A stretch of 38,385 nucleotides of DNA, taken from IMG/VR virus record IMGVR_UViG_3300042879_002665, positions 1-38,385 of that record; one strand, given 5' to 3'. The DNA is from a virus. Shown here one piece after another: positions 1 to 38,385 of the stretch (position 1 is the first letter of the stretch; every line of letters begins with the position of its first letter). Under the pieces are notes generated by a model. The model made no database searches. It saw only the letters and a program-made list of their open reading frames with translations, and was not told the origin of the DNA. The position numbers and the translations under genes were made by a program.

Positions 1-530
1 GTTTCTGTGCCTAATAATGCACAATCATATGATGAACAAACATCTTCACATTTTATTCCAACTGGCCAACCAGTGCTTTCGTCAAAATATAAATGACAAC
101 ATGATTTTGGATAACGAACATCTATATCGTTTTTTACGCAATATATTGACCAATTATCCTCTGTCAAATCCTCACATGGTCCATTGCTCCATTTTCCACC
201 CAATCTATTACATTCACATTTGCTTATATTATTTCTAGTTCCAGAAGATAGGTATGGATTTGTCGGTGGATATGTTTCCATTAAATCATAATCGGTATCA
301 GTAACATACTTACAAGCACAGCAACATCCGACTTCTTCATCTCTATCGGGACATGAAACTGTATCTATCGATCCAGTTCCTCCAGGTATGAAATGACCAC
401 CTTCTGTAAAACATTCATAGAATGATTTGTATGTTTTGTTTTTATTTTCATCACAACAAACACCATAACTGTTCAATATTGTTGAATAATCAATTGCTGG
501 TTTTATTCTGGATCTAAATTGTATTGACAT
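1..530 (-). CDS. Cysteine-rich adhesin-like protein, 3' end beyond window (partial)
   Basis: An open leftward frame starts at ATG 530 and runs without a stop to position 1, so the C-terminus lies outside the window. About 176 residues are visible, beginning MSIQFRSRIKPAIDYS. The ATG overlaps the stop of the upstream gene as TAATG, so it is probably translated by coupling. The visible part is rich in cysteine, with CC pairs and C-x-C spacing (for example VCCDEN, CCCACK, SCCHLYF, CEDVC). This is the same style of roughly 35-residue Cys module seen in the next three genes. There is no collagen-like stretch at the N-terminus, unlike its neighbours. I read it as the last member of the fibre/adhesin series, probably displayed on the virion. 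Function is inferred only from position and composition. Confidence 0.75.
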   Translation of the reverse strand, partial: MSIQFRSRIKPAIDYSTILNSYGVCCDENKNKTYKSFYECFTEGGHFIPGGTGSIDTVSCPDRDEEVGCCCACKYVTDTDYDLMETYPPTNPYLSSGTRNNISKCECNRLGGKWSNGPCEDLTEDNWSIYCVKNDIDVRYPKSCCHLYFDESTGWPVGIKCEDVCSSYDCALLGTE

Positions 531-3500
531 TACGATTCTTCTCCGCTAAAGCAAAGTTCAACATCTTTATCCGTTACCATTGGTATGCAATATTTAATAT
601 CATTAATGTAAATTGCAACCAATTTATATGTTGGAGTTCCGATTAATCCACTAGATCCACTACTACTTGATCCTCCAGATCCAGACGATGACCCTGTTGT
701 TATAGCACCCCCAGTTGATGGCAAATAATCATTGACTTGGAATCCTCTACAATTTAAACTACAAGGATTACATGCACCACATGGAATGCTTGGATCATTC
801 AAACCACAATTGTCAGCACAACCAGATATTACACGACAATTACAACCTCTTGCTGGTGGCCAATTTGGAGAAGTATCTGGTGGACCTGGTGGTGGAGTTG
901 AATCATCGCTACTGCTGCATATTTTACCACATAATTTTTCACAACAAGGATCTCTGTATGATACACATTTTTTATCACCACAACCAGCAAAAAATGCAGT
1001 ATCACATGTTTCTAAAGTAACTGTTGTTCCCGAAGAATTTGTACATTCTTTAGACATGCATTTTCCATAGTTTGGACAAAAACCAGTTGAGCAATATGGT
1101 CCACTACTACTAGATTGACCTGGTGGTGGTGGTGGAACATCGGGTGGTGTAGATCCTGGAGGCCATGGTGGATTTGGCCAATCTCCTTCACGAACACATC
1201 CAGAACCAGCACCACCTACATTATCAAATGAGGTGTTTTCTGGTTTGCATGAATCAGTAATTGTACATATGGATACATCACATTGACAGGCATTTGCAGG
1301 ACAATAACCTAAAAAATTAAGAAGTCTTTCTGCTTTTTGCTTACTCATCTCTTGACCATAACAACTGTCACAGAATCCACTGAGAACTACATCTTGACAG
1401 TCATTGCACGGTGGACATGATGGTGTTGCTTGTACTCTACAACAATTTATTTTTCGAACAATATCATCAGTATCAAAGTTACACACTTGACCAAAATCTT
1501 CAAAAACAGAACACAAACCTCCATTAGTAGCACTATCTAAAGCTGCACATAAATTTCTAGTAAATGATTGCTCCTCAGTTGCTGGACTTGCATCTCCATT
1601 GGGGCAGTGAGTTTGTGTCAAACAACAACATGAATTTACAAGTGTAGTGCAAGTACCTCCCCCTCCTCCTTCACCCCCATCACCATTTCCATCATCATCA
1701 TCAGGTGGTCTACTACCTCCTCCACCTCCTCCCCCTCCTCCTCCATCGCTGCCATCGCTACCATCGCTACTTGGCGGTGGTGGTGGTGATGTTGGTGGCG
1801 GTGGTGGTGGTGATGTTGGTGGCGGTGGTGGTGATGTTGGTGGCGGTGGTGGTGATGTTGGTGGCGGTGGTGGTGGTGATGTTGGTGGCGGTGGCGGTGG
1901 TGGGGAAACTCCACATAAATTTACAGAACATGGTGTTTCTACATAAAATGTACCATTTTTTTGATCACAATCTGCTCTTGTGGTATATACACATCCTCCA
2001 TCATTTGGCAAACAACAAGCACCAGTATCATCAGTTACATTACACAAACATCCACAACTAATCTCATCGCACTGTTTTCCAGGTCCAGTGTATATTCCTC
2101 CTTGCTTTAAGCAATCTTCATATGATAAAACTCCTAAACATGTAGCTATTACAGTTCCACTTTCTATATTACACTTGCAACATGCACCAGCAATTGTACT
2201 ATAATCACAACAACTTACTGATGAACACAATGAAATGTCGGGAATTGATTTTCCACCCAATATTAATTCGCATTGTATTCTTGAATAATTTCCTAAACAT
2301 TGTCCATCTTTGCAACATACTGTTGGATCTCCACATGGATCATAACAGAATCTGCCCTGTGCTAATATTTCTTCTGGTGTCAATTCTCCAGGTGGATAAT
2401 TAAATGTTCCTCCACCGTAATTGCAATCTATTCCTGTCCAATAGTTTCCACCAAATTGATCGCATTGTGATACAGAAACATTTTCATTACATTCTCCATT
2501 TGTACAGCAAATTCCATTACCAGCACCACATGATTGTTCACATGGTTGTCCAGGATTGAATGTTCCAAAGAGTCTGTCACATACTGATCTGGTTGTATAA
2601 TCTACACATTCTAATGTATTATCTACACCTTGATAACAGCAAGATCCGTACAAATATCCTGGAATACATTGCCTTTCAATATTATTAATTCCATGACCAC
2701 GATGCGAAACTGTTGCTAACCATGTTTGACCACCATCATATGAAAGTAATCCTATAATATTTTTTCCACAAGTTAAGAAATTTTCATCTGGTTCAAAATA
2801 TACATTTTCTGGAAAATTCCAAACATCATCAGAATCTATTAATAATGTTAAAGATGCAATTTCACTCTTTCTAAATGAACCGCTGATTCCTCTTATTCCA
2901 ATGGGTGTTCTTAGAATAAAAGCACCACCAGAATTTGCATCTATAAACATACCCTGAGTTGTTCCAGCACCACCAGGCAAAACATTAGTAGATGTTAATC
3001 CACTTAATGAATTTGGTTTAACTGGACCAAGTGTTTTTATTCTAGCACCAGAATTTAAATGAAACGATGATGTGGATGGTGATGTCGTGTTTGTGAAATC
3101 ATAGGTTCCGCATAATCCAGCAGTTCCTATATTGGTATTAAATTTTAATTTTGCTCCATACACTGTTGTTGGATTTCCAACATACAACATATTATTTCCA
3201 TCAAAAGTAGATGGATCATAGTTTCCTATAACATCGTATCCATAATAAATACTGTCAATTGAAATATATTCATTATTTGCACCAGTTAATGATGCTCGTA
3301 ATGACCCATATGCACAAATTCCTTTAAAATTAAATGTTCCACCAGCGACGCTGAATAAAATTGGAACAGAATTTCCAGAATCAAAAGTAGCACCAATTAC
3401 CAATCCCGAAGTTTGATCAAAATTTGTAGTTCCCCTAAAGTAACCTGATATTTCTTGTATTATTGTATCTGATGGATAATTATCATCTTTATATGTGGCA

Positions 3501-3670
3501 ACAGCAGTGTTTCCAGAAATTACAAAACTAGAAAGATATCTACCTCGACCACCAGTGGGCCCAGTAGAACCAGTTGATCCAGTTCCACCACTTGGTCCTT
3601 GTGGTCCTGGCGTTCCTGTTGGTCCACTCGGACCTCTTACATATACTATGTTAATTGCACTGCTACTCAC
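530..3670 (-). CDS. Collagen-like, Cys-module and polyproline adhesin-like tail protein
   Basis: About 1046 residues from a GTG start at 3670. The frame is open to an ATG at 3712, but GTG at 3670 overlaps the upstream stop as GTGA, matching the coupling elsewhere in this operon, so I prefer it. Order of parts: a short lead (MSSSAINIVYVR), Gly-X-Y collagen-like triplets (about residues 13-42), a beta-rich region to about 330, a chain of Cys modules (GACC..G.C...T...C....G......C....C), a proline tract broken by TS pairs, an SDG/poly-Gly/Asp linker, and a second Cys-rich half with more proline linkers. No Lcl-type C-terminal domain is seen; the end is YCIPMVTDKDVELCFSGEES. It probably forms an extended trimeric fibre or adhesin on the tail. 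No enzymatic motif is visible. Receptor and disulfide state are unknown. Confidence 0.8.
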   Translation of the reverse strand: MSSSAINIVYVRGPSGPTGTPGPQGPSGGTGSTGSTGPTGGRGRYLSSFVISGNTAVATYKDDNYPSDTIIQEISGYFRGTTNFDQTSGLVIGATFDSGNSVPILFSVAGGTFNFKGICAYGSLRASLTGANNEYISIDSIYYGYDVIGNYDPSTFDGNNMLYVGNPTTVYGAKLKFNTNIGTAGLCGTYDFTNTTSPSTSSFHLNSGARIKTLGPVKPNSLSGLTSTNVLPGGAGTTQGMFIDANSGGAFILRTPIGIRGISGSFRKSEIASLTLLIDSDDVWNFPENVYFEPDENFLTCGKNIIGLLSYDGGQTWLATVSHRGHGINNIERQCIPGYLYGSCCYQGVDNTLECVDYTTRSVCDRLFGTFNPGQPCEQSCGAGNGICCTNGECNENVSVSQCDQFGGNYWTGIDCNYGGGTFNYPPGELTPEEILAQGRFCYDPCGDPTVCCKDGQCLGNYSRIQCELILGGKSIPDISLCSSVSCCDYSTIAGACCKCNIESGTVIATCLGVLSYEDCLKQGGIYTGPGKQCDEISCGCLCNVTDDTGACCLPNDGGCVYTTRADCDQKNGTFYVETPCSVNLCGVSPPPPPPPTSPPPPPPTSPPPPPTSPPPPPTSPPPPPPTSPPPPPSSDGSDGSDGGGGGGGGGGSRPPDDDDGNGDGGEGGGGGTCTTLVNSCCCLTQTHCPNGDASPATEEQSFTRNLCAALDSATNGGLCSVFEDFGQVCNFDTDDIVRKINCCRVQATPSCPPCNDCQDVVLSGFCDSCYGQEMSKQKAERLLNFLGYCPANACQCDVSICTITDSCKPENTSFDNVGGAGSGCVREGDWPNPPWPPGSTPPDVPPPPPGQSSSSGPYCSTGFCPNYGKCMSKECTNSSGTTVTLETCDTAFFAGCGDKKCVSYRDPCCEKLCGKICSSSDDSTPPPGPPDTSPNWPPARGCNCRVISGCADNCGLNDPSIPCGACNPCSLNCRGFQVNDYLPSTGGAITTGSSSGSGGSSSSGSSGLIGTPTYKLVAIYINDIKYCIPMVTDKDVELCFSGEES
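1773..1900. repeat. In-frame minisatellite encoding the proline/TS tract
   Basis: Tandem units GGCGGTGGTGGTGGTGATGTTGGT-like on the plus strand, with lengths 24, 24, 21, 21 and 24 bases (1773-1796, 1797-1820, 1821-1841, 1842-1862, 1863-1886), then a partial unit to about 1900. All units are multiples of three and encode P5-6 followed by TS on the minus strand. Just downstream in the gene (about 1704-1770) lie SDG repeats and a poly-Gly run. The GC content is far above the surrounding AT-rich DNA. Copy number is likely to vary by slippage or recombination without breaking the frame. Confidence 0.9.
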
Positions 3671-6600
3671 GGTGAGCAAAGTCCTTCCACTACATCTAAA
3701 CAAGAAGCACAACCAGTGCTTCCGCTAGTCCAATAATTATTTAGAATATTAAATGTATAGTTGAAGTTGTCACATGTAACTACGAGTGGTATTCTTCTTA
3801 CTGGTCTTAGATTTGCAATTCTAGAAGATCTATCTCTGGAATTCATCATGCCTTTAATATTTGTAGAGTCTGTATTAAATGTTTGTGTTAACATTCGTTG
3901 ACCATTAGATACAGACATAGTAAATTTATAAGCATCATCTTCATTTAAACCAAATGAATTATTTTCACTAGTCAATCTACTATTTGAAAGGTATGGTTCT
4001 TTTACTAAGTTTGGTGAATCTATTTGATAAAAATCTTTATCTAATGGATTTATGGTATCCCAATAATTAAGTCTAGAAACACTGGTAGAACTCCAATATT
4101 CAGTTCCTGCCATAACTTGATCTTCATTTATCGCCAAAGAAGCATTTAAATTATTAAGATTAGCATATATGTAATTTAGTTCTGTAATGCTTGGAATATA
4201 CCAATCATTATATCCATACAATTGGGTTTCATTTAGAATAGAAATTTGTCTCAATGCAGAATCTAGAGGATTTTGATTATCCCACATTCTTGCATATGCT
4301 TCTTTAAATTTATTTTTATCTGTTTTTAGTTCTGTTTCAGTATATCTTGAATCAAAATTAGAACCAGAACCAAATGTAAATCGTTTGTATGCATTCGAAT
4401 CTGTAGTAGCGGATCTGAACCAGATATCTGGATTTTCTTTAGAAGATGCATCGTGAATTCTTGTTGTTAATAGACCATCTACAGGATATGTTGGTATTTC
4501 TTCTTTATTTATTTCTATTGGATAACCAGTTGTTCCTGCTTTATGACAACCTTGCATCATACCCCAACTGATTTTTCTGGAACTAGAAACTTCAACATCT
4601 TCAGGAGCAATTATTAATGCCCATAGAACATGAATATCTGAAGTTCCATATACTTTTCCAGCAAGATACTTGTAAAGATTATTATTTGAACCATCAAAAT
4701 ATTCTACTGCAAGACCCGTATCTAATAAACTAAATGCATCTGCTCCGCGATTTGGGGTATATCCAAATCCACCAGAGAATAATTTTTCGCTAGGCCATTC
4801 AATTCCATTTGTAGAATATGCTTGTTGTATGAATGGAACTCCCGCCTTGAGTAAGCATTGTGAATCTAAAGAATCTTTTGGCAACACTAAAGGATATGTT
4901 CTTGCAAAATATTCAATTGACCCTGCATTATCTTTTCCGCTAACTCCAGCACAAGTTTTTAATTTCCAATTTGGATTTCCTTGAATATTTCCACGAGGAT
5001 TGCATAAGCATTCTAATGGTTCTCCAACTGCAAGTGATGGATTTAAAAATTGATCACAAGGATTTGGCATACCAACAAAACCTACAAAATATCCTCCACC
5101 AATTTTATCTCCAACATTGATGCATGAATAAATTTGTTGTGATCCCAATGCCTTACATGAATCAGCACACGATCCTCTAAAATAATCATTAACTAATGTG
5201 TAACCACAGCAACTTATCTCATTGCAATTCGTTCCGAATCCCTTAAAGATTCCATTGTTGTTCATGCATGTAGAAGGATCGGTTACTGTGCAATTATCTC
5301 CAACACAGCAAGCACCATTCAAATCTAATAATGCACAACATGTTGGATCTCCTGTTTCAGTTTGACATACTCCAGCACTCCATGTAGCACCTGATATTGA
5401 ACCACAATCCGCTCTGGTTAGATTGTAGCATCTTCCAGAAATACAACACTTTCCAACTTCACCTGGACCAACATTGCATATTGAAGATGGACATGTAAAT
5501 ATTGTTCCATTTACCCAAACTTCACCGCATCTCTTAGATTCATAGAAAACACCATTGAATTTTGAACAAAGTTCTGCATTAGTGTTTACACACTTAGTCG
5601 TATTTGTATCAAAATCGTATACACAGCAAGCACCTTCGAAGAAACAATCTGAACTACTTGAACGATCTATACAAGAATCTGTTGCGAAGACACCAGAAAT
5701 TGCTTCGCAAAAATCTTTAGAAACATAGTCTAAACATGTTTTGACTGAAAGTCCTTCTGCATCTGGTTGTTTGCAATAACAGCAAGAACCTATTATATCT
5801 CTTTTTATTTTTTGTGGTTCGTATGTGCTAGTGTATGTTATACCTTCTGATGGAATAAAATTAATATATTCTGTCGTAGCACCAGCAGTAAAACCAATTG
5901 TTATTTTTTGTGTTAATGTAAATCCTTCAGGAGCATCGTCTGGTTTAAACTCTTGAGTTCCCGAATAGAATCTAAGTGTTGGAAAAAATTCATTTTCAAT
6001 TGAAGATGTTCCAGCAGTATTTCCTGTAGTTCCCGTCAGTCCCCCATAATAACTAAAATCTGTAGCATCGGGGACAAAATCAAATGGATTCGTTCCAGCA
6101 GCATTCCAATTACTATTCAAAAAGATAGATTCTCTAAAAAATATTTGATCAATTGTTAATTGTCTTTTCGTGGAATCCCATTCTGTATTTGGGGCAGCAG
6201 AACCTTTTGTCAGTCCAGTTCCAAATCCTCCAGAAAAATTAACATATACTAATTCTCCAGTAAGACCGATTGGTATTTGAAAATCAGTAACAGTTGCTCC
6301 ATATAAAAATATTGTAAATGGATCTGCACTTATTCCAACAAATGTTGTTATTCCTGGAGCAGAACCAGTTATCTTAAAATTCTTAAAATATGCAGTTTCT
6401 CCTGCTATTTTTTCTTGTTTAATTCCATATGGAATATTTGTTGAAATATTATTTTCTTGCTCACCCAAACCAACAATTTTATAATATTCACCACCACCAG
6501 AATTTCCAGTATCACCTCTTACAAAAAATGTTCCAAGAGTAACACCAGTTATTCCATAGAATGTAACATTATTTCCTATAGCAGTTCCGCCAGAAACACC

Positions 6601-6744
6601 ATATCCCGTTACACCAGTTGAACCCGTCGAACCAGTAAAACCTGTCAGACCTGTTGCACCTGTGATACCTGTAGCACCAGTTGGTCCAGATGTTAGACCC
6701 TGTATGTTAAATCTTTGTAATAATCGTGATGAACCATTTATCAT
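3667..6744 (-). CDS. Collagen-like, Cys-module adhesin with Lcl/DUF1566-type C-terminal domain
   Basis: 1025 residues. The N-terminus (MINGSSRLLQRFNIQGLTS) leads into collagen-like GPTGATGITGATG triplets (about residues 20-50), then a beta-rich segment to about 300. Cys modules follow (about 310-560), with recurring GACC/GKCC, G-x-C, T-x-x-x-C and C-N-x-x-x-C spacing. The C-terminal third carries signatures I recognise from the Lcl C-terminal/DUF1566 family: DWYIPSITELNYIYANLN near 848, EYWSSTS near 885 and LRPVRRIP near 980. In Legionella Lcl, a collagen-like protein with this kind of C-terminal domain binds glycosaminoglycans and mediates adhesion. Here it is probably a virion adhesin or receptor-binding fibre. 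No clear Shine-Dalgarno precedes the ATG. The stop overlaps the next gene's GTG. It is paralogous to the 6757-10179 gene. Confidence 0.85.
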   Translation of the reverse strand: MINGSSRLLQRFNIQGLTSGPTGATGITGATGLTGFTGSTGSTGVTGYGVSGGTAIGNNVTFYGITGVTLGTFFVRGDTGNSGGGEYYKIVGLGEQENNISTNIPYGIKQEKIAGETAYFKNFKITGSAPGITTFVGISADPFTIFLYGATVTDFQIPIGLTGELVYVNFSGGFGTGLTKGSAAPNTEWDSTKRQLTIDQIFFRESIFLNSNWNAAGTNPFDFVPDATDFSYYGGLTGTTGNTAGTSSIENEFFPTLRFYSGTQEFKPDDAPEGFTLTQKITIGFTAGATTEYINFIPSEGITYTSTYEPQKIKRDIIGSCCYCKQPDAEGLSVKTCLDYVSKDFCEAISGVFATDSCIDRSSSSDCFFEGACCVYDFDTNTTKCVNTNAELCSKFNGVFYESKRCGEVWVNGTIFTCPSSICNVGPGEVGKCCISGRCYNLTRADCGSISGATWSAGVCQTETGDPTCCALLDLNGACCVGDNCTVTDPSTCMNNNGIFKGFGTNCNEISCCGYTLVNDYFRGSCADSCKALGSQQIYSCINVGDKIGGGYFVGFVGMPNPCDQFLNPSLAVGEPLECLCNPRGNIQGNPNWKLKTCAGVSGKDNAGSIEYFARTYPLVLPKDSLDSQCLLKAGVPFIQQAYSTNGIEWPSEKLFSGGFGYTPNRGADAFSLLDTGLAVEYFDGSNNNLYKYLAGKVYGTSDIHVLWALIIAPEDVEVSSSRKISWGMMQGCHKAGTTGYPIEINKEEIPTYPVDGLLTTRIHDASSKENPDIWFRSATTDSNAYKRFTFGSGSNFDSRYTETELKTDKNKFKEAYARMWDNQNPLDSALRQISILNETQLYGYNDWYIPSITELNYIYANLNNLNASLAINEDQVMAGTEYWSSTSVSRLNYWDTINPLDKDFYQIDSPNLVKEPYLSNSRLTSENNSFGLNEDDAYKFTMSVSNGQRMLTQTFNTDSTNIKGMMNSRDRSSRIANLRPVRRIPLVVTCDNFNYTFNILNNYWTSGSTGCASCLDVVEGLCSP

Positions 6745-6756
6745 TTGTTATATTTA

Positions 6757-9700
6757 TTATGGATTTCTATAAACTGAAAGTAATTCTCCAGGTTCAGTTG
6801 TATTTGTTGTTGAAGAGTATGTAACACCTCGTTGATATTGTCCTGTAATTATTGCTGCTGGAGTTAATTTTGGAACAAACCAAACATTATTTCTTAAATC
6901 TTCAGGACTTTCGTTGTTGTAGTATTTTTGATCACAACGAATCATTCTTACTGGGCGAAGTTCATATTCATCGCGATAACAATCTGCTTTTTTGATTTTA
7001 TACTTGTTCAGTCCTGTAGTTTCCTCAAATCCTGGTGGTCCTTGATCAAATTGTATTGCCCATGCTTTTGTAAATCTATTCGTTGTTAGTGCTGGAGTAT
7101 CTATTGCTTGAACTGCTTGTTCTCCTTCGGAATTTACATCTGAATTTGTAACATCTACAGATGTTGCATTGTATTGACGAACAACATTTTCATCAAATGT
7201 TTTTGTAGAAGACCAAACCCAATCAGTATTAGGACCAGCAGCTCCTGAACCTATTTTTTCTCCAGAATATAACCCAAATTTGCTTTGCAAACTTCTAGTT
7301 GGATTTATACAATTATATGCAATATATGCAAGTTCATCTATGCTAGGAACATACCATCTTGAAAGTTGTGGATAATCATCAAGAATAGGATCATAATCAT
7401 TCCAGTATGTTCTATTCCAAACAGATATTCCTTCCATTGCTGTGCTATGTGTTGCTCCAGTAAATCCAGATACAAAATCTCCAGAAGCACCATAATATTG
7501 ACCATATCCAGAATAATTTCCACCCAAACCATTTCCAGTTTTTAAAAAATAATGAGCACATTCTGCTGCACCCATCATGCAAGTATTTCGTATTCCCCAA
7601 TTTCTTGTATACCATCCATTTTGTGTATAAAGATTTGATTGAACACCTTTTTTAATTTTACTTAATGGATCTAGATTACAATTTATACACTGATCTCCAT
7701 CTTCAGAACACAAATTGAATGATGTTGAGTTTCCAACATAAGTTATTTCTCCATTAAATGTCGCTCCATAAAATCCATCACATGCTATGAATGCATCAGG
7801 TAATATTGCATAACAACTGTCTGCTCCAGGATCGAATTTTGTATCAAAAGTCCCATCAAAATTATCATCAAAGGCATTTGTTGATGAAGTTCCACCATGA
7901 CCCCATATAAATCTTGTTGCAAAATTATATTGATAATTGATTGTTCCGTCAGGACTAACAACTGTAGGCCATGTAGGATTTGGAATATTAGATGATTGAT
8001 TTGGATTGGTGCTAGATCCTCCAGATGTTCTAGGAATTACTTCAAAACTATTATTTTGATTATTTGCTGGAGATTTTTGTTGAAACGCAACATGTCTGTT
8101 GCTTACGATCAAAATCCAAGCATCTTTATATGATCTTTCATTGTTTATAATTGTATCAGTTGTAAATCCATATCCTTGACCCATTGCAACAGATTGATAC
8201 TGTCTGCAAATTTTTTCAGATCCAGAATTTAAACGATTAAACTGAGATGAACTTGAATTGTCCTCTGTTTCGGTTCCCAATCCTCCATGTGCAGTATTTC
8301 CCCAACAAGTTGCTCCATTGGGATTGAAGACACCAACTACAATTCCTCCAGCAAAATAGTCTCCAGCAAATAAATTAGTTATTGTGCCGTCACTTTTTAT
8401 AATTGGATATGGACCACCATTGTCAGTAAAATTTGGAACAAATACTTCTCCACCACCTCCACCGCCACTTGGAACACATGCTGCTACTAACCAATCTGGT
8501 GCTTCATTACACAATGTTCCAGACCCATACCATGTACCTTGACATAATGTTCCATTTGCAACATTTGTGCAGTTTCCTTGATAACAACAACCACCTGTAG
8601 TTCCATTAGGATTTGTTTTGTCACATATCAGTTGAGTTGGATTATCATCTGGACACTTGCATTTTAAACCTGCTTGAGAAAATATACCATATGTGCTATC
8701 ACAATCTTGTTTGGTTAGTTGTGTACATCCTACACCACCATCACAACATGCTCCAACATCATTAAATAATTTTTCACAATCGATACATCCTTCACTTACG
8801 ACATCAGATAATTCAGTCCACTTAAATCTATCCGAACCAGCAGATCTTGAACATTGACAAGGATTAACTGTTGATGATTCATAAACTGATCCTGCATCAG
8901 TTTCGCGAATGATGCAACAAACACCCATAGATGCACCATCTGGACCAGCACACAATTTGCAACCAGATTCTAGACTTTCTCCTGGAAAGAAAACATATTC
9001 ATTTCCCATTTTGTCACATGCACTGTCTGTAGAAATAAATGATCCTGCAATATCACAAACTTTACAACATAATCCTGTAACATCAGGATCTGGTAAATCT
9101 ACAGATCCTGCACAATTGTTGTATATGATATCCCAATCAACTTGAGAAGTATTTGAATCATAAATTCCATAATTTGCATACCATAATCCATCAAATGAAA
9201 TCATATTGATAACATCAAGACCTGTAGTTAAACATGGAGGATAAGTCAAAGGCCATGAAATATTATAACTGTCAATGTTTGGATCTGCGGATAATGTTAT
9301 TCCACCAGTTAAATTATCTGTAGTTGCATATCCCGTAAACACTGTTTCAGATGAAGTGATTCCTGGTGGGACTATAATTGTTATTCCCTTTGCAGTATCA
9401 CTTCTTGGTGGTTCTTTTACTAATACAATTTGAGCAAATACTTCTTCACCGTCAACTACTTCATCCCAATATGAATTAAGAATAAAAATATTTCCTTCGG
9501 TATAATCGATAGGCCAGTAAATATAAGTTCCAGCAGATTCTCCACCTGAATCTATAAAATCTTTTATAGTTGGTCTTACAAACTTTACTCTTTCTCCATA
9601 ATTTTGAACTTGTAAGTCTACTGTTTGATTTATTTTATCGTAATTTGTTCCAGTTAAACCATAAAAATAGTTTCCAACTTTTTGAATTATGAGTTGACCT

Positions 9701-10179
9701 TGAGTGCCACCACAAATTCCAATATATGAAAGATTAGTTATGCTATATCTAACTGTTATATCTTCACTTTGTGAACTTGAAGAAATACCTACGATCTGCA
9801 ATTCCTGATTGAAAGAACTTGTCGTTATTCCTCTGAATTGTAAAACGGGGATTAATCCTTCATCTTCATATGTTAATCCATAAAACGCAGAATAACCATC
9901 TCCAGCAATATTTTCACCATCTGCAAACAAATAATATGCTCCATCTGGAGCATCTATACTTGGTCCAATTGCACTTGTATCATCATCAAAAATAGTAACA
10001 ATATTTCCAGAAGAATTTAAAGTCATTCCAGAAATATTCGCACCAGTATTTCCAGTAGACCCAGTAGATCCAGAAAAACCTCTTACTCCAGTTTTTCCTA
10101 TCGGACCAGTGTTTCCTGTTGGACCAGTTATGCCAATGTACTTGGCATTTGTTATGTGGCTACTTCCATATATTGCCAT
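6757..10179 (-). CDS. Collagen-like, Cys-module adhesin with Lcl/DUF1566-type C-terminal domain
   Basis: 1140 residues, starting at ATG 10179, which overlaps the upstream stop as TAATG. After MAIYGSSHITNAKYIGI come collagen-like triplets GPTGNTGPIGKTG (about 18-50), a beta-rich region to about 365, Cys modules (about 370-570; CCKVC, GVCCI, GACCDG, GGCCYQGNC), a short poly-Gly linker, and a long C-terminal domain. The end has Lcl/DUF1566-type marks: RWYVPSIDELAYIAYN near 943, WSSTKTF near 990 and ELRPVRMIRC near 1073. It shares architecture with the downstream 1025-residue gene, so the two look like diverged duplicates. Probable tail-attached adhesin; the target is unknown. Assignment rests on motifs recalled from the family, not on a search. 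Confidence 0.85.
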   Translation of the reverse strand: MAIYGSSHITNAKYIGITGPTGNTGPIGKTGVRGFSGSTGSTGNTGANISGMTLNSSGNIVTIFDDDTSAIGPSIDAPDGAYYLFADGENIAGDGYSAFYGLTYEDEGLIPVLQFRGITTSSFNQELQIVGISSSSQSEDITVRYSITNLSYIGICGGTQGQLIIQKVGNYFYGLTGTNYDKINQTVDLQVQNYGERVKFVRPTIKDFIDSGGESAGTYIYWPIDYTEGNIFILNSYWDEVVDGEEVFAQIVLVKEPPRSDTAKGITIIVPPGITSSETVFTGYATTDNLTGGITLSADPNIDSYNISWPLTYPPCLTTGLDVINMISFDGLWYANYGIYDSNTSQVDWDIIYNNCAGSVDLPDPDVTGLCCKVCDIAGSFISTDSACDKMGNEYVFFPGESLESGCKLCAGPDGASMGVCCIIRETDAGSVYESSTVNPCQCSRSAGSDRFKWTELSDVVSEGCIDCEKLFNDVGACCDGGVGCTQLTKQDCDSTYGIFSQAGLKCKCPDDNPTQLICDKTNPNGTTGGCCYQGNCTNVANGTLCQGTWYGSGTLCNEAPDWLVAACVPSGGGGGGEVFVPNFTDNGGPYPIIKSDGTITNLFAGDYFAGGIVVGVFNPNGATCWGNTAHGGLGTETEDNSSSSQFNRLNSGSEKICRQYQSVAMGQGYGFTTDTIINNERSYKDAWILIVSNRHVAFQQKSPANNQNNSFEVIPRTSGGSSTNPNQSSNIPNPTWPTVVSPDGTINYQYNFATRFIWGHGGTSSTNAFDDNFDGTFDTKFDPGADSCYAILPDAFIACDGFYGATFNGEITYVGNSTSFNLCSEDGDQCINCNLDPLSKIKKGVQSNLYTQNGWYTRNWGIRNTCMMGAAECAHYFLKTGNGLGGNYSGYGQYYGASGDFVSGFTGATHSTAMEGISVWNRTYWNDYDPILDDYPQLSRWYVPSIDELAYIAYNCINPTRSLQSKFGLYSGEKIGSGAAGPNTDWVWSSTKTFDENVVRQYNATSVDVTNSDVNSEGEQAVQAIDTPALTTNRFTKAWAIQFDQGPPGFEETTGLNKYKIKKADCYRDEYELRPVRMIRCDQKYYNNESPEDLRNNVWFVPKLTPAAIITGQYQRGVTYSSTTNTTEPGELLSVYRNP

Positions 10180-11291
10180 TACATTCTCAATCTTTCTTCT
10201 ATTGCTTCTAATCTATCATTAAGGTCTGTAATATAAGTCTCTACATTTATTGGGGTTGAACCAACAAATAATTCATTTGCTGTGATTGAAGAAGTAGTAT
10301 CGATTGTAGTAGGAATACTAACTCGTAATCCTGTATCTTTAACTCGTAGTCCTATCTTTATAGTTTGTGATGACTGTAATATACTTCCATCATTTGCATT
10401 TACAACTAATTGTTGTGGTAATGATATGATTGGAGTATATACCGAATAAACTTCAGATGCTGTTACTGTTTTGTTAACTCCATTTATTGATGCGTATTTA
10501 TTAGTAGATGCTAAATCTGCTCCTGGAGTTTTTGTAACATAAATGTAATTATTAATAGAATCTACTGCTTTTATCTTTCCAGAATATGAAGAATTTGATT
10601 GCGTAACAATTTTATCAACATTTACACCCGATGTAGAATTCACGGTTAATCTTTCAACATATCCATATTGTGTTGAAAATTTTTCATAAAAATCTGGATA
10701 ATCTGCAATTGGCAAATCGTGAGATATTGATGCATCCACATAACCTTCTTCGAATGCAGAAGTTCCTATTAACATTCTCAAATCACCCGCGGGAACTTCA
10801 GATTCACTAGTTCCAAGTATATCTCCACCAACTTTATATCCTAAGTAGTTTACAATAACTCCTGTAAATGAACCATGTGGGGAAGATTGGTATATTGGTT
10901 TTACTATATGATCTAAATTTGTTGGTGCTAAATTTTGTAATGTACCAGCAGTTAGACCACTAAGAAAGTAAATATCATTTCCACCACCACCGCCACCAGA
11001 ACCCATATCAACCAAACTTGTACCAGTAAGTGTTATGGAACCATAAATTACAACATTAAATTTATTAATGGCACTATCGTAACTTTCTATTACGCCAAAT
11101 ACTTCAGCACTCACAGCAGTGTCTGCTTTTGATGCAGTGTATCCAGTAGATCCAACATCATAGCGAATAACATTACCTAAAGTTAGTCCAGAAACATAAT
11201 CTATAGTTGTGGAAAGTCTAGAACCACCTAAACTAACATTTAGTGCATTGATTGATGATATTATGTTCGAACTATTGCTGCAACTTGGCAT
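10179..11291 (-). CDS. Short tail-fibre-like structural protein with C-terminal coiled coil
   Basis: 370 residues. The N-terminal half contains a module (about 30-155: GNVIRYDVGSTGYTASKA ... AEVFGVIES ... IYFLSGLTAG ... KPIYQ) that is clearly related to a module in the upstream 802-residue fibre gene, which has GSVIRITSSGYTAARG, AEVVGVLSE, IYFLSPVTAG and KPVLM in the same order. A short Gly-rich linker interrupts it. The middle is beta-rich and the last 20 or so residues (LNDRLEAIEERLRM) suggest a trimeric coiled coil. This is consistent with a fibre or collar subunit that joins longer adhesins to the baseplate. The stop overlaps the ATG of the next gene (TAATG). No named T4 homologue is recognisable. 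Confidence 0.7.
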   Translation of the reverse strand: MPSCSNSSNIISSINALNVSLGGSRLSTTIDYVSGLTLGNVIRYDVGSTGYTASKADTAVSAEVFGVIESYDSAINKFNVVIYGSITLTGTSLVDMGSGGGGGGNDIYFLSGLTAGTLQNLAPTNLDHIVKPIYQSSPHGSFTGVIVNYLGYKVGGDILGTSESEVPAGDLRMLIGTSAFEEGYVDASISHDLPIADYPDFYEKFSTQYGYVERLTVNSTSGVNVDKIVTQSNSSYSGKIKAVDSINNYIYVTKTPGADLASTNKYASINGVNKTVTASEVYSVYTPIISLPQQLVVNANDGSILQSSQTIKIGLRVKDTGLRVSIPTTIDTTSSITANELFVGSTPINVETYITDLNDRLEAIEERLRM

Positions 11292-11303
11292 TTATTGCTC
11301 CGA

Positions 11304-13712
11304 TTATATTGGATAACTTGCATCTGCTACTACATGACAACTTATTACATCATATGGAACCACACCTTCCATAGCAATTATCTTAATAGTGGTTTCATCT
11401 TGTTTTGTCGATACTGTTGGATTTCCTAATGTAGTTGTTCTATTAACATTATTAAATCCTTTGGTTCCTGCTGTATTCTTGAGATCTCTAGTGGCAGTAA
11501 CATTATACATTTCTGGATAAGTTATAGTTCCTGTTGGTGAATATATTGTAACTGTTGGAACTTCTCTCATTGTTGTTGGAAGTTTCAATAATCCATATGG
11601 AGTTCCTGGCAAATATTGGAAAGTGAAAGCATTAAGATCTGGATCTACTTCATTCTCCATAGTTTCAGAACCAATTGTTTGATTTTGTTTATATGTTGAA
11701 TAATAATATCTTTGCGCTTTTTTCAATTTCTCATCATAAGATTCAAACTTATGAACTGGATTTGCATATTGACCTTTGTATACAACAAATGATGCTAAAC
11801 TTGTAAATATATTTGAAGATGTTGGAGTTGTTGTATCATACAAATCAACAACCATAGGATTCATATCAATTCCAATTTCGACATATCCATCATCGTAGTT
11901 TGTCGAAACTGTTCCGATATGATCAGAGTAATCAAAAGTATATTTTGTCCAAGTTGTTGTGCTTGTGAGTGAACCTATAATTTCTTTACTAAGTTGAGAT
12001 CCACCACCATATTTTGCCAGATAGACATTAATTTGATGTCCATTTGTAGATGTTTTTAGATAAAAACTTACAGTAAATGGTTTCTCATTAAACGCATCCA
12101 CACCTTCAAAAACATGTCCAACCGAGAATGAACCAGTTGGTCCAGAACCTGATGGTCCTGCAATGAATTTTATTTCTGCACAAGTTTGAGGATTTCCTTC
12201 TATTTCTGTACTTCCAAAATCTATTCCAGTTTTACCAACAAATGCAGTTATAGTTCCCGAAGAATCTATTCTTCTAATCCAGTTATCTGCAAAATAAACA
12301 TCATCCGTTCCTGTATATCTAGAAGTATTTCCAACATTTCTGTTCCATATTGAATAATCTCCATTGAATGCATAATTAATATTATCTTGTATAATATCTG
12401 TTGAGTCAGATCTTCTAAGTGCTGCTTGTCCAGATGGAGATGATCCAGGACTTGAAATTGTAACATTTGCTCTTGGATTTACAAAATATTTTGTTGGATT
12501 ATTTTCAAATGCAGCACCAGCACTAAAGACAGGAGAAGATATTCCAAAGTAAGAACCTTGAACATTTCCAGAATCGTGTCTTTGTAATTGATTTGCTCCT
12601 GTTGTTATATTATAAGTTGCACCAACACCTTGAGATCTTATAGGATTATTGAATATCCAGAATCCTGCTGCTGTTGCTCCTCTTGTTGATACAGTTTTTG
12701 GAATCGTTGATGAGAATCCTCTGGTTACTATTTCATATGTTAATGTTCCAGCATTGTCTGTAATATTTTGTATCATACCAACGCAGAAATCATCTTCCCA
12801 CGGAAGTATAGAATATTGTGAATACCACAAATCTGGGTTTGGTTCATAATACAAATCTATCATCATTTGATAATTGCCAGATAAAAACCATCCATTGATT
12901 GCAGTTCTTCCAGTGTCTGCCAAGTATCCCTTGAAGAAAGTAGATCCATTTATGATATTTGGTGCAAATGATAAGTACATTCCAGCGGAGAAACCATAAT
13001 TTCTAGGATCTACTGGAGAAGTAGAAAATGCAACAGTTATAATATTAGAACCAGAAATTCCTGGTCCTAATTCTGAACTGTATAGGTAATTTCCTCTGTA
13101 TTGCAATACAATTCCTGATGTTTCTCCAAGACCCATCAAAACTGGTTTTGAAACCTGACCAACTGTATTTGGTTCTGTTGTTGTGACATTACCAGCTGTT
13201 ACAGGACTTAAAAAGTAAATGCACCCTGGAGAAAGTGTAGAACCTGCTACTCCTGTAAAATCACCATCGATTTTGCCAAGCAAAGTTACAACTGAATAGT
13301 TTGTAGTTCTCTCGGATAAAACTCCTACAACCTCAGCAGAATCTGGATCATCTCCTCTTGCAGCAGTATATCCAGAAGAAGTAATTCTAATTACAGATCC
13401 GAATGTATATCCAGTAGTTCCAGATGTAATTCCAGTAATTCTATATGATGTTTTTGGAAGAGTTACACTTCCAGTAAAATTAATAGAACCAGCAAATGTC
13501 AATCCTGCTTGAATTGTGCTTGATGTTCCACCAATTGAAAATGAAGCAAGTCCAGTTGTAGCACCTATAGTTACAAGAACTCCATCGCCACTTGTAGCAC
13601 CTGAGATCTGTAATTGATTCAATTTTGCTATGATTTCATTATTTTCTTTATTGAACCAATCATAGAAAGTTGAATTTCCTGTTAACTGTGATATTGCGTC
13701 GGTAAATGCCAT
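11304..13712 (-). CDS. Tail-fibre-like protein with carbohydrate-binding-type domain
   Basis: 802 residues. Begins MAFTDAISQLTGNSTFYDWFNKENNEIIAKLN, a helical lead common in baseplate-attached fibres, then beta-rich segments including the GSVIRITSSGYTAARG...IYFLSPVTAG module shared with the 370-residue gene downstream. From about residue 447 (YAFNGDYSIWNRNVG ... YFADNWIRR ... KPFTVSFYLKTS) the pattern resembles CBM_4_9-like jelly-roll domains often found in phage fibres, followed by a region beginning KAQRYYYSTYKQNQ that is typical of the ends of such proteins. It probably binds host-surface glycans. The ATG follows the upstream stop with one base between (TAA A ATG). The carbohydrate-binding call is by pattern only. 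Confidence 0.72.
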   Translation of the reverse strand: MAFTDAISQLTGNSTFYDWFNKENNEIIAKLNQLQISGATSGDGVLVTIGATTGLASFSIGGTSSTIQAGLTFAGSINFTGSVTLPKTSYRITGITSGTTGYTFGSVIRITSSGYTAARGDDPDSAEVVGVLSERTTNYSVVTLLGKIDGDFTGVAGSTLSPGCIYFLSPVTAGNVTTTEPNTVGQVSKPVLMGLGETSGIVLQYRGNYLYSSELGPGISGSNIITVAFSTSPVDPRNYGFSAGMYLSFAPNIINGSTFFKGYLADTGRTAINGWFLSGNYQMMIDLYYEPNPDLWYSQYSILPWEDDFCVGMIQNITDNAGTLTYEIVTRGFSSTIPKTVSTRGATAAGFWIFNNPIRSQGVGATYNITTGANQLQRHDSGNVQGSYFGISSPVFSAGAAFENNPTKYFVNPRANVTISSPGSSPSGQAALRRSDSTDIIQDNINYAFNGDYSIWNRNVGNTSRYTGTDDVYFADNWIRRIDSSGTITAFVGKTGIDFGSTEIEGNPQTCAEIKFIAGPSGSGPTGSFSVGHVFEGVDAFNEKPFTVSFYLKTSTNGHQINVYLAKYGGGSQLSKEIIGSLTSTTTWTKYTFDYSDHIGTVSTNYDDGYVEIGIDMNPMVVDLYDTTTPTSSNIFTSLASFVVYKGQYANPVHKFESYDEKLKKAQRYYYSTYKQNQTIGSETMENEVDPDLNAFTFQYLPGTPYGLLKLPTTMREVPTVTIYSPTGTITYPEMYNVTATRDLKNTAGTKGFNNVNRTTTLGNPTVSTKQDETTIKIIAMEGVVPYDVISCHVVADASYPI

Positions 13713-13713
13713 T

Positions 13714-14457
13714 TTATTGTCCCGTTGTTATTGCTATTTGTTGATTATCAAGAAAATATGCTGCAAGTGTATCTGTTCCTGTTTTGCTAATGTAAATAAT
13801 AGGCCTAATACCATCATTTCCAACGGCATTTAATCTACTTTCAAAATCATCGGTATCATTAGTGAATGAAATTTTTAAACGAGAAGCACCACATGTATTT
13901 GCTTGACCAACAAGTGATCCATCAGAATTATCCCGAAGTGTATCATCTTCTGTTTCAGAACATGTAGAATCTGGACAACAATTAATTACTTCTTTATTTA
14001 ACAAGTATCCAATATAATATTGTCCAGCACCACCTAATGAAAATGTTTTTTCATTAGTGCCTGTTGCATCTTGATTCTTATATATCCAATGAGACATATT
14101 ACTTTCAGGATCTGTCCATAGATACCATCCATTTTCAAATGTAATAGTTACAGAAGTTATTGAATTTGTTGTTCCATTATTTACAATTGATACTTGTGTA
14201 GGATCTAATGGGATTAATCCTTGCCAAAATGGTATTTTATAACCCAAAGAAGACCAAGCACTATTCATTCTTTGTGTTAGATTTAAATTTATAAAAAACA
14301 ATTCTTGAATTTCATTCAACTCTGATGCCTGTAATGCATAACCAGGATTAAATCCAAGAGCAAAATAATTTTTATTTGCAGTTTCAGAATACTGTCTGCC
14401 TATTCTACTATTAAATGGAATTTGTTCTAGTGGTGCTTTATTAAATGGAAAAAACAT
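13714..14457 (-). CDS. Baseplate or fibre-connector protein
   Basis: 247 residues, start ATG 14457 directly abutting the upstream TAA (TAAATG). The N-terminal region has FNPGYALQASELNEIQELFF, a motif I associate with phage baseplate or connector proteins of the DUF4815 type. A CCPDSTCSETEDD segment lies near residue 160. Its place, immediately after the gp8-like gene and before the fibres, matches T4 gene 9, the connector between baseplate and long tail fibres. Whether it is a true gp9 analogue cannot be told from sequence alone. No membrane segment or signal peptide is seen. Confidence 0.6.
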   Translation of the reverse strand: MFFPFNKAPLEQIPFNSRIGRQYSETANKNYFALGFNPGYALQASELNEIQELFFINLNLTQRMNSAWSSLGYKIPFWQGLIPLDPTQVSIVNNGTTNSITSVTITFENGWYLWTDPESNMSHWIYKNQDATGTNEKTFSLGGAGQYYIGYLLNKEVINCCPDSTCSETEDDTLRDNSDGSLVGQANTCGASRLKISFTNDTDDFESRLNAVGNDGIRPIIYISKTGTDTLAAYFLDNQQIAITTGQ

Positions 14458-16212
14458 TTACATTCCTTTTACGATATTTATACGAATAATTACAGAGTCT
14501 GTATCTGCAACATTTAAATTTGAACTGAGTTTTGTTGTTGATAAAATTTTGCCAGAATATTGAATAAAATCTGGTTGTTCTAAAATAGAATCTATTGTTG
14601 AATTTACTTTTGGAGAAGTTCCTTTTGGACCTGATATTCCCTTTCCTACCAATTCAGTTGCACGATTATAGACTATATTTTTTATTTCAATATCCGTAGT
14701 TTTTGCACCTTCATCCGTAGTAACTACCCCACCCATTAACACATCAGTCAATGAATTTGTAGTTCCTTCGACATCGTAAACTTCATCTACCAATGGTAAT
14801 AATGATGCAGAAGCAGGATTTGAAACTTGAACCTTTGTAGTTGTTCTAAAAATTACATCTCTCTTTTTATTCAAATTAGATCCAGATGTTACTTCGGTGG
14901 AACCGCATATTCCTATTGGATTTTCAATTAAACCAAAGAAATTTATATTATCTGGTATTCCTATTCCTGCTTGTTGGATTGATTGTTTTTCTAACCTAGC
15001 ATCTACCATTACATGTTGGGCGTTTAAAACAGTAACAGGATCAAATGCTAACCCATCTATGGTGTCTAAATTTATTGAAATGGATGATAATAATTGACTT
15101 TTATCTAAATCTTCAGTCAATATTGATGAGTCAATATCTAGTGTTATATCCTTATATCCAGATCCAGGATCTACAACTTCAATTCCTTTTAATATATTAT
15201 TTCCAGATGCATCTATAAATGTTTTTAATTTAATGATTCCACCCGAACCACTATTACTTATAATTGAAATTTGGGGATTAGATGAATTTAAAATTAATTG
15301 GTTATTAGTAAATCCACTCAGATCTATGAATGCTGAAACTATTGATCCTTCATCTAGATCATCGTTTTCATTTATTTGATATAAATGATAATATGGTGAT
15401 GCACTAGATAATTCATTATTTGATATCAATTGACCCACTAAAGTATAAGGATCATTTATTGTTATTGAAGAAGAAACTGTCTCTCCATCGGAATAAAACT
15501 TTGAAACAAATTGATCATTGTCTTTCATAAAATAATAACAATCACTACATGAAATATTTTCAGCAGTTGTGAACAAGTCACCTTTTAAATATTCAAATGT
15601 TCCAGCATCATCATCTGTACTTAATGCAACTTTTGAATATATTGCACATTGACCTATTTCCGATGTTCCACATACACCACAAAATGATTGTACCATTTCT
15701 AAATTTGTAGATTGTGATCCAGAGTCAAAAATATCAAAAGATACTACAGGTATCCATTTTGCAGAAACAAATCTTTCAAGAGAACCTGTTATTTTATATA
15801 AAACTTTCCACGAATATCCATCAGAATATTTTACAGTCCCAGATGTGTGTGTTGGTCTTACTTTAGAAATACCATATCCAATTTTATCAGTTCTATTATC
15901 TTCATTATCTGATATACAAAGATATACATATCCAGTTTGATTGTTGTATGCGTAAAAATTTCCAGTATTTTCCTCTAATGAACTCCAGGGAGTATATGGA
16001 TTTTGTTGAGTCCATTTTATGTTTCTAACAACGGGAATAACACTATTCTGCCCAACTCTGACTGAAAAATCAGAATTGTTCCAGATTTCTGTAGTCGTTT
16101 GAGAAGAATTTGATAAAGAATCACTGGAATTTGAACCAACAAAAACAAATAATTGTTTTTTGGATCCAGTATCTGTTACAAATTTTTTAGCATTGTTACT
16201 TTTGGTGCTCAT
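14458..16212 (-). CDS. gp8: Baseplate wedge protein, gp8-like
   Basis: 584 residues against 334 for T4 gp8. The N-terminal half has the layout I expect for gp8: TWIWNN-like entry (here TTEIWNNSDFSV), PYTPWSS, YVYLCISDN, then KYSDGYSWKVLYKI followed by ERFVSAKWIPV, resembling the DGYVWEYLFEI...IVVPWP stretch of T4 gp8. The C-terminal extension is beta-rich and Asn/Ser-rich. It sits directly after the gp7-like gene, as in T4. In T4, gp8 dimers form part of each of the six baseplate wedges and take part in sheath-contraction triggering. A CGVCGTSEIGQC segment is an unusual cysteine cluster for this family. Family identity is likely but not certain. Confidence 0.62.
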   Translation of the reverse strand: MSTKSNNAKKFVTDTGSKKQLFVFVGSNSSDSLSNSSQTTTEIWNNSDFSVRVGQNSVIPVVRNIKWTQQNPYTPWSSLEENTGNFYAYNNQTGYVYLCISDNEDNRTDKIGYGISKVRPTHTSGTVKYSDGYSWKVLYKITGSLERFVSAKWIPVVSFDIFDSGSQSTNLEMVQSFCGVCGTSEIGQCAIYSKVALSTDDDAGTFEYLKGDLFTTAENISCSDCYYFMKDNDQFVSKFYSDGETVSSSITINDPYTLVGQLISNNELSSASPYYHLYQINENDDLDEGSIVSAFIDLSGFTNNQLILNSSNPQISIISNSGSGGIIKLKTFIDASGNNILKGIEVVDPGSGYKDITLDIDSSILTEDLDKSQLLSSISINLDTIDGLAFDPVTVLNAQHVMVDARLEKQSIQQAGIGIPDNINFFGLIENPIGICGSTEVTSGSNLNKKRDVIFRTTTKVQVSNPASASLLPLVDEVYDVEGTTNSLTDVLMGGVVTTDEGAKTTDIEIKNIVYNRATELVGKGISGPKGTSPKVNSTIDSILEQPDFIQYSGKILSTTKLSSNLNVADTDSVIIRINIVKGM

Positions 16213-16223
16213 TTATTTCTCTT

Positions 16224-17378
16224 TTAGGTGCAAGAATTTCCATAATTTGGAGATCCTAAATCGCTAGGATAACACAATTCTAACATTGTGCTTATATTTA
16301 TATCTTTAAAGTTAAAGACATTTGTTTGTTCTCCCCAACTTGGAAACAAATATGTTGATGCTGAGAATCCTCCAGTATAAACAATACCACAACATCCAGT
16401 TGATGCTGTAAGACCAACAAATGTAATTCCTTCGGGTGGAGGAGTCCAACCATTAATGTATATTCCAAGAGTTGATCCAGAATAATCAAATGATATTCCG
16501 TATGGGGCATAGTTTTTTAGTAGAGGCAATTCACAAACAAATGGTATAGTTTCATCATATGTTGGTCCTTGATAATCATCAAGAGTTTTTTCAAACACTA
16601 CTTTCAATCCAGCAGGATGAACCATATCTTTGTATATGTCTTTATATTCAGTAGCAACCAAACCCACTTTCAAAAGATATGACCAATCTTGAATCCAATT
16701 GCTGTCTTGGAATCTAGAAAAATTTAAATAACTACCACTCAGAGTTCCGATGTCTTCATATAGACCAGTATTTCCTGGAAATTTAAAATTTTCATCATAA
16801 AACTTACCACCATTAAGTCTTAATATTAATTTTTTAGGAACTTCAATTGATATTTGATCCTCGTCAATACCAAATAATTTTATAAAAAAGTATTTAATTC
16901 CATCTTCTGTAGTTTTTTTGTGATAAAATGCTCTGCGAATTCCATTTAAAAATTTTCTAAGATTTTCTTCCTTTACTAATCCACCATTTTTTTCTAAAAC
17001 CTTAGAATCAAACCCAGAAGCATATATTTGTGCCAATCTTTCTAAAAACACAGATCTGGTTTTGTCTATATCAATTATATCTAAAAATCTTTTGCTCAAT
17101 TCATAATTTGCACCTTCTGGATTATCACAATACAACCAATCATAATATTTTTGTATAAAATCAAAAATGGTTATTCCAGAATACCCTTCATTTTCTAAAT
17201 CTTGTTTTTCAAAAATAATCCAAAGAGGTATTTGATCTGTTATATCATAATTTCTAGGGCATTTAGATTGATTGAATAATAAAGTCTTCAGATCTTCCAA
17301 TAGATCATAATAAGAATCACCTAATCTATAGTTTAATGTTTGTGGTTGATCGTTGCTTATAATCGTGGGTATCATCAT
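16224..17378 (-). CDS. gp7: Baseplate wedge protein, gp7 position
   Basis: 384 residues. ATG at 17378 overlaps the gp6 stop as ATGA. The N-terminal half is helical (FDFIQKYYDWLYC, LDIIDIDKTRSVFLERLAQIYASG, LRKFLNGIRRAFYHKKTTEDG), a pattern typical of wedge proteins found next to gp6 in marine T4-like phages. The C-terminal half is beta-rich with DDYQGPTYDETIP and ends in a Cys-containing tail. Length is far below T4 gp7 (1032 residues), so it may be a reduced gp7 or a substitute. In T4, gp7 joins gp10, gp8, gp6 and gp53 in the wedge. The name follows position between gp6 and gp8-like genes more than sequence. Confidence 0.55.
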   Translation of the reverse strand: MMIPTIISNDQPQTLNYRLGDSYYDLLEDLKTLLFNQSKCPRNYDITDQIPLWIIFEKQDLENEGYSGITIFDFIQKYYDWLYCDNPEGANYELSKRFLDIIDIDKTRSVFLERLAQIYASGFDSKVLEKNGGLVKEENLRKFLNGIRRAFYHKKTTEDGIKYFFIKLFGIDEDQISIEVPKKLILRLNGGKFYDENFKFPGNTGLYEDIGTLSGSYLNFSRFQDSNWIQDWSYLLKVGLVATEYKDIYKDMVHPAGLKVVFEKTLDDYQGPTYDETIPFVCELPLLKNYAPYGISFDYSGSTLGIYINGWTPPPEGITFVGLTASTGCCGIVYTGGFSASTYLFPSWGEQTNVFNFKDINISTMLELCYPSDLGSPNYGNSCT

Positions 17379-19180
17379 AACACCGTTATGTTATTTGTCT
17401 TAAATGTGATTAGATTATCCAATCCCATATTTACTGCTTTATTTTTAAATTGAATATTCAATGTAGCAAAATTTCTAATCACATCATTTTTTATGTTTAT
17501 AGAACCTTTGTATATTATACAATATCCAAAATCTCCTTCTAATTTTGTTTCTTCTGCTGTTTCATTGTCTATCGCCCACAATTGGAGTGGTAATTTATTA
17601 TTTTTTGAACTATTACTTGTTGGGAATACTCTAATTACAACCTTTCTGTTTGAACTAGACTCATCTCCATAATAATCAAATGGTTCTGAAAGATCTGTAT
17701 ATTGTTGAATCGGAGCATAGAATTCATTACCAAAATTAAAGAAATACTCTTTTCCAGAATTTATAATTTGACGAATATATAAATTAAAATCTTCAAGATT
17801 CAAAATTAATGAATCTATTAGTGCTTGCATATCATTAGTTGCTGCTTGAGTCTTATTCTTAATATAATCTACAAAATCGTAAGAACTAAAATTCAAATTA
17901 AATTGATTAAAAACTGCAAAGTTATTATCAAATAATGACTTTAATAATATTTTTGCTTTTGCTTTATTCTCATTAGTATTTGGAACAGTTGGTCCAATTC
18001 TAAAACTAAAATCTAAAAATAGATTTGTCGAATTTGGTGTTACATATTCTGGAAGAACAGTAATTACACTCTTATCTTTTACATAACCTATAAATTCAGA
18101 TATTTTTTGCTCTGTAAAATCAATATTTGATGTGATAAAAACTCTTCCGTATTTTGGTGGACTTAAATCTTGACCACCAAATACATTAAACTGGGTATCA
18201 TTTTCAAAATAACCAGCTTCTACCAATAGTGCTTTATAATCATTTACTGTGACTGCTCTTTCTTGTGATGCAAACCATTTTGGTGCTAAAAAACGAACAT
18301 TATCTAAATTTGGATTTGACATCCCATCTCTAGATTGTGATATAGTTTCTACACTAACATTTCCATTTAATGCCACATTTTCAAAAATTATCAAACCATT
18401 CGCATCAGATCCGCTGGTTGTTAAATATCTAATGTTTATCTTAGAAACCGTGTCGTCTATAGTTTTACCTAAAGAATTTTTCAATCCAAATCTAATTAAA
18501 AATCCAGTTGATGTTCTTTCCACAAAATATATTTTTTCGTTAACCTGAGAAACATATCCAATATTGGAAACTCTTTTCCATTCTCTAGGTTCATCTTCAG
18601 AAAGATCTGGTAATAATTCTGTTACAGTAACCTTCAATGTGTCAATATCAAAATTAGAATCAACCACTGAAATTATTTGTTCATCTAAATCAAAATTTGG
18701 AAGAGCATCAAATTCCACATATCTGGTTCCTTCGTATATGTAAAATGGATCTGTTACTCCTCCTTCACTTACGATAATATTCTCTATTGCGTAAAAATTA
18801 TATGGAATTCCATCTTCATCCTTTGAAGTGAATATAGTTCCAGCAGTTATTCCAGTGGAGGTATTGGTAGAACCAGAAACTTGAACTAATGCTTTTGAAC
18901 ATTTTCTAGAAGGAACAAAGTATCCAAGAGGTTTACATAGAGATATAACTGAATCTTCTTTTTGTGCGCTATCTAAGAATGCTTCAGCATTTATCATATT
19001 TGCATAATAAGCATAATAAAATGTATTATATGCAAGCATGTCTATGACGGTTTGTATTGCGCTTCCTTCAAAATTATAACCAGCAAAAATTTCTTGAGTC
19101 TTCAAATAATCATTGAGACTTTGCTTTATTTCTGCAAATTCCAATCCGCCTAATGTTTTTGGTGTTCGTTGAGATGTCAT
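17375..19180 (-). CDS. gp6: Baseplate wedge protein gp6 (gpJ-like)
   Basis: 601 residues, close to T4 gp6 (660). The N-terminal block NFEGSAIQTVIDMLAYNTFYYAYYANMINAEAFLDSAQ followed by EDSVISLCKPLGYFVPSRK is the conserved gp6/baseplate-J start (in T4: NYEGSNMSILLDVLSYNT...MFLDTAQLRDSVVSHAKELNY). The central APKWFASQERAVTVNDYKALL and the late FSFRIGPTVPN segments also fit the J-like fold. gp6 dimers form the inner ring that holds the six wedges together and rearranges on contraction. The start overlaps the gp25 stop as TAATG, and its stop overlaps the next ATG, so it is tightly coupled with gp25 and the gp7-like gene. Confidence 0.92.
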   Translation of the reverse strand: MTSQRTPKTLGGLEFAEIKQSLNDYLKTQEIFAGYNFEGSAIQTVIDMLAYNTFYYAYYANMINAEAFLDSAQKEDSVISLCKPLGYFVPSRKCSKALVQVSGSTNTSTGITAGTIFTSKDEDGIPYNFYAIENIIVSEGGVTDPFYIYEGTRYVEFDALPNFDLDEQIISVVDSNFDIDTLKVTVTELLPDLSEDEPREWKRVSNIGYVSQVNEKIYFVERTSTGFLIRFGLKNSLGKTIDDTVSKINIRYLTTSGSDANGLIIFENVALNGNVSVETISQSRDGMSNPNLDNVRFLAPKWFASQERAVTVNDYKALLVEAGYFENDTQFNVFGGQDLSPPKYGRVFITSNIDFTEQKISEFIGYVKDKSVITVLPEYVTPNSTNLFLDFSFRIGPTVPNTNENKAKAKILLKSLFDNNFAVFNQFNLNFSSYDFVDYIKNKTQAATNDMQALIDSLILNLEDFNLYIRQIINSGKEYFFNFGNEFYAPIQQYTDLSEPFDYYGDESSSNRKVVIRVFPTSNSSKNNKLPLQLWAIDNETAEETKLEGDFGYCIIYKGSINIKNDVIRNFATLNIQFKNKAVNMGLDNLITFKTNNITVL

Positions 19181-19569
19181 TATCTTGTCCTTGCTAGTTT
19201 GACTACTAATTCGTCCTTAACTTCAAAAAATGGTATAAAGTATCTCACAACAACACTCAATTCATTTTCACTAGTGTTCAATACTAAAATTTGTGTTAAT
19301 TCTATTCTAGATTCATATTCTTGAATTGTTCCACCTATGCTAGTTTGTAATTGTGAAACAACTTCATATGAATAATTTTCAAAGAGTTTATCATAGATAT
19401 TTCCACCCAATCTATAATTAAATTTTCTCTCCCCATAGTTTGTTAGAATTAAATTCTTAACTGATTGTTTTATAGCATTTAAATTTTTTGTCAAATTAAA
19501 ATCTTCAGTAAATGAATTTTTACTCAAAAAGAAGGGAAGATCGGAATATGAAATTTTTCGTACTAGCAT
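19180..19569 (-). CDS. gp25: Baseplate wedge protein gp25
   Basis: 129 residues, close to T4 gp25 (132). The key segment LILTNYGERKFNYRLGGNIYDKLFE matches the conserved gp25/lysozyme-like wedge motif (usually PGER-x-F...G in T4-like and type VI relatives), with TNYGER here. The C-terminus is a beta pair ending VKLARTR. gp25 binds gp6 and gp53 at the core of the wedge and helps start sheath assembly. The start lies 6 bases after the hub stop, with no clear Shine-Dalgarno, so coupling from the hub gene is likely. The family name gp25-like lysozyme is historical; no catalytic role is expected. Confidence 0.9.
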   Translation of the reverse strand: MLVRKISYSDLPFFLSKNSFTEDFNLTKNLNAIKQSVKNLILTNYGERKFNYRLGGNIYDKLFENYSYEVVSQLQTSIGGTIQEYESRIELTQILVLNTSENELSVVVRYFIPFFEVKDELVVKLARTR

Positions 19570-19574
19570 ATAAA

Positions 19575-22500
19575 TTATTTAGAAAATATTGCCTTTGGTG
19601 TTTTCTCATCATCCAACTTATAGTGTAAACCATCTCTTATCAAAATCAAATCCATAAAGTATGTAAATTCTCCCAACATACTGTGTGAAATTTCTGTTAC
19701 CAACCACCTTCCAGAAATTCTCTTATATTGTTTATCTACCATAGGTTTTGGCATATCGTTTGGTATTATTATTTCAACAACAGAACCTACTTCAACTTTA
19801 GTTGAAGGTGCAACTCTTATCTTTATCTTTTGACAATCAATTTGATTTAGGAATGAACTTCTCTTCAGTGGTAAATCGTGTTCAGTTTCCCAGAATGTGG
19901 AATAAGTTCTAGTATATTGTAAATAGTCTAAGAATTTATCTCCCTGTTCTGGACAATTACAACTACAAGTGGAAGAAGGATTTGACCATTCACACCCCAA
20001 CCATTCCTCCCCAAGTTCTTCTTCGATTAATTTACATTCATTTATTTCTTTATATAATTTATAAAGTTCCAAATATGTTGGTTCCGATTCTGTTGGAATT
20101 TTATTCAATGCTGGACAATTACAATATGGATCAAAGGTGCATCCACCAGCAGAACGAACAATACCATCTGGATTTGCACATTTCAAACCAATATCTTCAC
20201 AGGTTCTTGATCCTCTGGAGAAAACTGTAAATTGCATTGCAAAATTTCGATCAAAGAATTCATAATCAGTATCTACTGGTGGAGTAATCAATCCATATTC
20301 TGTTTCTCCACTCATGTCATACTTCCAAAGATCTTCAGCGAGTATAGGACTATTTCCTGGATTATATAAGGTGTACGATCCAGACAAATAATACATTAGC
20401 GAATCTTTAAAATATCCAGCAAGAGAAGCATTATGTGGATTTATTGTATCCTTACTTTCTTCTGTATTTGTCAAGAAAGCAAGATTTGGAGCATTTGCTT
20501 CAATCATAGCAGTTGCTGTTGGATTTAGTGAAATCCAATCATCAAATTCACTACCATACCATGTTCTCCAATAATTTGCAGAAAGACTGAATATACCTTT
20601 TCCACCAAACAAATCTCTCGCCTTTGTATTCGGCGTTTTGAATATGTTTGCAAATCTAATTGGTATAAAAAGATTTCTTGGTATAAACATAGACCACCAA
20701 GAACGATGTGGTTTTAATTTTCTATAACTATTGGGCAAAACAAACGATCCAACAACAGATGTTCTATACAATGGATCAAATTGTTTCTTGGAACTCATTC
20801 CATAATGATATAAAGATTCTCCCCAGTTCTGGGATTCATTCTCGAAATAATATCCACCACCCATATGGAAGTCCATATCATAACCACCACCATGCAAATC
20901 TTCTTGTGATGCATCATATGCATAATATGGATAATCGGTTTCAAACCCAACTTCAGGCCAAAGATCCATACCATTATAATCCGTGCTCAGATATGGAGTT
21001 TTTGCTAATACTGAACCAGTGTCGTGATTCCACCAATTATAATAATTTCCTTTGTCTATTCCTTGAAGTTTTCTATTCAATGGAATATCATCTTTGATCT
21101 TCTTTACAGCAACATCAAATCCATAAGGATCAATTCCAATTACTGCACTGTTGTATTTAACACCTTGTCTTCCCATTGGACCTGGTGTTAATTGTACAAG
21201 ATATGGCAAGAAGTATTCTGTACCAGCATCACGAATAAATCCATTTGGGAATTCTTGAATTCTATCCAAACCAATTGGACTTGCAAATTCAACTCTGACA
21301 TAGGAAGTAATTTCTTCTTTTTTGATGTTTGGTGGTTTTTGACCATTTGTATTATAGAAATTATAAGTTTGATCAAAATTTTCAGTACCAGTGACATTTA
21401 AATCTGCTTGTGCATTCCCATAATCTTCAAATGATTCTGTGTCGATATTAATTAAATTTTCAATATCATTACTTCCAATGTGAATTACACCAGTTTCAAC
21501 ATATTCACTGCCTCTAAATTTTGGTGGATAATCTCCACCAAAATCTGCACCATCGATGAATGATTCTGGATCATCAGTATTATCTGCATCTTCATAACCA
21601 TACCAACCATGTGATTCTCTTGAAGTTATGAATGCGTTACCATTTGTAGTATAACCTTGATTATAATATGGATGGAATGTGCTGCCTTCATCATTGTTGA
21701 AGAACACATTATAAACCCATTCTCCTGCTGAAGCACCAGTTATGCCTTTAGACTTAGCAAATATCTCATATCTGCTACCTCTTATTTCTTTTCTGGTAAC
21801 TGATTTGATGTTGTAAAGCGAAAGCGGAGAACCAATTGTTGTTTTTCCTAGTTCTTCATTCTTGAAAATATTTTCACCAGGTTTTTTAGAAAAGAAGAAT
21901 GCATTTCTATTATACCATTCAGTATAATGATCTGACCATGTTTGCTCATAGTCTTGTATCATGTTTTGTAGTGAAACTATTAATTGTCTTTCAACACGCA
22001 ACAATTGTATTTCTGCTAAACAGTTTCTTCTCAAAGACTCTATTGCTATTGAACTTAAACAAGTTGTATTATAGCATCCACCAAGTTCTAAACAACTTTG
22101 TGTTGTTTCTCTAATAGATTGATCTACTATTCCAGGAATTAAACCACTTTCTGTTCCATAATCATAAAATGACCAATCTCCTTGAACTCCACTCTCATCC
22201 CAAAGATAAGGTGCAGCATATAAGTAAATTTGACTAAATTGTGCTGCATAGTTCTTGGTTGTGTGTTTAATATAACCACGAACCACAGGATCGATGGAAC
22301 ACTGTCGGAAACAAGTTGTTCCTATCTTTTTGATATCCTTTTCAGTTGGTAATGCTGATGGGCCAGTTGGACCTGTTGGACCTGTTGGACCTGTTGGGCC
22401 TCTTGGTCCTGGTGGTCCTGGTGGTCCTGGAGGTCCAGGTGGTCCTGGAGGTCCAGGTGGGCCTGCAGGCCCTGGTGGGCCTTCTGGCCCTGGAGGTCCA

Positions 22501-24881
22501 AGACCAATACATGCGGCAATGCAATCATCGCGATTACTAAATCCGAAATTACTACCAGGAACAAAAACACAATCTTCGTTTCCAGCACCAGATTGACAAA
22601 ACCAACTACCAAAATCTGGACATCCAGCATTACATTCATCTATATTATTGTAAAATGGTTGATCAACACCACAACCAGATGTAGTTACCTGACAACCTTG
22701 TGGGGTGCAGCAATATCCAATTCCAAATCCAGAACGATTTGTAAATGTAAATGATTGATTTTGTGCAGTACATGGTGCTTCAATTTCAAAAACAACTTGA
22801 CCCACACCTTTTCCAATGGGAATAGAAGTGTGTGGTATCATTCCAAATTCATACTGCGAAATAGGCCAATCTGTAACTACTTCTCCAGGAATCGCATCTC
22901 CAACAAATTTATAACCCTGAAGAAGATCAATAGGTCTTTCTACTGGAGCAGTTATTCCTCTCTGTGGATCTCCATCTCCTACTTTAGTAATCAAAGTTGC
23001 AGTAAAAACAGCATCTGCATTTTGTTTGTAAATTGCAGATCTTTGATTTACGAATCCTAATAAATCAGTAATTCTAGTGTCAATTTGATCTAAAAGTATT
23101 TGATATTGATTATTTGCTCTTTGTATTACATGTGTGATATAAGCAGTCGGTGGAGTTGGTCCTATTAGATTAAAAAACTGACCTATAGTTTTATTATATG
23201 GATCTTTTGTGAGATCATATGATTGTGTTAGACCACGCTCATTGAAAGTATTTCCAGCATCATAATTTAAAAGATCTGTAAACGATCCTGCTGCAACCAA
23301 CTTATATGATTGGTCAAAATCGGCAAACATTCCTGTTGGACCAAATAGTAAATTGTATGTTGCACCACCAATTGGTCCTGGATTTGTTATCAGAGCAACA
23401 TCAGCAGTAGAACCCAGAGCACCATTTTCATGGCAACAAACTGTACATCTATATACTTCCCATTTTCTCTTTATATTTTTCTTGCGAGAATATTCATCCC
23501 TCTTCTTCATCAAAGGTTTGCGAATTTTCTCATGTATTGTTTTAAATGTGGTAAATTTTAAATTTGTCAAATCATATTGTGGTTGCCATACTTTAGAATT
23601 CCACGGTCCACTAAATGTGTTTCCATAAACATCCCATTGACCACCATGAACTTTTCCTTGGAAGAATGGAGTGTTTGCATAATTTTCATTATAATAACCA
23701 TATATTTGATCGTCCATTCTTGTCGATGGTTTTATGTTATTTTTTGGTGTAAATCCATCAGCAAGTAATTCTTTATCCTTCTTTGTTATTAATGGATATT
23801 TTTCGATTAATGGTTCTTTTTCTGGATCGTATTCATATACTACTTGTTTTTCTTCCATTGCATCATAGTGATTTGTAAAATCTGCATATGGATTTTTCCA
23901 ATTTGGTTCAATTCTTACATATCCACCAGCAAGAGAATTTTTATCTAATAATTTGTCGATATTATATTCATTTATTACTTGAAACTCTAAAATTCTATTT
24001 GGATTTACTTCATCGAAAGTAGTAATAAATCCATCAACTGGATCTATTTTTTTATCATTTGGTTTTGTTAATTTTGAAAGATCTCTAAAATTCCAACCAT
24101 TGCGGTCATGCCAACAAAAATAATAAGGATTGTTTTCTGAATTTGAAGCATACGAAGCTAAATATGTTAAAAGATCATTTACACGAATTTGTCCCTTGCG
24201 CTTCATCCAGGGATATGCAATGTGATCTTTCTTTAACCAAACACCATTTTTAGTTTCATCAATTTTATATACAGTAAAATTAAACTGTTTAAATATATTA
24301 TTGATTAAACCTTCTTTTTCATCCTTTGCTGCAATAAGACCAACATAATCTTCTGTATCCTCTAATATTGTTTTATTATAATTTGGTAGGAATATTTCAG
24401 AACTTATAAAGTATAGTCTCTTTAAAGAAAATATTTCATTTAATTGATTAACTTCGGATGTATATGCCTCATCTGTTATGATTTTAGAATCATATACATG
24501 AAATTTAAAATTTACAACTTTATCTTCACTCTTTCCATGTCCTGGAATTTTTATTTTTGCAAGTATTTGTTCTTTTCCAGTAAATGCAAATTCGTCTGCC
24601 CAATTTCTATAATCCTTAAATACTAAAGTACCATAAATGCATCCATCAGTCATGGATTCATTGATATTCATATTTAAATATGGAGTATCAATAGTTTGTT
24701 GAGCAGAATCTGCCTTCCAAGGTAACAACTTAAAAGATATAACCTTTCCATCAACTTCTTTAGTTAATGTCAATTCTTCCAAAAATCCACTTGTTGGATT
24801 TACTGGAGTGATGTTAGTATTTTTATCATCACCTGTTGATAATATATTTTGAAGTGTTTTAAATTCTGATTCTTCTGCCAT
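19575..24881 (-). CDS. Giant gp27-like baseplate hub protein with internal collagen/Cys insertion
   Basis: 1768 residues against 391 for T4 gp27. The N-terminal 300 residues ([21 protein letters not shown] ... [10 protein letters not shown] ... [15 protein letters not shown]) and the last 120 ([20 protein letters not shown] ... [19 protein letters not shown]) have the pattern of T4-like hub proteins, so both ends look like one hub fold split by a very large insertion. The insertion holds a Cys-rich segment (about 700-790; [20 protein letters not shown]), a run of about 16 collagen triplets ([17 protein letters not shown]; about 793-839), helical and beta regions, and a second Cys cluster near 1600 ([16 protein letters not shown]). 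ATG 24881 overlaps the gp53 stop (TAATG). It sits where T4 has gene 5. I see no lysozyme motif. Confidence 0.78.
22364..22502. repeat. Collagen-triplet coding repeat inside the hub gene
   Basis: Nine-base periodic DNA (plus strand GGTCCTGGT and GGACCTGTT units) encoding, on the minus strand, GPPGPP triplets and then GPTGPT triplets. It is GC-rich within an AT-rich gene. The Pro and Thr codons of the GPT units are CCA and ACA, which match the anticodons of the phage tRNA-Pro (TGG) and tRNA-Thr (TGT). Confidence 0.9.
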
Positions 24882-25834
24882 TATAATTCTATCCTATAAA
24901 TTCTGCCTACCGAATTCTCACTTATTGCAGTCTGTATTGCTGCTAAAACCGATGGGACATATTCTGGTTTTAGTATTTTTATTCTTTGTTTTTTCAAATA
25001 TTCATCATATACTGTTTTTTGCTTTTCTTTCTTAAACACTCCAGTAAGTTCTTCCATATCTCCAACATTTGATGAATATGCAAATAAGACTGTTCTTGCA
25101 AAATTATCCTCAGTTACATCTGCTGGATCAGTATTCAAATATAGGGTATCTGTTTGTATTCCTACTTGCACATTTGATAATTTTTTATAAGGATCAATTA
25201 CTACATTATTGCTATTGTAGAAATAATCTATACTTTTGCCATATGGTTCTACATAATACAGCAAAGTATAATTTACCAATAAAGGATCTGCATCTCCATT
25301 TAAAAATTGAATTGGTTTTACTGTGCCATTACTAGAATCTTGTCTTGCAAACAATACTGTATCGTTGAATGTAAATCCACCGAATCCACATATACCTCGT
25401 ATGATTCTTAATTTTTCATCAAATGATTGAACTACAGCATATACGGAAGAATCAATAGTAATTGCTCCAGTTTCTCCAGTAGATCCAACTTTAACCATTA
25501 TATCACCAGAAATAATGTCTGGTAATGCTGCTATGTAATATGCAGTTCCACCATAATCACGATTTAGTTCTCGCAAAAAAGTTTCAGAATCTGAATACCA
25601 TTCTCTTTTTAAATCTGCAATATTATTTGTCAGTAAAACCAACCAAGATAATTCAGTATCTGCATAAAATTTTGTTGCAACATGTTCTGGACTTTCACCA
25701 TCCTGGATATAGTAATCCATAAAAGCAAAATTATTATCTGTGTTTATGAATGCTATATTTTTAAATATATCAACTAGTGTGATAGATTTATTTTTAATAA
25801 TGTAATCTATAGATGGATAATCTTTAAATAGCAT
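24881..25834 (-). CDS. gp53: Baseplate wedge protein gp53
   Basis: 317 residues against 196 in T4. Start [29 protein letters not shown] and then [34 protein letters not shown]...W align by eye with T4 gp53 (MLFTFFDPIEY...TDIFRNY...TYYIKGSPRPEELANAIYGNPQLYWVLLMCND). The C-terminal part ([37 protein letters not shown]) also matches the family. The middle has an added beta-rich segment of about 120 residues. gp53 joins neighbouring wedges into the six-fold baseplate. Spacing to the gp48-like stop is short, and the upstream sequence AGGAATAAATATTAAT supplies a weak ribosome site. Confidence 0.88.
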
Positions 25835-25848
25835 ATTAATATTTATTC

Positions 25849-26754
25849 CTAAAATCCAGTGCGAACTAGTGGATTAGTAAATCCACCAGTGGTGATTACT
25901 CCAGAACGATTTAGAATTGTAATTGATGTATTTTGAAGAGGACTTACGGATCTAAATGCTGGTTCCAATTCTCTAAATAGTAATGTCAAAGAATATGCCA
26001 CTGGTTTAAATTTTCCTTTAGTTGAAAATGCAGCAAGCGTATTTGTATCCAGTGCTTGTTTTCTAACCTTTGTTTGAGTTAAAACACTGATCTGCATTGA
26101 ACCAGACCAATCGGGATCCAAATCTAAAGAATCTGCTGGTCCAATTCCAAATATCCACAAAGGAGGATGAAAATACCTAAGTGCAGAAATATTTCCAAAA
26201 CCAATTGCAGATGGAAGACATAAAGCTTCAAATGATCTAGTAATTTCTCCTGCTGCTTCTGAATCCTCAGAACTTAAGCATGGTAAGTATAATCTTATTT
26301 CATAATTTCTAACAGAACCACTACCTTCGTATGTCAAATCATTTGCATCTGCGGAAGAAAGTGTTCTATTATAACCAAATTGATTTGCTGTTAGTGCATC
26401 AGTAACTGCATCCGCCATCTGATATATTTCTCCAGCACCCCAAACACTCCAATTTATAGCTGTTCCTGATTTATACAAAGGTGGTAGTAAATCAGCAGCA
26501 GCAGTGGGTTGGTTTGTATACTTTAAACTGGTAGATGTTTCAAAATTTGCTGGTGCTGGAACCATTATTTTTGTTTTTAAATTAGTCAGGGTTGGAATGT
26601 GAACACCACCCTGAGTTCTGGTTTTTATAGAAGCTCTACCAGCAGCAGAACTGTTGTACTCATAACAAAAAAACTTCATCCAGAGTGGAATTTCATATCT
26701 TGAAGGTCCAGCTGGATAAATAATATGTCTTGTTGTTTCTGTTACACCAGCCAT
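25849..26754 (-). CDS. gp48: Baseplate tail-tube cap/initiator protein, gp48-like
   Basis: 301 residues against 364 for T4 gp48. It has a Ser/Ala-rich middle and a C-terminal KFKPVAYSLTLLFRELEPAFRS that parallels the TFTLEITMREI end of T4 gp48. The RYEIPLWMKFFCYEY opening fits this family in marine T4-like phages. Its ATG is preceded by AGGAG at good spacing. It is the first gene of the leftward baseplate operon and stands back to back with gp4, only 22 bases away. In T4, gp48 and gp54 cap the baseplate hub and nucleate the tail tube. gp54 is the alternative name. Confidence 0.62.
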   Translation of the reverse strand: MAGVTETTRHIIYPAGPSRYEIPLWMKFFCYEYNSSAAGRASIKTRTQGGVHIPTLTNLKTKIMVPAPANFETSTSLKYTNQPTAAADLLPPLYKSGTAINWSVWGAGEIYQMADAVTDALTANQFGYNRTLSSADANDLTYEGSGSVRNYEIRLYLPCLSSEDSEAAGEITRSFEALCLPSAIGFGNISALRYFHPPLWIFGIGPADSLDLDPDWSGSMQISVLTQTKVRKQALDTNTLAAFSTKGKFKPVAYSLTLLFRELEPAFRSVSPLQNTSITILNRSGVITTGGFTNPLVRTGF

Positions 26755-26776
26755 GAATTCTCCTAAATAATATTAA

Positions 26777-27220
26777 ATGGCATATAAAACTAAGTATTTT
26801 CCAAAAAATCCTACAAAATATATAGGTAACATAAATTCAATTAATTGTAGATCTCTTTGGGAAAGAAAATTTTGCAAATTTTTAGATATGAATGAAAATA
26901 TTATTAGATGGTCATTTGAGACTTTGAAAATACCATATGTATCACCTATAGATAATAATGTTCATATTTATTATCCAGATTTCATAGTAGAAAAGAAAAA
27001 TAAAAAAGGTGAGATTGAGACTATGGTTGTCGAAATTAAACCAGAAAAACAAACAAGAAAACCTACAGGTAAGAGAAAATCTAAAAAAAGTTTACTTAAT
27101 GAAAATATCACATATTCTGTGAACCTCAAGAAGTGGGAAGCAGCAAAAGAGTTTTGTGATAAACATGCATGGAAATTTGTTATAATAACAGAGAAAGAAT
27201 TATTCGATGCCAATAAGTAA
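26777..27220 (+). CDS. gp4: Head completion nuclease gp4
   Basis: 147 residues, close to T4 gp4 (150). Conserved layout: YIGNINSINCRSLWERKFCKFLDMN, IIRWSFETLKIPY, HIYYPDF, then VVEIKPEKQTRKP and SVNLKKWEAAKEFCDKHAW. The residues E (in WER), D (in YPDF) and E-x-K (in VEIKP) form the PD-(D/E)XK/TnsA-like nuclease site. In T4 the gp4/gp50 product finishes DNA-filled heads so that tails can join. It opens the rightward unit and overlaps the next gene by 14 bases. No strong Shine-Dalgarno is present before its ATG, and the divergent gap to gp48 is only 22 bases. Confidence 0.92.
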   Translation: MAYKTKYFPKNPTKYIGNINSINCRSLWERKFCKFLDMNENIIRWSFETLKIPYVSPIDNNVHIYYPDFIVEKKNKKGEIETMVVEIKPEKQTRKPTGKRKSKKSLLNENITYSVNLKKWEAAKEFCDKHAWKFVIITEKELFDANK

Positions 27221-27872
27221 CACAATAACAGAATTTAGACAAAATGTGCTAAAAAAGGGTGGTCCCCAATTAGCATCTTTTTATAAAATGGTAATGAGTA
27301 CTGGCACAGATTCTGTAACTGTTTATCCACAATCTGTAGTTTTACCTGGAAGATCGTTTTCGTTTTTTGAACATGATATTTGGGGTCCAGTTAGAAGAGT
27401 TCCATACAAGAGATTGTATACAACATGTAATGTCACTTTCATAATATATCAAGATTGGTCTGAAAAAGTATTCATAGAAAACTGGATGAATAAAATTGTA
27501 GTCTCCAATCCATATAGAGGAATAACACCAAGAGATATAGAAAAATCAACCCCAGGGTTGGGACAGGGAGAAAATACTCCTGGATTCTTTAATGGTTTTC
27601 TTGGAAGTGGTGGAAATGACGCTCCAGATGCAAACTTTGGAGAAGGTATATTTGATGAATGGATTGATTACTCTGCTGCTGGAACAGTAACAATAGATTT
27701 TTTAAATTCACAAGACAGATCAAAGGTCAATCATTCAATTGATCTTTATGAAGCATTTCCATCAACAATAAGTCAAGTATCAATGGGTTCGGATGCCACG
27801 GGGTATCCGTCATTTACAGTAGGATTTCAGTTTAGAAGTTATGCAGTTTACGGAGGTGGAGGAATTCCATGA
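27207..27872 (+). CDS. Tail-tube family protein (gp19/gp54-like)
   Basis: 221 residues. LPGRSFSFFEHDIWGPVRRVPYKRLYTTCNVTFIIYQDW followed by VFIENWMNKIV is the pattern of the T4 gp19 tail-tube family, as is the C-terminal TVGFQFRSYAVY. T4 gp19 has 163 residues; gp54, which starts the tube on the baseplate, is larger and belongs to the same fold family. Because it sits among baseplate and hub genes rather than beside sheath and portal genes, I lean to a gp54-like tube initiator, but it may be the tube protein itself. The start overlaps gp4 and the stop overlaps the gp26 ATG as ATGA. Confidence 0.75.
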   Translation: MPISNTITEFRQNVLKKGGPQLASFYKMVMSTGTDSVTVYPQSVVLPGRSFSFFEHDIWGPVRRVPYKRLYTTCNVTFIIYQDWSEKVFIENWMNKIVVSNPYRGITPRDIEKSTPGLGQGENTPGFFNGFLGSGGNDAPDANFGEGIFDEWIDYSAAGTVTIDFLNSQDRSKVNHSIDLYEAFPSTISQVSMGSDATGYPSFTVGFQFRSYAVYGGGGIP

Positions 27873-28573
27873 AATCGTTAATAGATAATATGATTAGAAG
27901 TTTGCCAAAATATAATGTAAAACAACCATCTACAAAAAAGACAATTACTTTCAGACCATTCGTTGTTCGAGAAGAAAAGACATTATACATGTCTAATGAA
28001 ACTGGAACCCATGAGGACTTTTTATCAACTCTTGGAAATGTAATAGACTCTTGTTTTGAATTAAAAACTGAAGCAAAAAATTTACCAATATTTGATATTG
28101 AATATTTTTTCTTAAAACTTCGTTGTAAATCTTTGGGAGAATTTGCAAATCCAACAATTATTTGTCCATATACTGGAGAAAAAATTAAAATAGAATTAAA
28201 TCTAGACGAAATTGAACCTTCATATTCTAAAGATCATACTAATGAAATAAAATTAGATGGATCAATTAAAATAAAAATGAAATATCCAACTTTAGAATAT
28301 TTCATAGAGGCAGAAAGAAATATAAAAGACTATTATGAATTAATAATAGATTGTATCGAAAGTATCGAAACCAAAGACGAATTAATCGAAAGTAAAAATA
28401 CATCCAGGGATCAAATTCAAGAATTTGTTGATGTTTTGAAGAAAGATCAATTTGAAAAATTAATATCTTTCATCAAAACTATGCCAAGAATTGAAAAGAA
28501 AATAGAGTATACAACAACGGACGGTAAAACTAGAGAAATTTTATTGAAAGGAATCAAAGATTTTTTTCTATAG
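27869..28573 (+). CDS. gp26: Baseplate hub assembly protein gp26 / tail chaperone
   Basis: 234 residues against 208 for T4 gp26. The conserved parts of the T4 gp26 family are present: TFRPFVVREEKTLYMSNE, IDSCFELKTEA, LPIFDIEYFFLKLRCKSLGEF and CPYTGEKI. The C-terminal half is acidic and helical. ATG 27869 overlaps the preceding stop (ATGA). The last sense codons run over seven consecutive T residues (28561-28567), a T-TTT-TTT slippery heptamer, and the stop follows two codons later. A -1 shift would join the protein to a 67-residue extension (see the next entry), giving 300 residues. In siphophages, tail chaperones are made as G and frameshifted G-T forms from a similar arrangement. Confidence 0.85.
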   Translation: MKSLIDNMIRSLPKYNVKQPSTKKTITFRPFVVREEKTLYMSNETGTHEDFLSTLGNVIDSCFELKTEAKNLPIFDIEYFFLKLRCKSLGEFANPTIICPYTGEKIKIELNLDEIEPSYSKDHTNEIKLDGSIKIKMKYPTLEYFIEAERNIKDYYELIIDCIESIETKDELIESKNTSRDQIQEFVDVLKKDQFEKLISFIKTMPRIEKKIEYTTTDGKTREILLKGIKDFFL

Positions 28574-28770
28574 GCCTCAGTGAATCATCTCTTCGTATTC
28601 ATTTAAAAATGTCATTTGATCTTTCATATTTACAAAAACTTGATATGACATTTGTAGAAACTATGATACCGTGGGAGAGAGATTTGTTCTTAGATCAACT
28701 GAGGCAGCACATAGAACAAGAAAATTTGAAGTACATGCAAGCAAAGGCAAGCAATGGCAGAAGGTTCTAA
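28534..28770 (+). CDS. -1 frame extension of gp26 (tail chaperone T-like part) or small ORF from ATG 28609
   Basis: The -1 frame relative to gp26 is open from 28534 to TAA 28768-28770. Read from the slip site it gives SIGLSESSLRIHLK followed by MSFDLSYLQKLDMTFVETMIPWERDLFLDQLRQHIEQEN and a short tail. The MIPWERDLFL..L...I..E pattern is the kind I associate with small conserved C-terminal parts of phage tail chaperones. An internal ATG at 28609 could start a 53-residue protein, but no Shine-Dalgarno precedes it. The frame overlaps the next gene by 17 bases. Both a frameshift product and a free small protein remain possible; the frameshift signals make the fusion more attractive. Confidence 0.7.
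   Translation, partial: RNFIERNQRFFSIGLSESSLRIHLKMSFDLSYLQKLDMTFVETMIPWERDLFLDQLRQHIEQENLKYMQAKASNGRRF
28561..28705 (+). promoter_or_regulatory. Candidate programmed -1 ribosomal frameshift signal
   Basis: T-TTT-TTT heptamer at 28561-28567 in the correct zero-frame phase, a 6-base spacer (CTATAG, which contains the zero-frame stop), then GCCTCAGT (28574-28581), exactly complementary to ACTGAGGC at 28698-28705. The 8-bp pairing spans about 116 bases, is GC-rich in AT-rich DNA, and could act as a long-range stimulator or the stem of a larger pseudoknot. Confidence 0.65.
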
Positions 28771-30610
28771 AACAAATACAAATAGAAATGCAGCAAATAG
28801 TTCTCTTAGAGATACTAATTTACTTGGTTCTAAAAGTTCAATAGATCGTTCTTCTGGCGGTTCATCGTATAGTGGTTCTTCTATATTTGGATCCGATACT
28901 TCAATTCCAGTATTACAAGCAAAAGATATTGATTTTCCAAATATAGAATCTTCAAAATCTGATGCAATTGAATTGTTAGAATTAAAATATGGAAGTGATT
29001 GGAGAGAAAAAGCACCAGCAAAAGATATTCAGAGAGCAAGAGATCTTACCAGATCGCAAAATGCAGAATCTGCAAGAGAGCAAAGATCAAATGATTTAAA
29101 TTCTAAAATAGAAACTAATAGAACAGAAAGACAACCATCTTTTCAATATGATGAAAAATCTGCTCGCGCAAATAGAGATAAAGTAGATCAAGCAAGAGCT
29201 ATCGAAACTGTTTCCCCAGAAGCAAAAGAATTGCTAATACTGAAATACGGGGAAGATTGGGAATCCAAAGCACCAGCAAATGACATCAGAAAAGCAACAG
29301 ATTTTACTAGATCTCAAAGAGCGCAAGGTGAAAGAGAACAAAGATCAAAAGAATTAAACTCTAATATAGAATCTAATAGATCTACCATAGAAACTAATAA
29401 GACAGAAAGACAACCACCTATTCAGTATGATGAAAAGTCAGAAAGAGCAAATAGAGATAAGGTAGATCAAGCAAGAGCTATCGAAACTGTCTCTCCAGAA
29501 GCAAAAGAACTTTTAATATTAAAATATGGAGAAGATTGGGAATCTAAAGCACCAGCAAATGACATTAGAAAAGCAACACAAATCTCTTCTTCTCAAAAAG
29601 CACAGGGCGAAAGAGAACAAAGATCAAAAGAATTAAACTCTAACATACAAACTACCAGAACAGAAAGACAACCATCTATTCAATATGATGAAAAAACTGC
29701 CCGTGCAAATAGAGATATTGCGGAAAGAGAAAAAATATTAACGGTGGTGAATGACGAGTCTTCCAAATTGCTGGAAATGAAATATGGAGAAACTTGGAGA
29801 AATGTAGCACCAGTTGATGATATGCGTAAAGCAGATCAAATGACTTCCTCGCAACAAGCACAGAGAGAGAGAAGTCTTAGATCATCTGAAATTACATCAA
29901 ACATTGAGACAGTAAGAATAGAACGAGAAGAAATAGAAAGACAAAAACAACTAGAATTGTTGGAACCAAAATCTTCTGATGGTTCTAGTTTAGAATCGCC
30001 AAGACCAGAACAAACAGTACCATTACCACAAAAATCATCACAACCAAGTCTACCAGAAACAATTCAGAAAAAACCAGCAGTGCAACCAAGCGTTTCCGTT
30101 GTTCCTCCAGAGCAACAAATAAAAGAAACAATAATAGAAAGAAATGCACAACCTGGAGATCTTACTGGTGTAACACCAGATGGAAGACAATTTACAGTAG
30201 ATAAAACTGGAAGAGTCACATATGGATCTCCACAATCTTCTAATACAGTTCAATCTCCAAGAATAAATGCAACTAATCCACAAACAAATCTTCAAATTGT
30301 CAAAGAAACTGAAAATAGTAGTTTAGCATTAGCAGAAAAAACTATTACAGAATACAATTCGAATAAATCAGAGTTTGAACACGAACAAGCAAAGGCACAA
30401 ATAAACTCCACAAATAGCATTAAAGACAGTTCAGAAGAAGAACGAAATAATATACAAAATGATTCTTTGTTAGATGTTCAATCTTCTCCATTGTTAAGTA
30501 GTATGGTAGACAAAGGAAAAAGATCTTATCCAAATATAAAAGAATCATTCAACAAACACATTGGAGTAAAAATGAACGACCCTCCAAGTTGGAGGGTCGC
30601 TCTAGGATAA
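28754..30610 (+). CDS. Repeat-containing hydrophilic protein in tape-measure position
   Basis: 618 residues with no membrane segment. The N-terminal 65 are Ser/Gly-rich. About four copies of an 80-90 residue repeat follow (about 68-150, 154-245, 250-332, 335-395), each with ELL-LKYG-DW, AP--DIRKA, Q-E-EQRS-EL-SNI, ERQP-IQYDEK and ANRD motifs. Repeats 2 and 3 are nearly identical at DNA level (29200-29300 and 29480-29580), indicating recent duplication. The rest is Pro/Ser/Gln-rich with LTGVTPDGRQFTVDKTGRVTYG near 460. The position directly after the gp26 and chaperone-like ORF is where tape-measure genes usually lie, and 618 residues is close to T4 gp29 (590). Sequence similarity to gp29 is not evident, so this role is a guess. 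AAAGG lies at a suitable distance before ATG 28754. Confidence 0.7.
   Translation: MAEGSKTNTNRNAANSSLRDTNLLGSKSSIDRSSGGSSYSGSSIFGSDTSIPVLQAKDIDFPNIESSKSDAIELLELKYGSDWREKAPAKDIQRARDLTRSQNAESAREQRSNDLNSKIETNRTERQPSFQYDEKSARANRDKVDQARAIETVSPEAKELLILKYGEDWESKAPANDIRKATDFTRSQRAQGEREQRSKELNSNIESNRSTIETNKTERQPPIQYDEKSERANRDKVDQARAIETVSPEAKELLILKYGEDWESKAPANDIRKATQISSSQKAQGEREQRSKELNSNIQTTRTERQPSIQYDEKTARANRDIAEREKILTVVNDESSKLLEMKYGETWRNVAPVDDMRKADQMTSSQQAQRERSLRSSEITSNIETVRIEREEIERQKQLELLEPKSSDGSSLESPRPEQTVPLPQKSSQPSLPETIQKKPAVQPSVSVVPPEQQIKETIIERNAQPGDLTGVTPDGRQFTVDKTGRVTYGSPQSSNTVQSPRINATNPQTNLQIVKETENSSLALAEKTITEYNSNKSEFEHEQAKAQINSTNSIKDSSEEERNNIQNDSLLDVQSSPLLSSMVDKGKRSYPNIKESFNKHIGVKMNDPPSWRVALG
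30577..30599. terminator. Bidirectional terminator-like hairpin inside the gene end
   Basis: Perfect 9-bp stem CGACCCTCC/GGAGGGTCG with loop AAGTT, placed within the last codons of the 618-residue gene and between two convergent genes. No clear T-run follows it on the plus strand, so termination efficiency is uncertain. Confidence 0.6.
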
Positions 30611-30626
30611 AGGAGAAAAACTTTAT

Positions 30627-31517
30627 TTAATCTTCTGCTAGTTTTTGGAAATAACTAAGTGCATCAGATTCTTCATCTTCTGGTTCAGGATCTGACTTCT
30701 TTGACTTGAGATTTGATTTCTTTTCCACCATTTCATCAAGTACATCCTCTGCCGTCTTCTGGTTGGAAGGAGCATTCGAACGAATATCACCACCAAGAAC
30801 CTCGTAGAGTCTCGCCTTAAGTTCGTCATACGACTTAAAGTTAGAAGCGTCTACGAGAGGAAGAAGTGAGTGCTGAGACTTCCAGATTCTTTCCAACTTG
30901 GAATCATCATCTGAAAGTGCAGACTGTGAATCAAACTTCGATGCATCGTAATTTGTATATCCACCTACCTTACGAATCTTGATGCGAAAGTTTGCTCCCT
31001 TCCAAAAATCAAATGGGTTGATTGCTTCTTCGTCCTGAAACTCTGGTTTCATGACTTGTTGAATCTTCTCAAAGATCTTGGTTCCAAACTTATAAAGGAA
31101 TACCTTTCCTTCGTTTTGTGGATTTGCTGGATCTGAAACAACATAAATGTTGGCAATGTATGTCAACTTGCGCTTGCGGACTCTTGCCAAATCCTTATCT
31201 GATTCAAGACCCGAATTCCACAATTGATTGTTCAACTCACCAACTGGATCTTTTTGTCCAATTGTTGTGAGAGAATTTTCAATATACCATCCACCAGTTC
31301 CCTGGAATGCGTGGTTATACAACTTAACCCAAGGAACATCCTCTCCATCTACTGGGGGAAGAAAACGAATGATGGCAAATCCGTTTCCTGTCTTATCTTG
31401 CTCTGGTCGCCAGAAGCGATCATCCTTATAGTCCTTAGTCTTTGTTTGATCTTCCATCTTTTTGATGAGATCTTCAATTCCCGACTTTGACTTCTTCTTC
31501 AAATCTGAAAAACCCAT
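30627..31517 (-). CDS. gp32: Single-stranded DNA-binding protein gp32
   Basis: 296 residues from ATG 31517; T4 gp32 has 301. An in-frame TTG at 31535 exists, but the ATG is preceded by AGGAG (short spacing) and gives the usual start MGFSDLKKKSK. Matching blocks: NGFAIIRFLPPVDGEDVPWVKLYNHAF (T4 NGQAVIRFLP...FAILVNHGF), WYIEN, KRKLTYIANIYVVSDPANPQNEGKVFLYKFG, FWKGANFRIKIRKVGGYTNYDASKF, and an acidic C-terminal tail (PEPEDEESDALSYFQKLAED) for protein contacts. The T4 zinc ligands (CPVC and neighbouring Cys) are absent: the same place reads NSLTTIGQKDPVGELNNQLWNS. gp32 coats ssDNA in replication, recombination and repair. Leader hairpins suggest autoregulation. Confidence 0.96.
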   Translation of the reverse strand: MGFSDLKKKSKSGIEDLIKKMEDQTKTKDYKDDRFWRPEQDKTGNGFAIIRFLPPVDGEDVPWVKLYNHAFQGTGGWYIENSLTTIGQKDPVGELNNQLWNSGLESDKDLARVRKRKLTYIANIYVVSDPANPQNEGKVFLYKFGTKIFEKIQQVMKPEFQDEEAINPFDFWKGANFRIKIRKVGGYTNYDASKFDSQSALSDDDSKLERIWKSQHSLLPLVDASNFKSYDELKARLYEVLGGDIRSNAPSNQKTAEDVLDEMVEKKSNLKSKKSDPEPEDEESDALSYFQKLAED

Positions 31518-31580
31518 AACTCCTACTTTCCCCAAGGAACTACCTTGGTCTTACAAGTAATCAGTGGGAACTCCCCACTT
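31518..31580 (-). promoter_or_regulatory. Structured gp32 mRNA leader with two hairpins
   Basis: From the predicted start near 31580 the leader folds into AGTGGG-GAGTT-CCCACT (31579-31563) and CCAAGG-TAGTT-CCTTGG (31548-31532), then GGAAAGTAGGAGTT before the ATG. Both stems are 6 bp with 5-base NAGTT loops, and GAGTT recurs next to the start codon. T4 gp32 represses its own translation through a structured leader, so this is a candidate operator. Confidence 0.6.
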
Positions 31581-31586
31581 CTTAGT

Positions 31587-31614
31587 ATTATATCAGTATT
31601 TATATGAATGTCAA
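31587..31614 (-). promoter_or_regulatory. Promoter for gp32 (sigma70-type with embedded late-type box)
   Basis: TTGACA (31614-31609), 16-base spacer, TATAAT (31592-31587), both hexamers exact. Inside the spacer lies TATAAATA (31604-31597), the T4 late-promoter box. The -35 overlaps the end of gp33, so gp32 can be expressed alone as well as from gp33 read-through. Confidence 0.8.
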
Positions 31615-31838
31615 GCAAAGGGTAATTTGTTTTTAACCTTTGGTAAGAAATTTAAATCCCTTGCTTCTGCTTCTAATTTTTCCAAAATTGGTTGATTTAG
31701 AAGTTTTGGTGCTTGAACAAAGTCGAATGAATATTGTTCAAATAAATTTAATATTGCATCCATGTAAGATGAATTTTTTTCCCTTACATAATTTTCAACT
31801 TTTTTAGAGAATTCTTCTTTTGTTAGTGTTATCAACAT
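31611..31838 (-). CDS. gp33: Late-transcription co-activator gp33
   Basis: 75 residues against 112 for T4 gp33. Core: YMDAILNLFEQYSFDFVQAPKLLNQPILEKLEAEARDLNFLPK and a LPFA end. This is the short gp33 form I recall from marine T4-like phages, and the gene lies immediately upstream of gp32, as in T4. In T4, gp33 sits on the beta-flap of host RNA polymerase and links it to the gp45 sliding clamp for late transcription. The ATG follows GAGGTT, with a TATAAT box directly before it, so a transcript from that promoter would have almost no leader. Confidence 0.85.
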   Translation of the reverse strand: MLITLTKEEFSKKVENYVREKNSSYMDAILNLFEQYSFDFVQAPKLLNQPILEKLEAEARDLNFLPKVKNKLPFA

Positions 31839-31844
31839 AACCTC

Positions 31845-31872
31845 ATTATAACATACTTTACTGAATAGTCAA
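31845..31872 (-). promoter_or_regulatory. Promoter for gp33, abutting the ribosome site
   Basis: TTGACT (31872-31867), 16-base spacer, TATAAT (31850-31845), then GAGGTT and ATG at 31838. The usual start point, 7 bases past the -10, would fall on the A of the start codon. Confidence 0.7.
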
Positions 31873-31907
31873 TCTATTACTTATATATACAAATAAAGGA
31901 AAATAAT

Positions 31908-33164
31908 ATGGCAAAATATACTGCCGATAACATTGAAATAACCATAGTAGACGGGACAGCAGTAATTGCAACAGATTATGGAACTAGTGGTTCTTCTGGG
32001 TTTACGGCAGCACATGCACAAATTGCAAAGGTTGCTTGGGGAAATGTTGATAGTACATATAGAGCAAGCGAAGAATATCCACTTCCAGTAAAGATATATG
32101 GAGTAACTGGTTCAACCTTTACCATCTCTGGGACAATTAGTGGAACTGGTGATTTTTATGTTCGTACAAATCCAACAATTCCACTAATTGTTAAGGGATC
32201 TACCTTCTCTACAGACGCACCTGTTGGAATAAGCGGTGCTGTCCAAGGAGTCTCTGGTGGAGTTGCTGTTGGTGTAACAGGAAGCGTGTCTGTTTTAAAC
32301 AATGTTGCAGTATTTGGAGTGAGTGGAGCAACTGCAATTGGAATAACTGGTGGTAGAAGATTAAATTCTGCCACAGACAGTGTAACTGTGTATGGAAATG
32401 TTGGAATAAGTGGTGGATTCCAATTACTAGCAGCGGATGATTCAGTTTCTGTTTATGGACCTGGTGGATCCACATGGATTCACACAAACATTTATTCTGG
32501 AAATACAGCAATAGGATTATCTGGAGATGCATTAAAGGTCGCCGTAACAAATACTGGATTCACTTTCAGCGTTTCCTTGTCATCGACTGTAGGAATAACA
32601 AATGACACATCAACTAGTGCAATAAGAATTCAAGGTTACACTGGTGCAACTGGAGGATATCCAGTAACCATTAAGGGAAGCATGGCAGGAGGAGCAGTAG
32701 AAGTTGCTGCAAATACTGCACTCCCAGTTGGTGTAACTGGAACCGTAATAATAGACGATGATGATCTATTAGATAAGATTGAAACACTAAAAACAAATAT
32801 TAATACTGTTGCAACAAATGCAGCATATGCTTTGGATATTTTGAATTTGGTGAATAGTGGTGGCAATGGTGCAAAAGTTGTAGTCAGTGCAATAACAAAA
32901 CCATCCAGAATCGTAAATGGACAAAAAGCATTAACATCAACACCAGTAAACATAAGTACAGATACATTAAAAACAGGAATAACATTAAAATCCCCAATAA
33001 CAAATACAGTTGACATTTTTATTGGAAATACTGTATCTGTATCTGCAACTACAGGATACATATTAAGTCCTGGCGAAAGTATCTTCTTGGAAGTTTCATC
33101 TTTAGCATCTATCTTTATCAGAACAGCAACTTCAACAGCAACACTGGCATACATTGGATCGTGA
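31908..33164 (+). CDS. Putative virion structural protein, Gly/Val/Thr beta-repeat
   Basis: 418 residues, ATG preceded by AAGGA at 8 bases. The first 60 residues have ADNIEITIVDGTAVIATDYG; the middle (about 80-260) is a run of short alternating segments such as VGISGAVQGVSGGVAVGVTGSVSV and VTVYGNVGISGG, suggesting a beta-helix or stacked beta-sheet fibre. A helical piece follows (DLLDKIETLKTNINTVATNAAYALDIL). The C-terminal 90 (TNTVDIFIGNTVSVSATTGYILSPGESIFLEVSSLASIFIRT) looks like the small beta-sandwich ends found in phage decoration or fibre proteins. It shares a GTGA overlap with the next gene and stands apart from the main fibre block. No T4 homologue is recognised. Confidence 0.65.
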   Translation: MAKYTADNIEITIVDGTAVIATDYGTSGSSGFTAAHAQIAKVAWGNVDSTYRASEEYPLPVKIYGVTGSTFTISGTISGTGDFYVRTNPTIPLIVKGSTFSTDAPVGISGAVQGVSGGVAVGVTGSVSVLNNVAVFGVSGATAIGITGGRRLNSATDSVTVYGNVGISGGFQLLAADDSVSVYGPGGSTWIHTNIYSGNTAIGLSGDALKVAVTNTGFTFSVSLSSTVGITNDTSTSAIRIQGYTGATGGYPVTIKGSMAGGAVEVAANTALPVGVTGTVIIDDDDLLDKIETLKTNINTVATNAAYALDILNLVNSGGNGAKVVVSAITKPSRIVNGQKALTSTPVNISTDTLKTGITLKSPITNTVDIFIGNTVSVSATTGYILSPGESIFLEVSSLASIFIRTATSTATLAYIGS

Positions 33165-34225
33165 ATAATCAAAATAGACAAAATCTTCAAAGAAAAAAGA
33201 AACAGGAAGACATAGATAAACTTGTCTTGACCAGATCTTCTTTGCTTTATGGTTTAGTAATTGAAAAATTTAAATCAGATAAAATCTCAATTAATCGTGG
33301 AGTAACATCTACTCCCACATTTATATTTTATTCGAACAATACAAAATGTTTTGTTGATTATACAAATCAATTAAATTCTGATGTTGAAACAAAAATAAGT
33401 GATTATTTTAATTCAATTAAACCTGGTACGACAGTAACATTAACAAATGCTTTATATCGTGATCCAGCATCCGACGAAATAGCAAATCTTAATGGGAATT
33501 TTGTTTTTAGACAAATAAACAATGGAATTGTATCTCTTGATGTAACATCAGTAGATTCTTTATCTACAAAAATCAACAGATATGATAAACGAAATTTTGA
33601 TGAAATACCTTATTTTACAGCAACCACTGTTAGTAAATATGGAACAAGTAAAACTATAATTAAAAATAGATTTGGAAAAAATACAAAAAATTCATTTAAT
33701 TATCTTGGAATCCTTCCTGGAGATTATATCAAAATTGAAAATACTCTTTCAAATCCAGCAAAAATTTTAGACATTAGTATAGATTCTGATGGAAATGAAT
33801 TCATTGTGATTGATAAAATTATAGACGAAGTTGATCTTACTAATTTACAAACAAAAGTTGATGTATATCTAGAAGTCAAAAATCGTTATAATGCATTTGT
33901 CGATACGAGAGAAGCAGAAAATGGATTTATTGGTGCGTGTATAATATACTCAAACGATGTTATAGTATCATGCACAGATAATAATACATTTTCACAATGT
34001 AATTTAAGAGCAAATTCATATGATAATTTAAGAACAGAAATCACATTTGATACTTTCTGTAGAACACCAGAGAATGACACCGCTGTTCAAACATCACAAA
34101 CAGATAGTTTAATACAACTAACCAGTACGCTTGCTTCTGCTTTGGCAAATGTTGGCAGTAATGTTTCTGGACCCATTTCCAAAAATGGCAATAGTAGAAA
34201 TAGTTTTTATGGAAGACCGTTTTAA
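33161..34225 (+). CDS. Unknown, probably structural protein
   Basis: 354 residues, GTG start at 33161 overlapping the upstream TGA as GTGA. The N-terminus is basic (NNQNRQNLQRKKKQEDIDKL), the centre is mixed alpha/beta with PYFTATTVSKYGTSKTIIKNRFG and LGILPGDYIKIENTL, and there are three cysteines near 262-301. The last 45 residues are Ser/Thr/Asn-rich with LIQLTSTLASALANVG and end NSRNSFYGRPF. Pairing with the beta-repeat gene upstream suggests they act together on the virion. I do not recognise the family. Its stop overlaps a convergent ORF by 4 bases. Confidence 0.6.
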   Translation: MNNQNRQNLQRKKKQEDIDKLVLTRSSLLYGLVIEKFKSDKISINRGVTSTPTFIFYSNNTKCFVDYTNQLNSDVETKISDYFNSIKPGTTVTLTNALYRDPASDEIANLNGNFVFRQINNGIVSLDVTSVDSLSTKINRYDKRNFDEIPYFTATTVSKYGTSKTIIKNRFGKNTKNSFNYLGILPGDYIKIENTLSNPAKILDISIDSDGNEFIVIDKIIDEVDLTNLQTKVDVYLEVKNRYNAFVDTREAENGFIGACIIYSNDVIVSCTDNNTFSQCNLRANSYDNLRTEITFDTFCRTPENDTAVQTSQTDSLIQLTSTLASALANVGSNVSGPISKNGNSRNSFYGRPF

Positions 34226-34440
34226 ATCATTTCTAGTTTTTGAATATTTAATTTAAATTTATCTAATAATAATTTATTGTTTAGATTAAAACAATCAAGA
34301 CTTCCATACAAAACACAAAGGGTTACGGTATCCATTGAGACACCGTAACCCTTTAATGTACACTCAGGTTGATTTTCTATAAATCTTTTAGGTCTACCAC
34401 TTAACTCATTGAATGAGTAAGTATATGTTGCCTTTAGCAT
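34222..34440 (-). CDS. Small unknown protein carrying an internal hairpin
   Basis: 72 residues from ATG 34440, preceded by AAAGG. The N-terminal half (MLKATYTYSFNELSGRPKRFIENQPECTLKGYGVSMDTVT) looks like real coding sequence; the remainder is less convincing. A perfect 13-bp hairpin lies in the middle of the frame and is followed on the minus strand by a T-rich stretch, so some transcripts may end there. Function unknown. Confidence 0.45.
   Translation of the reverse strand: MLKATYTYSFNELSGRPKRFIENQPECTLKGYGVSMDTVTLCVLYGSLDCFNLNNKLLLDKFKLNIQKLEMI
34317..34354. terminator. Perfect 13-bp inverted repeat, terminator-like
   Basis: AAAGGGTTACGGT (34317-34329) and ACCGTAACCCTTT (34342-34354) with a 12-base loop. 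On the minus strand it is followed by TTTGTGTTTTG. It could end leftward transcripts from 34440, or rightward ones coming past 34225. Confidence 0.6.
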
Positions 34441-34459
34441 CAACCTTTATTTATTAAAA

Positions 34460-34774
34460 TCACTTCTTACAAGTACGATTATCACAGGAACGATTGCATT
34501 CCCGAATGTCATCGCTAAGATCTCGCCTTAGCTCATCAATATGACGATACACAGCATCAATATCACGATAGAGATCTTCTCGTTCATGATCGATTTCTGT
34601 CTTTGTCTTCTGTGAGAAGATGAAAGTAAGGAATGCAGCAGACATAGCAAGCATTCCAACGATAGAGAAAGTGTTTGTTGCATCAGATGCAAGCTTATCT
34701 CCAGCAAAGAGTGTAAAAAGGTTTGCAAAAAAAGCAACACTTGCAAGTGACACAATAAGATTACGATTTGTCAT
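34460..34774 (-). CDS. Small two-helix membrane protein with coiled coil
   Basis: 104 residues from ATG 34774, which has a good GGAG 7 bases upstream; a longer frame to 34867 would run into the tRNA-Arg gene and is unlikely. Two hydrophobic stretches (LIVSLASVAFFANLFTLFAG, about 6-25; FSIVGMLAMSAAFLTFIFS, about 35-54) are followed by a charged helix with DHEREDLYRDIDAVYRHIDELRRDL and a Cys-containing end (ECNRSCDNRTCKK). The coiled coil probably lies in the cytoplasm. Roles such as a lysis accessory or superinfection function are possible but unsupported. Confidence 0.65.
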   Translation of the reverse strand: MTNRNLIVSLASVAFFANLFTLFAGDKLASDATNTFSIVGMLAMSAAFLTFIFSQKTKTEIDHEREDLYRDIDAVYRHIDELRRDLSDDIRECNRSCDNRTCKK

Positions 34775-34864
34775 AATATCTCCTTGATTGAATTGAGAGC
34801 TGTAAAAACGAGTAACACGAAACAATTTTGTTGGTTTTGTAAACATATATTTTTCAAACATAAG

Positions 34865-34938
34865 CATTCCCGAGAGGACTCGAACCTCTGACCATCGGTT
34901 TAGAAAACCGATGCTCTATCCAACTGAGCTACGGGAAC
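34865..34938 (-). tRNA. tRNA-Arg (anticodon TCT)
   Basis: Complete cloverleaf of 74 bases: acceptor GTTCCCG/CGGGAAT (one G-U), D arm GCTC...GAGC, anticodon stem TCGGT/ACCGA with loop TTTCTAA (anticodon TCT), T arm AGAGG-TTCGAGT-CCTCT. CCA is not encoded. It reads AGA, the arginine codon used heavily here. Confidence 0.96.
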
Positions 34939-34946
34939 ATGCCATC

Positions 34947-34975
34947 ATTATACCATGATGGTGGTCCCTTGTCAA
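34947..34975 (-). promoter_or_regulatory. Consensus sigma70 promoter for tRNA-Arg
   Basis: TTGACA (34975-34970), 17-base spacer, TATAAT (34952-34947), directly upstream of tRNA-Arg. Both hexamers and the spacing are ideal. Confidence 0.85.
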
Positions 34976-34978
34976 GTG

Positions 34979-35284
34979 TTAAACTGAAAGTTTAAGATTT
35001 GGTTCTACAATTTTCTTACTAGGAACTGCTAAATTATTTACGATAACATTTACAAAATGATTTTCTAGTTCCTGTTGTGGTTTAATTGTAAACATGACAT
35101 TTTTCTTATCCAATGTGATTCCACCATCAGTAATTGCATATGGCAACCATCGTGCTAGTAGCAATTTTCCTTCTGGGGATGGGATTAGAATTGATGGATT
35201 CTTTAAAGTAATTGAGGTTTCTGTCTCCTCAATATTTGCAATAACTTCTTCACCACTATTAAAACGAACAATCATCACACTCAT
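34979..35284 (-). CDS. Small beta-rich protein, possibly LSm-like
   Basis: 101 residues from ATG 35284 with AGGAG at 8 bases. The opening MSVMIVRFNSGEEVIANIEETETSITLKNPSILI, a short beta-barrel-like pattern (a GEEVIA turn followed by T-x-x-x-x-x-NP), recalls LSm-like folds in small phage proteins. The remainder, KNVMFTIKPQQELENHFVNVIVNN, is consistent with a compact cytoplasmic protein. Function is unknown; an RNA-binding role would be speculation. It is 5 bases after the preceding gene. Confidence 0.65.
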   Translation of the reverse strand: MSVMIVRFNSGEEVIANIEETETSITLKNPSILIPSPEGKLLLARWLPYAITDGGITLDKKNVMFTIKPQQELENHFVNVIVNNLAVPSKKIVEPNLKLSV

Positions 35285-35289
35285 TATAT

Positions 35290-35511
35290 TTACTCCTTGT
35301 TTTCTGAACATTTAAACATTATACGATCCCAAAATGTACACTTTGGTGGTTTTTCTATTGGCCAACATGTTGCACAATCATTTGGCATGAATTTTTGATT
35401 TTCAGGTTCTGTTGCTCTCAACACTCCCTTTTCTACTTCCTTCATAGTAAGGAGTAGATCTAAACAACGACCATCTTTAGTTGTTTGTACATGAATTAAT
35501 TCTTTTGCCAT
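35290..35511 (-). CDS. Small four-cysteine protein of unknown function
   Basis: 73 residues. MAKELIHVQTTKDGRCLDLLLTMKEVEKG, then CATCWPIEKPPKC and a last Cys in MFKCSENKE. The C-x-x-C plus two more cysteines could bind a metal. ATG 35511 is preceded by GGAGGT, which itself directly follows a TATAAT box. The family is not recognised. Confidence 0.65.
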   Translation of the reverse strand: MAKELIHVQTTKDGRCLDLLLTMKEVEKGVLRATEPENQKFMPNDCATCWPIEKPPKCTFWDRIMFKCSENKE

Positions 35512-35520
35512 ATGACCTCC

Positions 35521-35548
35521 ATTATATCAGATTACATACTAATGTCAA
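35521..35548 (-). promoter_or_regulatory. Promoter for the 35511-34979 gene pair, abutting the ribosome site
   Basis: TTGACA (35548-35543), 16-base spacer, TATAAT (35526-35521), then GGAGGTCAT and ATG 35511. The expected start point (about 35514) would lie between the ribosome site and the ATG, leaving only about 3 leader bases. Confidence 0.7.
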
Positions 35549-35873
35549 TATTTATCTTTCCCTTTTTTGTCTTTAATTTCTTAGAAACAAAATCATATAT
35601 CAATTCTAAAGATTTTAGTCCAATAAAACCCATTATAAATGCAGCACCATATTTACCATTATTTTGTATTGATTCTGGCATAAAATGAAGAGCAATTGGA
35701 GTCAAATAATTTGCACACAATGCTCCTGCCAAAATCGAAGTTATTGCTCTTCCTGGTGTTTGATTTTTTGCTGTTAGTGCTAAAAGCAAAGCACCAAAAA
35801 ATCCTGCCAACATAAGACCAAGATCTATACCAATTCCTGTAAAATTATCAGTGTTATTGCTTTGTTCCTGCAT
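35532..35873 (-). CDS. Putative holin-like membrane protein
   Basis: 113 residues with about three hydrophobic segments (LGLMLAGFFGALLLALTA, about 18-35; AITSILAGALCANYLTPIAL, about 43-62; YGAAFIMGFIGLKSLELIYDFV, about 74-95) and a basic tail (KKLKTKKGK). Size, segment count and charged C-terminus fit a phage holin, which would form the membrane lesion for lysis. There is no lysozyme gene in this window to support it. AGGAATC lies before ATG 35873. Another small inner-membrane protein remains possible. Confidence 0.55.
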   Translation of the reverse strand: MQEQSNNTDNFTGIGIDLGLMLAGFFGALLLALTAKNQTPGRAITSILAGALCANYLTPIALHFMPESIQNNGKYGAAFIMGFIGLKSLELIYDFVSKKLKTKKGKINIDISM

Positions 35874-35943
35874 TTATGATTCCTTATATTCAGTTATACT
35901 AAACACATCTTATATAAGGTTAACAAATATATGTATAATTTAT

Positions 35944-35968
35944 AAAAAAACCCACCATTGCTGGTGGG
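35944..35968 (-). terminator. Intrinsic terminator of the tmRNA
   Basis: CCCACCA-GCAA-TGGTGGG stem with a tetraloop, followed by seven T on the minus strand (35950-35944). It closes the tmRNA transcript and possibly the whole tRNA-array transcript. Confidence 0.9.
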
Positions 35969-36185
35969 GGTCAATTCAGATGCGGGATGACCAATCCCCA
36001 CTGCTTCAGGCAGCACGACGCATTGGTGCGGCGTTTATAGTTGCCAACTTTGGCATTTAACGAGGGTTGTTGACTACCTCTCGGATATCTCCCTGTTGCT
36101 CGCTTCCCCCTGTCGATTCTGTTCGACCCCGTAGGTTTGAATGGAGTCGGGGGGATTCGCACCCCCGTGCAGTTGGGTAGTTTAC
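35969..36185 (-). ncRNA. ssrA: Permuted (two-piece type) tmRNA
   Basis: The acceptor piece comes first: T arm GGGGG-TGCGAAT-CCCCC (36166-36150), CGACTCC (36149-36143) and discriminator A. An 11-base spacer (36141-36131) follows, then the 5' acceptor strand GGGGTCG (36130-36124). The strands pair over 7 bp with G3-U70, the alanine identity pair. Next come a D-loop piece AATCGACAGGG, a PK1-like block CCGAGAGG...CCCTCGTTAAA close to the E. coli arrangement, and a tag frame at 36044-36006: GCA to TGA, encoding ATINAAPMRRAA. This RNA rescues stalled ribosomes with SmpB. The T loop (TGCGAAT) is unusual. Outer ends and the processing site are approximate. Confidence 0.92.
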
Positions 36186-36199
36186 AAAGATCAACGATA

Positions 36200-36514
36200 T
36201 CATGGTTTATTTATAAATTCTTGTAGTGAAGAACCTAAAGATGTCAAACGAGCATTCACTAACATTGCTTCTCCAGCAATTCTTTTAAGTTCTTTGTTTA
36301 CTTCTCCAATAATAATTCCTTTATCTTTGTGTGAATTGCTATACATTTGTTCCAATTCATCAATATCTGGTTTCATTGGAAAATGCTTCAAACAATCAGA
36401 TGCTTTTTTGCGAATTTCTCTAGGAACCTTTGGCGTTTTTTGAGCATCTAAAAGTTGAAAAAGAAATTCACGAGTATTTTTCATCGAAATGAACCATTCA
36501 TTTGGTAAAGTCAT
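36200..36514 (-). CDS. Small protein with MTLPNEW...NTREFL N-terminus
   Basis: 104 residues from ATG 36514, preceded by AGGAAAA; a longer open frame runs back through the tRNA-Pro gene and is not credible. MTLPNEWFISMKNTREFLFQLLDAQKTPKVPREIRKKASDCLKHFP resembles small proteins with a similar start and RxxA...L(K/R)H(Y/F)P spacing (BPSL0761-like), known from bacteria and phages with no known function. The C-terminal part is helical. It lies between the tmRNA and the tRNA array and is probably co-transcribed with them. Confidence 0.7.
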   Translation of the reverse strand: MTLPNEWFISMKNTREFLFQLLDAQKTPKVPREIRKKASDCLKHFPMKPDIDELEQMYSNSHKDKGIIIGEVNKELKRIAGEAMLVNARLTSLGSSLQEFINKP

Positions 36515-36528
36515 ATAAATTTTCCTAA

Positions 36529-36602
36529 TCGGGGTGACTGGATTTGAACCAACGACTTCTTGCTCCCAAAGCAAGCGCACTACCAAGCTGTGCTACACCC
36601 CG
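36529..36602 (-). tRNA. tRNA-Pro (anticodon TGG)
   Basis: 74 bases. Acceptor CGGGGTG/CACCCCG, anticodon stem CTTGC/GCAAG with loop TTTGGGA (TGG), T loop TTCAAAT. It decodes CCA, the proline codon of the GPT repeats. Confidence 0.96.
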
Positions 36603-36605
36603 CAA

Positions 36606-36677
36606 AGCCGCCTGTGAGATTCGAACTCACGACCTATGCTTTACAAAAGCATGGCTCTACCGCTGAGCTAAGGAGGC
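36606..36677 (-). tRNA. tRNA-Thr (anticodon TGT)
   Basis: 72 bases. D arm GCTC...GAGC, anticodon stem ATGCT/AGCAT with loop TTTGTAA (TGT), T arm GTGAG-TTCGAAT-CTCAC. The acceptor stem GCCTCCT/AGGCGGC has one T-C mismatch at pair 4-69, which may affect stability. It reads ACA. Confidence 0.93.
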
Positions 36678-36679
36678 AA

Positions 36680-36752
36680 CTCTCTGAACTGGGATTGAAC
36701 CAGTGACATCGAAGTTAACAGCTTCGCGCTCTACCTGCTGAGCTATCAGAGA
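36680..36752 (-). tRNA. tRNA-Asn (anticodon GTT)
   Basis: 73 bases. Acceptor TCTCTGA/TCAGAGA, anticodon stem CGAAG/CTTCG with loop CTGTTAA (GTT). The gap to tRNA-Thr is only 2 bases. Confidence 0.95.
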
Positions 36753-36753
36753 A

Positions 36754-36835
36754 TGGATGATGAAGGACTTGCACCTACGAAGTCTAAAGACAAGAGATTT
36801 ACAGTCTCTCCCCGTTGCTGCTTGGGTAATCATCC
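36754..36835 (-). tRNA. tRNA-Tyr (anticodon GTA)
   Basis: 82 bases with a long variable arm (about 15 bases, GTC...GAC stem), typical of bacterial tRNA-Tyr. Acceptor GGATGAT/ATCATCC, anticodon stem AGAGA/TCTCT with loop CTGTAAA (GTA). One mismatch in the T stem (GTAGG/CCTTC). Confidence 0.94.
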
Positions 36836-36840
36836 CACAA

Positions 36841-36914
36841 TACCCTCACGGGGACTCGAACCCCGACTCACCGCCTTGAAAGGGCGGGGATTTAGCCAGT
36901 TAATCTATGAGAGC
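36841..36914 (-). tRNA. tRNA-Glu (anticodon TTC)
   Basis: 74 bases. Acceptor GCTCTCA/TGAGGGT (two G-U type pairs), D arm GATT/AATC, anticodon stem CCGCC/GGCGG with loop CTTTCAA (TTC), T arm CGGGG/CCCCG. Confidence 0.93.
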
Positions 36915-36918
36915 ATAG

Positions 36919-36993
36919 TACGCTGCCTTGGATTCGAACCAAGTCTTACTCGATTATAAGTCGAGCTGAGATAACCAAGACCTCCCGCAGCGC
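36919..36993 (-). tRNA. tRNA-Ile (anticodon TAT)
   Basis: 75 bases. Acceptor GCGCTGC/GCAGCGT, anticodon stem CTCGA/TCGAG with loop CTTATAA (TAT), T arm CTTGG/CCAAG. It decodes ATA, a frequent codon in AT-rich DNA. First tRNA after the array promoter. Confidence 0.92.
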
Positions 36994-37005
36994 GTTACTG
37001 TAACT

Positions 37006-37034
37006 ATTATACTCTATCTATGATCACTTGTCAA
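37006..37034 (-). promoter_or_regulatory. Consensus sigma70 promoter for the tRNA array
   Basis: TTGACA (37034-37029), 17-base spacer, TATAAT (37011-37006), ending 12 bases before tRNA-Ile. It probably drives the six tRNAs, the 104-residue gene and the tmRNA as far as the terminator at 35944. Confidence 0.87.
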
Positions 37035-37052
37035 GCTTGTATACATATTTTT

Positions 37053-37472
37053 ATGAAGAACTTTAAAGACTTTTTATCAGAACTTTTCGAACCTGAAGTT
37101 ATTTCTTCTGAAGGAATAACACCAGAATTGGAAAAAGATTATGGATCATTTATTAGTAGAATATACAAAACTAAAATAGGAGATAATGAAGTATCAACTA
37201 ATATATCACACACTAAAGATACTGATAAATCTGATATTAAATTTTTCGTAAATGCTTCAACAGATAGACCAACAAATTTATCAAGATCAGATGCATTTAA
37301 AATTTATAATACTGTTCTGAGTCATATAAATCACCACATTCAAAATACAGATAGACCACTAAAAGCAATTACATATTCACACAGCGATGACGAAATTGGA
37401 TTTAGAAGATCAAATTTATATAAAGCAATTGGTAAAAGATTCAATATTCCTCTCGAATCTAGAGTAGTTTAA
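37053..37472 (+). CDS. Unknown protein, divergent from the tRNA array
   Basis: 139 residues from ATG 37053 (MKNFKDFLSELFEPEVISSEG). An earlier in-frame ATG at 37020 would add 11 residues that overlap the tRNA promoter and look unlike coding. The end has LKAITYSHSDDEIGFRRSNLYKAIGKRFNIPLESRVV; the pattern SDDE--FRR--LY--I--RF suggests an enzyme or nucleic-acid protein, but I cannot name a family. It is the only rightward gene in this part of the window. No Shine-Dalgarno is obvious. Confidence 0.65.
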   Translation: MKNFKDFLSELFEPEVISSEGITPELEKDYGSFISRIYKTKIGDNEVSTNISHTKDTDKSDIKFFVNASTDRPTNLSRSDAFKIYNTVLSHINHHIQNTDRPLKAITYSHSDDEIGFRRSNLYKAIGKRFNIPLESRVV

Positions 37473-37473
37473 G

Positions 37474-37496
37474 GTTATTTTAATAACTATTTTTTA
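37474..37496 (+). terminator. Weak AT-rich hairpin with T-run
   Basis: GTTAT-TTTA-ATAAC stem (37474-37487) followed by TATTTTTT, directly after the stop at 37472. Weak in GC but placed as a terminator for the 139-residue gene. Confidence 0.45.
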
Positions 37497-37521
37497 TATA
37501 ATATTCCAACTTCAAAGTTCA

Positions 37522-37782
37522 TTATTGATTAGCAACCTTGGGAACAACAATCTTCGACTTTTTATTATTCACATGACCATTTTCATTCTTCATCAAATAA
37601 TTACTCTTTTGACGATCATCATCGTGACCAAGACGATAATTGATCTCCTCAACACCAATGGCATTGAGAATCAGAGCATCAGTTTCTTCCTCTGCCAGAA
37701 TCCCTAGAATTTGTTGTGAAGCAATAACTGCTTCTTCCTCTGTCATATTCAGAGGAATATCAATGTGTAGTCTGTATGGCAT
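37522..37782 (-). CDS. Small conserved-looking protein of unknown function
   Basis: 86 residues: MPYRLHIDIPLNMTEEEAVIASQQILGILAEEETDALILNAIGVEEINYRLGHDDDRQKSNYLMK then a basic tail. The YRLHIDIPL and INYRLGHDDDRQKSNYL blocks look like a conserved small protein of T4-like marine phages; no function is known to me. It begins 2 bases after the stop of the 50-residue gene upstream, so the two are probably coupled. Confidence 0.7.
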   Translation of the reverse strand: MPYRLHIDIPLNMTEEEAVIASQQILGILAEEETDALILNAIGVEEINYRLGHDDDRQKSNYLMKNENGHVNNKKSKIVVPKVANQ

Positions 37783-37784
37783 AT

Positions 37785-37937
37785 TCAGTCCTGTAAAAAT
37801 TGTACAACATCACTCTTGGCAACTTCCATGATTTGTCCAGAATCTGTACGAATTCTTACCATCTCATTGCCAAACAAATCAGTAAATGTTTCAAGAATCA
37901 CGCAAGTTTCTTTTGTTTCTTTAATTACAAATTTCAT
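37785..37937 (-). CDS. 50-residue protein of unknown function
   Basis: Reads MKFVIKETKETCVILETFTD, then LFGNEMVRIRTDSGQIMEVA and KSDVVQFLQD before the stop. The ATG at 37937 has GGAGTAAATT upstream at good spacing. A short beta-rich pattern (FVIKE, VILETF, MVRIRT, QIMEVA) would fit a small SH3- or barrel-like fold. It sits 3 bases from the deaminase gene end and 2 bases from the next gene, so it is part of that operon. Confidence 0.7.
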   Translation of the reverse strand: MKFVIKETKETCVILETFTDLFGNEMVRIRTDSGQIMEVAKSDVVQFLQD

Positions 37938-37940
37938 AAT

Positions 37941-38309
37941 TTACTCCATTATCTTAAGACCTTCGTTGTCGGTATAGTATATATTGTCAAATACTTCACG
38001 ACACCAAGGAGTACAAAGTTCACACGGACGAGACATCCTTAATTGTCGAAAGCGATTGAATCTTACATTCACAAGAGTCAATTTTAGACCACGACAATTG
38101 TAGGGCAATTTGCGATATGCGTCAAGTTCAGAATGCATCTCCTCATACGCATATCCAATTTCTTTCGCCTTTGGATGTGTCTTAAAACAATTTCTACCAA
38201 TTGTCAGTAGTCTCTTCTTGTGAAATATGAGAGAAATATGCTTCTTCTGTCTTGGAATTTCCAAGCACAACGGATAAGCAAAATTCAAAATGTTATCTAG
38301 ATCTGTCAT
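37941..38309 (-). CDS. Cytidine/dCMP deaminase-like protein
   Basis: 122 residues from ATG 38309; an in-frame extension to 38348 runs through a terminator hairpin and is unlikely. The zinc-site motifs of the family are present: HSELDAYRKL (H-x-E) and, 40 residues later, PCELCTPWC (P-C-x-x-C). An ISLIFHKKRLLTIGRNCFKTHPKAK strand region precedes them, as in deaminases. T4 dCMP deaminase (gene cd) has 193 residues, so this is a compact form. It probably supplies dUMP for thymidylate synthesis, or acts on other cytidine nucleotides. There is no good Shine-Dalgarno: the ATG directly follows the T-run of the terminator. Confidence 0.78.
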   Translation of the reverse strand: MTDLDNILNFAYPLCLEIPRQKKHISLIFHKKRLLTIGRNCFKTHPKAKEIGYAYEEMHSELDAYRKLPYNCRGLKLTLVNVRFNRFRQLRMSRPCELCTPWCREVFDNIYYTDNEGLKIME

Positions 38310-38343
38310 AAAAAACAAAGGTGTGGCGTTTCCACCACACCTT
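38310..38343 (-). terminator. Intrinsic terminator just upstream of the deaminase gene
   Basis: AAGGTGTGG (38343-38335), 8-base loop, CCACACCTT (38326-38318), then TTGTTTTTT running into the ATG at 38309. It should end leftward transcripts from beyond the window edge. Confidence 0.75.
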
Positions 38344-38363
38344 CGCAAGTATTAGAATGTGTT

Positions 38364-38385
38364 ATGATCAACCGTTGCTGATCAT
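38364..38385. repeat. Inverted repeat at the window edge
   Basis: ATGATCA (38364-38370), 8-base spacer, TGATCAT (38379-38385). Seven-bp arms ending exactly at the window end, so its full extent is not visible. It may be a hairpin in an intergenic gap. Confidence 0.5.

Follow-up and report, generated by a model that had tools for sequence, protein, structure and literature searches.

A putative long-range stem next to the poly-T frameshift site of gp26-like tail assembly chaperone genes in phages

Introduction

The question raised by this locus is whether a phage gp26 gene and the small open reading frame behind it are joined by a -1 ribosomal frameshift, and whether two distant complementary segments, one just past the shift site and the other well inside the small frame, form a stem that stimulates the shift. 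The locus lies in a stretch of 38,385 nucleotides (IMG/VR virus record IMGVR_UViG_3300042879_002665), which we call the window.

Vladimirov, Gautam and Davidson reportedly described TAC-N/TAC-NC tail assembly chaperones of T4-like phages with a poly-T -1 site and, for the T4 group, a short and a long form encoded separately (Virology 566:9-15, 2022). The passage of PMC12846349 that cites this work (its reference 76, Vladimirov et al. 2022) treats poly-T runs as established -1 signals in the TAC-N genes of T4-like phages, and the corresponding passage of PMC10885494 (its reference 44, the same paper) mentions T4-like phages with a short and a long gene instead. The frameshift itself is thus not new, because TAC frameshifting in T4-like phages has already been published. 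PMC3004832 counts T4 gp26 and gp51 among the hub assembly chaperones. Our literature search found no description of a conserved long-range frameshift stem in phage tail genes, and no paper linking cyanophage gp51 with frameshifting.

A conserved frameshift site at the end of gp26

The features of the locus are given in Table 1. The final codons of gp26 are GAT TTT TTT CTA TAG and contain, as the original prediction had it, an in-phase T_TTT_TTT heptamer followed by a 6-base spacer that holds the stop. The prediction of an open -1 frame and a 300-residue fusion was also correct: the frame is open from 28534 to 28767, with a stop at 28768-28770, and the predicted fusion (233 + 67 = 300 residues) would carry the peptide DFFSIGLSE at its joint.

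Table 1. Features of the gp26 locus in the window
Feature	Position	Strand	Description
gp26 / TAC-N gene	27869..28573	+	234 aa; 0-frame stop TAG 28571-28573; tail assembly chaperone; Pfam PF12322 E 1.6e-53; PHROG 150 (baseplate hub) E 7.6e-58
Slippery heptamer T_TTT_TTT	28561..28567	+	Predicted -1 shift site, in phase at the end of gp26
-1-frame extension (TAC-C / gp51-like)	28567..28770	+	67 aa and stop; PHROG 634 'baseplate hub assembly catalyst' E 1.4e-10
6-nt spacer CTATAG	28568..28573	+	Contains the 0-frame stop; between heptamer and 5' arm
5' arm of putative stimulatory stem, GCCTCAGT	28574-28581	+	GCCTCAG(T); starts at +6 after the heptamer
Loop between the arms	28582..28697	+	116 nt; RNAalifold adds four inner pairs (alignment columns 23-26 with 132-135), of which the window keeps only a part
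3' arm of putative stimulatory stem, ACTGAGGC	28698-28705	+	(A)CTGAGGC; inside the extension
Next gene	28754..30610	+	618 aa; internal repeats of about 100 aa; overlaps the extension by 17 nt

Relatives were gathered from a phage collection, in which 1440 phage records contain gp26 relatives, and from IMG/VR; the protein queries were blind to RNA pairing, and duplicates were removed. Outside the T4 group and phage CBA120, which are discussed below, this gave 169 distinct junctions. When these were compared, as had been proposed together with the prediction, T_TTT_TT followed by C (100 junctions), T (63) or A (6) was found in phase just before the stop, with an open -1 frame, in all 169, and the extension was about 50-70 residues long. 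The 0-frame stop began 3 nt past the heptamer in 135 of 166 junctions, and the codons GAT TTT TTT were identical in all 28 members of the window clade (defined below). From each genome's own codon use, the required T_TTT would be expected by chance at about 0.41 per locus, or about 10^-22 over 57 clusters if these are taken as independent, which is approximate. Since the heptamer, its phase and the open -1 frame are conserved in all 169 non-T4-group junctions, the frameshift is supported.

The window is a single virus contig, and an assembly error or a pseudogene frameshift could give such an arrangement. However, the same layout in 169 distinct junctions, independently sequenced isolates included, refutes a sequencing error, which we regard as next to impossible. 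The extension was, in addition, under protein-level constraint, with 10 synonymous and 8 nonsynonymous changed codons in frame; the corresponding ratios for the other two frames were 2:13 and 2:15. Transcriptional slippage, by which a fused mRNA would arise at the T run, was also rejected. The seven Ts of the window would suit it, but most relatives (100/169) have only six Ts and then C, six Ts being short for RNA polymerase slippage, and the phase and the downstream stem fit ribosomal shifting. We consider it extremely improbable.

The PHROG 634 match of the extension covered positions 60-118 of the 121 in the profile, and its tblastn matches bear the gp51 annotation in cyanophages and HTVC008M. 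PHROGs supplied this match; a Pfam search with the extension gave none. In most records the small frame is annotated separately, and it might be an ordinary gp51 gene with its own start or with translation coupled to gp26 termination, as in GenBank; in PX29, Moby and D525 an ATG overlaps the gp26 stop. However, none of the 28 clade members, the window included, had, within the first 30 extension codons, a start preceded by a Shine-Dalgarno-like sequence, which bears out the original statement that the small frame lacks a ribosome site, and outside the clade only 12 of 138 junctions had one (126 did not). Conserved residues were present just past the shift, upstream of the annotated gp51 starts, across phages (e.g. 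Syn33), and the heptamer was conserved even where the ATG overlaps. An independent gene was therefore rejected as highly improbable, and in PX29, Moby and D525 coupled re-initiation may take place in addition to the shift. The comparative sequence data support the joining of gp26 and a gp51-like extension by a -1 frameshift of the TAC-N/TAC-NC type.

An AlphaFold model was made for one clade member (L121) from an input alignment of the window and collection loci only (pLDDT 85.5). It matched viral baseplate hub assembly chaperones strongly, and in the PDB the HK97 TAC (2ob9) ranked third with a weak match (E 0.44). Searching PDB sequences with the TAC-N profile yielded no significant match.

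A long-range stem in the window and its clade

The original prediction had also pointed to an 8-bp complement across the extension. GCCTCAGT and ACTGAGGC are indeed perfectly complementary over 8 bp, with 116 nt between them. Among relatives, however, the eighth pair (T-A) was kept in fewer than half of the clade, and the conserved clade core is therefore 7 bp, GCCTCAG/CTGAGGC, and not 8. In the window the stem gave p=0.005 against synonymous-codon shuffles, the smallest value possible with 200 shuffles, and RNAfold assigned pair probabilities of 0.90-1.00 to its eight pairs.

Chance was the initial expectation for such a match, and it was ruled out by a codon test at synonymous sites. The window clade consisted of 28 distinct junctions (the window, L005 and loci among L116-L149, those from L130 up having been fetched with gp26 alone). 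The test covered 82 four- or six-fold degenerate codon columns of gp26 and the extension in 365 sequence pairs that were less than 80% identical. The four most conserved of the 82 columns were the four stem codons, with synonymous codon identities of 1.00 for AGG, CTC and xGC and 0.93 for CTG, whereas medians elsewhere were 0.34-0.44. The same approach, applied to a cluster of five loci, gave no information. The 5' arm GCCTCAG was present in 28 of 28 members; its Leu codon was CTC in 28/28. In the 3' arm the Leu codon was CTG in 24/25 and the Arg codon AGG in 28/28. One member (L127) kept the stem with a G-U pair, and one end pair was broken in five (L124, L136 and L131-133).

Compensatory change was seen in an outgroup, L006 (about 43% identity), which has CCCTTAG/CTAAGGG at the same two places and thus two compensatory swaps. 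The close relative L005 was uninformative for pairing because neither arm has changed. As the clade arms hardly vary, the covariation here comes from the one outgroup; in the clade with L006, 90.5% of cells were paired, and the pair-change counts were weak when taken alone (41/500 shuffles). A register slid by +3 had a higher covariation score, yet only 48.7% of its cells pair. We take the long-range stem, preserved at synonymous sites in 28 clade members, to be real as far as sequence conservation can indicate, and it is the main new finding of this work.

Stems in other members of the family

The family was analyzed by taking, for each junction, the best contiguous helix whose 5' arm lies 3-14 nt after the heptamer. 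The null was a set of extensions recoded with synonymous codons of the same genome, which left protein and codon use unchanged. Only contiguous helices with both arms within the extension were scored. A significant stem (p<0.05) was found in 85 of 166 loci and in 29 of 57 cluster representatives, 17 of them at p<0.01. As a positional control, the 5' arm was placed at offsets from 20 to 106 nt downstream, and 15, 8, 7, 6, 4 and 1% of loci were significant (7, 7, 4, 2, 4 and 0% of cluster representatives). Among nine held-out named phages, six reached p<0.05 (P-SSM2, HTVC008M, Cr30, S-CAM1, DSL-LC02 and PVA8), although PVA8 is not a fully independent test because its stem is identical to that of D525, a member of the first set.

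Among the 85 significant loci, the 5' arm started at +6 in 42 and at +7 in 14. Most known 3' stimulators begin 6-9 nt past the shift site, where the mRNA enters the ribosome (PMC5009743), and both the start at +6 in the window and its clade and the family peak at +6/+7 fit this distance. The 3' arm recurred at several positions, with loops of 4-9 nt (local hairpins, as in S-SSM7 and P-SSM2) and of about 30-46, 84-96, 116-118 and 147-149 nt. P-SSM2 (loop of 9 nt), Astolliot (32 nt) and phiM12 (45 nt) represent independent arrangements. In the loop-38 group 96.9% of cells were paired and in the loop 84-94 group 92.3%, both inflated because these loci had been picked mostly for having such a stem, so that the swaps and the positional control are fairer evidence. 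One pair of the loop-38 group was C-G 10 times and U-A 8 times with none broken (0/500 shuffles), and pair 20-119 of the loop 84-94 group was C-G 7 times and U-A 6 times, again with none broken. In slid registers of the covariation groups 13-69% of cells paired, and RNAalifold recovered the long-range stems unprompted. These patterns suggest that across the family the 5' arm stays fixed, and that the 3' arm would be supplied from several places, with compensatory changes.

It is conceivable that the frameshift is real but proceeds without structure, the arms being conserved as a binding site, as an RNA-processing signal or to regulate the gene downstream. Some slippage occurs at poly-T heptamers unaided, and 81 of the 166 loci had no significant contiguous stem. 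With half of the junctions lacking one, the stem is not universally required in contiguous form. However, the two conserved elements are mutually complementary, many lineages with differing sequences have the 5' arm at the stimulator distance, and the pairs co-vary, which neither a shared binding site nor downstream control predicts. We consider this explanation unlikely. The original suggestion of a long-range stimulator stands to the extent that the putative stem survives the codon conservation test, the positional control and the covariation counts, which makes it a candidate stimulator.

Proposed mechanism

We think it very probable that a stem-aided -1 shift at T_TTT_TTT yields a minority product, TAC-NC, beside TAC-N. 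Most ribosomes would stop at 28571 after gp26 and give the short TAC-N. A minority, paused at the heptamer by the stem 6 nt downstream, would slip back by one base and add the 67-residue gp51-like TAC-C domain, giving TAC-NC. The pausing stem would be a long-range one, formed by GCCTCAG, which directly follows the stop, and by CTGAGGC in the extension, about 118 nt away. Such a stem could stay folded because 0-frame ribosomes stop 3 nt past the heptamer and presumably never enter the extension. TAC-N and TAC-NC might act as in lambda, jointly loading the tape measure and recruiting the tube protein. We infer that the stem stimulates slipping, and likewise the ratio of the two products and their function in tail assembly; the chaperone role is assigned because of the family (lambda G/GT, PMC5009743; T4 gp26/gp51, PMC3004832).

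A more tentative and rather unlikely idea is that the stimulator is family-wide, with a fixed 5' arm about 6 nt past the heptamer and a wandering 3' arm (loops of 4 to about 150 nt), and that the distance between them sets a refractory time. Each shifted ribosome would run through the 3' arm and the stem would re-form only after its passage, which might curb consecutive shifts and keep TAC-NC:TAC-N at a low, steady ratio. If these proposals are true, a further and apparently simpler long-range frameshift stimulator would join the barley yellow dwarf virus (BYDV) and IS3411 types and would be placed in a very common phage group. They would also imply repeated evolutionary replacement of one helix strand with the other staying in place, and control of the ratio of short to long chaperone would become directly testable.

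Relation to known systems

The lambda G/GT heptamer differs from T_TTT_TTT, and the protein family is also different. What is shared is a -1 shift where the short chaperone gene ends, the gene-order logic and two products with a common N-terminus (Levin 1993; PMC5009743), and in these respects the locus would follow the lambda logic invoked by the original prediction. With the T4-like TAC-N/TAC-NC system (Vladimirov 2022), the window shares gp26 as TAC-N, a gp51-like TAC-C and the poly-T site, whereas the texts of PMC12846349 and PMC10885494 that cite this work make no mention of a conserved stem with a fixed 5' arm and a long variable loop. In Vandenendeviridae and Andersonviridae, which are other phage families, the TAC section of PMC12846349 describes a predicted -1 shift at GTTTTT, a -1 frame that is open in every genome and a downstream frame misannotated as a separate gene; that section reports no stem.

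Pairing of a distant 3' sequence with an element just past a -1 site is shared with IS3411-type ALIL pseudoknots (44-104 nt) and barley yellow dwarf virus (about 4 kb) (PMC5009743). In those systems, however, the apical loop pairs with an internal loop of pre-formed stem-loops, whereas the distal segment described here itself forms the 3' strand of the stem, at a place that varies by lineage. RNAalifold, which cannot draw pseudoknots, gave a simple long-range stem. The E. coli dnaX signal also has a simple stem a few nucleotides after a -1 heptamer (PMC5009743), but that stem is a local hairpin, whereas the loops found here reach 116-149 nt.

The T4 group, CBA120 and annotation of gp51

In the three T4-group genomes examined (T2, EP32a and STML-198; L021, L029 and L030), the heptamer was absent and gp26 kept Phe-Phe as TTC TTT, in line with expectation if a shift site is not required. 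In these genomes gp51 is complete and separate, and is transcribed from the opposite strand, divergently from gp26. The fusion profile matched T4-group gp51 across the shift point (profile 75-285 in EP32a, the junction being at about 237), and gp26 is a paralogue of gp51 (EP32a, E 1.9e-9). Accordingly, what the other phages would make by frameshifting appears to be encoded by two genes in the T4 group. CBA120 (L024, Ackermannviridae) has, around 3221-3405, a gp26 homologue with an open -1 frame and a 53-codon extension, and no T_TTT_TT heptamer.

GenBank gp51 or hypothetical genes in six loci (L002, L003, L034, L212, L218 and L219) begin at internal codons, well within the conserved extension, and the annotated proteins therefore miss its conserved N-terminal part. 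In cyanophages, pelagiphages and their relatives, many genes that GenBank labels 'gp51 baseplate hub assembly catalyst' look misannotated and are probably the -1-frame tail of gp26.

The downstream gene and other features of the window

The 618-residue frame that follows gave no tape-measure match in Pfam and PHROG family searches. In HTVC008M and Cr30 the annotated tape measure follows the TAC gene with one small frame between them, and the 618-residue protein is a tape-measure candidate by synteny only. The only relative found was on the L005 contig, with 50% identity; gp26 there is 94% identical, so this frame evolves much faster than gp26.

Upstream of gp26, a head-closure (gp4-like) protein at 26777-27220 matched the N-terminal domain of TnsA-like endonucleases (Pfam PF08722, E 7.9e-21), and on the minus strand a 1768-residue frame at 19575-24881 has a collagen-like stretch of GPP/GPT repeats. 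A permuted tmRNA gene, also on the minus strand, was found at 36006-36201 (Rfam RF04321, 67.6 bits; ARAGORN tag AAPMRRAA) within a phage tRNA cluster at 34864-36993.

Follow-up and report, generated by a model that had tools for sequence, protein, structure and literature searches.

Does a phage carry a complete, circularly permuted tmRNA gene, and would it use that gene for ribosome rescue? The question is raised by the minus strand of the virus record IMGVR_UViG_3300042879_002665, analysed here over its whole 38,385 bases (the window). Baseplate wedge families (gp6, gp25-like and gp53), a T4 baseplate hub protein, gp32 and a late-promoter transcription regulator were found in the window and, judged by the wedge, gp32 and regulator families, it is a fragment of a T4-like myophage. 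Its gp32 is ∼57% identical to that of a cyanophage and of a single-cell marine virus, and DNA similarity to named phages consisted of just short matches (27-37 bp), the best one being the T arm of the tmRNA. On the minus strand the locus comes after a tRNA cluster (Ile, Glu, Tyr, Asn, Thr, Pro) and before a holin-like gene. A small conserved ORF without a family match (36200-36484, minus strand; 94 aa from its ATG) adjoins it, its TGA stop codon overlapping the first paired base of the tmRNA.

Architecture of the tmRNA gene

A covariance-model search of the minus strand, the check proposed in the initial annotation of this DNA, matched Rfam model RF04321 over its full length (1-213) with 67.6 bits against a cut-off (GA) of 47 (E 4e-11), and ARAGORN independently called a tmRNA* with the tag AAPMRRAA. 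The next-best model, beta_tmRNA (RF01850), gave 38.5 bits, under its cut-off of 84; neither alpha_tmRNA (RF01849) nor cyano_tmRNA (RF01851) matched the window at the gathering threshold, and at E<=10 only the best clan member is reported. The parts of the gene are as follows:

36208..36215, minus strand: putative T4-type late-promoter-like motif TATAAATA, 6 nt upstream of the first tmRNA paired base
36142..36201, minus strand: acceptor piece (RF04321 and covariation; CCA not encoded)
36201-36196, 36177-36175 and 36172-36170, minus strand: P2 5' strands GATATC, CCC and CTG, in the acceptor piece
36166-36150, minus strand: T arm, in the acceptor piece
36149-36143, minus strand: 3' acceptor strand CGACTCC
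36142, minus strand: discriminator A73
36131..36141, minus strand: intervening segment TTCAAACCTAC, 11 nt, between the acceptor strands
36124..36130, minus strand: 5' acceptor strand GGGGTCG, pairing with 36149-36143; G3-U70 is 36128/36145
36084..36123, minus strand: D-loop-like stretch AATCGACAGG and P2 3' strands (RF04321, covariation)
36112-36110, 36108-36106 and 36089-36084, minus strand: P2 3' strands CAG, GGG and GATATC
36043..36083, minus strand: PK1 (stem a by covariation, stem b read by eye)
36083-36077 with 36066-36061, minus strand: PK1 stem a, CGAG(A)GG with CCCTCG
36074-36069 with 36048-36043, minus strand: PK1 stem b, GTCAAC with GTTGGC, by eye
36006..36032, minus strand: tag frame GCC GCA CCA ATG CGT CGT GCT GCC TGA, AAPMRRAA and stop (codons 36032-36009, stop 36008-36006)
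36001..36013, minus strand: hairpin over the stop codon, CTGC 36013-36010 with GCAG 36004-36001
35969..35998, minus strand: second pseudoknot, GGG 35998-35996 with CCC 35986-35984 and GGTCA 35992-35988 with TGACC 35973-35969
35944..35968, minus strand: intrinsic terminator CCCACCAGCAATGGTGGG, stem 35968-35951, then a T run

The half with the T arm and 3' acceptor strand thus comes before the 5' acceptor half in the gene, the intervening segment separating the two, which is the arrangement that defines a permuted tmRNA. The initial annotation had described a phage-borne, circularly permuted, alanine-type tmRNA, and this is well supported by RF04321, the tmRNA* call and covariation among relatives. 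Its details were also seen: a T arm and 3' acceptor strand preceding the 5' strand across an 11-base linker (36166-36124), a 7-bp acceptor stem with G3-U70 and discriminator A, a PK1-like block and an intrinsic terminator. Its limits for the gene, 35969-36185, hold the core, but P2 starts at 36201 and the terminator runs on to about 35944, and the complete tmRNA spans about 36201-35944. PK1 lies upstream of the resume codon, followed by a short tag frame ending Ala-Ala-stop; the PK1-to-resume spacing of 9-10 nt and the UAAAY-GCC context agree with the RF04321 consensus. A chance hairpin or an ordinary tRNA is ruled out by the RF04321 score together with the covariation. One feature that, as read from the sequence, counts against an intact gene is the T-loop of the window, UGCGAAU, with G at position 55; many relatives share it, and others have the usual UUCGAAU.

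Conservation of structure and tag among relatives

Relatives were gathered from viral contigs by patterns for the T-arm/acceptor strand, the P2/T-arm region, element A (an RNA in the intervening segment of some relatives, described below) and the tag, yielding 49 distinct parsed tmRNAs, window included. In an alignment of 36 distinct rows over 40 pairs, with the intervening segment removed, standard pairs occupy 1355 of 1440 cells (94.1%), compared with 83.0% on average, and 84.4% at most, in 500 shuffles and with 40-58% when the 3' partners were slid by 1-3 columns. Half of the pairs (20/40) changed on both sides, in 176 cells, against a mean of 57 and a maximum of 73 in the shuffles; because the shuffle control takes no account of kinship among rows, these figures are not probabilities. 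The acceptor and T stems are paired throughout (252/252 and 180/180 cells), as nearly are P2c (215/216) and P2a (106/108), with P2b weaker (61/108). Since the parser used P1 pairing (at least about 6/7 pairs), the 100% pairing of P1 is partly by construction, and the T-arm/acceptor scan pattern did include the 3' strand. The parser did not demand G3-U70, which is present in 36/36 distinct aligned relatives, as is A73; neither is lost in any parsed relative though neighbouring pairs vary. The acceptor partners themselves co-vary (GGGGATG/CATCTCC, GGGACCG/CGGTTCC, GGGTCCG/CGGATCC, GGGGCTG/CGGCTCC). Stem a of PK1 is paired in 137/144 cells with both-sided changes, and stem b of the second pseudoknot in 152/180, with both-sided changes in 3 pairs (40 cells). 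The stop-codon hairpin, paired in 36/36 rows, is invariant in sequence and so offers no covariation test. Every helix with variable sequence among relatives has both-sided changes, and the structure of the gene is conserved by compensatory change.

These data bear on whether the RNA might act mainly as a decoy, binding host SmpB, AlaRS or EF-Tu and thereby blocking host trans-translation. There is a precedent in mycobacteriophage DS6A, whose coding-less, TLD-only tmRNA-like RNA inhibits tmRNA, perhaps by titrating SmpB (PMC4131195), and a decoy would fit both the absence of an SmpB gene from 20 viral records, all possibly fragments, and two relatives (L088, L089) that retain the T half and element A and have GGTCGAGTAAATCGACC and a terminator-like hairpin in place of the coding half. 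A decoy would, however, have no need of conserved coding parts, and the tag frame, PK1, second pseudoknot and stop hairpin are conserved across the window and its relatives (49 tmRNAs), most with compensatory change; we therefore regard a decoy as quite unlikely. Much the same evidence makes it highly improbable that the gene is a passenger, captured from a host without benefit and heading to decay. Decayed copies do exist (L088 and L089, and L097 and L121 with a decayed T loop), which indicates that the gene is dispensable at times, but about 50 distinct copies are intact and covary strongly, and a tmRNA of another kind holds the same slot in other T4-like phages. This is a standard, unpermuted tmRNA with the tag ANTRAFAMAA, found in four T4-like contigs (L019, L016, L026, L027); that of L019 (5502-5868) scores 115.6 bits for RF00023, and protein matches between L019 and the window show many shared neighbours, identically ordered as far as gp33 and gp32. 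By this synteny, more distant T4-like relatives hold a standard tmRNA in the gene slot of the window's permuted one, which suggests that selection has repeatedly favoured possession of a tmRNA of some form. The locus is very probably an intact permuted ssrA gene of a T4-like phage, making a two-piece tmRNA that would serve ribosome rescue during infection.

The resume codon is GCC, in the conserved context UAAAY-GCC, so that the tag is the eight-residue AAPMRRAA. The tag frame originally proposed, ATINAAPMRRAA, ends correctly (GCT GCC TGA), but its GCA start falls in the PK1 3' strand GTTGGC (36048-36043), and a 1-nt difference breaks the upstream frame in relatives such as L082 and L086; its extra residues ATIN derive from PK1 or its spacer, a stretch of variable length in these relatives. 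The tag is conserved: the 49 tmRNAs carry AAPMRMAA (37), AAPMRRAA (10), GAPMRMAA (1) and AAQMRMAA (1). A tag pattern was used in one scan and in the parser, and the loci from scans without it carry AAPMRRAA, AAPMRMAA or a one-residue variant. Loci fetched by element B only (a second such RNA, described below) have tags of an eight-residue family mostly ending MAA (ANELAMAA, ANQLAMAA, ANEMAMAA, ANYMAVAA, ANYMAMAA, ANELAIAA, ANQMAMAA, AAPMAMAA).

Whether the end of the window's tag is unusual, as initially noted, depends on the comparison. Among 28 permuted tmRNA tags from a phylum sample of bacteria, L, V, I, Q or M stands third from the end and R never does (0/28), but most phage relatives end in MAA, an ordinary type, and the R of the window is therefore a local novelty. 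RRAA is unusual as a ClpXP-type end, a point that counts against a tag serving ordinary rescue. It could instead be, in line with the initial annotation, that the phage tag takes the place of the host's and lets rescued proteins evade their protease or pass to another; the dissimilarity to the sampled bacterial tags and their lack of an RAA end would suggest this. This we consider unlikely, given that MAA, a common ending, is found in most relatives and that one sampled bacterial tag of the 28 ends in RMAA. Moreover, the R may owe its presence to RNA structure, for both CGU codons of each of the ten R-type relatives are part of an extended hairpin that also takes in an ACG upstream.

Expression and the intervening segment

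Upstream of the tmRNA, the motif (T/A)ATAAAT, TATAAATA in the window, recurs at a constant distance in many close relatives, and other relatives have the gene directly after a tRNA-like 3' end, which points to a late promoter of T4 type in one branch and to transcription from the promoter of a tRNA operon in others. Late-promoter-like motifs are not enriched across the window (4 found, 5.5 expected), so support for a late promoter is positional only; no sigma-70-like promoter was found at the tmRNA locus. From an intact ssrA gene we would expect a single, probably phage-late transcript, folded so as to bring both acceptor strands together around a loop of 11 nt. This loop would be cut out by RNase P and 3'-end nucleases of the host, CCA would then be added, and the acceptor stem and P2 would keep the acceptor and coding pieces together. 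Charging by the host's AlaRS would depend on G3-U70 and A73 and, with EF-Tu and SmpB of the host (the probable source of SmpB, since none was found in the 20 viral records), the tmRNA would enter ribosomes stalled on broken mRNA, which would switch to GCC, add AAPMRRAA and be released at UGA. In a cell full of cut mRNA the phage would gain by keeping ribosomes free and marking unfinished proteins for degradation.

The intervening segment of close relatives is either 5-12 nt long or holds element A between similar flanks (TTC ... CAAACTAC). Element A is about 118 nt long in close relatives (about 87-124 nt overall) and was found in the segment of L004, L084-L086, L090, L092-L099, L116, L130, L133 and L148. 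It forms a tRNA-like cloverleaf with acceptor, D-like, anticodon-like, long variable and T arms, in which 230/231 cells pair and 17/26 pairs show both-sided changes (nine manually segmented sequences), figures that lean towards the fold because the segmentation was made by hand to fit it; folding z-scores are -3.2 to -4.0. Element A is without G3-U70 and a normal anticodon loop, and was called as a tRNA by neither ARAGORN nor Rfam; cmscan at E<=5 gave no credible family for element A or B except as an insertion in tmRNA. A stand-alone element A adjoins tRNA genes in L091 (about 1515-1605). Exact-pattern matches in bacterial genomes (L107, L108) fall in apparent protein-coding stretches without tRNA-like context and were rejected, as were L111-L113, likewise in apparent coding stretches. 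In L099 (529-916, minus strand) the segment consists of element A and a complete tRNA-Pro(UGG) of 66.1 bits, within an RF04321 match of 57.7 bits.

Element B, a structured RNA, measures about 68-95 nt and occupies the intervening segment in permuted tmRNAs with ANELAMAA/AAPMRMAA-family tags (L126, L132, L137, L139, L142, L145, L152, L165, L203-L229). Its hairpins have variable stems, with loop-loop (kissing-loop) complementarity CUGCAA/UUGCAG, and CUGUAA/UUACAG in L139, and it stands after the 3' acceptor strand of a permuted tmRNA in every element-B contig with enough flank. Long intervening segments occur in bacteria too (L230, with about 129 nt, and L200 are examples), and no tRNA was found inside a recognised tmRNA in 20 long or weak bacterial matches fetched, in most of which the segment was unparsed. 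We put at about even the chance that the intervening segment of phage permuted tmRNAs is a nested gene slot, from which the tRNA enzymes processing the precursor would release a second small RNA, the window representing the empty-slot state; as the comparison with bacteria is limited, the proposal applies to these phages. An RNA so released might possibly act on trans-translation or on precursor processing.

Relation to known tmRNAs

The idea that a phage copy is new does not stand: 53 two-piece tmRNAs in phage genomes, most from aquatic phages, were reported in 2022 (Buchholz 2022, PMC9004378), which makes the phage-borne permuted tmRNA an already known kind, and the tmRNA database holds 79 phage sequences (PMC11915505). 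Methylophilales phage Melnitz is, like the phage of the window, a T4-like aquatic myophage that has a permuted ssrA and presumably uses host trans-translation (PMC9004378). The Melnitz gene belongs to an alphaproteobacterial/SAR11-like type and comes with a glutamine riboswitch as well as a putative early promoter (PMC9004378), whereas the window gene has RF04321 as its best model, a late-promoter-like motif just upstream and the tag AAPMRRAA. It shares with the betaproteobacterial permuted tmRNA (RF01850) a permutation point in the acceptor region, the UAAAU-GCC resume context and the two-piece form, but has a shorter, different tag, reduced pseudoknots and a score below the cut-off. The TLD-only RNA of DS6A is likewise a phage-borne tmRNA relative (PMC4131195, PMC11915505) but has no coding part, unlike the window gene with its intact tag frame. 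The RF00023 tmRNA of L019 occupies the same slot upstream of gp33/gp32 among the same neighbouring genes, differing in being unpermuted and in its tag. Two further phages gave separate observations: Caulobacter phage CcrRogue (JX100814.1; L109, 568-886) has an unannotated permuted tmRNA of 88.2 bits for RF04321, with the tag ANDNAPFAVREAIAA read by eye, and in the crAss-like Cellulophaga phage phi14:2 (L110) ARAGORN called an uncertain tmRNA without an Rfam match and with the odd tag GSSVQKLAMVA.

What does look new is the set of RNAs in the relatives' intervening segment (element A, element A with tRNA-Pro, and element B), along with the standard tmRNA that occupies the corresponding gene slot of more distant T4-like phages; a literature search that covered few subscription papers found no paper on small RNAs nested in the intervening segment. 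A large family that appears previously undescribed joins the phage two-piece tmRNAs, and its conserved 8-aa tag gives mass spectrometry of infected cells or of field samples a specific peptide to look for. Two questions become testable through the exchange of standard and permuted forms in one slot and through the small RNAs nested in the gene of relatives: why phages need a ribosome rescue of their own, and what cargo the loop of a permuted tmRNA, otherwise discarded, can hold.
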